This document shows positions 1 to 41,762 of a stretch of DNA of 41,762 nucleotides, piece by piece. Position numbers and translations under genes: made by a program. The stretch is taken from NCBI GenBank assembly GCA_016873735.1, contig VGWD01000020.1, positions 1 through 41,762 of the forward strand, read 5' to 3'. The notes under the pieces are model-generated. The model was given only the letters and a program-made list of their open reading frames with translations, was not told the origin of the DNA and did not search any database. The first letter of the stretch is position 1. Each line of letters opens with the position of its first letter. Source of the stretch: Ignavibacteria bacterium. GTDB lineage: Bacteria > Bacteroidota > Ignavibacteria > Kapaibacteriales > UBA961.

Positions 1-1
1 T

Positions 2-1132
2 ATACCCGGACAATATCCTGAAATTCCGCAATCAATCATATTGAGAAATGATGTGACAAGTCTTGTTGACATCACAAAGGAAAAAGCTCCTGAACTCGAA
101 AAAATCGGAATGATAACAAGTGCTTTGTGGACTGATGCCGACAATGATGATGATCTCGATCTTTGGGTGGTTGGTGAATGGATGGCCCCACGATTGTTCA
201 TAAACAATAATGGATATCTTGCTGAATCCACTATTGCAAAAACTGAATTGGAGGGATTATCCGGACAATATCATAGCATTGCCTCCGCTGATATTGACAA
301 TGATGGGGATATGGATTATGTTCTTGGAAATCTTGGAAAAAATACCCGATATAAACCTACAAGGCAAGAGCCGATTGAATTATATGCCAAGGATTATGAT
401 GAAAATGGAAGCATGGATCTGATCATGACATATTTCAATTTCGGAAAAAAATACCCGGTGAGAATGAGAGCGCCATTATATGCTCAAATTCCAACGCTTA
501 CCAGGCGCTTTCAAACATATCATCAATATGGCTCTGCAACATTTGAAGATATATTTGGTGCAGATCTCAAGGGCACCAAACAATTAAAAGCTTATGATTA
601 TGAAACGATGTGGCTTGAGAATCGTGGTGGTGAGCATTTTGTAAAACATGCATTACCAATCGAAACGCAATTTTCGCCTGTATATGGAATTCTTTGTGAA
701 GATTTCAATGCCGATGGCGCAATGGATATCATGACGATTGGAAATTTCAATGGACCTGATCCGGAAATGTTTCGCTATGACAATAGTCTCGGTTGTGTTA
801 TGCTTGGCAATGGAGCCGGTGAATTCACGGCTCTACCATCATTGCAAAGTGGAATTGTTGTACCGAAAGACGGAAGAAGCATGGTGATGATGAAGCATGA
901 TCAGCAATCATGTGACATCATCATGGGGGTTAATTCTCAAGCGGCTCAAGCATATAGATTGACATTGCCAAAGGGTGCAACAATACAAAATGGGAAGCCG
1001 GGTGGATCACTGATGGTACAATTGAAGAATGGGAAAAAACAGAAAAAAGAATTTCCTTTTGGAAGTGGATATTATTCTCAAAGCCCCGGAATCTTTATCC
1101 TTCCAAAAGATGCAAAAGTGCTTCAAAAATGA
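2..1132 (+). CDS. VCBS/FG-GAP repeat protein, 5'-truncated by the window edge
   Basis: The reading frame is open back to the first base, so the true start lies outside; the TTG at 41 is not a credible start because recognisable sequence precedes it. The protein carries several Ca2+-binding FG-GAP/VCBS repeats with Asp/Asn-rich loops of the type DADNDDDLDL, DIDNDGDMDY, DYDENGSMDL and DFNADGAMDI, which normally form blades of an extracellular beta-propeller. The C-terminal about 60 residues resemble the ASPIC/UnbV-type tail (a dGk..q..e.. stretch followed by GSGYYSQS). Such proteins in the Bacteroidota group are secreted or surface-attached, and their substrates are mostly unknown. Its last 10 bases overlap the 3' end of the convergent DUF5683 gene. 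Family assignment is good; the biological role is not known. Confidence 0.85.
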   Translation: MPGQYPEIPQSIILRNDVTSLVDITKEKAPELEKIGMITSALWTDADNDDDLDLWVVGEWMAPRLFINNNGYLAESTIAKTELEGLSGQYHSIASADIDNDGDMDYVLGNLGKNTRYKPTRQEPIELYAKDYDENGSMDLIMTYFNFGKKYPVRMRAPLYAQIPTLTRRFQTYHQYGSATFEDIFGADLKGTKQLKAYDYETMWLENRGGEHFVKHALPIETQFSPVYGILCEDFNADGAMDIMTIGNFNGPDPEMFRYDNSLGCVMLGNGAGEFTALPSLQSGIVVPKDGRSMVMMKHDQQSCDIIMGVNSQAAQAYRLTLPKGATIQNGKPGGSLMVQLKNGKKQKKEFPFGSGYYSQSPGIFILPKDAKVLQK

Positions 1133-1638
1133 TAAGAAGCATGAATTCTACCCATGCCATTTATAGGGTCGGGGAGGATCGTGAATGACAGATCATCGCT
1201 AACATCAAATTCCAGCATATGAGCACCTACATATGCATCCACTGCCGCCAATCCATAGACCCCCAATAACCATAATGCATTCAAATCTCGAGCATTATTG
1301 TAAAACTCTTTCTCACGAATTGCTTGCCTTACTCTAGAGTCGGAAGCACTTAGTCCTTGAGAGAGCAGACCTTCATATAAAGCCGTCTTTTCTTTGAACA
1401 AATCATTATATGATGCTATCTGATATGCAAAGAACAATGCTGTTCCGGCCGCAATGGGTGCCTTCCAATAAGATCCTACATAGATTTGCCCAAGTCCGGG
1501 AAACAAAGCGGTATAAGCAATTGCAAGTGAGGGTGATTTTTGCTGCGGAATAGGAGTTGAAATCGTGGTTGAATCCTGAGCGAAAACCACCATTGAACAA
1601 CATGCAAACAACATGATATGTATGCACATGGATTTCAT
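1123..1638 (-). CDS. DUF5683-family exported protein
   Basis: A 171-residue protein with an N-terminal signal peptide ending in VVFAQ, so cleavage probably leaves an N-terminal Gln. After a short linker comes the hallmark segment FPGLGQIYVGSYWKAP, followed by a hydrophobic stretch and a second membrane-like segment (LLGVYGLAAVDAYVGAH), which matches DUF5683 as I remember it. The function of this family is unknown. The ATG overlaps the stop of the upstream tatA/B-like gene by four bases (ATGA), so translation is probably coupled. It is the last gene of the purS-purQ-tatA-tatA/B run. The 3' end overlaps the VCBS gene on the other strand by 10 bases and no terminator is visible. Confidence 0.75.
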   Translation of the reverse strand: MKSMCIHIMLFACCSMVVFAQDSTTISTPIPQQKSPSLAIAYTALFPGLGQIYVGSYWKAPIAAGTALFFAYQIASYNDLFKEKTALYEGLLSQGLSASDSRVRQAIREKEFYNNARDLNALWLLGVYGLAAVDAYVGAHMLEFDVSDDLSFTILPDPINGMGRIHASYHF

Positions 1639-1985
1639 GGACGTTCAGGCGATTGATCAGAGTAGTTTGGTGGATCTTGTTCAAACAAAGGGATAGATCC
1701 ATCAGCAGGTTTGATGGTGATTGATTCTGTCACATCCGCAGTAATTTCGGTTGTCATATCTTGATTGGAATCAACCGACTGATGAATCGTGGCATTAAGA
1801 CTCGTTTGCTTTTCCACTTCAGTGGATATATCCCTGATTTGTGTTTTTAGGTCTTCTTGTGCTTGACGGAAATACCGAATCCCTTTCCCGATGGCTTGCA
1901 TGATCTCGGGAATTTTTTTTGGACCGAACAACATCAATATTGCAAGGCCGATCAGAAGAAACTCAGCACCACCGATATCAAACAT
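1635..1985 (-). CDS. TatA/TatB-family twin-arginine translocase subunit, TatB-like
   Basis: A 116-residue protein with the TatA/B architecture: a short periplasmic N-terminus (MFDIGGAEF), one membrane helix, the hinge FGPKKIPEI, an amphipathic helix, then a polar tail of about 60 residues with coiled-coil character. The MFDIG start and the longer charged tail are closer to TatB than to TatA, while the FGPKK hinge is common to both. It lies directly after a shorter TatA gene, and TatC is encoded about 39 kb away in the same window, so a TatA plus TatB-like plus TatC system is likely. Whether it acts as a true TatB (receptor complex) or a second TatA (pore) cannot be settled from sequence alone. 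Confidence 0.85.
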   Translation of the reverse strand: MFDIGGAEFLLIGLAILMLFGPKKIPEIMQAIGKGIRYFRQAQEDLKTQIRDISTEVEKQTSLNATIHQSVDSNQDMTTEITADVTESITIKPADGSIPLFEQDPPNYSDQSPERP

Positions 1986-2015
1986 AATTGTCGATTCTCA
2001 TTATACGTACTGAAT

Positions 2016-2198
2016 TTATTCGCTTTTTGGCGTATCATTCTTTGCATCTTTCTCATCATTTGAATTGGCCGCATTCTTGAATTCGCGAATTCCGCTGCCA
2101 AGTCCACGCATCAATTCAGGAATTTTCTTTGCCCCGAACAGGATGATGATGACCAATAAAATGATGAGCCATTCTGAACCACCGGGTAGGAAACCCAT
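2016..2198 (-). CDS. tatA: Sec-independent protein translocase protein TatA
   Basis: A 60-residue protein with the complete minimal TatA layout: short N-terminus with the conserved Glu (GGSEWL), one hydrophobic helix, the hinge LFGAKKIPEL, the amphipathic helix GLGSGIREFKNA, and a short acidic/polar tail. TatA oligomers form the translocation path for folded proteins with twin-arginine signals. A Shine-Dalgarno-like GAGAGG lies a few bases upstream of the ATG. It sits 26 bases after purQ and 30 bases before the TatB-like gene, so it appears to be transcribed with purS-purQ. Confidence 0.92.
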   Translation of the reverse strand: MGFLPGGSEWLIILLVIIILFGAKKIPELMRGLGSGIREFKNAANSNDEKDAKNDTPKSE

Positions 2199-2224
2199 AA
2201 TAACCTCTCAAGAAAATGAAGGTA

Positions 2225-2923
2225 TCAATACAAACCAACTGTTTGCATGAGTGAAGTAAACACGCCAAGACCATCGCTATTGCCGAGTAATGGATCACAG
2301 CAACGCTCAGGATGAGGCATCATGCCAAGCACATTTCCTTTATCATTCAATATGCCGGCAATATTATTGATGGAACCATTGGGATTTGCCTCGATGGTTG
2401 CATTGCCATTTGCATCGCAATATCGGAAAGCAATCCTTTGCTCTTGTTCCAAAATGTGAATCGTTTGTTCATCGGCAAAATAATTTCCTTCTCCATGAGC
2501 AATCGGTACTCGTAAGATTTGTCCTTGATCGAATGAAGACGTGAACGGCGAAAGTATCTGCTCAGTGCGAAGATGAATGTCCTTACAAATGAATGACAGC
2601 GAAACATTCCGCAACAATACACCTGGTAAGAGACCCGATTCAGTCAGAATTTGAAATCCATTGCATATGCCTAGCACGAATCTTCCTTGCTCCGCATGCT
2701 TGCGCACAGCAGACATAATCGGAGAAACCCTGGCAATTGCTCCACAGCGTAGATAGTCACCATAAGAAAATCCACCCGGAAGAATCACGCAATCAATGTC
2801 TGAAGGAATGATGGTATCCTTATGCCATAACATCTGTGCCTGAGCACCTGCACTATGTGAAGTTGCATACCATGCATCATGATCGCAATTGGAACCGGGA
2901 AAAACGACTATGCCGAATTTCAT
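2225..2923 (-). CDS. purQ: Phosphoribosylformylglycinamidine synthase, glutaminase subunit PurQ
   Basis: Class I glutamine amidotransferase subunit of FGAM synthase, which releases ammonia from glutamine for step four of de novo purine synthesis. It works with PurL and PurS. The 232-residue protein starts at [14 protein letters not shown]; the frame is open further upstream, but the ATG at 2923 gives the family's standard N-terminus and overlaps the purS stop by four bases (ATGA). Visible motifs are [15 protein letters not shown], the nucleophile Cys87 in LGICNGFQ, and the His204/Glu206 pair in MMPHPERC. Length is normal for the family. PurL is not in the window. Confidence 0.95.
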
Positions 2924-3192
2924 GCATGCTCTCCAACTGAAATTTCTTCCAATGCAATGTGATGATCTTCCATGATCGGATTGGCTATTATATTCTTGCA
3001 CGCGTCATCAACAATTGACATTGCTTGTTGCGCATCTGCTGCATGGACTGTCAATTCCACATATTTTCCTATGCGAACTTGATCAATCGATGTAAAATTT
3101 GTCGAATGGAGTGCATGTTCAACCGTTTTCCCTTGCACATCGAGGATGCTCTTGCGCAAAGTGATGGTTATCATTGCTTTGAAATGCTTCAT
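2920..3192 (-). CDS. purS: Phosphoribosylformylglycinamidine synthase subunit PurS
   Basis: A 90-residue PurS, the small subunit that bridges PurQ and PurL in the three-part FGAM synthase. The characteristic start of the domain ([19 protein letters not shown]) is followed by the RIGKYVEL strand and a C-terminal Ile/Glu-rich strand. The start at 3192 is chosen because it gives the usual few residues before the first strand; Met7 (3174) is an alternative. No Shine-Dalgarno is evident. A TATTTTTG box (3226-3233, minus strand) lies 34 bases upstream and is probably its -7 promoter element. It is the first gene of the purS-purQ-tatA-tatA/B-DUF5683 run. Confidence 0.92.
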
Positions 3193-3225
3193 TGAAAAAT
3201 CCGATGTGATGTAGGATCATTGGCT

Positions 3226-3233
3226 CAAAAATA
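3226..3233 (-). promoter_or_regulatory. Probable -7 promoter element of the purS run
   Basis: Minus-strand TATTTTTG, a perfect match to the Bacteroidota -7 consensus TAnnTTTG, 34 bases before the purS ATG. The -33 TTTG element is not recognisable at the usual 19-21 base distance, so this is a partial match only. Confidence 0.45.
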
Positions 3234-3241
3234 CGAAATCC

Positions 3242-4006
3242 TTAGTTATTCAGGGCATTCCCATGGCTCATGGCCTTATTGCGGGTTAATTCAATGTAGA
3301 GTATGGTACCAAATGCAAAGATCATCCCGATTCCAAGCATTCTGAGGCATGCTGTCACCATGAGCGATATTCTCCCCAACTGTTCATGAATGGGAATAAT
3401 GGCCAAGTCCATGACATACTCAATTGCAGTTATACATAGGGATGCAACTATAAAGATAAATAGCGAAAAGGCAAATGGTTTCAATGCATGATTACGAATC
3501 AATTGTATCCCCACTTGTATTGCCTGTAATGGGGAACAGCGTTCATGAAGCAGGATTGGAATCATCACTGTACTTGCTGACATAATATAGATTCCCGGAG
3601 CGACACACAATATGATTCCAATGGTAGAAGTGAATAGAACCAAGAATCCAATTGTGCTTATACTCACAAATGATGATTGAATTAATTCACGCAGCTTTGC
3701 ATCGTCGGGCTTTTCGCCATGAATCAGGCAATGAAACGTGAATGACGATGAGGTGCTTATGGCAAGCATCAATCCAAGAAAAGTAAAAAATGTAATTCCT
3801 GCAATTAACCAGATATGATCATCAATAGTGAACTGAGCCAGAGTTATGATGGAAGGTTCTTTCAATGGAGAAGCAGGAATGCTACTTAGAAATGAAGCAA
3901 TGCAGATGGGTATGCCGGCATATTTTAATATATAACCAATCAAGGAAAAACCATGATCAGAGATATACTCCATGAATATCGACAAAAGGTCAGGAAAACG
4001 TATCAT
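3242..4006 (-). CDS. Polytopic membrane protein of unknown function (DUF975/YciC-like)
   Basis: A 254-residue protein with about six hydrophobic segments. The middle segment APGIYIMSASTVMIPI followed by LLHERCSPLQAIQVGIQLIR resembles the PGIY...P-L-x-E-x-x-x-x-x-A-L-x-x-S motif of DUF975/YciC-like and glycerophosphodiester phosphodiesterase membrane-domain proteins, which are integral membrane proteins of unknown activity. The match is by eye and weak. It is divergent from the methyltransferase gene at 4106, with about 100 bases between them, and ends just before the purS promoter region. Confidence 0.6.
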   Translation of the reverse strand: MIRFPDLLSIFMEYISDHGFSLIGYILKYAGIPICIASFLSSIPASPLKEPSIITLAQFTIDDHIWLIAGITFFTFLGLMLAISTSSSFTFHCLIHGEKPDDAKLRELIQSSFVSISTIGFLVLFTSTIGIILCVAPGIYIMSASTVMIPILLHERCSPLQAIQVGIQLIRNHALKPFAFSLFIFIVASLCITAIEYVMDLAIIPIHEQLGRISLMVTACLRMLGIGMIFAFGTILYIELTRNKAMSHGNALNN

Positions 4007-4105
4007 TGAAGTTGGAATATTGTGTAGAGAGAAGTTTATGCCTCAAACTTATGAAATCATTCTCATGCATTGGCATAGTCTTGAATCAGTTTTGTAAATT
4101 TGAAT

Positions 4106-5341
4106 ATGAATACAACCATGCAGCAATACATAGACAGTCTTCTTTCAATGAATAAAGAAGATGCGCGAATCATCATCACAATATCGAATCCTTATGGGAA
4201 GGAAGCAATTCATGTACCCGGAAAAGAAGATGCATACAATCATTGCAAAAAAATCATCATTCATCATGATTCATCCTCATTTGGATTAATGCTGATTGAC
4301 ATCATCACGAATGACAAGTCATATACTCATTCAATCGCTTTATCCAATGATGAAGATAGGATGGACATACTGAATGCATTATCTCTCTTGCCATTCAAAC
4401 AATGGCATTTGCAGACACCTGCGAAAGACCTCTATATCAAACGTTCTCCCTTAACTAGCCGCGGACAAACTATTCTGCATCGTTTTACAAAGCCGTCAAA
4501 AATGCATTGGACATCAAACGCTGAAGACCTCATGCCGATTAGCCCCGGACATGATGCTCGATTGCTTCATGCTATTGGAATTGCCGATGCACAGTATGCG
4601 ATTATTCCCGTAATGCGTGACAAGTATGTTCAAATCAATCACTTCATTCGAATATTCGAACAATATGCAACGGAACTAATCGAGCCGATTCAGATTATTG
4701 ATTGTGGCTGCGGACAGGCATATCTCAGCATTGCATTATTGTGGTATTTGCGAAATACGAAAAGAAAAGACGCTACATTGATTGGAATCGAGCAGAATGG
4801 AGAATTGATTGCCTCTTGCAATGCTACAATCAATAGTCTTGACATGCAGAATCATGCATCATTTTCGAATAATGCGATTGCGCATTGGAACGATCTATTG
4901 AGTGAAAAGGGAAGCATCGCACTTATTGCCTTGCATGCCTGTGATACCGCCACTGATGATGCACTTGCCTTGGCGATTGCTCGTAATGCAGATATTATTC
5001 TCGCTGCACCATGTTGCCATCATTATGTTCAGCAACAAATGGATATTGCGATAATCCCTGCCGAAGAATCCTTTCTATTGCGTGATGGAATCATGAAAGA
5101 ACGATTGGGTGACATGCTCACTGATTCCATGCGCAGAGATATATTGATTTCCGAGGGATACTCAGCTGACTTGATTGAGTTTACCGCCTTGGAGCACACA
5201 GCGAAAAATGTGATGATACGAGCAAAAAAAGTTCGCAATATGCCCCATAAACACAAAGAAGATGCTAGAAAACGATGGATGCAGGCAAGAGATCGCTGGC
5301 ACGTGGAGCCAAAACTTGCAAAGCTGATCTCTAAAGAGTGA
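4106..5341 (+). CDS. SAM-dependent methyltransferase, Methyltransf_32/METTL25-like
   Basis: A 411-residue protein. An N-terminal region of about 180 residues that I do not recognise precedes a class I methyltransferase fold. The SAM-binding glycine loop is IIDCGCGQAYLSIAL, the next acidic strand is LIGIEQNGE, and the family-specific ALHACDTATDDAL and APCCHHYV segments follow. The CCHH/PCCYH-type motif is shared with METTL25/RRNAD1-like proteins, whose bacterial relatives are uncharacterised. The C-terminus ends in a basic helix. The ATG at 4106 is chosen over an in-frame TTG at 4100; ATG 4118 is also possible. The last 11 bases overlap the convergent gene ending at 5331. The substrate is unknown. 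Confidence 0.75.
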   Translation: MNTTMQQYIDSLLSMNKEDARIIITISNPYGKEAIHVPGKEDAYNHCKKIIIHHDSSSFGLMLIDIITNDKSYTHSIALSNDEDRMDILNALSLLPFKQWHLQTPAKDLYIKRSPLTSRGQTILHRFTKPSKMHWTSNAEDLMPISPGHDARLLHAIGIADAQYAIIPVMRDKYVQINHFIRIFEQYATELIEPIQIIDCGCGQAYLSIALLWYLRNTKRKDATLIGIEQNGELIASCNATINSLDMQNHASFSNNAIAHWNDLLSEKGSIALIALHACDTATDDALALAIARNADIILAAPCCHHYVQQQMDIAIIPAEESFLLRDGIMKERLGDMLTDSMRRDILISEGYSADLIEFTALEHTAKNVMIRAKKVRNMPHKHKEDARKRWMQARDRWHVEPKLAKLISKE

Positions 5342-7211
5342 TATCTGTTTGAAAATGACACTCAGTTTCCATGTTTCCTTGTATTTCCATCAAACCACTA
5401 CCCAAGGTCTGTTCTCGAGGTTTATGTCTTTGCCTTATTAATAAAGAACAACTCCAATTCTTATAATCATATCCAATCTTCGCCCCGAGCATTGTCATGA
5501 TTCCATATAATGGTTCAATCAACAATTGTCCAGGCAGCCCTGTTTCCGGAAGATATAATGCAGAAGTAAATGAATCGGTATTGGACCAAGCAAAACGAAA
5601 TGACCAATTCCAAGGATGTGTTTTCTTTGCGGACTTCAATTCAAAGGAATATCCGATTCCTCTATTTGCGATCTGATTCAATTCATGATGATGATATTCA
5701 ACTCTGAAGATGGCATTCATTGAGGTATTTGAATGTGTATAGTCGCATCGGGCTCTCCATGAATATTCATATGTAGAAGTAATCCTTGCAGGTGCTTGCA
5801 ATTCATGCATGATTCTACACAAGATGCGGGACTCTTTGTTTTTTGAAGAAAGTTGTAGTATTGATCGCATTCCTCGCTTGCGTGTATCACGATTATGTGG
5901 TACCGAAACATTTGCATACATTTCAAATGAAGATGCATAATCAATTGATTCATATTCACCATTGAATAGTGCTTGAATGCCCATGTCATTTCCCGGGAAT
6001 CCAAATCTACCTGGAGAAACTCCGAGTGGAGAATGCAGTTCGGAATCAAAGTATCGGATGATGCATGCCTGTTGTTGGTTTTGAGCACGATGATGAAACA
6101 TCAATAATCCACCTGCATGGGCTCTTTTGTCAATCAATGCATTTCCGGAAATAGTCAATGTCTTGTTTGACCATTGATAGTCCAAAGAGCTAAGAAATTG
6201 TTCTTTCTCGCCTATGTTCCTTGCAGAAGGAGCAATGTCTGCATCGTAGAATTGATACAAAGCAGAAATTGCAAATGAATGTGAATCATGATTCATTTCT
6301 CCAAAACATGCCAGCCGCTGTTCCTTGACACCTTCCCTATAAGTTAATTCAGTGATTGTTCTGGCATATGTGATGGCAGGAAAGCCCGTTAATTCATGAT
6401 TGTCATTACGATATGCATAGCGATTTCTCGATGCATAGATCATTCCACCATACAATGCAATGCCAAATGGATTTGAACGATGCTGAAGAGAAATCCCTCT
6501 AAAATTTGAATGTTCAATCAAGGATGTATTAGGTCGGATAGACGTTGACCAATGAAGAGCTCTCTGTGTTGGTTTGGTTGCATTCGGCATGGATATACCG
6601 GAAGAAAATACTGTACCTAAACCTGTTTGAATTGTCTGATCCCCAATAATGAGCATAAGATTATGTTGTGAATATGAAAGCGCTCCATGAAGCATGCCGT
6701 GCAAATATGTTTCCCCTGAATGTTTTCCATATGAAAATGATGTTGTGACATTGTTATTTCCAATGAGAATGCGATTCATGAAAGCTTCCTCGGAACCAAG
6801 GAAAGCATGTTGTACAAAGCCACGACTTTTCTGCAGGGTTGATGACAATCTTGTGCGAATTCTACCCGAGAAAACCGATGAAGATGAAAGATTGGTGCAA
6901 TTGAGCAATAGTGTTGCAACTGAAGAATCTAATGAATGAGGGAAGAGGGAAATCAAGTCATTCACAGACTCAATATGTGGGTATTGTTTCAGAATGCTTT
7001 TGCACTCACGAATGAAGGCAGTAGAAATGCCCGGTATATTTGCCAATGCATCCGGAGACTCTCTTAGATTGATTGGATGAGCCATATAATAGTCCATGGC
7101 ATCAATAAGTAAGAAAGATTCCGTCATACCGGATTCATCACCTCCTATGGCATCATCTTGTGCATAGACAAAAGATGCAAAGAGTGACGAAAGCAAAAGA
7201 ATGCTCGCCAT
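5331..7211 (-). CDS. Exported protein with ComEA-like helix-hairpin-helix and predicted beta-barrel
   Basis: A 626-residue protein. A signal peptide ends at SFVYAQ. Residues about 46-95 contain a helix-hairpin-helix of ComEA type (PINLRESPDALANIPGIS then ESVNDLISL). The remaining about 500 residues are rich in alternating polar/aromatic strands ending in aromatic residues, as in outer-membrane beta-barrels. Proteins with this layout are common in Bacteroidota and their function is not established, as far as I know. HHH units usually bind DNA backbones, so a role with DNA or as a structural domain at the periplasmic side is possible. It is the last gene of the porX-tsaE-tatD-MATE run, 25 bases after the MATE gene. 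The 3' end overlaps the methyltransferase gene. Confidence 0.65.
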   Translation of the reverse strand: MASILLLSSLFASFVYAQDDAIGGDESGMTESFLLIDAMDYYMAHPINLRESPDALANIPGISTAFIRECKSILKQYPHIESVNDLISLFPHSLDSSVATLLLNCTNLSSSSVFSGRIRTRLSSTLQKSRGFVQHAFLGSEEAFMNRILIGNNNVTTSFSYGKHSGETYLHGMLHGALSYSQHNLMLIIGDQTIQTGLGTVFSSGISMPNATKPTQRALHWSTSIRPNTSLIEHSNFRGISLQHRSNPFGIALYGGMIYASRNRYAYRNDNHELTGFPAITYARTITELTYREGVKEQRLACFGEMNHDSHSFAISALYQFYDADIAPSARNIGEKEQFLSSLDYQWSNKTLTISGNALIDKRAHAGGLLMFHHRAQNQQQACIIRYFDSELHSPLGVSPGRFGFPGNDMGIQALFNGEYESIDYASSFEMYANVSVPHNRDTRKRGMRSILQLSSKNKESRILCRIMHELQAPARITSTYEYSWRARCDYTHSNTSMNAIFRVEYHHHELNQIANRGIGYSFELKSAKKTHPWNWSFRFAWSNTDSFTSALYLPETGLPGQLLIEPLYGIMTMLGAKIGYDYKNWSCSLLIRQRHKPREQTLGSGLMEIQGNMETECHFQTDITL

Positions 7212-7236
7212 GAAAGCCCCTGATCATGTTGTGAGA

Positions 7237-8637
7237 TTAAATCTGCACGGTCAACCATTTACCTGATCGATATTGTTGATAGCCGATTGCAGTCAATGCA
7301 ATATAGCTTAATACAACACCGATCCAAATGCCGGATTCATGAAGCGGTGTATAATGGGAGAGAATGAAGGCCAAAGGGATTTGTATCAAGACAAGTGAGA
7401 TAAACACGATCATCATGCTTCTTGCTGCAGCACCTGAGCCACTGATCACGCGAAGAGTGATTGAGCCAATAGCAAAGAAGATATATCCAAAACAAGCAAT
7501 GCGAAGATATTCAACGGTTTCTCGAATAATTGCAGGGTCATTGGTATAAATGCGTGCAAAGTATTCTCCAAAGAGATAAGTCAAAACTGCAAGCACACCC
7601 AGCAAGAGAGTAAGCTGTCGTACTGCTGATCGGTAGAACAATACTATCCTATGCTCTTGTCTGGCGCCAAGGTTTTGTCCGGTTGCTGTTTCTAGTGCTA
7701 TACCCATTGCAAACACAGACATGAATGCAAATAGATCAACTTTCAGTCCAAGAGTATATGCCGCAAGTGTGATTTTCGGATCAAAATTAGAAGCAAATTT
7801 GAAGAGGGCCAAGCGGCTTATGCTTACGGAAAACATTTGCAGTGAAGACCATACCCCTTGCTTGATGATTTTGAACAAAAGTGGAACATCAAAAGCAAAT
7901 CCTTTGAGTTTGAGATTGAGTCCCGCCTTTCCCGAGATAATCATCGAAAGTGAAATCATTGCTCCAATAATCTGAGATGCCGCCGTTGCAATACCCGCAC
8001 CAAGCATTCCATATGCGGGTATGAATTCCCATCCGAAAATCAATAAAGGAGCAAGTATGGCATTGATGATTGTCGTTAATAACAGAATCGACATAGGATA
8101 GACTGAATTGCCTGATGATCGGATGATTGCATTGATTTGGAATGTGACGAAATTTCCGGGAACACCAAAGAGCAAAGCATAAAGATAGATTTCTGTGAAG
8201 GCATAGACTTGTGGGTCTTTATCAAGTCCGAGTGCTGTGAGTGTCATCGGCAAAAACAAACCGAGAATGATTGCAAGCACAGTTGAAAAAACCAACATCG
8301 TCATGATACCCTGTGTTGCAGTATATGAAGCTTCATCACGATTACCCTCGCCAATTCTTCTTGCAACAATAATCCCCGTGCCAATTGCAAAGCCACTTCC
8401 GAAATTGAAAATCATGAATCCCAATTGTTCGCTAACCCCGATTGCTGCAATGGCTGCAGACCCTAGCTTGCTTACGAAAAATGTATCTATCCAAGAGTAT
8501 AACATATTCACGATGAAACTGAAAGCCAGCGGCAAAGCAAATATGCGTAATGTTGAATCTACCGGGCCATTGAGAAGATCAACGCCCATTCTTTGTTGTT
8601 TTGGTGCTTCGGAATCTGAAGTTGTGCTAGTATTCAT
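7237..8637 (-). CDS. MATE-family multidrug/Na+ efflux transporter
   Basis: A 466-residue integral membrane protein with about twelve hydrophobic helices in two similar halves. Typical MATE features are visible: DLLNGPVDSTLRIFALPLA at the start, YSWIDTFFVSKLG in the first helices, GFAIGTGIIVARRIGEGN, and the second-half equivalent ALETATGQNLGARQEHR. These proteins export drugs or metabolites against a Na+ or H+ gradient across the inner membrane. The length is normal. It follows the TatD/beta-barrel gene by 30 bases and precedes the HHH/beta-barrel gene by 25 bases, so it is probably in the same transcript. The substrate cannot be predicted. Confidence 0.92.
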   Translation of the reverse strand: MNTSTTSDSEAPKQQRMGVDLLNGPVDSTLRIFALPLAFSFIVNMLYSWIDTFFVSKLGSAAIAAIGVSEQLGFMIFNFGSGFAIGTGIIVARRIGEGNRDEASYTATQGIMTMLVFSTVLAIILGLFLPMTLTALGLDKDPQVYAFTEIYLYALLFGVPGNFVTFQINAIIRSSGNSVYPMSILLLTTIINAILAPLLIFGWEFIPAYGMLGAGIATAASQIIGAMISLSMIISGKAGLNLKLKGFAFDVPLLFKIIKQGVWSSLQMFSVSISRLALFKFASNFDPKITLAAYTLGLKVDLFAFMSVFAMGIALETATGQNLGARQEHRIVLFYRSAVRQLTLLLGVLAVLTYLFGEYFARIYTNDPAIIRETVEYLRIACFGYIFFAIGSITLRVISGSGAAARSMMIVFISLVLIQIPLAFILSHYTPLHESGIWIGVVLSYIALTAIGYQQYRSGKWLTVQI

Positions 8638-8667
8638 GTATCATAATCCCATCAAGAACATGACGGG

Positions 8668-9408
8668 TCAAAACTTGGGATACCAAAGGATCGTTAGTTT
8701 GGGCAATGAATAAAAAGTGGAAATTTCAACGTTGCCCCAGGTATTATATGGATCAACATTAGGAATTTTGGTGACATTGTTTTTGCTTTCGAAATCAAGT
8801 CTCCATTCTGCAATTGGAATGATTATACCGTATGATGTAGGAATATTGACCATAAATCCTGCGCCTGCATTGAATGCCAATTGTTTGTCGTCAGTGAATT
8901 CAACATTCGTTGCATATACTCTCTTCGACAAATAATTGATTCCTGCTGCTGCGAAAAACGAAACCTTTCCACGTGGATTCGCGATTGCTCTTGCCGTCAA
9001 ATGCGCTACGGTATACACATCCGGATCAGTTGGAGATCCGGGTAATTTGTTTGCATTATTCAACTTCGAGTTATTTCTTGTATGCATAAGGCCCATGTCG
9101 AACATCAGGAATTCAAGAGGATTATATGCGACGCTGAGTCCGAAAGATGGATTGCCATCCCATGAACGTGTTCCCCTTTTTTCATTGACATCAAGACTCG
9201 TGAGTGTTTCAACAATAGTATTTGTTGCTACGGATGGACCAAATCCAATGAATCTCGCATAAGGTGAAGGTGCTTTTACGATTTCGGTTTGTTCTTCCTC
9301 TTCTTCTCTTTCATCTTGTGCATGCATCGGAAATGCCGATAGCCCAATAATCAAACCAATCATCAGAAGTGGAAGACCGAACAGTGTTCTTGCATTTCTT
9401 GTTGTCAT
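8668..9408 (-). CDS. Nested outer-membrane beta-barrel protein, proposed internal start inside the tatD frame
   Basis: Starting at Met241 of the long frame, the sequence MTTRNARTLFGLPLLMIGLI is a textbook signal peptide: two Arg in the n-region, a hydrophobic core, and cleavage after FPMHA leaving Gln-Asp-Glu. GAGGAG (9418-9423) lies nine bases before this ATG and is a good Shine-Dalgarno. The mature part has an acidic linker (EREEEEE) and then alternating strands ending with an aromatic residue (KF-stop), as in 8- to 10-strand porin-like barrels. It would give 246 residues, about 215 mature. The first 13 codons would double as the end of TatD. The second product is an inference from sequence; no other case is known to me. 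Confidence 0.5.
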   Translation of the reverse strand: MTTRNARTLFGLPLLMIGLIIGLSAFPMHAQDEREEEEEQTEIVKAPSPYARFIGFGPSVATNTIVETLTSLDVNEKRGTRSWDGNPSFGLSVAYNPLEFLMFDMGLMHTRNNSKLNNANKLPGSPTDPDVYTVAHLTARAIANPRGKVSFFAAAGINYLSKRVYATNVEFTDDKQLAFNAGAGFMVNIPTSYGIIIPIAEWRLDFESKNNVTKIPNVDPYNTWGNVEISTFYSLPKLTILWYPKF

Positions 9409-10128
9409 GGCAATAATCTCCTCTATAGTAACTTGATGGATATCGGCTATTTTTTGTGCAATGAATTGCACAAATGCCGGTTCATTCCTTTTTCCACGGT
9501 GAGGAACCGGTGCTATATATGGCGAGTCAGTCTCAATCATGATTCTTGACAAAGGAGTAGCTTTTACGATATCATCAAGTATGCTCTTTTTATAAGTAAT
9601 ATTTCCAGTAAAGGAAATGTGAAAATTTAGATCCAAAGCAGTTTGCAATACATGGATATTTGATGAAAAACAATGAAGAACTCCGGTGAGTTCACCTTGC
9701 TGTTCTTCTTTGAGAATTTCCATGACATCATCATCGGATTCTCTATTGTGTATGATTACAGGTTTGCGATATTCTTTTGCAAGTTGTAATTGTCTTCTAA
9801 ACGCATGTTTTTGAACATCTTTAGGGGCAAAATCATAATAATAATCAAGTCCGATTTCGCCTACTGCAATCACTTTTGGAAATTGCATGGAATTGACAAT
9901 GAATGATTCAGCTTGTTGATCAAAATCATTGGCATTATGAGGGTGAACTCCCATTCCGCAATAAATCTCGTCAAATTCTTTGCACAAGGACAGGACCCCT
10001 TCAAAGCGATTTGGCTCAATTGCGGGAATGATGATTGCTTCCACTCCTTTATCAAATGCTCTGCGAATCATTTCCTCGCGATCTTCATCGAAAGCATCTG
10101 CATCTATATGAGCATGCGTGTCTATCAA
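8668..10128 (-). CDS. TatD-family metal-dependent hydrolase running in frame into a beta-barrel protein
   Basis: One 486-codon frame. Residues 1 to about 253 are a complete TatD DNase-like hydrolase: DTHAHID, GVHPHNA, GEIGLDYYYDF, VIIHNRES, LHCFSSN and METDSPYIAP carry the metal-binding His/Asp/Glu residues, and the normal TatD C-terminus TTRNARTLFGL is present. No stop codon follows. The frame goes straight into a hydrophobic segment ending FPMHAQ and then about 215 residues resembling an outer-membrane beta-barrel. A cytoplasmic nuclease fused ahead of a cleavable signal peptide makes little functional sense. An internal start at 9408 is therefore proposed as a separate feature. The gene overlaps tsaE by four bases (ATGA). 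Confidence 0.85.
   Translation of the reverse strand: MIDTHAHIDADAFDEDREEMIRRAFDKGVEAIIIPAIEPNRFEGVLSLCKEFDEIYCGMGVHPHNANDFDQQAESFIVNSMQFPKVIAVGEIGLDYYYDFAPKDVQKHAFRRQLQLAKEYRKPVIIHNRESDDDVMEILKEEQQGELTGVLHCFSSNIHVLQTALDLNFHISFTGNITYKKSILDDIVKATPLSRIMIETDSPYIAPVPHRGKRNEPAFVQFIAQKIADIHQVTIEEIIAMTTRNARTLFGLPLLMIGLIIGLSAFPMHAQDEREEEEEQTEIVKAPSPYARFIGFGPSVATNTIVETLTSLDVNEKRGTRSWDGNPSFGLSVAYNPLEFLMFDMGLMHTRNNSKLNNANKLPGSPTDPDVYTVAHLTARAIANPRGKVSFFAAAGINYLSKRVYATNVEFTDDKQLAFNAGAGFMVNIPTSYGIIIPIAEWRLDFESKNNVTKIPNVDPYNTWGNVEISTFYSLPKLTILWYPKF
9418..9423 (-). promoter_or_regulatory. Internal ribosome binding site inside tatD
   Basis: GAGGAG on the minus strand, nine bases upstream of the internal ATG at 9408. 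It also encodes two Glu of the TatD helix, so coding constraint alone could explain it. Confidence 0.4.
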
Positions 10129-10610
10129 CGATTGTCCCCTAAATACTCGATATTGATGACGCGTTCATCTTCTTGTTCAACAACTGATTTGATTGTCACC
10201 TTCCAGTCAATCGATGGCATTGTGGAACCGGCTTTCTCGGGCCATTCCACAAATTTTATTACTTGATCATCGCTCATGCATTCTGAGAATCCAATTTCCA
10301 ATAATTCCTTTACATCTTGAATCCTGTAGAGATCGATATGATACAATGCGATCTCGGAGCCATCAGGATTTGAACCGATATATTGATTCATGATCGTGAA
10401 TGTTGGGCTCGAAACAATGTCATGGACTGAAAAGTAAGAACAAACTCCTCGAACGAATTCAGTCTTTCCTGCTCCCAAGTCACCTGCCAATGCGATGATT
10501 TCACCGGGCGTGATCTTTTCGGCAAAACGCTTGCCTATTGATCGAGTTTCTTCTTCCGAATGAGTGTGGTAGCTGTCTGCTTCCATGTACAAGTCTGAAT
10601 TGTGAGACAA
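10125..10610 (-). CDS. tsaE: tRNA threonylcarbamoyladenosine biosynthesis ATPase TsaE
   Basis: A 161-residue P-loop ATPase. TsaE works with TsaB and TsaD to make N6-threonylcarbamoyladenosine at position 37 of ANN-decoding tRNAs. Motifs seen: the Walker A GDLGAGKT (residues 43-50), the switch-like SSPTFTIMNQY, and LYHIDLYRI, followed by the VEWPEKA motif. Length is normal. Met9 (10586) is an alternative start. It lies 40 bases after porX and overlaps the tatD start by four bases, so it is translated within the porX run. TsaB and TsaD are not in the window. Confidence 0.93.
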   Translation of the reverse strand: MSHNSDLYMEADSYHTHSEEETRSIGKRFAEKITPGEIIALAGDLGAGKTEFVRGVCSYFSVHDIVSSPTFTIMNQYIGSNPDGSEIALYHIDLYRIQDVKELLEIGFSECMSDDQVIKFVEWPEKAGSTMPSIDWKVTIKSVVEQEDERVINIEYLGDNR

Positions 10611-10650
10611 GACAAAATTCGGGCAGACATAAAGTCTTCCCTGATATTAT

Positions 10651-12222
10651 TTATCGTGGTTCCAATGTGATGACAGGTAGTATCATTTCTTCGAGAGAAA
10701 TGCCACCATGTTGGAAACTATCACGATATTTCTGAACATAATAATTATAATCTGTAGGATACACAAAATATGTATCCTCTTTTGCAATGATGTAATTTGT
10801 TGATGCTGTATGCTCGGGTAATTTATATGCATCGGGATACTTGATGGTCATTGCATTTTTTGCATCTGACTTTACATTCTTTCCATGTTTAAAGCGAAGA
10901 TTCGTGGATGTTTCGCGATCTCCATGGGCTCTTACTCCGTGCATACACCGAACAGAACCATGATCGGTGGTTATCACGATATTGATGTCTTTGAATTGAG
11001 ACAATGTTCTAAGCATGCCCAAAAGGGATGAATGTCTGAACCATGATTGCGTGAGTGATCTGTATGCCGACTCATCCGGTGCAATTTCTTTCAGAATTGG
11101 ATAATCAGAACGAGAATGTGCAATCATGTCAACGGCATTCACAACAATTGCTGTTAGATGATTTCTTGCATATCGCTGAATATCCTGCTCAATCTTCTTT
11201 CCATAATCTGTGTCGATGATTTTCACATATGACAATTCATTTTTCAGCTGAATTCTTCTACGTTTGAGCAATGCTGCCAATAATTCTTTTTCATGTGCAT
11301 TTTGACTATGCTCGCTGATTCCCGGAAGGTCACCTTTCCAGTAATCAGGGTAATGTTTTTTGATTTCATTGGGGAATAGCCCGGCAAAAATGGCATTGCG
11401 AGCATATGGAGTTGCAGTGGGAATGATCGAACAATAATAGTCTTTCTGAACAGTGAAATAAGGTCTGATCAATTCTTCCATCATCATCCATTGATCAAGA
11501 CGCATGCAGTCTATAACAAAAAAGAATGTGGGTTTGCCATTGGATAATTTTGGCAATACATATGTGTCAGCAATTTGAGGCGAAAGCAAAGGAGAAGCGT
11601 CATCACCTCGAATCCATGACTCATAATTATTCTCCACGAATTTCCCGAATTCCGCATTGCATTCACGCCATTGATCTTTCAATGTTTGATGAAAACCCAA
11701 TTCCGGATGCAAGTCCAATTCAATGCTCCAGTGAACCAATTTCTGATAAACGTCAAGCCAGTCAGACCAGTCCATAAAGCCATGCAATCGTCTTGCTATC
11801 TCGGAAAAACCTTGCAGATAATCCTGTGTGATTTTTTCTTCCGCAATTCGCCTTGATTCAAGAAATTTCTTGCAAGCAGCAAGAATCTGGGCAGGATTTA
11901 CAGGTTTAGTGAGATAGTCATCAATTTTCCTTCCGATTGCTTGTTCCATCAATGATTCAGCTTCATTCTTCGTTACCATCACTACTGGCATAGAGGGGTC
12001 TATGTCCTTAAATACGGACAAAGTTTCCAGACCGGACATACCCATCATGGATTCATCGAGAAAGATAAGGTCGAAGGATTGATTTGTGACTAGTTCAATG
12101 GCATCTTCACCATTTGTGGCTGTCTCTACATCATAGCCACGCTGATTAAGCAGGATGATATGCGGTTTGAGTAGATCGATTTCATCATCGATCCAGAGTA
12201 TGCTCTTTTTTGATTGTTCCAT
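10651..12222 (-). CDS. porX: PorX-type response regulator with PglZ-like phosphatase domain
   Basis: A 523-residue protein with an N-terminal receiver domain: acidic pair Asp12/Asp13, phospho-acceptor Asp56 in LIFLDESMM, and Lys106 in DYLTKPVNP. A helical middle region follows. The C-terminal part belongs to the alkaline phosphatase-like PglZ group (metal-ligand motifs VIDCMRLDQW and TTDHGSVR). This is the layout of PorX, which with the kinase PorY regulates type IX secretion in Bacteroidota. GGAG lies eight bases upstream of the ATG, and a TTTG-N20-GATATTTG promoter lies about 130 bases upstream. No other type IX secretion gene is visible nearby. Identity is strong; regulation of secretion in this organism is inferred. 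Confidence 0.88.
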   Translation of the reverse strand: MEQSKKSILWIDDEIDLLKPHIILLNQRGYDVETATNGEDAIELVTNQSFDLIFLDESMMGMSGLETLSVFKDIDPSMPVVMVTKNEAESLMEQAIGRKIDDYLTKPVNPAQILAACKKFLESRRIAEEKITQDYLQGFSEIARRLHGFMDWSDWLDVYQKLVHWSIELDLHPELGFHQTLKDQWRECNAEFGKFVENNYESWIRGDDASPLLSPQIADTYVLPKLSNGKPTFFFVIDCMRLDQWMMMEELIRPYFTVQKDYYCSIIPTATPYARNAIFAGLFPNEIKKHYPDYWKGDLPGISEHSQNAHEKELLAALLKRRRIQLKNELSYVKIIDTDYGKKIEQDIQRYARNHLTAIVVNAVDMIAHSRSDYPILKEIAPDESAYRSLTQSWFRHSSLLGMLRTLSQFKDINIVITTDHGSVRCMHGVRAHGDRETSTNLRFKHGKNVKSDAKNAMTIKYPDAYKLPEHTASTNYIIAKEDTYFVYPTDYNYYVQKYRDSFQHGGISLEEMILPVITLEPR

Positions 12223-12351
12223 TTTCTAAACTCCATTGTTCCTTGATACATGCAAATGTTCGCACTCATCGACTGCTGATGCTGTCTAAAAAGGTAAAAC
12301 ATGGTCTCAAGGAGTATGGCTGCCTCTGGAAAATTGGAAAATCATGACATG

Positions 12352-12383
12352 CAAATATCGGATTATGAAAGGCAATCCCCAAA
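12352..12383 (-). promoter_or_regulatory. Predicted promoter of the porX-tsaE-tatD run
   Basis: Reading the minus strand, TTTG (12383-12380) is followed after exactly 20 bases by GATATTTG (12359-12352). This matches the Bacteroidota promoter form TTTG-N19-21-TAnnTTTG with one mismatch. It lies in the 203-base gap between dxr and porX, which otherwise holds no gene. Confidence 0.5.
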
Positions 12384-12425
12384 TAAACGCGGAAGTCATA
12401 TTCGTTCGACTAATGCTTATTGGGA

Positions 12426-13577
12426 TTATTGTAGAAAAGCCCGAGCAATTTCCCTGGCTTCTTTGTCAGCAGCATTGATATGAGTAATGTTGGGTTCATC
12501 CACAATATTCATGTTCTGTAATGTGGATTCAATTGTTTGGGGTATTTGTAAAAATCTTGCCTTGTTTTCCAAAAAAGCTTGTACAGCGATCTCATTTGCG
12601 GCATTGAGTATTGCCGGTGCGGTACCTCCTCTGCTCATTGCTTCATAGGCGAGCCGCAAGCATGGGAAGCGATCGGTGTCCGGTTTGAAAAAAGATAGAT
12701 TGCCCGCGGTGAGCAGATCGAGTTTGGGTAAATCCGCATGTCTTCTTTCGGGATGGAACAAAGCATACATGATCGGTACTCTCATATCCGGCGTACCCAA
12801 TTGTGCTTTTACTGATGCATCCCCAAATTGTACAAGTGAATGAATGATGCTTTGGGGGTGAATAACCACATCGATTTTCTCAGGTGCAAGATCGAATAAC
12901 CAGCGCGCTTCAATAACTTCGAAGCCTTTATTCATGAGCGTTGCGGAATCAATCGTGATTTTTTGACCCATCACCCAATTGGGATGTTTCAATGCTTGTT
13001 CTCGTGTTATGGTTTCGAATGATTCGAAATCCAATTCTCGGAATGGTCCACCTGAAGCCGTAAGAATAATCTTATCTATCATCGAGCGTTCTTCGCCGGC
13101 CATGCATTGAAGGATCGCGCTATGTTCACTATCAACTGCCAGAATTGCAATATCTTTTTCCCGGGCGGAATTCATGACGATAGAACCTGCGCTCACGAGC
13201 GTCTCTTTGTTTGCAAGTGCAATCGTGGCACCTTGTTCAATGGCTGCCAATGTTGGAAGCACTCCGCTGAAGCCAACCAGTGATTGCATCACGATTTGAT
13301 TGTCAACATGGCCGGCTGCTGCAATCACTCCTTCTTCACCACAAAGAATTTCCCCTTTGAAAGAGGTATGCTTCTTGAACTCCTTCCAAGAAGTTTCATC
13401 GCTGATTGCCACGCCTTTAGGATGAAATTCGCGAGTCTGCTCTTCCAATTCTTTTATGCGTGTATTTGCTGTAAGATAATTAATCGAGAAATCATCTCTG
13501 AATTGTCTGATGATATCCAGAGTTTGTTTTCCTATGGAACCTGTCGATCCAAGTATGGTCAAACTTCTCACATTCAT
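12426..13577 (-). CDS. dxr: 1-deoxy-D-xylulose 5-phosphate reductoisomerase
   Basis: A 383-residue Dxr (IspC), which converts DXP to MEP with NADPH in the non-mevalonate isoprenoid pathway. The N-terminal Rossmann motif LTILGSTGSIGKQTLD, the ANKETLVSAG loop, the metal/substrate residues in AVDSEHSAI, LTASGGPFR, the conserved KITIDSATLMNKGFEVIEA and VIHPQSIIHSLVQF are all present, as is the C-terminal NAANEIAVQAFL helix. Length is normal. It follows the beta-barrel gene by only three bases, so it belongs to the rlmN run. The polyprenyl synthase at the end of the window acts further along the same pathway. Confidence 0.96.
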   Translation of the reverse strand: MNVRSLTILGSTGSIGKQTLDIIRQFRDDFSINYLTANTRIKELEEQTREFHPKGVAISDETSWKEFKKHTSFKGEILCGEEGVIAAAGHVDNQIVMQSLVGFSGVLPTLAAIEQGATIALANKETLVSAGSIVMNSAREKDIAILAVDSEHSAILQCMAGEERSMIDKIILTASGGPFRELDFESFETITREQALKHPNWVMGQKITIDSATLMNKGFEVIEARWLFDLAPEKIDVVIHPQSIIHSLVQFGDASVKAQLGTPDMRVPIMYALFHPERRHADLPKLDLLTAGNLSFFKPDTDRFPCLRLAYEAMSRGGTAPAILNAANEIAVQAFLENKARFLQIPQTIESTLQNMNIVDEPNITHINAADKEAREIARAFLQ

Positions 13578-13580
13578 TCC

Positions 13581-14573
13581 TCAATGAAATGGCAGCCACT
13601 GAATTTTCACTGCCGGTATGATTGCCGGTGCAGTGAACATGGCCAAACCCGCGTCCATGGAATAACGATCATTGCATAATCGTAAACCCAAAAAACCGGC
13701 TGAGTTTCTTGGACGCATGATGTCGGCACACCATAATTCAGCAAGGACTTTTGTATCATGCCTTGCTGTTAGCGAAATGTCCAAACCCAAACCAAAACCC
13801 AAAGATCCATTGCTGAATCGAATGATTCCTGATCCCCAGCGTCCTGCACTTGCATCATACACATCATCTGAACCTGTTTTAAAAAACAGAGAAGTGGTCA
13901 ATGTTGTACGTGGCATGTGAAAAGAACCCACCAGATATGCATGTTGCAATAGATTCGCAGTATTTGCATAGATGAGAGAGTAACCGCCTGCCAAGGTATA
14001 ATGTCCGGGGACAATATCTTGTTTTTCTTCATAGAATGTATATTTCACATTCAAATGTTTTCCTTGTTCATCAAATGACATTCCCGGAATCAGGGTGATG
14101 CCGCCATTGACGGAGATATTCTCGAATCCGAATCCGGCTTGTACAAAAGCCAATTGTGTCAGAGAACAATATGCATTGTCTTTGATTGCATCGGCAGTTG
14201 GCATAACATATAATGATGAGGAATGTCGATAAACATCGTCAATCATGGCAATGTGAAGAACCTCATCAGAATACAGGGTGATATCACCAATCATGGTTTT
14301 CATCACTATTGACTCTATGATTGCTGAGTCTTCACGTATTGTATTGTCGCCTCTTTCTTTATATGTGCCTGTAAGGATATCGCCATTCATGAGTCGCATG
14401 CGATAGGCTTGATCTTTCCCAAGCTTGATTGAATTGAATATGCGATTTGTGAACATATCTTCTTCCGCAAAAGATTGGAATGACATGCAGGCAATAAGTG
14501 GTATCAAGATGAGTGCAATCATCACAGCACTCCAGCACTGCCGCCGGCATGAGAATAAGCCAATTGACCGCAT
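13581..14573 (-). CDS. Exported hypothetical protein, probably beta-rich outer-membrane protein
   Basis: Not recognised as a known family. From Met1 it has 330 residues with a signal peptide: Arg-containing n-region, core AVMIALILIPLIA, and possible cleavage at SFQSFA before EED. LIAC also resembles a lipobox, so a lipoprotein is an alternative. The rest is beta-rich with alternating aromatic and polar residues and a repeated GFGLGLDI-type strand near the C-terminus, suggestive of a barrel. The start is uncertain. Met1 overlaps rlmN by 52 bases, while Met18 (ATG at 14522) overlaps the rlmN stop by one base (TGATG), the typical spacing in this window, but loses the positive n-region. Confidence 0.65.
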   Translation of the reverse strand: MRSIGLFSCRRQCWSAVMIALILIPLIACMSFQSFAEEDMFTNRIFNSIKLGKDQAYRMRLMNGDILTGTYKERGDNTIREDSAIIESIVMKTMIGDITLYSDEVLHIAMIDDVYRHSSSLYVMPTADAIKDNAYCSLTQLAFVQAGFGFENISVNGGITLIPGMSFDEQGKHLNVKYTFYEEKQDIVPGHYTLAGGYSLIYANTANLLQHAYLVGSFHMPRTTLTTSLFFKTGSDDVYDASAGRWGSGIIRFSNGSLGFGLGLDISLTARHDTKVLAELWCADIMRPRNSAGFLGLRLCNDRYSMDAGLAMFTAPAIIPAVKIQWLPFH

Positions 14574-15652
14574 GCAGCATCAATGTCCAATCCGCTTGAT
14601 GAACGAATCATCACTGTAACATCTTCATGTCTCAATGCTTTTATGAACGCATGAAATGTTTGTTCAGGTGCAGGTTTAAGTGATGCTGAAATTCCTTCGG
14701 GAGCAGTGAATTCTATCGTATGAAAAGGAATCACATTCACTTTTGAAGGAATTCTTCTCGTCAGTTTAGCCAAGCGCATCACATCTTCTTGTGTATCATT
14801 GAATCCATCAAATAAAATATATTCAAATGTTACCGGTTTCTTTGTTTTACGATAATAATATTCCAAAGCATCACCGAGTTCTTTCAGAGAATATTTATTT
14901 GCGATGGGCATGATTGCTTCTCTTTGACCCTGCGTTGTTCCATGCAAAGACAATGCTAACTTGATTGAACGTTCTTCATCGGCCAGACGCATGATTCCGG
15001 GGACAATCCCAGCGGTTGACAATGTGATATGCTTAGCGCTGATGAGTCCGCTTTCCGGATTCGTAAGAATATCAACTGCTTTCATCACATTATCATAATT
15101 GAGCATTGGTTCACCCATTCCCATGAACACGATATTAGTGATATCCGTGGAACATATCTCGCGGGCCCTCATATATTGATCCACGATTTCAGAGGTTGCA
15201 AGATTTCGTTTGAGCTTCAATGTTGCGGTTGCACAAAATGCGCAACCTAAAGCACAACCAACTTGGGTAGAGATGCATAATGTACGTCTTTTGGGTAATC
15301 CCTCTTCATTCAACATTTCGCTTGGAATGAGTACTGTTTCAATCGCAGTCTCATCCAATAAAGTGAAGAGCATTTTTTTTGTGCCATCCTCTGATTCATG
15401 CAATCCTTTCAATTGAACAGCATGATGATCTTCACCATAATGTGACGTTAATGTTTGCCTCAAATCCAGTGGTATTGTGCTGATTGTTTCAAAAGAGAAG
15501 GGAGTATCATGCTTCCTTGCATACAATGCATGAAAAATCTGTTTTCCGCGATAAGAGGGAAATCCCCACGCGGAAAGTGATGTCGATAATTCATCGGATG
15601 TCAAATTGCCGATGCAAGACATTGCAGGATGTGATTCATTCAATTGTTTCAT
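14522..15652 (-). CDS. rlmN: 23S rRNA (adenine2503-C2)/tRNA (adenine37-C2) methyltransferase RlmN
   Basis: A 376-residue radical SAM enzyme that methylates C2 of A2503 in 23S rRNA and of A37 in some tRNAs. The CxxxCxxC iron-sulfur motif is C133, C137, C140 in GCALGCAFC. Other features are VFMGMGEPMLNYDN (SAM binding) and the catalytic C-terminal Cys361 in DIDAACGQL, all as in RlmN. The N-terminal accessory domain (FPSYRGKQIFHALYARK) is complete. The C-terminal 15 residues after the catalytic Cys are variable. It starts the rlmN-hypothetical-dxr run, downstream of the ompA terminator on the same strand. Confidence 0.96.
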   Translation of the reverse strand: MKQLNESHPAMSCIGNLTSDELSTSLSAWGFPSYRGKQIFHALYARKHDTPFSFETISTIPLDLRQTLTSHYGEDHHAVQLKGLHESEDGTKKMLFTLLDETAIETVLIPSEMLNEEGLPKRRTLCISTQVGCALGCAFCATATLKLKRNLATSEIVDQYMRAREICSTDITNIVFMGMGEPMLNYDNVMKAVDILTNPESGLISAKHITLSTAGIVPGIMRLADEERSIKLALSLHGTTQGQREAIMPIANKYSLKELGDALEYYYRKTKKPVTFEYILFDGFNDTQEDVMRLAKLTRRIPSKVNVIPFHTIEFTAPEGISASLKPAPEQTFHAFIKALRHEDVTVMIRSSSGLDIDAACGQLAYSHAGGSAGVL

Positions 15653-15675
15653 GAATGGCTTTGCTAAGAAACAAA

Positions 15676-15704
15676 ACCGGCGAGAGGGATGCCCTCTCGC
15701 CGGT
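15676..15704 (-). terminator. Rho-independent terminator after the OmpA-family gene
   Basis: A perfect 13-base-pair stem (ACCGGCGAGAGGG with CCCTCTCGCCGGT) around a three-base loop, followed on the minus strand by TTTGTTTCTT. It lies 22 bases beyond the OmpA-family stop codon and about 24 bases before the rlmN start, so it separates the two transcription units. Confidence 0.9.
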
Positions 15705-15725
15705 CAAAAAGATTTGACTGCCGGA

Positions 15726-17624
15726 TTATTTTCTTGGAGTTTCAACAAAAATCTGAACTGTTCTGGAGAGCACTCTTCCTGTTGGGATACCATTGTCGAA
15801 AATTTCAACATCTTCACCCCGACCTGCAACTTCATATTTCGCATCGGGTGATTTTTCTTCCAAAATTGACTTTGCGGCATCAGCTCTTTGTAATGCCAAA
15901 GAACGATTATAATCAGGAGCTCCGATGCGATCGGTATAACCAATGATTTTGACGACGGAATTTCCTTTGATGACCGGTCCCACGCGATTCTTGAGAATTT
16001 CAGCATTCTCGGGTGAGATCTCAGCTCTATCAAAATCAAACAAAATCAATGAGAATTTCGTGACAACCATATCGGGTTTGGAATCTACTGACTGCTGGAT
16101 GCTTGAATTATAATCTACACGGATTGAACCGTTCACTGCTGATGTGGTTCCATTATTGTTAACGGTTGATAGAGTATAATCAATTGGGACCTGAGAATTG
16201 GATAACTCATTGGGACGAATAACCCAGCGCTGAGAAGTTGGCGTGCCTGCTCCTGCCAAATCTTTCAAAGAACGACCTGCTTGTGAAATATTCAGCGTCC
16301 AAGTATTTATAGCAGTGCTATCAAAATCTTTTGGGCGGAATTCGATCAATTCCGGTTTTGTCCAACGACTTTCATCGCCACGAATTGTGATGGGTTCAAG
16401 GATGTCAAAATGAGAAGATTTGAACGTGACTCTTCTATTTTCGCTCATGCCGTCTTTGAGATTCTTTGCGGTAGGTACATCTGGTAATACCCTTGATGTT
16501 GTTGCGATGCGATTTGCATCGATGCCATAATTGGATGTCAAATATGATTTAACATTTTCAGCTCTTCTCAAAGCCAAGCCTTTTTTGGATTCGGCTTTTC
16601 CATCAATTGAACCGATGAGACTTAACGTTGCATCAGGATTGCCTCGCATGCGAAGTCCGATGATATCCATTGTTCTTTTGTTGATTTCAATAGCATCTTG
16701 TGGCAATGTTTCCAGAGAAAATTGTCCGCGAGCATCACCGCTATTTGTCACCTGCAATGAGGGATCCGGTTTCTCGCTGTTTAGGCCAAAAAACACGAAT
16801 GGCACAAATGGATACATTTCGGAATACTGAATATCTTCAACAGTCAAACCGGATTCCAAAATGCGATAGTCACCGGCATCATCATAATACCCAACCTCTA
16901 CCTTTGCAGCATTGGTGATGATGGGATCTTTGGGCTCACTTTTTTTGGAGCTTGGGCCGAGTGTGATTGAAACGCCGATTCGCAATTGATCCAATCCCCA
17001 TGGCGAGAGATCCGAACTGAAATCACCCAAAGATTTGCGATATGTCACTTCAGGTGTGATTGTGTAATTCCAAGCTTTCATTGGAATGCCTGCCCCAACA
17101 AACAAAACCAATCTATCATTTGTACCGGGAATGGTACTATATGCAGTAGAAGCTGCACTGCTAGCGAGATTTTCTGAGTATTCACTTGTCAAGCGTGAAC
17201 CATATTCAAATCCGGCAAGTACATAAGCCGGACTTTCATTGAAGAGATCCATGAATTTCACTCCGGTGGAGATTTCCAACATGGTGATATTGGCCGTAAG
17301 CGTATTCAACGTGTTATTCTGTAAATCTTCAATCAATTCTGCTCCCATACCATGGATTCCGAGTCTTCCGGTCAAACGAAACGTTTTGTTTAGACTATAA
17401 TCAACAAAACCTCCGCCATGAAACCCCATGGAAGTGCTTGAAAGTTTGTAATTCCCAATAGCCGTGCCTGCAGGATCCTTCGTAGTAAAGTCAGGTGCAT
17501 GGAAATTATAATTCACTCCGGTATAGAGACCAAATTCAAATTTTTTGACTTGTGATTTTTGGTTCTGTGCAAAAGCACATAGGGAGTAAAAGATACCAAC
17601 GAGTGTTACAATGATGTATCTCAT
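15726..17624 (-). CDS. OmpA-family outer-membrane protein with N-terminal beta-barrel and two OmpA-like domains
   Basis: A 632-residue protein starting at MRYIIVTLVG; the frame is open 18 codons further upstream, but this ATG gives a standard signal peptide ending CAFAQ. Residues about 20-230 look like a beta-barrel. A first OmpA-like segment in the middle is degenerate (GSIDGKAESKKGLALRRAENVKSYL). The C-terminal domain is canonical and peptidoglycan-binding: LFDFDRAEISPENAEIL, IIGYTDRIGAPDYNRSLALQRADA, ending in RTVQIFVETP. Such proteins tether the outer membrane to the wall. It has its own terminator and stands alone. The tandem arrangement is known in Bacteroidota, but this middle copy has probably lost peptidoglycan binding. 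Confidence 0.9.
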   Translation of the reverse strand: MRYIIVTLVGIFYSLCAFAQNQKSQVKKFEFGLYTGVNYNFHAPDFTTKDPAGTAIGNYKLSSTSMGFHGGGFVDYSLNKTFRLTGRLGIHGMGAELIEDLQNNTLNTLTANITMLEISTGVKFMDLFNESPAYVLAGFEYGSRLTSEYSENLASSAASTAYSTIPGTNDRLVLFVGAGIPMKAWNYTITPEVTYRKSLGDFSSDLSPWGLDQLRIGVSITLGPSSKKSEPKDPIITNAAKVEVGYYDDAGDYRILESGLTVEDIQYSEMYPFVPFVFFGLNSEKPDPSLQVTNSGDARGQFSLETLPQDAIEINKRTMDIIGLRMRGNPDATLSLIGSIDGKAESKKGLALRRAENVKSYLTSNYGIDANRIATTSRVLPDVPTAKNLKDGMSENRRVTFKSSHFDILEPITIRGDESRWTKPELIEFRPKDFDSTAINTWTLNISQAGRSLKDLAGAGTPTSQRWVIRPNELSNSQVPIDYTLSTVNNNGTTSAVNGSIRVDYNSSIQQSVDSKPDMVVTKFSLILFDFDRAEISPENAEILKNRVGPVIKGNSVVKIIGYTDRIGAPDYNRSLALQRADAAKSILEEKSPDAKYEVAGRGEDVEIFDNGIPTGRVLSRTVQIFVETPRK

Positions 17625-17806
17625 GAGGTAAGCTTGTCCTAAAGTATGAGAAATGAGGGATTTGGACGATTGGCCCACTATTTATGTTGTACAAAAATGC
17701 TGAATTGTTTTGAATATTATTGACAGAGAATGCAGCAGAATAGCAAATCAAGCTAAAAAATATCTGTATAGCTAGATTATTATCCTTTTTAATGATGGTT
17801 TTGAAG

Positions 17807-18367
17807 TCAACTCAAGATATTCCAATGAGGTGATAATGTGAGGATATGTTCATATATGGGGCAATGCTCATGATGGGCACCCTGCAAATATCCCGTGCTC
17901 ATGAGAAATTCATTCACTATTTCACCACCGGTGAATTTGAATGTTTTTTTGAAGAGTTTAGTCCATTCTTCTCTTGACATAGGATGATATTTGTCCAGCC
18001 ATTTCATGAATGATCCGTGCTCTTGCTGCAATGATCTAATAATGCTTGCATTATGTATCACCGCTCTGATTTTCAAGTTATTTCTTATGATGGATGCATC
18101 GTTCATCAAGCGATCAATATCATTATCTGTATATTCTGCAACCCTGGCTATATCGAAACCCTCGAATGCTTCACAGAAATGATGTCGTTTTTTGAGAATG
18201 GTTAGCCACGATAATCCTGCCTGATTAATCTCCAAACTTAACCGTTCGAACAAAGCATTGTCTGAATCCAATGGATAACCGTATTCGGTGTCATGATATG
18301 CAATATGCAAAGGCGAACAATGTTCTTGAAGAACATATGCACAATAGGAGGGGGTGGCTGCATTCAT
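17807..18367 (-). CDS. tag: DNA-3-methyladenine glycosylase I
   Basis: A 186-residue Tag enzyme that removes 3-methyladenine from alkylated DNA to start base excision repair. It carries the family signatures YCAYVL near the N-terminus, IAYHDTEYGYPL, LEINQAGLSWLTILKKR with the active-site Glu, and a C-terminal zinc-binding stretch (HHEHC) that pairs with Cys9 and His25. Length is normal. It lies about 35 bases downstream of the tRNA gene on the same strand, so it may share its transcript. About 180 bases separate its stop from the ompA start. Confidence 0.93.
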   Translation of the reverse strand: MNAATPSYCAYVLQEHCSPLHIAYHDTEYGYPLDSDNALFERLSLEINQAGLSWLTILKKRHHFCEAFEGFDIARVAEYTDNDIDRLMNDASIIRNNLKIRAVIHNASIIRSLQQEHGSFMKWLDKYHPMSREEWTKLFKKTFKFTGGEIVNEFLMSTGYLQGAHHEHCPIYEHILTLSPHWNILS

Positions 18368-18401
18368 GTTGTATTTCCTGTATGATGCAGAAGGAAGTGA
18401 G

Positions 18402-18474
<73 letters not shown>

Positions 18475-18487
18475 TTTCAAGGAATAA

Positions 18488-19291
18488 TCAATTGAAGAGA
18501 CCGATCATGAAGCCGATCTGAAAAGCTAATCCGGATGCTTCAATGCCGGAGGGTACATTATTCACAATGCTTTTTCCATTTTCTTTCCAATCACCCATGA
18601 AGCTGAGTGCATATCCAACATACCCCCTCACCGTCACGATTCTTGGTTTATCATTTCCAAGCAAAGCCGGAGCAAATTCAACACTAATACCCGGATTGAT
18701 CATGAAATAGTCATTGTTCAATGTGTGATTGAACACATTTGGATCAGCCGGAGTACCGCCGATTCCACCGTTCGTGGAATTTGCACCCTCTGCATATTGA
18801 GTGGTATTGATTTGCATTGAACCCCAACCACCTGTGATTCCGGGAAGCAGATACAATGATTTGGCCAATGAAAAAGCATAGTCAAAACCAAAGCCGGTAT
18901 ATGCATTGGAAAGAGTGACTGAACGCACATAATTTTTGGCATTCACCAAGAAGATTTTATCAGCGGTTGATGCGCTACCACCAAGATTCGTAATGGAAAT
19001 GCGAACATTGGGAACAATGCCGATAGTTAATACACCCAAAACGCCGGTCATTGTTATTGGTGTTGATAATTCACTGAATCCTGCAGTGGTGATTTGTGTA
19101 TTTACATCGGTAATATTTGGTGAAAACAATGAAACCATGAAACCGCCACCCACACCAAAATATGGGACTTTCTCTTCCTGAATAACGGTTTCCTCGAATG
19201 TCAATTCATCAAGTCTGTCGTCTTGTGCAATAAGTGAAAACCCACACACAAAAAACATCGTCAGACCCATAAGTACAAACTTGATTCTCAT
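18488..19291 (-). CDS. Exported protein, predicted outer-membrane beta-barrel
   Basis: A 267-residue protein starting at MRIKFVLMGL; upstream in-frame Mets (19300, 19330) exist, but this one gives the best signal peptide, ending SLIAQ before DDRLDEL. The mature protein has glycine-rich beta strands (YFGVGGGFMVSLFS, AYTGFGFDYAFSL, LPGITGGWGSM) and ends with a hydrophobic strand, IGFMIGLFN, typical of small outer-membrane barrels. No named family is recognised. The tRNA gene follows 13 bases after its stop on the same strand, which suggests the tRNA may be processed from a shared transcript. Confidence 0.7.
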   Translation of the reverse strand: MRIKFVLMGLTMFFVCGFSLIAQDDRLDELTFEETVIQEEKVPYFGVGGGFMVSLFSPNITDVNTQITTAGFSELSTPITMTGVLGVLTIGIVPNVRISITNLGGSASTADKIFLVNAKNYVRSVTLSNAYTGFGFDYAFSLAKSLYLLPGITGGWGSMQINTTQYAEGANSTNGGIGGTPADPNVFNHTLNNDYFMINPGISVEFAPALLGNDKPRIVTVRGYVGYALSFMGDWKENGKSIVNNVPSGIEASGLAFQIGFMIGLFN

Positions 19292-19376
19292 ATTGTTCAT
19301 CCGAAATGTGTGAAATGTTGTAATTATCAAACAAGTCTGTAAAAATAGGGAATTCTTTGATTGTTTTGTGTATTTG

Positions 19377-20159
19377 TCATATCCCTTTGAAATCGGCTTG
19401 TCTTTTCTCTAAAAATGCTGATGTGCCTTCCTTGAAATCCTGCGTTCCGCAAATTTCACCAAAATGGAGCGCTTCGCTTTCCATACCCTCGGATGTGCTG
19501 CAATCAATTGCCGAACGTATAGCCGCAAGACTGCCGGATATTGCAAAAGGAGCTTTTGTTGCAATCAACTCGGCTATCTTTATGCATTCTTCCAATAGGG
19601 TTTCCGCAGAGAATACATTGTTCACAAGCCCGATATGCATAGCTTCCTCAGCATTTATGATATTTCCGGTGAGAATCAATTCTGTTGCCTTTGCCGAGCC
19701 AACAAGCTTTGTGAGTCTCTGCGTGCCACCATATCCCGGAATGATGCCAAGATTCACTTCCGGCTGACCGAATTTTGCTCCCGGAACCGCAAATCGCATA
19801 TGGCAAGACAAAGCAAGTTCGCAGCCTCCTCCCAAAGCGAAACCATTGATAGCAGCAATCACCGGTTTTCTCATATATTCCAAGTTTGTAAAGACCGCTT
19901 GACCAAATCTTGCAAAATCCGCTCCTGTTTCAGCATTTTGCTCATGCAATTGAGCAATGTCAGCTCCCGCTGCAAATGCTTTTGGACCGAATCCTGTTAT
20001 GATGATAGCCCGACATTTTTCTGAATCGGCGCAAAATTGGAGCGCTTTTTGCAGCTCATTCAATAAGGTTGCGTTTAAGGCGTTTAACTTATCAGGCCTA
20101 TTCAATGTAATCAAACAGATATGGCCTTTTTCTTCAAGAATAATTGTTTCAAAGTTCAT
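19377..20159 (-). CDS. Enoyl-CoA hydratase/isomerase (crotonase) family protein
   Basis: A 260-residue crotonase, full length, starting at [11 protein letters not shown]; the frame is open 72 codons further upstream but that part has no family resemblance. The oxyanion-hole segments KAFAAGADI and [16 protein letters not shown] are present, and both acidic residues needed for hydration are visible (Glu in GGGCELA and Glu in [19 protein letters not shown]). This is the pattern of short-chain enoyl-CoA hydratases of beta-oxidation or butanoate metabolism. The 3' end abuts the upstream region of the outer-membrane gene; the start is divergent from the NAGPA-domain gene with about 90 bases between. 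Confidence 0.93.
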
Positions 20160-20250
20160 GACATCAATCCTGAACGGTGATAAAGTGTGTCTAAAGGCAC
20201 AATTTAGCATTTTTCGCCGTATGAGGATTACTGCGTTTAGAGAAAAATTT

Positions 20251-21774
20251 ATGATGCGACAATATATACTGCTATGCTTTTCATGGATATTGGCTTTCAC
20301 ATTACTGATGCCGATACCTGATTTGGATGCTGCTTCCAGAAAGAAAGGGAAATCTTCCTCTTCGAAGTCATCCAAAAAGAAATCTTCAAAGAATTCAAAA
20401 AAGTCTTCGAGATCTTCAAAAAAAGGTTCAAAGAAGCGTCGTTATGCCAAAAAAGGAAGAAACAGAAAATCTTCCGGTTCATCAGGGCATAATCAATTTG
20501 TTTCAGTGAATGGCAAACAAGTATTTATTGAGGATACGATGATTGCCCCGGGATTGCGGTATATGCATTTCTTGTATGGCCCACTCAATCACCCGGTATA
20601 TGCCGTTGAAATGGATGTGAATGACCCCACTTTGAAGATTGGCGTCATCAAAGGAATGAATAAAAATGATGGATTGGAGCGAATAGGCGACATGTTCATG
20701 CGCATTGACACCACAGTGAGAGATAGCCTGCTTTCGGCTGTTAATGCGAATTTCTGGAGAGCATATCGCAATACTGCTATTGGTCCGCTTGTACTCAATG
20801 GCGAAGTGATTCAAATGGGTAATGAGAAGAAATGGACTAGTGCCTTTTTTGATTCAAAAAACAAAATGTATCTAGGTAGATATGATTTACAAGGAATGAT
20901 TAGAACCGAAAGCGGTGAGAAATATCGAATCTCTTATACAAATGAAAGACCAAGCGTAGATGGTATCGCAGTGTATAATCTATATGGCGGCACTTCCATT
21001 CCTCATGTTCCAAATATGCAATTGGATAAAGCAGCAGAAGAATTTCTTGAAAACAGACCTCAATCTGCGGAAGACTCTACAGAAGAAGAGTTAGACATGG
21101 AACAATTGAAAGCTGAATTGGCCGAGATGAAAAGACAGTCGAACATAGAATACCCTTTGATTAAAGTACAAGTTCGATTCTTGCGGTCACCAACAGTAAA
21201 TAAAGAGGTCCCTTGTTTAGTGAATGCTGTCGATACCGGAACTGTTGCCATGCCTCTCAGAGGTGCAATCATATCACTTGGAAGAGATTTTCCGGCAGAT
21301 AAATTACCTGTTGCCGGTGATACATTGTTCATCCGATATTATACAGCTGAAAAGGATATCATTCCCTTTGTTCAGGCAGTATGTGGTACCCCGCGTTTGA
21401 TTGAATCTGGCGAAGTTCGTCAACAAGCAGTGAGCGAGGGTTCGCGCAATAGTAGATTCATCGGACATAATCTTCCTCGCACAGCGATCGGAACAAATAC
21501 AAGAAAAACCAAAAACTGGTTGGTGCTTGTGGATCCCTCGGGTAAAGGAAGAGGTGCTACATTGGATCAAATGGGAGCAATCATGAAAAAGCTCGGAGCG
21601 CATGATGCATTGAATTTAGATGGTGGTGGTTCTTCAATGATGATGGTTTGCGGTGAAAATGTTTGCAACAATTCTCGTGTTCCAAGTGGCAGAAGAATAT
21701 CATGCGCACTTGCTGTATTTCGAAAACAAAAAGTTCTACGCGAACGATTGCAGGATCAGAATCAAGTAGAATAA
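20251..21774 (+). CDS. Exported phosphodiester glycosidase (NAGPA)-domain protein with Lys/Ser-rich linker
   Basis: A 507-residue protein. Start at MMRQYILL is chosen because a signal peptide follows (ending near DLDAA); a longer start at 20221 is possible. Residues about 29-80 are an extreme Lys/Ser/Arg-rich linker. The rest is a phosphodiester glycosidase/NAGPA domain (DUF2233): [28 protein letters not shown] near residue 410, and [11 protein letters not shown] near 454-464. Human NAGPA removes GlcNAc from phosphodiesters; bacterial relatives act on wall or phosphodiester sugars or are uncharacterised. It ends at a strong bidirectional terminator shared with the convergent nlpC gene. Confidence 0.85.
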
Positions 21775-21810
21775 AAAAACGGGATGACCTTTTGGATCAT
21801 CCCGTTTTTT
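21774..21810. terminator. Bidirectional terminator between the NAGPA-domain and NlpC/P60 genes
   Basis: Stem of A-run plus ACGGGATGA pairing with TCATCCCGT plus T-run (left arm 21774-21787, right arm 21797-21810), with T-tails on both strands. It follows the NAGPA stop directly and lies 18 bases from the NlpC/P60 stop, so it serves both convergent genes. Confidence 0.9.
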
Positions 21811-21827
21811 ATATGTTCTTTGTTCGA

Positions 21828-22808
21828 TCAATAGGAATATCTTTTTGCATCACTGGTCGCAAGAGGTGCGAGATCGCGATGTTCAAGTCTTCGAACACCG
21901 ATCAATCGAGTATCATAATAGGTACTTTCAAGTGAGGAAACGGTTACGCCATAGCGTGAGCTTGCATGAGCAAACAAATTGTCTCCAAGATAAATACCAA
22001 CATGTGATACATACACTTCTTTGCGTGTATGGAAGAAAACGAGATCACCGAATTTCATTTCTGATCTGTTCTTGATTGGTCTTCCAACATTCCATTGCGT
22101 TGCTGCAGTACGAGGAAGAATTACATCCCCTGCACCTGCAAAAACAGCTCTAGTGAAAGCAGAGCAATCAATTCCTGATTTGGATGTTCCACCATAGACA
22201 TATGTGGTTCCAATCCAATTCATGATTTCATCCATTACGGCTTTTCTTGCGATTCCACCATCGGTGGTTTCATTTGCCGAAGGATCATTTGGATCGCTAT
22301 CGATATATGAAAGCCACAATGAGCGGAAAGCATCCATGTCAACAACCACATCGTCTTCTTCTTCAAGTTCGGTTACAACCTCACCTTCGGAAATCATAGA
22401 GCCGGCTACGGCTTCTGATGCAGTTAATTCGCCCTCATCAATGTGTGAAGAAAGGGACTGTTGTGTTGAGAGAGCCTCGGCAATAGAGCCAGTATTCGTG
22501 GCGATGTCCGTTGTCGGGGTTAGGTCAGCATCCGGTTCCAAACCGGCCAGTCTAGAGAGATCCTCATTGTTGTTGAGGTAGTCAAAGGCAAGTTTCTTGC
22601 CTGCGACACGATCACATTTTGTTTTTGAAACATGAACAATTCTGTAGCGATGCTTCTTAGATTTTTTCTTTGAAGCAACTCGTTTCGTTACCTTTCGCTT
22701 GTCCGATTTTTTTCGGGCAGCATATGAACTATTGGTTGGCAAAGCTAGAGCAATCACGAAGAGAACCAAGCTGAGCCAGAAAGGTACGAGGGGTATGGAC
22801 TTACGCAT
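21828..22808 (-). CDS. NlpC/P60-family cell-wall peptidase with basic N-terminal region
   Basis: A 326-residue exported protein. The ATG at 22808 is chosen because AGAGGTG (a strong Shine-Dalgarno) lies just upstream; the GTG at 22814 falls inside that site. A signal peptide ends near NSSYA. It is followed by a Lys/Arg-rich stretch (KKSDKRKVTKR, KKKSKKHR), then an acidic linker, then the NlpC/P60 catalytic domain with the triad Cys215 (GIDCSAF), His269 (SHVGIYLG) and His281 (FAHASS). Such enzymes cut the gamma-D-Glu-diamino acid bond in peptidoglycan. It is convergent with the NAGPA-domain gene. A GC-rich foldable block lies upstream. Confidence 0.93.
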   Translation of the reverse strand: MRKSIPLVPFWLSLVLFVIALALPTNSSYAARKKSDKRKVTKRVASKKKSKKHRYRIVHVSKTKCDRVAGKKLAFDYLNNNEDLSRLAGLEPDADLTPTTDIATNTGSIAEALSTQQSLSSHIDEGELTASEAVAGSMISEGEVVTELEEEDDVVVDMDAFRSLWLSYIDSDPNDPSANETTDGGIARKAVMDEIMNWIGTTYVYGGTSKSGIDCSAFTRAVFAGAGDVILPRTAATQWNVGRPIKNRSEMKFGDLVFFHTRKEVYVSHVGIYLGDNLFAHASSRYGVTVSSLESTYYDTRLIGVRRLEHRDLAPLATSDAKRYSY

Positions 22809-22855
22809 AATCACCTCTGCAATTGTAAAAAATACCTTGTCTGGTAGTATGGTGC

Positions 22856-22922
22856 CAATCCTGTGAGGCGGATCGACGTTCTTCCGGGCGGCGCGTCTGT
22901 TGAGCCGATAGCGGAAGCTTAA
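22856..22922 (-). promoter_or_regulatory. GC-rich foldable non-coding block upstream of nlpC
   Basis: Between the solute-binding protein stop and nlpC lies a block of about 63% GC (22861-22920: 38 of 60) in an A+T-rich genome. On the minus strand it can form an outer stem CTTCCG/CGGAAG enclosing CGGC/GCCG, and a second hairpin ATCC/GGAT. It might be a leader RNA of nlpC, or the 3' end of the upstream transcript. A promoter-like TTGG-N20-TATTTTTT sits between it and nlpC, which argues for the second. I do not recognise a known riboswitch class in it. Confidence 0.35.
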
Positions 22923-24731
22923 TTAGCGATTCTGAAGAAACACTTTTTCAAGTGATATTGTTCCGAATATTCCCGGGCGGAGACCGAAAACGGGACTTTG
23001 TGCTAATCGATAGTTAATTGTGTAGTATAAAAACACCCAAGGAGCTTCTTGTATGATAATTCGCTCCATTTCATTGTATGCCTTGAATCGTTGTTCGGAA
23101 GTTAATCCGGGCCATAAAGCCAATTCATACAGAGAGTCAACACTTCGATTCGAAAATCTTGTGTCATTTAGGCCTTTGGGCGAGGCCATGTTCGAGTAAA
23201 AGAGTGCGAGTACATTCTCCGGATCGGGATAATCCGCAATCCAGTTTCCACGCCAGAATCCTAGTTTTCCTGAATGCATCATAGCAGAATGCTCAGGAAA
23301 ATTGACCTGCCTTAATGAAGTTTTGATGCCGAATTTGAGCCATTGCTGCTGCAATGCTTCAACAATCTGCACCGTAGTTGCATTATTGCCGGATTGAAGG
23401 GTTATCTCAGGCAAACCTAGTCCGCCGGGAAAACCGGCCTCCTCCAACAATGCTTTCGCTTTGGCAGGATTATATGCATAACCTTTGACTTCAGAAGAAA
23501 ATCCGGGCATTGAAGGCGAAAGGGGACCATGCTCGGCAGGTATTCCTTTTCCCTTCAATACATATGTACATAGTGCTTTGCGGTCTATTGCATAATTCAG
23601 CGCTTGTCTGATTTTTGCAGATTTCCATAAAGGCATGCGGGATGTTTCGGCATTTGCCTCGCCATCAAGCATGATTCCACAAAAAACTATGTCCTGTGCT
23701 TCTTCTCGAAGCAGTATATGCTGTGCATATGATTCAGAGAGTTTGCCATTTACAAGAACTTTCGGAAGAAAAATCGGGTCTATTGAAAGAATCATATCCA
23801 GATTCCCATTATCATATTCCAAAAATTCCGTCTTTGTGTCCTTGATGAATTGAACAATGACAGTATCCAAATAAGGCAAACGAATACCTTCTTCATCAAA
23901 ATCATGATACAATGTATGTTTCTTGAGTTCAATGAATCTGTCCTGCTCCCAACGATGAAACATAAAAGGGCCGGTTCCAACCGGATGTGCCCCAAATGTT
24001 TCTCCATATTTCATGACTGCCTCTTTGGGGACAATCCTGCAATAGGGCATAGTGAGTAGAGAGAGCAAAGGTGCAAAGGGCTTTTTCAAGACCAACGCTA
24101 CTGTACTGTCATTGATAACCTTTATCCCTTCAATGTGCTGATCTCCATTACCATTCTTACTGTTTTCATGATATTCATCAGCGCCTTGAAGACGCTCACG
24201 AAAAATCCAAAAACCTGTCGTCTTGGTACGAGAATCACAAATCCTCTCAAAACTGAATTTCACATCCGATGCTTTGAACTTCCTTGAATAATCAGGTGAT
24301 CCAAAACATGAGTCTTTGTGAAAAAAAACATCTGTGCGAAGATTAAATGTCCAATTGAGTCCGGAATCATCTACACTCCAAGACTTGGCCAATCCGGGCA
24401 TAATTTCGCCATTTGTGTCTAATTTCACCAGACATTCGAAGATATGACCTCCAATATGAATGGGCCCAGAAATACCGGCCATTGCGGGGTCCAAGGTTGT
24501 CAAACCCTGTGGTTCATTATAGGTGAATGTCGCATCTTTAGATTGTTTGTCATTCCCACATGAAAGCAGGAATGAACACAAAACAATGATGCAAAACTGT
24601 ATTCCAATTGTCAAAGAACATGCGAATCGCTTGGAATCGCTTTTTCTACCAATAAATGGAAAGCGCCTTTTATTGGAGTTGGCAAGTAAAGGAATTTTGG
24701 GCACTTGACCAAGAAAATCAACAACTTGCAT
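22923..24731 (-). CDS. Family-5 solute-binding lipoprotein of a peptide/nickel-type ABC transporter
   Basis: A DppA/OppA-like periplasmic binding protein: EPQGLTTLDPAMAG, FECLVKLDTNGEIMPGLAKSW, the KFSFERI helix, HPVGTGPFMFHRW, and RQALNYAIDRKAL are family signatures. A lipobox (FLLSC) makes it membrane-anchored in the periplasm. It binds peptides or similar ligands for an importer whose permeases are not in the window. The start is doubtful: the lipobox Cys lies about 58 residues after Met at 24731, too far for a normal signal peptide. A GTG at 24704 or a rarer start closer to the lipobox is possible. The frame is open back to 24881. Confidence 0.85.
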   Translation of the reverse strand: MQVVDFLGQVPKIPLLANSNKRRFPFIGRKSDSKRFACSLTIGIQFCIIVLCSFLLSCGNDKQSKDATFTYNEPQGLTTLDPAMAGISGPIHIGGHIFECLVKLDTNGEIMPGLAKSWSVDDSGLNWTFNLRTDVFFHKDSCFGSPDYSRKFKASDVKFSFERICDSRTKTTGFWIFRERLQGADEYHENSKNGNGDQHIEGIKVINDSTVALVLKKPFAPLLSLLTMPYCRIVPKEAVMKYGETFGAHPVGTGPFMFHRWEQDRFIELKKHTLYHDFDEEGIRLPYLDTVIVQFIKDTKTEFLEYDNGNLDMILSIDPIFLPKVLVNGKLSESYAQHILLREEAQDIVFCGIMLDGEANAETSRMPLWKSAKIRQALNYAIDRKALCTYVLKGKGIPAEHGPLSPSMPGFSSEVKGYAYNPAKAKALLEEAGFPGGLGLPEITLQSGNNATTVQIVEALQQQWLKFGIKTSLRQVNFPEHSAMMHSGKLGFWRGNWIADYPDPENVLALFYSNMASPKGLNDTRFSNRSVDSLYELALWPGLTSEQRFKAYNEMERIIIQEAPWVFLYYTINYRLAQSPVFGLRPGIFGTISLEKVFLQNR

Positions 24732-24864
24732 CAACATCTGTCGGAAAATCAGCAGAATTCGAACATAGCAATACATATCATGTAACATCATGAAATACAA
24801 CAAGTTGGAAGATAAAAGCAGGAAATTTGTTATGGCGATTTTTTGAAGCATTTCTTTTGAGCAA

Positions 24865-24873
24865 TGTGGATAA
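24865..24873 (-). other. Exact DnaA-box 9-mer TTATCCACA
   Basis: Minus-strand TTATCCACA in the gap between the solute-binding protein gene and the membrane-protein gene at 24916. One isolated exact box in 42 kb of A+T-rich DNA can occur by chance. Confidence 0.3.
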
Positions 24874-24915
24874 AAAGCCAATGCGTTCGGGCTTTGAAAG
24901 ATATATTTTTGTCAG

Positions 24916-25461
24916 ATGAAGATGTCAGTATTTCAAAAGTCACTATTCGCAATTTTCCTATTCTTTGCCACACTATGGTTTGGTGGCGGATTGGCTCGCA
25001 CGGCTATAGGATTTGACTTGTTCATACCGGGTACTTTGGACATCAAGCCATTTCTGACCCAGGAACAAATTAACTATTCTATACGATTGATGGGCGTGAC
25101 GGCTTACTATACGATTGCAGGTTATGTGGTGAGCTTGGCAAGTGCGCTTATTCTCATTATTTCATTGAAGGGGAGAATCAAACAAAGGGGTTGGCTTTTC
25201 ATGGCAATCTTTTTGTATTTCTTTTTTTCTCCGTATGAACTATACCTTTCATGGCTTGATCTTCAATTGATTTATCGCATTAATGACATTGATTTTGTAA
25301 ATTTGCTCAAAGATGATGGATTGCTATATGTGTTCAAACAACGCTTTCATCCGTGGATGACAGCAATTAGCTTTCTCTCTCTGCTCTCCTATATCTCCGC
25401 TTTGCTCATTTTGGCGTGGCAGCCTCTGAATGTGCATGACAAAGCGGAACATTCTGAATGA
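24916..25461 (+). CDS. Small polytopic membrane protein of unknown function
   Basis: A 181-residue protein with about four hydrophobic helices: LFAIFLFFATLWFG near the N-terminus, YVVSLASALILIISL, LFMAIFLYFFFSPYELYL, and the C-terminal ISFLSLLSYISALLILAW. No known family recognised. The start could be Met1 (24916) or Met3 (24922). A TATTTTTG box lies only four bases before the ATG, too close for an ordinary leader. The gene is followed 17 bases later by a 99-residue gene on the same strand, and both end at a shared terminator. Confidence 0.7.
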   Translation: MKMSVFQKSLFAIFLFFATLWFGGGLARTAIGFDLFIPGTLDIKPFLTQEQINYSIRLMGVTAYYTIAGYVVSLASALILIISLKGRIKQRGWLFMAIFLYFFFSPYELYLSWLDLQLIYRINDIDFVNLLKDDGLLYVFKQRFHPWMTAISFLSLLSYISALLILAWQPLNVHDKAEHSE

Positions 25462-25478
25462 ACTAACATTGAAATATC

Positions 25479-25778
25479 GTGAAACTACAAAGCATATTAG
25501 ACGACATGCTCAGTCTTGCGCATGATCTGAATTATTCTGTACGAAGGGAAAAAGGAAATTTTAAAGGTGGAGATTGTCGCGTGAATGATGATCGTTTCAT
25601 CGTATTGAATTCGCTCATTCCTTTGGAATCAAGAGTAGTGTTATTGGCCAGGATTTTGGCGAAACATGAATTGCAAGACAAAGAATTGAAGCCGGCAGTG
25701 AAAGCCGTCATAGAAAAAGAAAAGGGAAAAGAAGGAAAGGGTCAAACAATAGAAATGGATTTCCCGACAGATTCATAA
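25479..25778 (+). CDS. Conserved-looking small protein of unknown function
   Basis: A 99-residue protein with a GTG start, 17 bases after the preceding membrane-protein gene. It is predicted to be soluble and mostly helical, with the central segment FIVLNSLIPLESRVVLLAR and a C-terminal Lys/Glu-rich helix (KEKGKEGKG). I do not recognise a family. The frame is well used, the position inside a transcription unit is good, and a terminator begins three bases after its stop, which all support a real gene. Confidence 0.65.
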   Translation: MKLQSILDDMLSLAHDLNYSVRREKGNFKGGDCRVNDDRFIVLNSLIPLESRVVLLARILAKHELQDKELKPAVKAVIEKEKGKEGKGQTIEMDFPTDS

Positions 25779-25780
25779 AA

Positions 25781-25802
25781 AAAGCCCGCTTATGCGGGCT
25801 TT
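25781..25802. terminator. Bidirectional terminator between the small gene and dnaN
   Basis: Perfect nine-base-pair stem AAAGCCCGC/GCGGGCTTT with a four-base loop and T-runs on both strands. It ends the 24916-25778 unit and, on the minus strand, dnaN (stop at 25808). Confidence 0.92.
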
Positions 25803-25807
25803 CGTTT

Positions 25808-26917
25808 TTAACTCAATCGTACAGGCATCACAAGAATCAAAATATCGGTGGCCTCACCCGTGGGTTCTATCAGAACTGCTCGGTTAGGCGATGAGAATGA
25901 TAGTCTTACCATTCCTGATTCATCTCCGGACAATTGCTGAAGCGCTTCTTCCAAATACCGATGATTGAAACCAATCTCAAATGACTCCCCGCCTGTGAAC
26001 TCACAAACAGTTGATTCATCTGCATTACTTCCGGACTCATCGTCCTCTCCATGCACATGAATTCTCTCCGGAGTCAACGTGATCTTGATTTGTCTGCTTG
26101 TACTGCTTGTAAACAAAGCAACTCTTTTGATGACACCCACCAAATCCCTTTGATTGACAATCGCAATCTTGTCATTGTCAACGGGGATCACATTTTCATA
26201 AGGTGGGAATCTCTCATCTATTATGCGTGTGATCACGGTTGTATCCTGCATGGCAAAACGTGCATGTGTTCTTGTGACGGACATGTCCACATCGGAATCA
26301 ACTTTGCGCAAAACTTCCATTGCACGTGAGGGGATGATCACATCCAAATCATCAGGGAAACCTTCTCCACGAATGATCACTCTTGCCAAGCGATAACTGT
26401 CAGTTGAAACGCCAACTACATGATTTCCACGGTATTGGAACAATACGCCGGTCATGGCGGGACGATATTCGTCATCGGAAACGGCAAACATTGTTCTATT
26501 GGCAATTTTCATTGCATCCGCAGCGGAAAGATGCGCATTCTCACCATCGGGAAATACCGGCTGCTGCGGATAATCCGCACTGTCCATGCCTTTCATGGTG
26601 AATGTACCGCCTTTGGTTGAGAACTTGATATCCAAATTGGCATTGACATCAACCAATACTGAACCTTCTTGTCCAAGGGATCGCAAGAGATCATTGAGTT
26701 TTCTTGCCGGTATCAACACTGTCCCTTGAGCTTCAACCATGCAGGCAGTACTTGTGGAAATTGTCATTTCCTGATCAGATGCAATGAGCTCCAATCCTGT
26801 TTTAGTAGCCGTGCAATATACATGCTCCAATACAGGCAATGTGGAACGGGGTGGAATTGCAGGTAAAACGCGCTGCATCGCTTTTTGAAAATCACCGAGA
26901 GAGATTGAAAATTTCAT
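25808..26917 (-). CDS. dnaN: DNA polymerase III sliding clamp (beta subunit)
   Basis: A 369-residue DnaN, normal length. The three repeated clamp domains are recognisable: ALQRVLPAIPPRSTLPVLEHV in the first, FAVSDDEYRPAMTGVLFQY and STDSYRLARV in the second, and FEIGFNHRYLEEAL with the terminal LVMPVRL in the third. The clamp encircles DNA and holds polymerase III and other repair proteins. It lies 36 bases after ptsH on the same strand. dnaA and recF, often neighbours of dnaN, are not visible. A set of DnaA-box-like sites lies upstream of the ptsH-dnaN pair. Confidence 0.96.
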   Translation of the reverse strand: MKFSISLGDFQKAMQRVLPAIPPRSTLPVLEHVYCTATKTGLELIASDQEMTISTSTACMVEAQGTVLIPARKLNDLLRSLGQEGSVLVDVNANLDIKFSTKGGTFTMKGMDSADYPQQPVFPDGENAHLSAADAMKIANRTMFAVSDDEYRPAMTGVLFQYRGNHVVGVSTDSYRLARVIIRGEGFPDDLDVIIPSRAMEVLRKVDSDVDMSVTRTHARFAMQDTTVITRIIDERFPPYENVIPVDNDKIAIVNQRDLVGVIKRVALFTSSTSRQIKITLTPERIHVHGEDDESGSNADESTVCEFTGGESFEIGFNHRYLEEALQQLSGDESGMVRLSFSSPNRAVLIEPTGEATDILILVMPVRLS

Positions 26918-26953
26918 GAGTATGTGGGTGATAATGAAATTATGAAAAGGATC

Positions 26954-27220
26954 TTATAGTTCACCGAAACCGGAACTGAAAAAGAGCGTGATATCCTCCA
27001 TTGCTTGTTGTTCATCGGGGCCATCCACCGTGACTTCGAGTTTGCACCCAAGTTCAGCGGCCAAGGTCATGACGCCTATGATGCTTTTGGCATTAATTGA
27101 AAAACCATCTCTGTTAAGAAAGACTTCGGATTTATATTTTGCCGCAAGCTTTACAAGTGAAGCAGCAGGTCTTGTGTGCAAACCTGCTCTGTTTTTTACT
27201 GTGACAGTTGATACTAACAT
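26954..27220 (-). CDS. ptsH: HPr family phosphocarrier protein
   Basis: An 88-residue HPr. The ATG at 27220 gives MLVSTVTVKNRAGLHTRPAA, the standard HPr start; the frame is open further upstream without resemblance. The phosphorylated residue His15 sits in AGLHTRPAA and Ser46 in NAKSIIGVM, exactly where Gram-positive and proteobacterial HPr carry the enzyme I and HPr-kinase sites. No PTS enzymes are in the window, so it may be a regulatory relay or serve a system encoded elsewhere. It is directly upstream of dnaN, with 36 bases between. Confidence 0.93.
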   Translation of the reverse strand: MLVSTVTVKNRAGLHTRPAASLVKLAAKYKSEVFLNRDGFSINAKSIIGVMTLAAELGCKLEVTVDGPDEQQAMEDITLFFSSGFGEL

Positions 27221-27327
27221 ACGATGTAGAGTAGAGTTTTGGCTGATACTGCCCCAAAGAAGGAGCCGGCCCATGCCGGAATTGACATCAAAATATACAA
27301 ATTCTCGTTTCGGGAATGCACGGAAAT

Positions 27328-27377
27328 TTGTCAACAATTTGTCCACAATGTTACACAATGCATAAACCTTGTCCAAG
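27328..27377 (+). promoter_or_regulatory. Cluster of DnaA-box-like 9-mers between ptsH-dnaN and gmhA
   Basis: Four related 9-mers on the plus strand: TTGTCAACA (27328), TTGTCCACA (27339), TGTTACACA (27349) and TTGTCCAAG (27369). Starts are 11, 10 and 20 bases apart, so all face the same side of the helix. TTGTCCACA is the DnaA box form common in actinobacteria and one base from TTATCCACA. The others match less well. Confidence 0.4.
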
Positions 27378-27396
27378 TTAGGAATTGAGTAAATTG

Positions 27397-27404
27397 TATT
27401 TTTG
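27397..27404 (+). promoter_or_regulatory. Probable -7 promoter element of gmhA
   Basis: TATTTTTG, a perfect TAnnTTTG, 41 bases before the gmhA ATG. No TTTG is seen at the usual 19-21 bases upstream. Confidence 0.4.
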
Positions 27405-27445
27405 GGCGGAAGGTTCATTATTTATATGCTACAAGGTCATTAGCC

Positions 27446-28039
27446 ATGTCATTTTCAGAGGCCATCAAACGAACAATTGAAGATTCAATTGCAACAAAGC
27501 AATCACTTTTGTTGAAACAGTCTGAAGAAATCGAGAGGATAGGCATATTGCTTGCCTCGAAGCTGAAAGACGGTGGAAAAATCATGTTCTGCGGAAATGG
27601 CGGCAGCGCAGCAGATAGCCAGCATCTTGCGGCAGAATTGGTGATCAGACTTCGGAGTTCCGTGAATCGGGCTGCTATTCCGGCCATGGCACTTACTGTT
27701 GACCCCTCAATCATGACCGCAGGTGGAAATGACTTGGGTTATGAAAAAGTTTTTGCTCGATGCGTTGAAGCTTATGGTCGTCCGGGTGATGTCTTGATCG
27801 GAATTTCTACTTCGGGCAATTCAGAAAATGTAAAACATGCCATGAATATGGCTCAATCAAAAGGCGTTCATCGTATTGGTTTGCTTGGAGGAAATGGTGG
27901 TTTCCTTCTTGGTGAATGTGATGATGCCGTGATTGTACCAAGCACCGTTACTGCACGCATTCAGGAATCACATATCATGATTGGTCATATCTGGTGCGAA
28001 ATGATTGAGGAAATTCTCTTCCCTGAATTATTTACTTGA
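27446..28039 (+). CDS. gmhA: Sedoheptulose-7-phosphate isomerase GmhA
   Basis: A 197-residue SIS-domain isomerase that makes D-glycero-D-manno-heptose 7-phosphate, the first step toward ADP-heptose for lipopolysaccharide core or S-layer glycans. Signatures: FCGNGGSAADSQHLAAELVI, the long helix before LTVDPSIMTAGGND, LIGISTSGNSENV, and the C-terminal ESHIMIGHIWCEMIE. Length is normal. It is divergent from ptsH with 225 bases between, and its last 12 bases overlap the convergent comEC gene. The other heptose genes (hldE etc.) are not in the window. Confidence 0.95.
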   Translation: MSFSEAIKRTIEDSIATKQSLLLKQSEEIERIGILLASKLKDGGKIMFCGNGGSAADSQHLAAELVIRLRSSVNRAAIPAMALTVDPSIMTAGGNDLGYEKVFARCVEAYGRPGDVLIGISTSGNSENVKHAMNMAQSKGVHRIGLLGGNGGFLLGECDDAVIVPSTVTARIQESHIMIGHIWCEMIEEILFPELFT

Positions 28040-29896
28040 TGAGACTGCTTTTCCTATCCGATAACATTGTTTGAGGATGGATCTCTTCCTTTCATGAATC
28101 AAGATATCAGGCTTGTTCTTACACAATGAACCTGCAATTTTCCGTGCTATCTTTCCCGCATAGTAAATCTCTTTGATTTGCCTCCTATTGCTTAAATCAA
28201 CCAGTAGCATATTGTCGCGCAATGAGCTGTGATGAATGTCTCTGTCCAATAACACTATGCTATTCTTTCCTGGCAACACCATTGCCAATACTTCATTTCT
28301 TTCGATGATTGATATTGTGTTTATTTTCTTTGATTCCTGCCAGAGGGTCAAGATATCATGCACTCCAAGGATGAAAATGGATGAAGTGAAACTTGAAATA
28401 ATGACTTGCAATAATGTTCTCGATTTTGCCACGAAGAATATGCAGAACACAATACATGTAGCCATTGGAAATGCATGATGATCTTTATATGCTATCCAGT
28501 TCCTAGATGATACCAAGCGATGTATGTCCAACATCACCATGAGTACTTGATGCATTGCCAAACCAAATGTTGTTGCAAGAAGTGTGCTGAATGTGGAGCA
28601 TAAGATGCAAGCCAATAACCAGCATAGTGATAAAGTAAATGCCGGAATCAATATAAGATTCGCAATCGGAGATATAAGTGAAATCATGTTGAAATACCAT
28701 GCAGTGAGCGGAATCAACATGCAGGATGCAGATAGAGACATGGATAGGGAACTTGAGGCAAAGCTGTATAACCAGTGAGCTTTGCCGATTAATCTGTTGT
28801 TGAACTCCATGAAATGTTCATATAACAATATCAATCCCAGCATCCCCAAAGCCGACATCTGAAAACCTATGGATCTGATCAATGGTGGTTCCAAGCATAG
28901 CATGATGGAAAGTGAGAGGATCAATCCATGCAACTGAAACATGTTTCGTTGATTTGCTCGAGCAATGGCAGCGAATGCAACCATCATGCATGCTCTGGTT
29001 GCGGGCGGATCCCACTCCACGATGCATAGGAATATAGTCAAAGCCATGATCAATATTATTGTTCTCCATGCAAATGACGGAATCCACGCCAGGACTATCT
29101 GTAAAATGAGCGCAATGATGCCTGCATGAAAACCACTCACTGACAGGATATGTGCTGTTCCGAGCAAAGAAAATGATTCTCTCATTTCTTTGGACAAACC
29201 GGATGTGTCGCCCAATAAAAGAGATATGGATAATTCCTGTGTTTCAATTGGCACTGATGCTCTGATTACATTTTTTATCCTTGTTCTTAGATAGTGGATG
29301 TTTGCGTGATATGAATACTCTCCATGATCTAATATCTTCATTGATTGTGCTTGTACCAACCATTGCAAGTTTTGTGACATTGCATAATCACGTTCATTGA
29401 ATTCTCCCTCGAGATTGGGGGTCTTGGGATTTGATATCACCCCATTGCATAGCACGATCATTCCCGGAAGCGGTTTGATTTTTCCACGGATGCGAACATG
29501 AATTCTACAGTCTTCTATTCTTGGAATTTCCGGAGTGTCTACATAGCCCTTAATGATGCAAACATGACTTGAATCATGTTTCGAATATGCCTCCATAATT
29601 CTGCCCTTGATCACGCCTTTCATTCTTACTGAAAGTGGATAATGCATGGCAGGATTGATAGTTTCAGTTTCTGCGAATATCATCATTCCCAATAAGAATG
29701 ATGATAGTGTTTTGAATGCAGTATGAATGCAACATGCAATAAGTGAAAGGCAACAAGCAAGCATCAACATGGATGCATCAATTTGTTCATCAAGTAAAGT
29801 GTGAAACAGCATTCCAAAGATGATGAACAAGCTTATCCAGAGTGTAGGAGTTTTTGTAAGGACATAATGCATGCGAAGAACCCTTTGAGAATGCAT
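28028..29896 (-). CDS. comEC: ComEC/Rec2-family competence membrane protein, no beta-lactamase domain
   Basis: A 622-residue protein. An N-terminal membrane segment is followed by an OB-like periplasmic part and the Competence domain with the signature LLLGDTSGLSKEMRESF and GTAHILSVSGFHAG, then about eight further helices. ComEC forms the inner-membrane channel for single-stranded DNA uptake. The usual C-terminal metallo-beta-lactamase domain is missing; the last about 110 residues are an unrecognised soluble tail, as in shorter Bacteroidota forms. Met1 (29896) or Met9 (29872) could be the start. It begins 11 bases after the amidohydrolase terminator on the same strand, so its promoter is unclear. 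The 3' end overlaps gmhA by 12 bases. Confidence 0.88.
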   Translation of the reverse strand: MHSQRVLRMHYVLTKTPTLWISLFIIFGMLFHTLLDEQIDASMLMLACCLSLIACCIHTAFKTLSSFLLGMMIFAETETINPAMHYPLSVRMKGVIKGRIMEAYSKHDSSHVCIIKGYVDTPEIPRIEDCRIHVRIRGKIKPLPGMIVLCNGVISNPKTPNLEGEFNERDYAMSQNLQWLVQAQSMKILDHGEYSYHANIHYLRTRIKNVIRASVPIETQELSISLLLGDTSGLSKEMRESFSLLGTAHILSVSGFHAGIIALILQIVLAWIPSFAWRTIILIMALTIFLCIVEWDPPATRACMMVAFAAIARANQRNMFQLHGLILSLSIMLCLEPPLIRSIGFQMSALGMLGLILLYEHFMEFNNRLIGKAHWLYSFASSSLSMSLSASCMLIPLTAWYFNMISLISPIANLILIPAFTLSLCWLLACILCSTFSTLLATTFGLAMHQVLMVMLDIHRLVSSRNWIAYKDHHAFPMATCIVFCIFFVAKSRTLLQVIISSFTSSIFILGVHDILTLWQESKKINTISIIERNEVLAMVLPGKNSIVLLDRDIHHSSLRDNMLLVDLSNRRQIKEIYYAGKIARKIAGSLCKNKPDILIHERKRSILKQCYRIGKAVSSSK

Positions 29897-29906
29897 GCAA
29901 CATAAA

Positions 29907-29931
29907 AAAGCCGTCCTTATAAGACGGCTTT
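29907..29931 (-). terminator. Rho-independent terminator after the amidohydrolase gene
   Basis: Nine-base-pair stem AAAGCCGTC/GACGGCTTT with a seven-base loop and, on the minus strand, a T-run. It lies 26 bases beyond the amidohydrolase stop and directly before the comEC start. Confidence 0.9.
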
Positions 29932-29956
29932 GAAAATCATCCTGATTTTTACGGCT

Positions 29957-32900
29957 TTATTCTTCTTCGAATCCGGCAACTTCATCTCCGACATCCTCGC
30001 AATCATATAAATGTTTCTGACCCGAGAAGCGACTCTTTTCTCCTTCGCTTTTCTCATCGCTTTGCATTGCTTTTTGTTCCAGCGTTGCTCTGATTGCAGC
30101 ATCGCGTTTGCGAAGTTGCTCATCTACCTTTCGGTCAAAATATTTACGTCCATCTACATATGTTTGCTCCACTCTTGAAAAATTCGAAAGTGGATTTCCA
30201 TTCCATAAGACGATGTCGGCATCCTTGCCAATCTCTATCGATCCAATACGATCATCAACCTTGAGAAGTTTTGCGGGATTGATCGTGACAAATTTCATTG
30301 CTTCTTCTTCAGTGACAGGTCCGTATTTCACGGATTTTCCTGCTTCTTGATTCAATCTTCTTGCCATTTCAGCATCATCGGAATTTATTGCCACCGTTAC
30401 GCCTTGCTCATGCATGATGGAAGGGTTTTCCGGAATCGCATCATATACCTCGAATTTATATGCCCACCAATCCGAGAAGCTGGAAGCACCTACACCGTGG
30501 GCCTGCATTTCTTTCGCGAGTTTATACCCTTCAAGAATATGCGTGAAGGTATTGATTTTGAATCCAAATTCTTCTGCAAGGCGAATGAGCATGAGGATCT
30601 CGCTTTGCACATAAGAATGACAATGAATTTGTCTTCTGCCGCGAATGATTTCAAGAAGTGTTTCAAGTTGAATGTCTTTTCTTGGGGGCAATGTTCCTGA
30701 AGCACCGGCATCTTTCCAAGCTTTTTCATATTCCAATGCAGCCCTGAAGCCATCGCGCATGATTTCTTCAACGCCCATTCTTGTTTGTGGATATCTGGAA
30801 GTAAAACGGTCGCCCCAATTGGCCTGCTTCACATTTTCACCGAGTGCAAATTTAATTGTGCCGGGGAAATCCATTTTAAGACCATTCGCATCATCTCCCC
30901 AACGCAATTTGATGAGTTGTAATTGGCCACCGATGGGATTTGCTGAACCATGCAAAAGATGGCTTGCAGTTACCCCGCCGGCAAGTTGACGATAGATATT
31001 GATGTCATCGGGTTGCAAAACATCGCCAATGCGAACTTCAGCTGTGATTGCATGTGTGCCCTCATTCACTCCGGCTTCGATTGCAATATGAGAGTGTTCA
31101 TCAATGATTCCGGGAGCCAAATGTTTTCCGGTCGCATCGATAATGGTATCTGCTTTTTGCTGCAAATCTTTTGCGATTGCATCAATTTTACCACCTGAAA
31201 CAAAAACATCGACGCCTTTGAGGATGCCTTCTTTTGCAGATGTCCATACGGTTGCATTTTTAAACATCACGGACTTTTGAGCAGGTTTTGCATCCAATCC
31301 GAAAGGTCCGTCAGGGAAAACAATCGGATATGTGGCAGCCATCTTCGTGCGTTCTTTTTCTTGTTTGGGTTTTTCGATGAATGCGCTATCACGGACAGCA
31401 CTCCAAGAAATTTCTCTTCCGGTTGGAAGAAGTGCGGTTCCACGAGCATTCAATGAATCCATGAAGCCATTGCAGCGGATGGATCCTTCTGCACCAAGTG
31501 AGTCTCCGGCAAATGAGAAATACACCTGCTTACCGGTTTGTTGCATTTTTACTGAAATGGAAAGAGAATCCTTTGTCAAATTTGCGCCGGGGCTTTCTAC
31601 TTTCCCATCGATCTTTAATTGCATTTTCGGTAGAGATTCAGCTGTGAATTTCCACTGTCCTCGAATGTCAAATTCAGGTTTTTGCTTGATCGTCTGCTCT
31701 TCTCCTGCAACAAATACAGACGTGATGGAACCATCATCGAAAATATTTCCATCTGCAATAACCAAATTTGCGAATGTGCCCGGTTTGATGGTGCCAATCA
31801 TATCCTCAGCGCCCCATAACTCAGCAGGTATGGTGGTTAGAGCGGCCAATGCGGTTTCTTCTTTCAAACCATAACGAATAGCTTTGCGAATGTTTTTGAG
31901 GAAATCCGATTTGTCTTTGAGGCCATTCAATGTGAATGCAAAGCGCACTCCTGCAGACTCCAACATAGCAGGATTGGAAGGTGCCGCATCCCACGATTTC
32001 AATTCCGCGAGTGACACGCCTGAAGCACTTCTCAATGATTGAACATTTGGTGCGGCGGGGAATGACAAAGGAATGATCATCGGTGATTTGAGTGATGCGA
32101 TTTGAGGAAGTCTGCGATACTCATAACCACTTCCTTCATAAATCAACTTCAGATCAAATTCTTTTGCAATATTGGCTGCACGCAACACGGCATGTTCATT
32201 TCCAGTTTCGAAAACGATAGGAGTTTTGCGTGACATGATACCTGCAATCGCTTCCAATGAGAAATTTGTTTCGGGAGCGGGGACCTTGGGATTTTTGCTG
32301 AATGTGTTTTGCGCATCAGCATACCATTGACCATCAAGAAAAGCTTGTCTGATCAATGCAATGCTACCCATCAATGCAGATGGATATGCATTTCTGGAAT
32401 TGCCTTTTCTGAATGACATCCATTGAGCAATATCCGGTTTGAGAATTACTTCCGTGGCAGAACCTGCTTTTGCGAATACCAAGGCGGATGTACCGCGCAT
32501 GATGCCATCCATGGAATTGACATGCGCTATGCAAAAACCCTGCTTATACAGTTCGGCGGCAGACTTTTCATCGATTCCAAGCGAATTGGCAATATTGAAT
32601 TCAGGTTTGATAGCCTCATTCCAATATCGTGCACCTCTGTTCAAAGAAGCAGGTTTTTCAATTTCATCTTCCCCCTCGGGGTTGAATCCTCTTTTTTGCG
32701 AACCACCAGGTACGCCTACCGAAGAATATGATTCTATGAATCCGGCATAGACATAGGCTCCGTTCAATGAGCGGACAGTTGCTCCCACAGGTATTGCGAT
32801 TTGTGCACCCGCAGCTTCGATCCTATCATTACGAATGATGATTGTGGCATTGCGGATGATTCTCCCTGGTTCCGGAATCACTGTGCATTGCGTGAGCGCC

Positions 32901-33043
32901 AGATATCGCAGGGGTTTATCACGCAAGCCATCAATGACTTTGCTTTGAACTAAAGGTTGTGCATGCATCATGCCTTGCATCACAAGGAGCAAGAAGCAGT
33001 AAGTAAGAATGATTCGAGTACATGTTTGAGCTTTGCCGGACAT
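29957..33043 (-). CDS. Exported two-domain amidohydrolase (imidazolonepropionase-like)
   Basis: A 1028-residue protein with a signal peptide ending MMHAQ. It carries two amidohydrolase units of the imidazolonepropionase/prolidase-like group. The C-terminal unit is intact at its first metal site (IIDEHSHIA, His650 and His652), with HCHSYVQSE, a THILEG histidine and AINSDDAEMARR further on. The N-terminal unit keeps the fold (GAYVYAGFIESYSSVG) but has Tyr106 and Ser108 where the two metal-binding His should be, so it is probably inactive. Between them is a beta-rich region. The acidic C-terminus ends in EEE. Such large periplasmic amidohydrolases occur in Bacteroidota; substrates are unknown. 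The gene has its own terminator. Confidence 0.9.
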   Translation of the reverse strand: MSGKAQTCTRIILTYCFLLLVMQGMMHAQPLVQSKVIDGLRDKPLRYLALTQCTVIPEPGRIIRNATIIIRNDRIEAAGAQIAIPVGATVRSLNGAYVYAGFIESYSSVGVPGGSQKRGFNPEGEDEIEKPASLNRGARYWNEAIKPEFNIANSLGIDEKSAAELYKQGFCIAHVNSMDGIMRGTSALVFAKAGSATEVILKPDIAQWMSFRKGNSRNAYPSALMGSIALIRQAFLDGQWYADAQNTFSKNPKVPAPETNFSLEAIAGIMSRKTPIVFETGNEHAVLRAANIAKEFDLKLIYEGSGYEYRRLPQIASLKSPMIIPLSFPAAPNVQSLRSASGVSLAELKSWDAAPSNPAMLESAGVRFAFTLNGLKDKSDFLKNIRKAIRYGLKEETALAALTTIPAELWGAEDMIGTIKPGTFANLVIADGNIFDDGSITSVFVAGEEQTIKQKPEFDIRGQWKFTAESLPKMQLKIDGKVESPGANLTKDSLSISVKMQQTGKQVYFSFAGDSLGAEGSIRCNGFMDSLNARGTALLPTGREISWSAVRDSAFIEKPKQEKERTKMAATYPIVFPDGPFGLDAKPAQKSVMFKNATVWTSAKEGILKGVDVFVSGGKIDAIAKDLQQKADTIIDATGKHLAPGIIDEHSHIAIEAGVNEGTHAITAEVRIGDVLQPDDINIYRQLAGGVTASHLLHGSANPIGGQLQLIKLRWGDDANGLKMDFPGTIKFALGENVKQANWGDRFTSRYPQTRMGVEEIMRDGFRAALEYEKAWKDAGASGTLPPRKDIQLETLLEIIRGRRQIHCHSYVQSEILMLIRLAEEFGFKINTFTHILEGYKLAKEMQAHGVGASSFSDWWAYKFEVYDAIPENPSIMHEQGVTVAINSDDAEMARRLNQEAGKSVKYGPVTEEEAMKFVTINPAKLLKVDDRIGSIEIGKDADIVLWNGNPLSNFSRVEQTYVDGRKYFDRKVDEQLRKRDAAIRATLEQKAMQSDEKSEGEKSRFSGQKHLYDCEDVGDEVAGFEEE

Positions 33044-33064
33044 TATAGTGTATCCTGTTTCTAA

Positions 33065-33084
33065 TTGACCAATGGGATGGTCAA
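33065..33084. repeat. Inverted repeat TTGACCA-N6-TGGTCAA upstream of the amidohydrolase gene
   Basis: Perfect seven-base arms with a six-base spacer, 22 bases before the amidohydrolase ATG. The size and position fit a repressor operator, but no regulator is encoded nearby. Confidence 0.4.
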
Positions 33085-33140
33085 AATACTAAAAATGATT
33101 GATGCCATACAGGGAATTCATCAGGGGGGAAATAAAAAAA

Positions 33141-33163
33141 CCCGCTCTTCAATGAAGTGCGGG
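33141..33163 (-). terminator. Terminator of the tRNA-Ala/tRNA-Asp unit
   Basis: Minus-strand hairpin CCCGC-A-CTTC/GAAG-A-GCGGG with a three-base loop and one mismatch, followed by seven T. It lies seven bases after the tRNA-Asp gene. Confidence 0.88.
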
Positions 33164-33169
33164 CTTAAG

Positions 33170-33243
33170 CGGGACCGACGAGGCTCGAACTCGCGACCTC
33201 TGCCTTGACAGGGCAGCGCTCTAACCAGCTGAGCTACGATCCC
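33170..33243 (-). tRNA. tRNA-Asp (anticodon GUC)
   Basis: A 74-base tRNA. The acceptor stem GGGATCG pairs with CGGTCCC with G73 as discriminator, the D-arm is GCTC/GAGC, the anticodon loop is CTGTCAA, and the T-loop is TTCGAGC. G73 and GUC are both aspartate identity elements. No CCA is encoded. It follows tRNA-Ala by 17 bases in the same transcript. Confidence 0.95.
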
Positions 33244-33260
33244 AAATCAACGTTCGTATG

Positions 33261-33333
<73 letters not shown>

Positions 33334-33350
33334 GTTGCAAATACGAGCAG

Positions 33351-33382
33351 CAAAAATATGGGCATTTTTCCGAATAATCAAA
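33351..33382 (-). promoter_or_regulatory. Promoter of the tRNA-Ala/tRNA-Asp unit
   Basis: Minus-strand TTTG (33382-33379), exactly 20 bases, then TATTTTTG (33358-33351): a perfect match to the Bacteroidota TTTG-N19-21-TAnnTTTG form. It sits 17 bases before the first base of tRNA-Ala, the expected spacing for a short 5' leader. Confidence 0.75.
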
Positions 33383-33406
33383 CTGTTTTTTCAGTTGTTC
33401 AGAGGT

Positions 33407-33464
33407 AAAAACAGGGCTTGGTGAATAGAGAATGGCTATGTTCAAGCTATTCGCTGCTGTTTTT
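33407..33464. other. Two-part hairpin in the spacer between the tRNAs and the CNNM gene
   Basis: Outer arms AAAAACAG (33407-33414) and CTGTTTTT (33457-33464), inner arms GAATAG (33423-33428) and CTATTC (33447-33452). T-runs flank it on both strands, so it looks like a terminator although no gene ends here. Confidence 0.35.
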
Positions 33465-33551
33465 TTGGTAATTTTGTCATGCATTTGTGGATAGATTGAA
33501 CTATAATTCGTTCAGAATCAAATGCTTGTGATGTTCCACATGAGATATTGA

Positions 33552-34652
33552 ATGATGTATCTTGAACTTTCCCTGCTCATCTTGTGCTTTGTCCTTATGG
33601 CAATCAATGCATTGTCAAGGTCTGCATTAACGGAATTGACACCTCAATTCCTTGATGCTTTTGAAGCAATCAAGCCGGAAAGAGCCGGATTTCTCATTCG
33701 ACTACGCTCAACGAATGCAGCCCATGCTCGCATTTCTTTGCTCATCATGGATGCACTTATCCTACTATTGTTAGGAGCATTCACACTTCTTTGGACAGCT
33801 TCCGGACTTGAAAAGCCGCTTGCAGAAATACCCACACTGTTGATTTCTCTGATTTTGGTGATAGTCATCAAAACGCTTGCCTCTGCAATAGGTGAGCGCT
33901 ATGCAGAGCGGTTAACCTCCACGACTTTTGTCTATCTCCGAATTTTGTCATTTGTATTTTACCCTTTGAGTCTCATTTTGGTAAGGCTTGGCACATTCTT
34001 GAATCCACCGATGACCGAGTCTGAACAAAGAGAGGAATTCGATGCCTTGGTGGATACCGCCAGAGAAGAGGGAACACTGGATGATGGAGAATATCGCATT
34101 TTCAAAAGCATCATGAATTTCAGTGAAATTCGTGTTGCAGATATCATGACGCCAAGGTCTGTGGTATTCAGCGTGCAGTCAAAGAAAACCGTTGCCGAGG
34201 TTGCACTTATGCCCGAATTGCAGATGTATTCCAGATTCCCTGTCTGGGAGGGTGATTCAATCGATGGAGTAATTGGCTATGCACTCACAAAAGATGTATT
34301 GAGGGCGGCTTTGGATGGAAGAAGAAATCGAACGATGGACAGACTTGTTCGACAAGTGAATTTTATACCTGACAATGCAACATTGGAAAAGGCATTGGAG
34401 CAATTTCTCCAAGGAAGACAACACATGTTTGTCGTGGTTGATGAGTATGGTGGAATCGAAGGACTCGTAACAATGGAAGACGTTCTTGAAACCATGCTGG
34501 GTACAGAGATTGTTGATGAAGCAGATAGAATCATAGATTTGAGAGAATTGGCAAAATCCAGAAGAGACAAAAGAGTGGCGGAATATCAGGAACGTGATAT
34601 TCTGAATAAACAAGACCTTGATGATGAAGACATCATATCGGATGTTGAATAA
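33552..34652 (+). CDS. CNNM-transmembrane (DUF21) and CBS-pair membrane protein
   Basis: A 366-residue protein of the hemolysin C/CNNM family. An N-terminal DUF21-like membrane region of about 145 residues with three to four helices is followed by an acidic linker and a CBS pair (EIRVADIMTPRSVVFSV; VVVDEYGGIEGLVTMEDVLETMLG). The usual C-terminal CorC/HlyC domain is missing; instead there is a short acidic tail. Relatives act in Mg2+/Co2+ transport. MetMet at the start leaves Met1 or Met2 possible. Its stop overlaps the next gene's ATG by one base (TAATG), which ties it to the HYC protein and TonB receptor that follow. Confidence 0.88.
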   Translation: MMYLELSLLILCFVLMAINALSRSALTELTPQFLDAFEAIKPERAGFLIRLRSTNAAHARISLLIMDALILLLLGAFTLLWTASGLEKPLAEIPTLLISLILVIVIKTLASAIGERYAERLTSTTFVYLRILSFVFYPLSLILVRLGTFLNPPMTESEQREEFDALVDTAREEGTLDDGEYRIFKSIMNFSEIRVADIMTPRSVVFSVQSKKTVAEVALMPELQMYSRFPVWEGDSIDGVIGYALTKDVLRAALDGRRNRTMDRLVRQVNFIPDNATLEKALEQFLQGRQHMFVVVDEYGGIEGLVTMEDVLETMLGTEIVDEADRIIDLRELAKSRRDKRVAEYQERDILNKQDLDDEDIISDVE

Positions 34653-35050
34653 TGCAAAAAAAGTTCATATCAATGCTATTGCTTCTCATGTTCATTGGTA
34701 CAATGAGCGGCTCGCCTTTGCTTGTGCATTATTGCTGTGGTGAAGTTGAATCTGTATCGCTCTCACTTGACCATCAAGATGCATGCTGTGAGAAAAACTA
34801 TTCACAAGTAGCCATAGACATTCCTGCATGCTGCGAAGATGATCTTATTGAAACCGCATTGAATGTGGAGGGAATTCCGCTTACAATTTCCATTCATTTG
34901 ATAGCGCCAATGATTGGGATGCTAAAGCATCTTGATCATGATATGCAATCAATAAATCATGCCTCAATTCAACTTGCTTCCTATTTGACATTCCCTTCAA
35001 CTTCCTCGCTATTTCACGACCGAGCGGATCTTTGCATATTTCGAATATAG
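34652..35050 (+). CDS. Small exported HYC/CC/CC-type protein (HYC_CC_PP-like)
   Basis: A 132-residue protein with a signal peptide ending near MSGSP. It then carries His26-Tyr-Cys28-Cys29 and two further Cys pairs (Cys45-46 and Cys60-61). This pattern fits the HYC_CC_PP family, which in Bacteroidota is typically encoded next to a TonB-dependent receptor. His and paired Cys suggest metal (copper or zinc) binding, but this is inference. Its ATG overlaps the CNNM stop by one base, and the TonB receptor starts 56 bases after its stop. Confidence 0.75.
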   Translation: MQKKFISMLLLLMFIGTMSGSPLLVHYCCGEVESVSLSLDHQDACCEKNYSQVAIDIPACCEDDLIETALNVEGIPLTISIHLIAPMIGMLKHLDHDMQSINHASIQLASYLTFPSTSSLFHDRADLCIFRI

Positions 35051-35106
35051 AATGCTGTTGTTATCTCGGATAATTGACAGTGTTCATTCATCAATTTGAG
35101 ACAGAC

Positions 35107-37314
35107 ATGTTCAGATGCATCGCAATCATGATGCTCCCATTGTTATGCTGTATTTCAAGTGTAATGGCTTATTCGGAAAATGATACGATTCGTGGAATTG
35201 TATTGAGTGCACTTGACTCATCGGCATTATCAGGAGCAACTGTAGTAGTAAAGAACTTAAATATCGGAGTTAGAACCGATCAACAGGGCCGTTTTGTCAT
35301 AAAAACACCAAGTGTCAATCAACTTCAATTGATTGTATCATCCATAGGATATGCAAAAGATACAATTGATATACCACCACAGTCCAATGACCTCATTCGC
35401 ATTTTGCTGATGCCTGATGCTCGGACAAAAACTGTGATAGTGGAAGAAACGGGTTTGCAGTCCATCACCAAAGCAGAAATCAAAACTGAAAAAATTTCAT
35501 CAAGACAGCTAAGAGAATCCGCTTGTTGTTCCCTTGCTGAATCTTTTGAGAGAAGTCCTTCGGTTGAAGTGTCATATGCAGATGCCGCAACAGGAGCAAA
35601 AGTCATACAACTTCTTGGTTTGAAGGGTATGTATACCCAACAGTTGCTTGAAGCCGTTCCGGGTATGAAGGGTTTGGCTTTACCATATGGCATGGATTTA
35701 ATACCGGGAGCATTTTTGGAGTCAATAAGCATTTCAAAGGGCGCTGCATCTGTGATGAATGGATATGAAGGAGTCGCGGGCCTCATCAATATCGAAATGC
35801 TCAAGCCGATCATGTCGCCACGTTTGTTTGTCAATGCTTATCTTAATCAAATGGAACGCTATGAATTGAATATCGCTTCTGCAATCGAACCTATCAGAGG
35901 TTTACATGCAATGGTAATGTTGCACGGGAGCACATTCAATCATGAAATGGATGGCAATAATGATGGCTATATAGACATGCCATTATTCAATAAACTGAAT
36001 GGAACGTTCAGAGCGGAATACATGGCAGATGACATCGAGTATCAAATCCTTGCTCGATATGTGAATGATGAACACAGCGGCGGCATGACCACTCCGTTCA
36101 AAAACCTGCTTGCCGCACAAGGAATATTCGAAAGTAAGACTCATCTTGAGAGAAGCGAAGTGATGGGAAAAATTGGTTTTCTGGAATTGGATAATGCATT
36201 TGCGGAATCATTTGCTATTCAATTGGCAGGATCCATGCATTCCATGAATTCATCATTCGGTATAAGAGAATATGAGGGAGAACAACAAAGCGGATTCATG
36301 AAAGCAATTGCTGTGAAAGAGCTATCAAGCAATCACAAATTATGGTATGGTCTCTCCTATATGTTTGATTCATTTGATGAAACAATGTTTGGAATGGATA
36401 AACAACGCACAGAATCAGTTCCGGGAATCTTCGCAGAAGAGACATTTACACCGAATGAATCATTAACAATCGTGACCGGTATACGCATTGATGTTCACAA
36501 TCTATTTGGTACAATTGTCACTCCAAGAATGCATCTCAAATATTCTCCGATAAAGTCATTCAATATTCGCATATCGGCCGGAAGCGGCATGAGAGTTGCA
36601 AATATATTCACCGATAATATGTCTGCTTTTGTCAATAATAGAAGAGTTCAGATTGATTCAATTCTGAATCCTGAAAAAGCCTGGAATTATGGTGGTTCAA
36701 TTACATATACAACCACGCTATTCGGCATGCCTATGACATTTGACACCGAGCTGTATCACACGCGGTTCCTTAATCAAGTCAATACTGATTTCGATGCATC
36801 GGCAAGAACACTTCGCATCACAAATGATTCATTTGCATATGCCACATCATTCATGATGCAAGCTCAAATGATGCCTTGGGAAGGATCTAAATTGAATATC
36901 GCATGGCGATTCAATGATTTGTGGCAAACGAGTAACAATACATTGCAAAGAAGAATCTTGGTGAGTCCGCATAGGGCATTGTTTACGATGTCTCAAGCAC
37001 TGTTCAATGAACAATTTCAATGCGATATCACCATTATGTGGAATGGAGAAGGGCGTTTGCCCTCGACGATGGAAAATCCGGATGGATTTCGGATGACAGA
37101 ACAGTTTCCTTCATTCACTCGTCTGAACGCGCAATGCACTTGGAGAACTCCTGCATTTGATGTATATCTCGGAGTCGAGAATATCATGAACACATTGCAA
37201 AACCATGTTGTAGTTTCACCGGATCGCCCAAATAGTAATCTTTTTGAAGGTTCGCTGGTATGGGGTATGCTCGATAATCGCATGATCTATCTTGGAATGA
37301 GAGCCCAATTCTAA
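35107..37314 (+). CDS. TonB-dependent outer-membrane receptor with carboxypeptidase-like N-terminal domain
   Basis: A 735-residue receptor. The ATG at 35107 is chosen because it gives a signal peptide (ending SSVMA); an in-frame TTG at 35074 is unlikely. The carboxypeptidase-regulatory-like domain (IRGIVLSALDSSALSGATVVVKN) is followed by the plug (LRESACCSLAESFERSPSV, AATGAKVIQLLGLKGMYTQ, ISISKGAASVMNGYEGVAGLINI) and a beta-barrel ending in the aromatic RAQF. It imports a bound ligand across the outer membrane with TonB energy. The ACC-type plug motif is typical of receptors paired with HYC_CC_PP proteins. A metal ligand is plausible and unproved. Confidence 0.93.
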   Translation: MFRCIAIMMLPLLCCISSVMAYSENDTIRGIVLSALDSSALSGATVVVKNLNIGVRTDQQGRFVIKTPSVNQLQLIVSSIGYAKDTIDIPPQSNDLIRILLMPDARTKTVIVEETGLQSITKAEIKTEKISSRQLRESACCSLAESFERSPSVEVSYADAATGAKVIQLLGLKGMYTQQLLEAVPGMKGLALPYGMDLIPGAFLESISISKGAASVMNGYEGVAGLINIEMLKPIMSPRLFVNAYLNQMERYELNIASAIEPIRGLHAMVMLHGSTFNHEMDGNNDGYIDMPLFNKLNGTFRAEYMADDIEYQILARYVNDEHSGGMTTPFKNLLAAQGIFESKTHLERSEVMGKIGFLELDNAFAESFAIQLAGSMHSMNSSFGIREYEGEQQSGFMKAIAVKELSSNHKLWYGLSYMFDSFDETMFGMDKQRTESVPGIFAEETFTPNESLTIVTGIRIDVHNLFGTIVTPRMHLKYSPIKSFNIRISAGSGMRVANIFTDNMSAFVNNRRVQIDSILNPEKAWNYGGSITYTTTLFGMPMTFDTELYHTRFLNQVNTDFDASARTLRITNDSFAYATSFMMQAQMMPWEGSKLNIAWRFNDLWQTSNNTLQRRILVSPHRALFTMSQALFNEQFQCDITIMWNGEGRLPSTMENPDGFRMTEQFPSFTRLNAQCTWRTPAFDVYLGVENIMNTLQNHVVVSPDRPNSNLFEGSLVWGMLDNRMIYLGMRAQF

Positions 37315-37322
37315 GGATTCAG

Positions 37323-37330
37323 TACTTTTG
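37323..37330 (+). promoter_or_regulatory. Possible -7 promoter element of ribE-bshC
   Basis: TACTTTTG matches TAnnTTTG perfectly and lies 32 bases before the ribE ATG, just after the TonB receptor stop. No clear -33 element. Confidence 0.4.
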
Positions 37331-37362
37331 CAGTAGTTTAATATACCTTATTGGCAATACTT

Positions 37363-38004
37363 ATGTTTACCGGACTCGTTGAAGAAGTCGGAAAAATATC
37401 AAAGATAGAAACAAAAGGTAGTGGCCTTACTTTATCTATTCGTGGTTCAAAGGTCATGAATGATCTTTCAATCGATGATTCTATATCCGTAAATGGTGCT
37501 TGTCAAACAGTCATCGCTGTTAAAGGTGATGAATTTTGTGTTGATACAGTGAAGGAAACATTGCTTAAAACCACATTGGGTTCATTCAAAGTTGGTGATT
37601 CGGTCAATCTTGAAAGAGCATTACAAGTTACAGATAGATTGGGTGGCCATATAGTTCAAGGTCATGTCGATTGCGTTGGCAGAGTTCATTCGATAACAAC
37701 AGTTTCCGGTGGCGGTTGGGAATTATGGATTTCATTCCCCGATCAATTCGTAAAATATGTAGTGCCAGTCGGCTCTATTTGCATAAACGGAGTGAGTCTT
37801 ACGGTGGCCCGTGTCCGTAATAATTTGTGCATGCTTGCAATCATACCACATACATTGGCCGTAACGACGATCGGAGCATTGACTGTCAATGCACAAGTAA
37901 ACATTGAATTTGATATTCTTGCCAAGTATGTCGAAAACATGATCGGTATCAAAAAACAATCTTCTTCTGCTTATGATTCATTATTGGATCAACCTGACTT
38001 ATGA
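37363..38004 (+). CDS. ribE: Riboflavin synthase, alpha subunit
   Basis: A 213-residue riboflavin synthase that dismutates two 6,7-dimethyl-8-ribityllumazine molecules to riboflavin. It starts with the family signature MFTGLVEEVG; an in-frame TTG four codons upstream is ignored. The two internally similar lumazine-binding repeats are visible, each with a SVNGACQTV/CINGVSLTV segment, and the first has the LGGHIVQGHVD motif. Length is normal. The last four bases overlap the bshC ATG (ATGA), so the two are translationally coupled. Other riboflavin genes are not in the window. Confidence 0.95.
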   Translation: MFTGLVEEVGKISKIETKGSGLTLSIRGSKVMNDLSIDDSISVNGACQTVIAVKGDEFCVDTVKETLLKTTLGSFKVGDSVNLERALQVTDRLGGHIVQGHVDCVGRVHSITTVSGGGWELWISFPDQFVKYVVPVGSICINGVSLTVARVRNNLCMLAIIPHTLAVTTIGALTVNAQVNIEFDILAKYVENMIGIKKQSSSAYDSLLDQPDL

Positions 38005-39590
38005 TCGCTCAAACTCTGCCATTTATTCAAATACCCGGAATGTCTGAGTTTTCAAAAAAAGACAATGCATTCACTCATCAACCGGATAGTCTTGAACGCG
38101 ATCTAAGGGCACATTCACAAGGACCGAAATCAGCCGAAGTCATTCAGGAAACAATGTCCGATGTGATATGCTCATCCCTTCAGCAATCACATTTGAAAGC
38201 ATTGGCTTCAGGGAAAGCGAGCGTCATTGTAACAGGTCAGCAACCCGGCTTTTTGGGCGGACCTTTGTATTCACTGTATAAGGCAATGACTTGCATTGCA
38301 ATTGCGAAGTCCAAATCAACCAATGACCATCATGTAATTCCCGTTTTCTGGATTGAGGACAATGATCATGATGGAATGGAAGCCGGCATTGCCACCATCA
38401 TTGATGCCAAAGGAAACCTTCATTCGATTGAATGTGAAGACAAGCAACTATTGCAGTCCAAACTTTCCATTTCGGAACGGGTTTTTTCCGAAGATATCAT
38501 CCGTATAATCAATGACATTATTTCATTGCTTCCTAACACGGAATTTGGTCAGACCATTGCAAAAGAATTGCAATCGATTCATCAGCCCGGCATATCATGG
38601 TCGAGTGCATTCTTATCATTTATGCAAAACCGTTGTGGTGAATATGGTATCTTATTTTTCTCATCTGCAATTGCCAGGAAGCACGGCTTGTTTGCTGATG
38701 CGATGATTTATGAGCTGATGAATCCGGGAAATCTTAAAACATATGTTGACCGTGCAAATGATGACATTCGCAAAGAGGGTAAACAGATTCAATCAGAGGC
38801 AGGATATATCAATGCATTTTATCACAATGCAAACGGACAAAGAATAAAAGTAGAATTTGTTGCCGATGATCTATATCGGATCGGTGAACAATTATTTGGA
38901 AAAGAAGAGCTGGTACAATTTTTCTCTGCCCATACCCTTCAATTTTCTCCGAGTGTATTGCTTAGACCACTCATTCAAGACGCAATACTACCTACAGTCG
39001 GCATGATTGTCGGGCCCGGTGAAGCGCGCTACATGTCGCAACTTAGATATGCTTATCCGGCTTATTCAATTCCAATGCCCGCACTTCATTCTCGGCATTC
39101 AGTCACGATTCTTTCACATTCCATTGGAAAGTATCTTGCAAAGCATGGATTGTCCACGCACGAATTTTTCAAAACGATGAATGAAATAGAGCAGGATTTA
39201 TCTTCGAGATTTGCTCAGGATGTCTCAGGTAAAGAATTGTTTGTTTCTTTGTCTGATCACATTCATAATGCAATGCATGAAATTGCACTGCATGCGAATA
39301 CAATCGATCCATCATTGCAAGGTGCTGTATCTGCAACGGAGCATGGAATTGAAAAACAATTGGATCAACTCAGTAAAAAAATGAAATCCGGCATCAAGAA
39401 AAAACAAGATCAACTATTTGTGAAGGCGCAAGAAGCTCATGATTGGATCTATCCTCACAATCATTCACAGGAGAGGGTTTTGAGCGCTGTTTCAATCGAA
39501 GTGAAGGTTGGGTCTGATGGTTTGCAGGGAATATTGAATGAAATTCAGCAATCAGCTTGTGATGAACATCTGATCTTTCTGCCTGATTGA
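38001..39590 (+). CDS. bshC: Bacillithiol biosynthesis cysteine-adding enzyme BshC
   Basis: A 529-residue BshC, the proposed last enzyme of bacillithiol synthesis, which adds cysteine to glucosaminyl-malate. Typical segments are SVIVTGQQPGFLGGPLYSLYK, VIPVFWIEDNDHDG, and the C-terminal coiled-coil with QERVLSA. Length is close to the family's (about 530-540). Start overlaps the ribE stop by four bases. The stop directly abuts the stop of the convergent polyprenyl synthase with no base between. BshA and BshB are not in the window. Low-molecular-weight thiol chemistry is therefore likely to be bacillithiol here. Confidence 0.93.
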   Translation: MIAQTLPFIQIPGMSEFSKKDNAFTHQPDSLERDLRAHSQGPKSAEVIQETMSDVICSSLQQSHLKALASGKASVIVTGQQPGFLGGPLYSLYKAMTCIAIAKSKSTNDHHVIPVFWIEDNDHDGMEAGIATIIDAKGNLHSIECEDKQLLQSKLSISERVFSEDIIRIINDIISLLPNTEFGQTIAKELQSIHQPGISWSSAFLSFMQNRCGEYGILFFSSAIARKHGLFADAMIYELMNPGNLKTYVDRANDDIRKEGKQIQSEAGYINAFYHNANGQRIKVEFVADDLYRIGEQLFGKEELVQFFSAHTLQFSPSVLLRPLIQDAILPTVGMIVGPGEARYMSQLRYAYPAYSIPMPALHSRHSVTILSHSIGKYLAKHGLSTHEFFKTMNEIEQDLSSRFAQDVSGKELFVSLSDHIHNAMHEIALHANTIDPSLQGAVSATEHGIEKQLDQLSKKMKSGIKKKQDQLFVKAQEAHDWIYPHNHSQERVLSAVSIEVKVGSDGLQGILNEIQQSACDEHLIFLPD

Positions 39591-40565
39591 TCAAGATTGA
39601 CGTTCGATGACGAAATATGCAAAATCATTCAGGGATGATTTATATACTGAATCAGGGAAAATTTCAAGCAAGGAAACAGCTTCTTCAATCAATGTCTTCG
39701 CTTTGTTCTGAGCATATTCAATGCCTTCATGTTCTTTTACGAATGACATGATGTGATTGATGTCCGAAGATTGCAGATTTCCACGTTTGATCATCCCAAC
39801 AATAGAAGAAGATGTGGATTTCGGAGCGCTTCTCAAAGCATGTATGAGTGGAAGTGTGATTTTCTTCTCTTTCAAATCATTGGCATATGGCTTGCCAATA
39901 AGATTTGTTCTGCTCACATAATCAAGCAAATCATCCCGGATCTGAAAAGCAAGGCCAACCAATTCGCCGTAACGAGTGATATGTTGAATTTTGTGTTCAT
40001 CGCTGATCGCACTGCGAGCTCCTATTTCACAACATGTGCTGATTAATGAGGCTGTTTTGTCAGCAATGATTTTGAAATATGTTTCTTCATCTATGTTTAA
40101 TTGTCTGCTTTTTTGCATTTGCAACAATTCGCCTTCGCTCATTCTTTGCACAGCTTTGCTAGTGGCTTTCAAAAATGCAAATTCATCATGATCCACAGCA
40201 ATGTACAATCCGCGCGACAGCAAATAATCTCCCACCAAAACGGATGCCTTATTTTTCCAAAGCGCATTTATTGAAGGCATACCTCGTCTTTCCGCAGCAT
40301 CATCCACAACATCGTCATGCACAAGCGTTGCGGTATGCAGGAGTTCAACCATTGAAGCTCCGACGAATGTCCTATCGGTTGTTCCGCCACATAATTCAGC
40401 ACTCAAGAAAACAAGCGTTGGACGAACTCTTTTGCCTTTTTGACGCAGTATATACCGTATCACCAGATTGAGTAATGGTATGTCCGTGCGCATTTGCTCC
40501 CTGAAATATGGATGAAATGCCTCAATATGATGATTGACAACGCTGCTGATTTTTGCTATAGACAT
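39591..40565 (-). CDS. Trans-polyprenyl diphosphate synthase
   Basis: A 324-residue enzyme of the (E)-prenyl synthase family. The frame is open 15 codons further upstream (overlap into tatC), but the ATG at 40565 gives the natural start and lies five bases after the tatC stop. Both Asp-rich motifs are present: LVHDDVVDDAAERRG (first, long-chain type) and QIRDDLLDY (second). GKRVRPTLVFLSAEL precedes the first. These synthases elongate FPP or GGPP with IPP to make the side chain of quinones. Chain length is not predictable here. It is cotranscribed with tatC. Confidence 0.92.
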   Translation of the reverse strand: MSIAKISSVVNHHIEAFHPYFREQMRTDIPLLNLVIRYILRQKGKRVRPTLVFLSAELCGGTTDRTFVGASMVELLHTATLVHDDVVDDAAERRGMPSINALWKNKASVLVGDYLLSRGLYIAVDHDEFAFLKATSKAVQRMSEGELLQMQKSRQLNIDEETYFKIIADKTASLISTCCEIGARSAISDEHKIQHITRYGELVGLAFQIRDDLLDYVSRTNLIGKPYANDLKEKKITLPLIHALRSAPKSTSSSIVGMIKRGNLQSSDINHIMSFVKEHEGIEYAQNKAKTLIEEAVSLLEIFPDSVYKSSLNDFAYFVIERQS

Positions 40566-40569
40566 GAAA

Positions 40570-41325
40570 TTATGGGATTGATGGTTCAGGATCTTTCTTC
40601 TTCCTTGCAAACACCGTAACGAGGATGCTTAGTTCATATAGAACCCAAAGAGGTGCTGCAAACACCATTTGGCTCACTGGATCCGTGCTTGGTGTAAGCG
40701 CGGCTGCCAATACCAAAATGACCACAATTGCATGCCTTCTGTACTTTCTGAGCATTTCAGGAGTGATGATGCCGATTTTGGATAAGATATATGCAATCAT
40801 CGGAAGTTCGAAGATCAGACCCGCACTCAGGAGTGTTGTGGTGATGAAGCTGAAATACTCCGTCACATCAATGCTGTTTTTGATCAAAGTGGAGCCAAAA
40901 GATGCAGTAAATGATAGCATCACGGGAATCATGATCCAATAAGCAAATGCCACACCTGACAAAAAGCAAAAAGATGTGTAGACCGTTATTTTCCCAGCCC
41001 AACGACGTTCTTTTTCATATAAACCGGGTGCAATGAATTTCCACAGTTGATAGAGTGTAAATGGCATGGAAATAATTAATCCTGCCATAATGATGACTTT
41101 AAAGAAGAGAAAGGCCTGCCCGAATGGACGAAGATTTTGTAATTCCAGATTGACTGAAGCAGCGGGTTGCAATAGAACCCAGTTCATTAGTTGATCAACA
41201 AATGCCCCCGCTACAATGCAACCAAGTACCACCCCCAATGCTGCCAACCCCACTCGACGTCTCAATTCTTCCAGGTGGTCAAAGAAGCTCATTTCAAACT
41301 GTTCACCGTTTGGATTATTCGACAT
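40570..41325 (-). CDS. tatC: Sec-independent protein translocase protein TatC
   Basis: A 251-residue polytopic protein with six membrane helices, the receptor of twin-arginine signal peptides together with TatB. Signatures are FFDHLEELRRRV at the N-terminus, PFTLYQLWKFIAPGLYEKER in the first loop, FELPMIAYIL, and AAALTPSTDPVSQMVFAAPLW near the end. Length is normal. The gene lies 39 kb from the tatA/tatB-like pair. A TTG-N20-TATTTTTG promoter is seen about 80 bases upstream. It starts the tatC - polyprenyl synthase unit. Confidence 0.95.
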   Translation of the reverse strand: MSNNPNGEQFEMSFFDHLEELRRRVGLAALGVVLGCIVAGAFVDQLMNWVLLQPAASVNLELQNLRPFGQAFLFFKVIIMAGLIISMPFTLYQLWKFIAPGLYEKERRWAGKITVYTSFCFLSGVAFAYWIMIPVMLSFTASFGSTLIKNSIDVTEYFSFITTTLLSAGLIFELPMIAYILSKIGIITPEMLRKYRRHAIVVILVLAAALTPSTDPVSQMVFAAPLWVLYELSILVTVFARKKKDPEPSIP

Positions 41326-41409
41326 ATGTATATCCGGTGATTAGCATGAAACAATCAAAAAAAGATGTGGTCTGAACAATGCTCTTCCGCCATTTGCATC
41401 AAGGCATTA

Positions 41410-41441
41410 CAAAAATACGATAATACCCCATGTCGACCAAC
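41410..41441 (-). promoter_or_regulatory. Predicted promoter of the tatC unit
   Basis: Minus-strand GTTG (41441-41438), exactly 20 bases, then TATTTTTG (41417-41410): close to TTTG-N19-21-TAnnTTTG. It lies about 85 bases before the tatC ATG. Confidence 0.6.
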
Positions 41442-41545
41442 GTAATGCCCGACTCGTACCTTAAGAAATAGAATGGTTGTCGAGAGGAATGTTCAATATT
41501 GATTCATCAATGTGGAAAATGCCCTAAATCACTGATAATACCTAG

Positions 41546-41611
41546 CATACGCAATTTATAGCCACGATTTCAAGCATATTCAGGGGTATTTGATGCCATG
41601 CATTGCGTATG
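41546..41611. repeat. Long-spaced perfect inverted repeat
   Basis: CATACGCAAT (41546-41555) and its exact complement ATTGCGTATG (41602-41611). Inside, GCAT and ATGC can form an inner stem, so a folded RNA about 66 bases long is possible on either strand. Confidence 0.55.
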
Positions 41612-41762
41612 AATGCACGGTCTTTTTGCAGTTCAGTAAAAAGCAAGAAATATTTTTTTTGAAAATGAAATTTTCTACTTGTTTCTATGTGGAAAAATTT
41701 TCCATTTTTGCATCCCGGTTTTGCAGGACAAACAGAAAACAATCGGATAAGCTCCATCCCGC

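Follow-up and report, generated by a model that had tools for sequence, protein, structure and literature searches.

One reading frame in Kapaibacteriales very probably encodes a TatD-family protein and, from a nested start, a putative exported beta-barrel

Introduction

How many proteins are made from a tatD gene that has no stop codon at its end and runs on, in frame, into a signal peptide-like segment and a beta-barrel? The question is raised by a locus in a 41,762-nucleotide stretch of DNA from an Ignavibacteria genome (contig VGWD01000020.1; hereafter the window), where the usual annotation would show just one long TatD. The genome belongs to a lineage that NCBI taxonomy lists as Kapaibacterium under Bacteroidota, Eximiradiales; GTDB places it in Kapaibacteriales, the order referred to throughout. 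The first-pass annotation of the window had read the locus as one frame giving two products and named a lost stop codon or a sequence error as the main alternative. Here, we compare the locus with its relatives, and the comparison supports the first of these readings through a conserved open frame and through selection on the nested ATG and its Shine-Dalgarno-like codon.

Results

The frame and its two domains

Positions 8668–10128 of the reverse strand form a single open frame of 486 codons, with a TTG start and a TGA stop at 8668–8670. The frame continues after TatD through a hydrophobic segment and an A|Q site to an acidic linker and then a barrel, which confirms that this tatD runs without a stop into a signal peptide-like segment and a barrel; the frame is also open in 120 junctions read in relatives.

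The TatD domain (residues 1–252; 9373–10128, reverse strand) is complete, as had been claimed. Residues H5, H7, E91, H127, H152 and D201, which we take to be the TatD metal-site positions, are invariant in an alignment of 76 fused relatives, in agreement with the catalytic motifs reported earlier. Residues 2–251 match Pfam TatD_DNase PF01026 over profile positions 1–253 of 253 (E 2.2e-83), the TIGR00010 score is 270 bits against a cut-off of 206, and the domain can be aligned over its full length with solved structures of TatD (2gzx, for example), ending at the equivalent of TLFGL. By its domain and metal-site residues the window product belongs to the TatD family hydrolases, and nuclease activity is predicted. 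The window's genome also holds a second, distant TatD-like protein (G000:C6:15845-16282, L002; 89 bits) in a 263-codon frame.

The mature barrel (8671–9318, reverse strand) comprises 216 residues after A|Q, an acidic linker followed by eight predicted strands, in agreement with the roughly 215 barrel-like residues first noticed. AlphaFold2, run on 79 relatives, placed an eight-strand barrel behind one N-terminal helix (residues 2–25) with a mean pLDDT of 90.7. The best structural matches, in comparisons that also included Foldseek, were Legionella porin III, the OprF N-domain, OmpA, NspA and OmpW (Z 16–18, ~10% identity). PF13505 was matched at E ≤0.1 by 26 of the 79 members, the window's own barrel not being among them, and most members fall below Pfam cut-offs; a C-terminal aromatic residue is frequent. 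The model therefore has the closed, eight-strand fold of an OmpA-type outer-membrane barrel. A small structural or envelope-stabilizing role is our default guess for its function.

Gene neighborhood gave no clue to that function: the conserved neighbors belong to the context most common around tatD in relatives, dnaX-bcp-tatD-upp (names assigned by eye from sequence). In the window, the region upstream of tatD (10125–12222, reverse strand) encodes tsaE, whose stop overlaps the tatD start by four bases, and a PglZ-domain response regulator with a domain composition like that of PorX of type IX secretion. Outside the genus, few others share this placement, and tsaE lies upstream of tatD in only 10 of 116 cases. 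Elsewhere in the window (5331–7211, reverse strand), downstream of a MATE transporter gene, lies a gene for a 626-amino-acid protein with a signal-like N terminus and no Pfam match at E ≤0.01.

The junction in relatives

Among 60 relatives searched, from 25 genera and 10 families of the order, nearly all matched the whole fused frame without a stop. A match was obtained in 120 of the 123 genomes of the order, and those without a full match were mostly incomplete or broken at contig ends. We then read 120 junctions codon by codon across the order and also in f16 and f18, two sister families; they represent 119 distinct genomes, as one contig appears under both L035 and L152, and 12 families. 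Every one of the 120 is open in frame, a pattern well beyond chance that includes single-contig genomes such as G016, G023 and G049, and the hydrophobic segment begins directly after TatD or within about 10 residues of it. The frame is open in all intact relatives except one, G400 (below).

Strong matches to a mature-barrel profile, searched in 391 genomes of the class, were limited to the order and family f16, and they sit in the TatD frame except at contig breaks. In a TatD tree, the barrel-fused proteins form one clade (support 92), with the f18 row on a long branch. In this f18 gene (L103:3730-4794), TatD and a signal segment are followed by a long coiled region rich in charge and then by a different barrel-like part at the end, which the mature-barrel profile did not detect. 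Related families of the class have TatD alone or TatD fused to a radical SAM domain; the latter fusions (L104-L112, L114 and L117-L121), which also occur in f21 of the phylum, share the same joining point.

The nested start and its upstream codon

An in-frame ATG lies at 9406–9408 (reverse strand), in column −12 when columns are numbered back from the last TatD residue, giving a nested product that overlaps TatD by about 12 codons. Nine bases 5′ of it, where the first-pass annotation had placed it, is GAGGAG (9418–9423, reverse strand), a Shine-Dalgarno-like sequence that doubles as the two Glu codons of TatD ...TIEEII.... An ATG occupies column −12 in 54% of fused genes compared with 4% of unfused TatDs and 0% of radical SAM fusions, and column −20 in 28%, 5% and 0%, respectively. 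Within the last 20 TatD codons (columns −20 to −5), an in-frame ATG was found in 112/120 fused, 25/85 unfused and 1/15 radical SAM-fused genes. In 83 of the 112 fused genes and in none of the 25 unfused ones, the last such ATG follows, at a suitable distance, a Shine-Dalgarno core of at least 4 nt; by a crude scoring, 7 of the 30 other window genes have such a core, indicating modest use.

The strongest signal comes from synonymous codons. With the ATG at −12, GAG outnumbers GAA by 40 to 4 as the Glu codon at −16, compared with 317:955 for the other Glu codons of the same TatD genes (p 1.8e-19), and the ratio is 30:3 among 49 representatives below 75% identity (p 1e-14). When the ATG is instead at −20, the GAG bias shifts to column −24 (23:7, p 5e-4; 10:1 in a set of 12 representatives, p 0.004), with none at −16. 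These p values take genes as independent, and the representative sets correct for relatedness only partly. Unfused TatDs have no GAG bias at these columns. A codon-pair effect was considered as the cause and rejected: with the next base fixed as G, the bias persists (36:3 at −16 versus 142:504 elsewhere). On a quick tree that leaves out the junction and is weakly supported in places, parsimony gives about 15 changes of start placement. mRNA structure and synonymous divergence in close pairs gave weak trends in the expected direction. Together, these comparisons support synonymous selection on the nested ATG and its Shine-Dalgarno-like codon for which there is no protein-level explanation.

Some lineages count against a nested start. 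Eight of the 120 fused genes have no ATG in the last 20 TatD codons, and some of the eight have GTG or TTG instead. In family f6, six genes (L068, L074, L076, L077, L080 and L082) all lack a nested ATG. Some of them have an in-frame GTG; close to the join, L080 offers just a TTG, whereas L082 has none of ATG, GTG and TTG but retains the hydrophobic core. Family f8 mostly lacks the GAG codon where its ATG is at −20. The nested product is, from these sequences, not universal, since a few lineages have no start for it.

These exceptions bear on the best-surviving rival, a polyprotein with a single start in which the internal signal inserts while TatD stays in the cytosol, signal peptidase cuts after Ala and frees the barrel, and the nested ATG is idle. 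It would account for the 120 junctions being open and for L082 and a few others keeping the hydrophobic segment without a nested start; however, it leaves unexplained both the ATG excess and a preference for GAG over GAA four codons before the ATG that moves with it, and an open frame would be forced in any case by a start inside TatD. We consider it unlikely that the polyprotein is the whole explanation.

The shared segment

The segment between the nested start and the end of TatD, MTTRNARTLFGL (9373–9408, reverse strand), forms the last TatD helix and would also be the n-region of the nested signal peptide, as first suggested; it has gained positive charge. Its assignment draws on the sequence, the solved structures, the model and this charge shift. 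Mean charge is +2.1 in fused and +1.0 in unfused TatDs (p 5e-15), and an acidic residue occurs in 18/120 fused compared with 58/85 unfused segments. A gain of charge and a loss of acidic residues are as expected for a signal-peptide n-region.

The putative signal peptide of the nested product is 30 residues long (9319–9408, reverse strand), with cleavage at A|Q after residue 30. Judged by composition only, it has the features of a Sec, signal peptidase I substrate, namely a positive n-region, a hydrophobic core and a small-x-small site, which fits the earlier description of a hydrophobic segment with a signal-peptidase site. The modeled helix at residues 2–25 falls within it, the cleavage-site Gln is nearly invariant (alignment A1), [AVSTGLI]x[AGSC]|Q occurs in 84 of the 120 junctions and the median core hydropathy is 2.9.

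A genome with TatD and barrel apart

A stop codon at the end of TatD together with a separate barrel start was found in one derived genome only, G400 of family f8. Its TatD (L147:2183-2971) keeps the common operon position, dnaX-bcp-tatD-upp, and has a stop codon of its own after HFFDVK. Its barrel is encoded elsewhere (L167:2867-3622) by a separate gene of 251 codons that has its own ATG and a signal peptide of ordinary appearance; this is the only such genome in the order. Because the G400 TatD falls inside the fused clade, secondary fission is the simplest reading of the split; misbinning is a slight possibility, given a bin completeness of only 70%. The arrangement indicates that the barrel does not require an attached TatD.

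The same genome weighs against a stable bifunctional fusion, in which TatD and barrel would remain one 54-kDa protein. Such a fusion would fit the conservation of the arrangement across the order and a full-length AlphaFold2 model in which both domains are confident within a single chain, but the join in that model (residues about 256–280) is poorly ordered, a signal segment with a near-invariant cleavage-site Gln lies between the domains, the domains belong to different compartments and G400 has them separate. We considered the conserved open frame as proof of a functional fusion and dropped it, as any stop would cut TatD or the barrel. A stable fusion is therefore very unlikely. A sequencing or assembly error or a recently lost stop codon, which the draft state of the window's genome (61 contigs) might have suggested and which was originally the main alternative, is excluded because all 120 relative junctions are open, single-contig genomes included.

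Discussion

The frame very probably has two starts, giving a TatD-barrel chain and an exported barrel. From the first start, ribosomes would make a TatD nuclease with a C-terminal signal segment and barrel; from the second, located in the last TatD helix and served by its own Shine-Dalgarno-like sequence, they would make a Sec-type precursor of the eight-strand barrel, in which the conserved C-terminal helix of TatD would act as the positively charged n-region. The overlap would be locked, with the nested start sitting in codons that TatD needs. No stop could part TatD and barrel, because one of the products would be truncated, and the long conservation of the frame is thereby explained without a role for the fusion. 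We infer that translation begins at both starts, that the A|Q site is cut by signal peptidase and that the barrel is delivered to the outer membrane.

The full-length chain should also exist, because there is no stop after TatD and ribosomes would read on. It could insert with TatD in the cytosol, and a cut at A|Q would leave TatD on a membrane tail. That insertion and cleavage are its likeliest fate is a guess, resting mainly on the lineages without a nested start. Because L082 keeps the hydrophobic core without a start, cleavage of the full-length chain may also supply barrel. In the window, tatD starts with TTG, whereas most relatives use ATG; because this TTG stands against a nested ATG with a good Shine-Dalgarno sequence, these start codons may favor barrel output over TatD. 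Taken as a whole, we tentatively propose an order-wide, locked in-frame overlap in which a nuclease helix is the n-region of a barrel, made both from the nested start and by cleavage of a full chain that tethers the nuclease to the inner membrane; this full scheme is possible, and we hold it with less than even confidence.

The locus would be a clear example, conserved to great depth, of a single bacterial frame that encodes two unrelated proteins destined for different sides of the cell envelope. It offers a natural system for Sec handling of a signal sequence behind a folded cytosolic domain and for how gene overlaps become locked, with G400, which escaped, and f6, in which the nested start is largely lost, as natural controls. 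The observation that a ribosome-binding codon moves with the start codon could, used as a test, reveal further hidden starts.

Open-access papers yielded no TatD-barrel fusion, no internal start creating an exported product and no outer-membrane protein whose signal peptide is the tail of an unrelated cytosolic enzyme, in line with the first-pass annotation, which knew of no described case. A cytosol/outer-membrane overlap kept across an order thus appears to be undescribed. Internal in-frame starts are themselves known, phage lambda C/Nu3 among them, and the marks of an in-frame nested gene, an internal start and a Shine-Dalgarno sequence under selection, are found here.

The barrel itself resembles OmpA/OmpW/OprF-type barrels in its eight strands, its Z scores and its frequent C-terminal aromatic residue, but shares little identity with them and is encoded at the end of a TatD gene. 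The TatD-radical SAM fusions join their second domain at the exact same TatD C terminus, but they have no signal segment, the nested ATG is close to absent from them and the partner is a cytosolic enzyme domain. In type III secretion systems of different bacteria, an internal in-frame start gives the C-terminal product SctQ-C beside full-length SctQ (PMC4295842, PMC8553256). As here, such a product is kept across bacteria; in contrast, SctQ and SctQ-C are both cytosolic and cooperate, whereas TatD and the barrel belong to different compartments. Mycobacteriophage Ms6 has a second, same-frame gene, lysA241, within lysA, which has a Shine-Dalgarno sequence and an internal start of its own (PMC3111421), and likewise makes a long and a short product from one frame. 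lysA241 is part of the same endolysin and fully embedded in it, whereas the short product at the tatD locus would be an exported protein unrelated to the enzyme, which it overlaps by about 12 codons, and gains a signal peptide.
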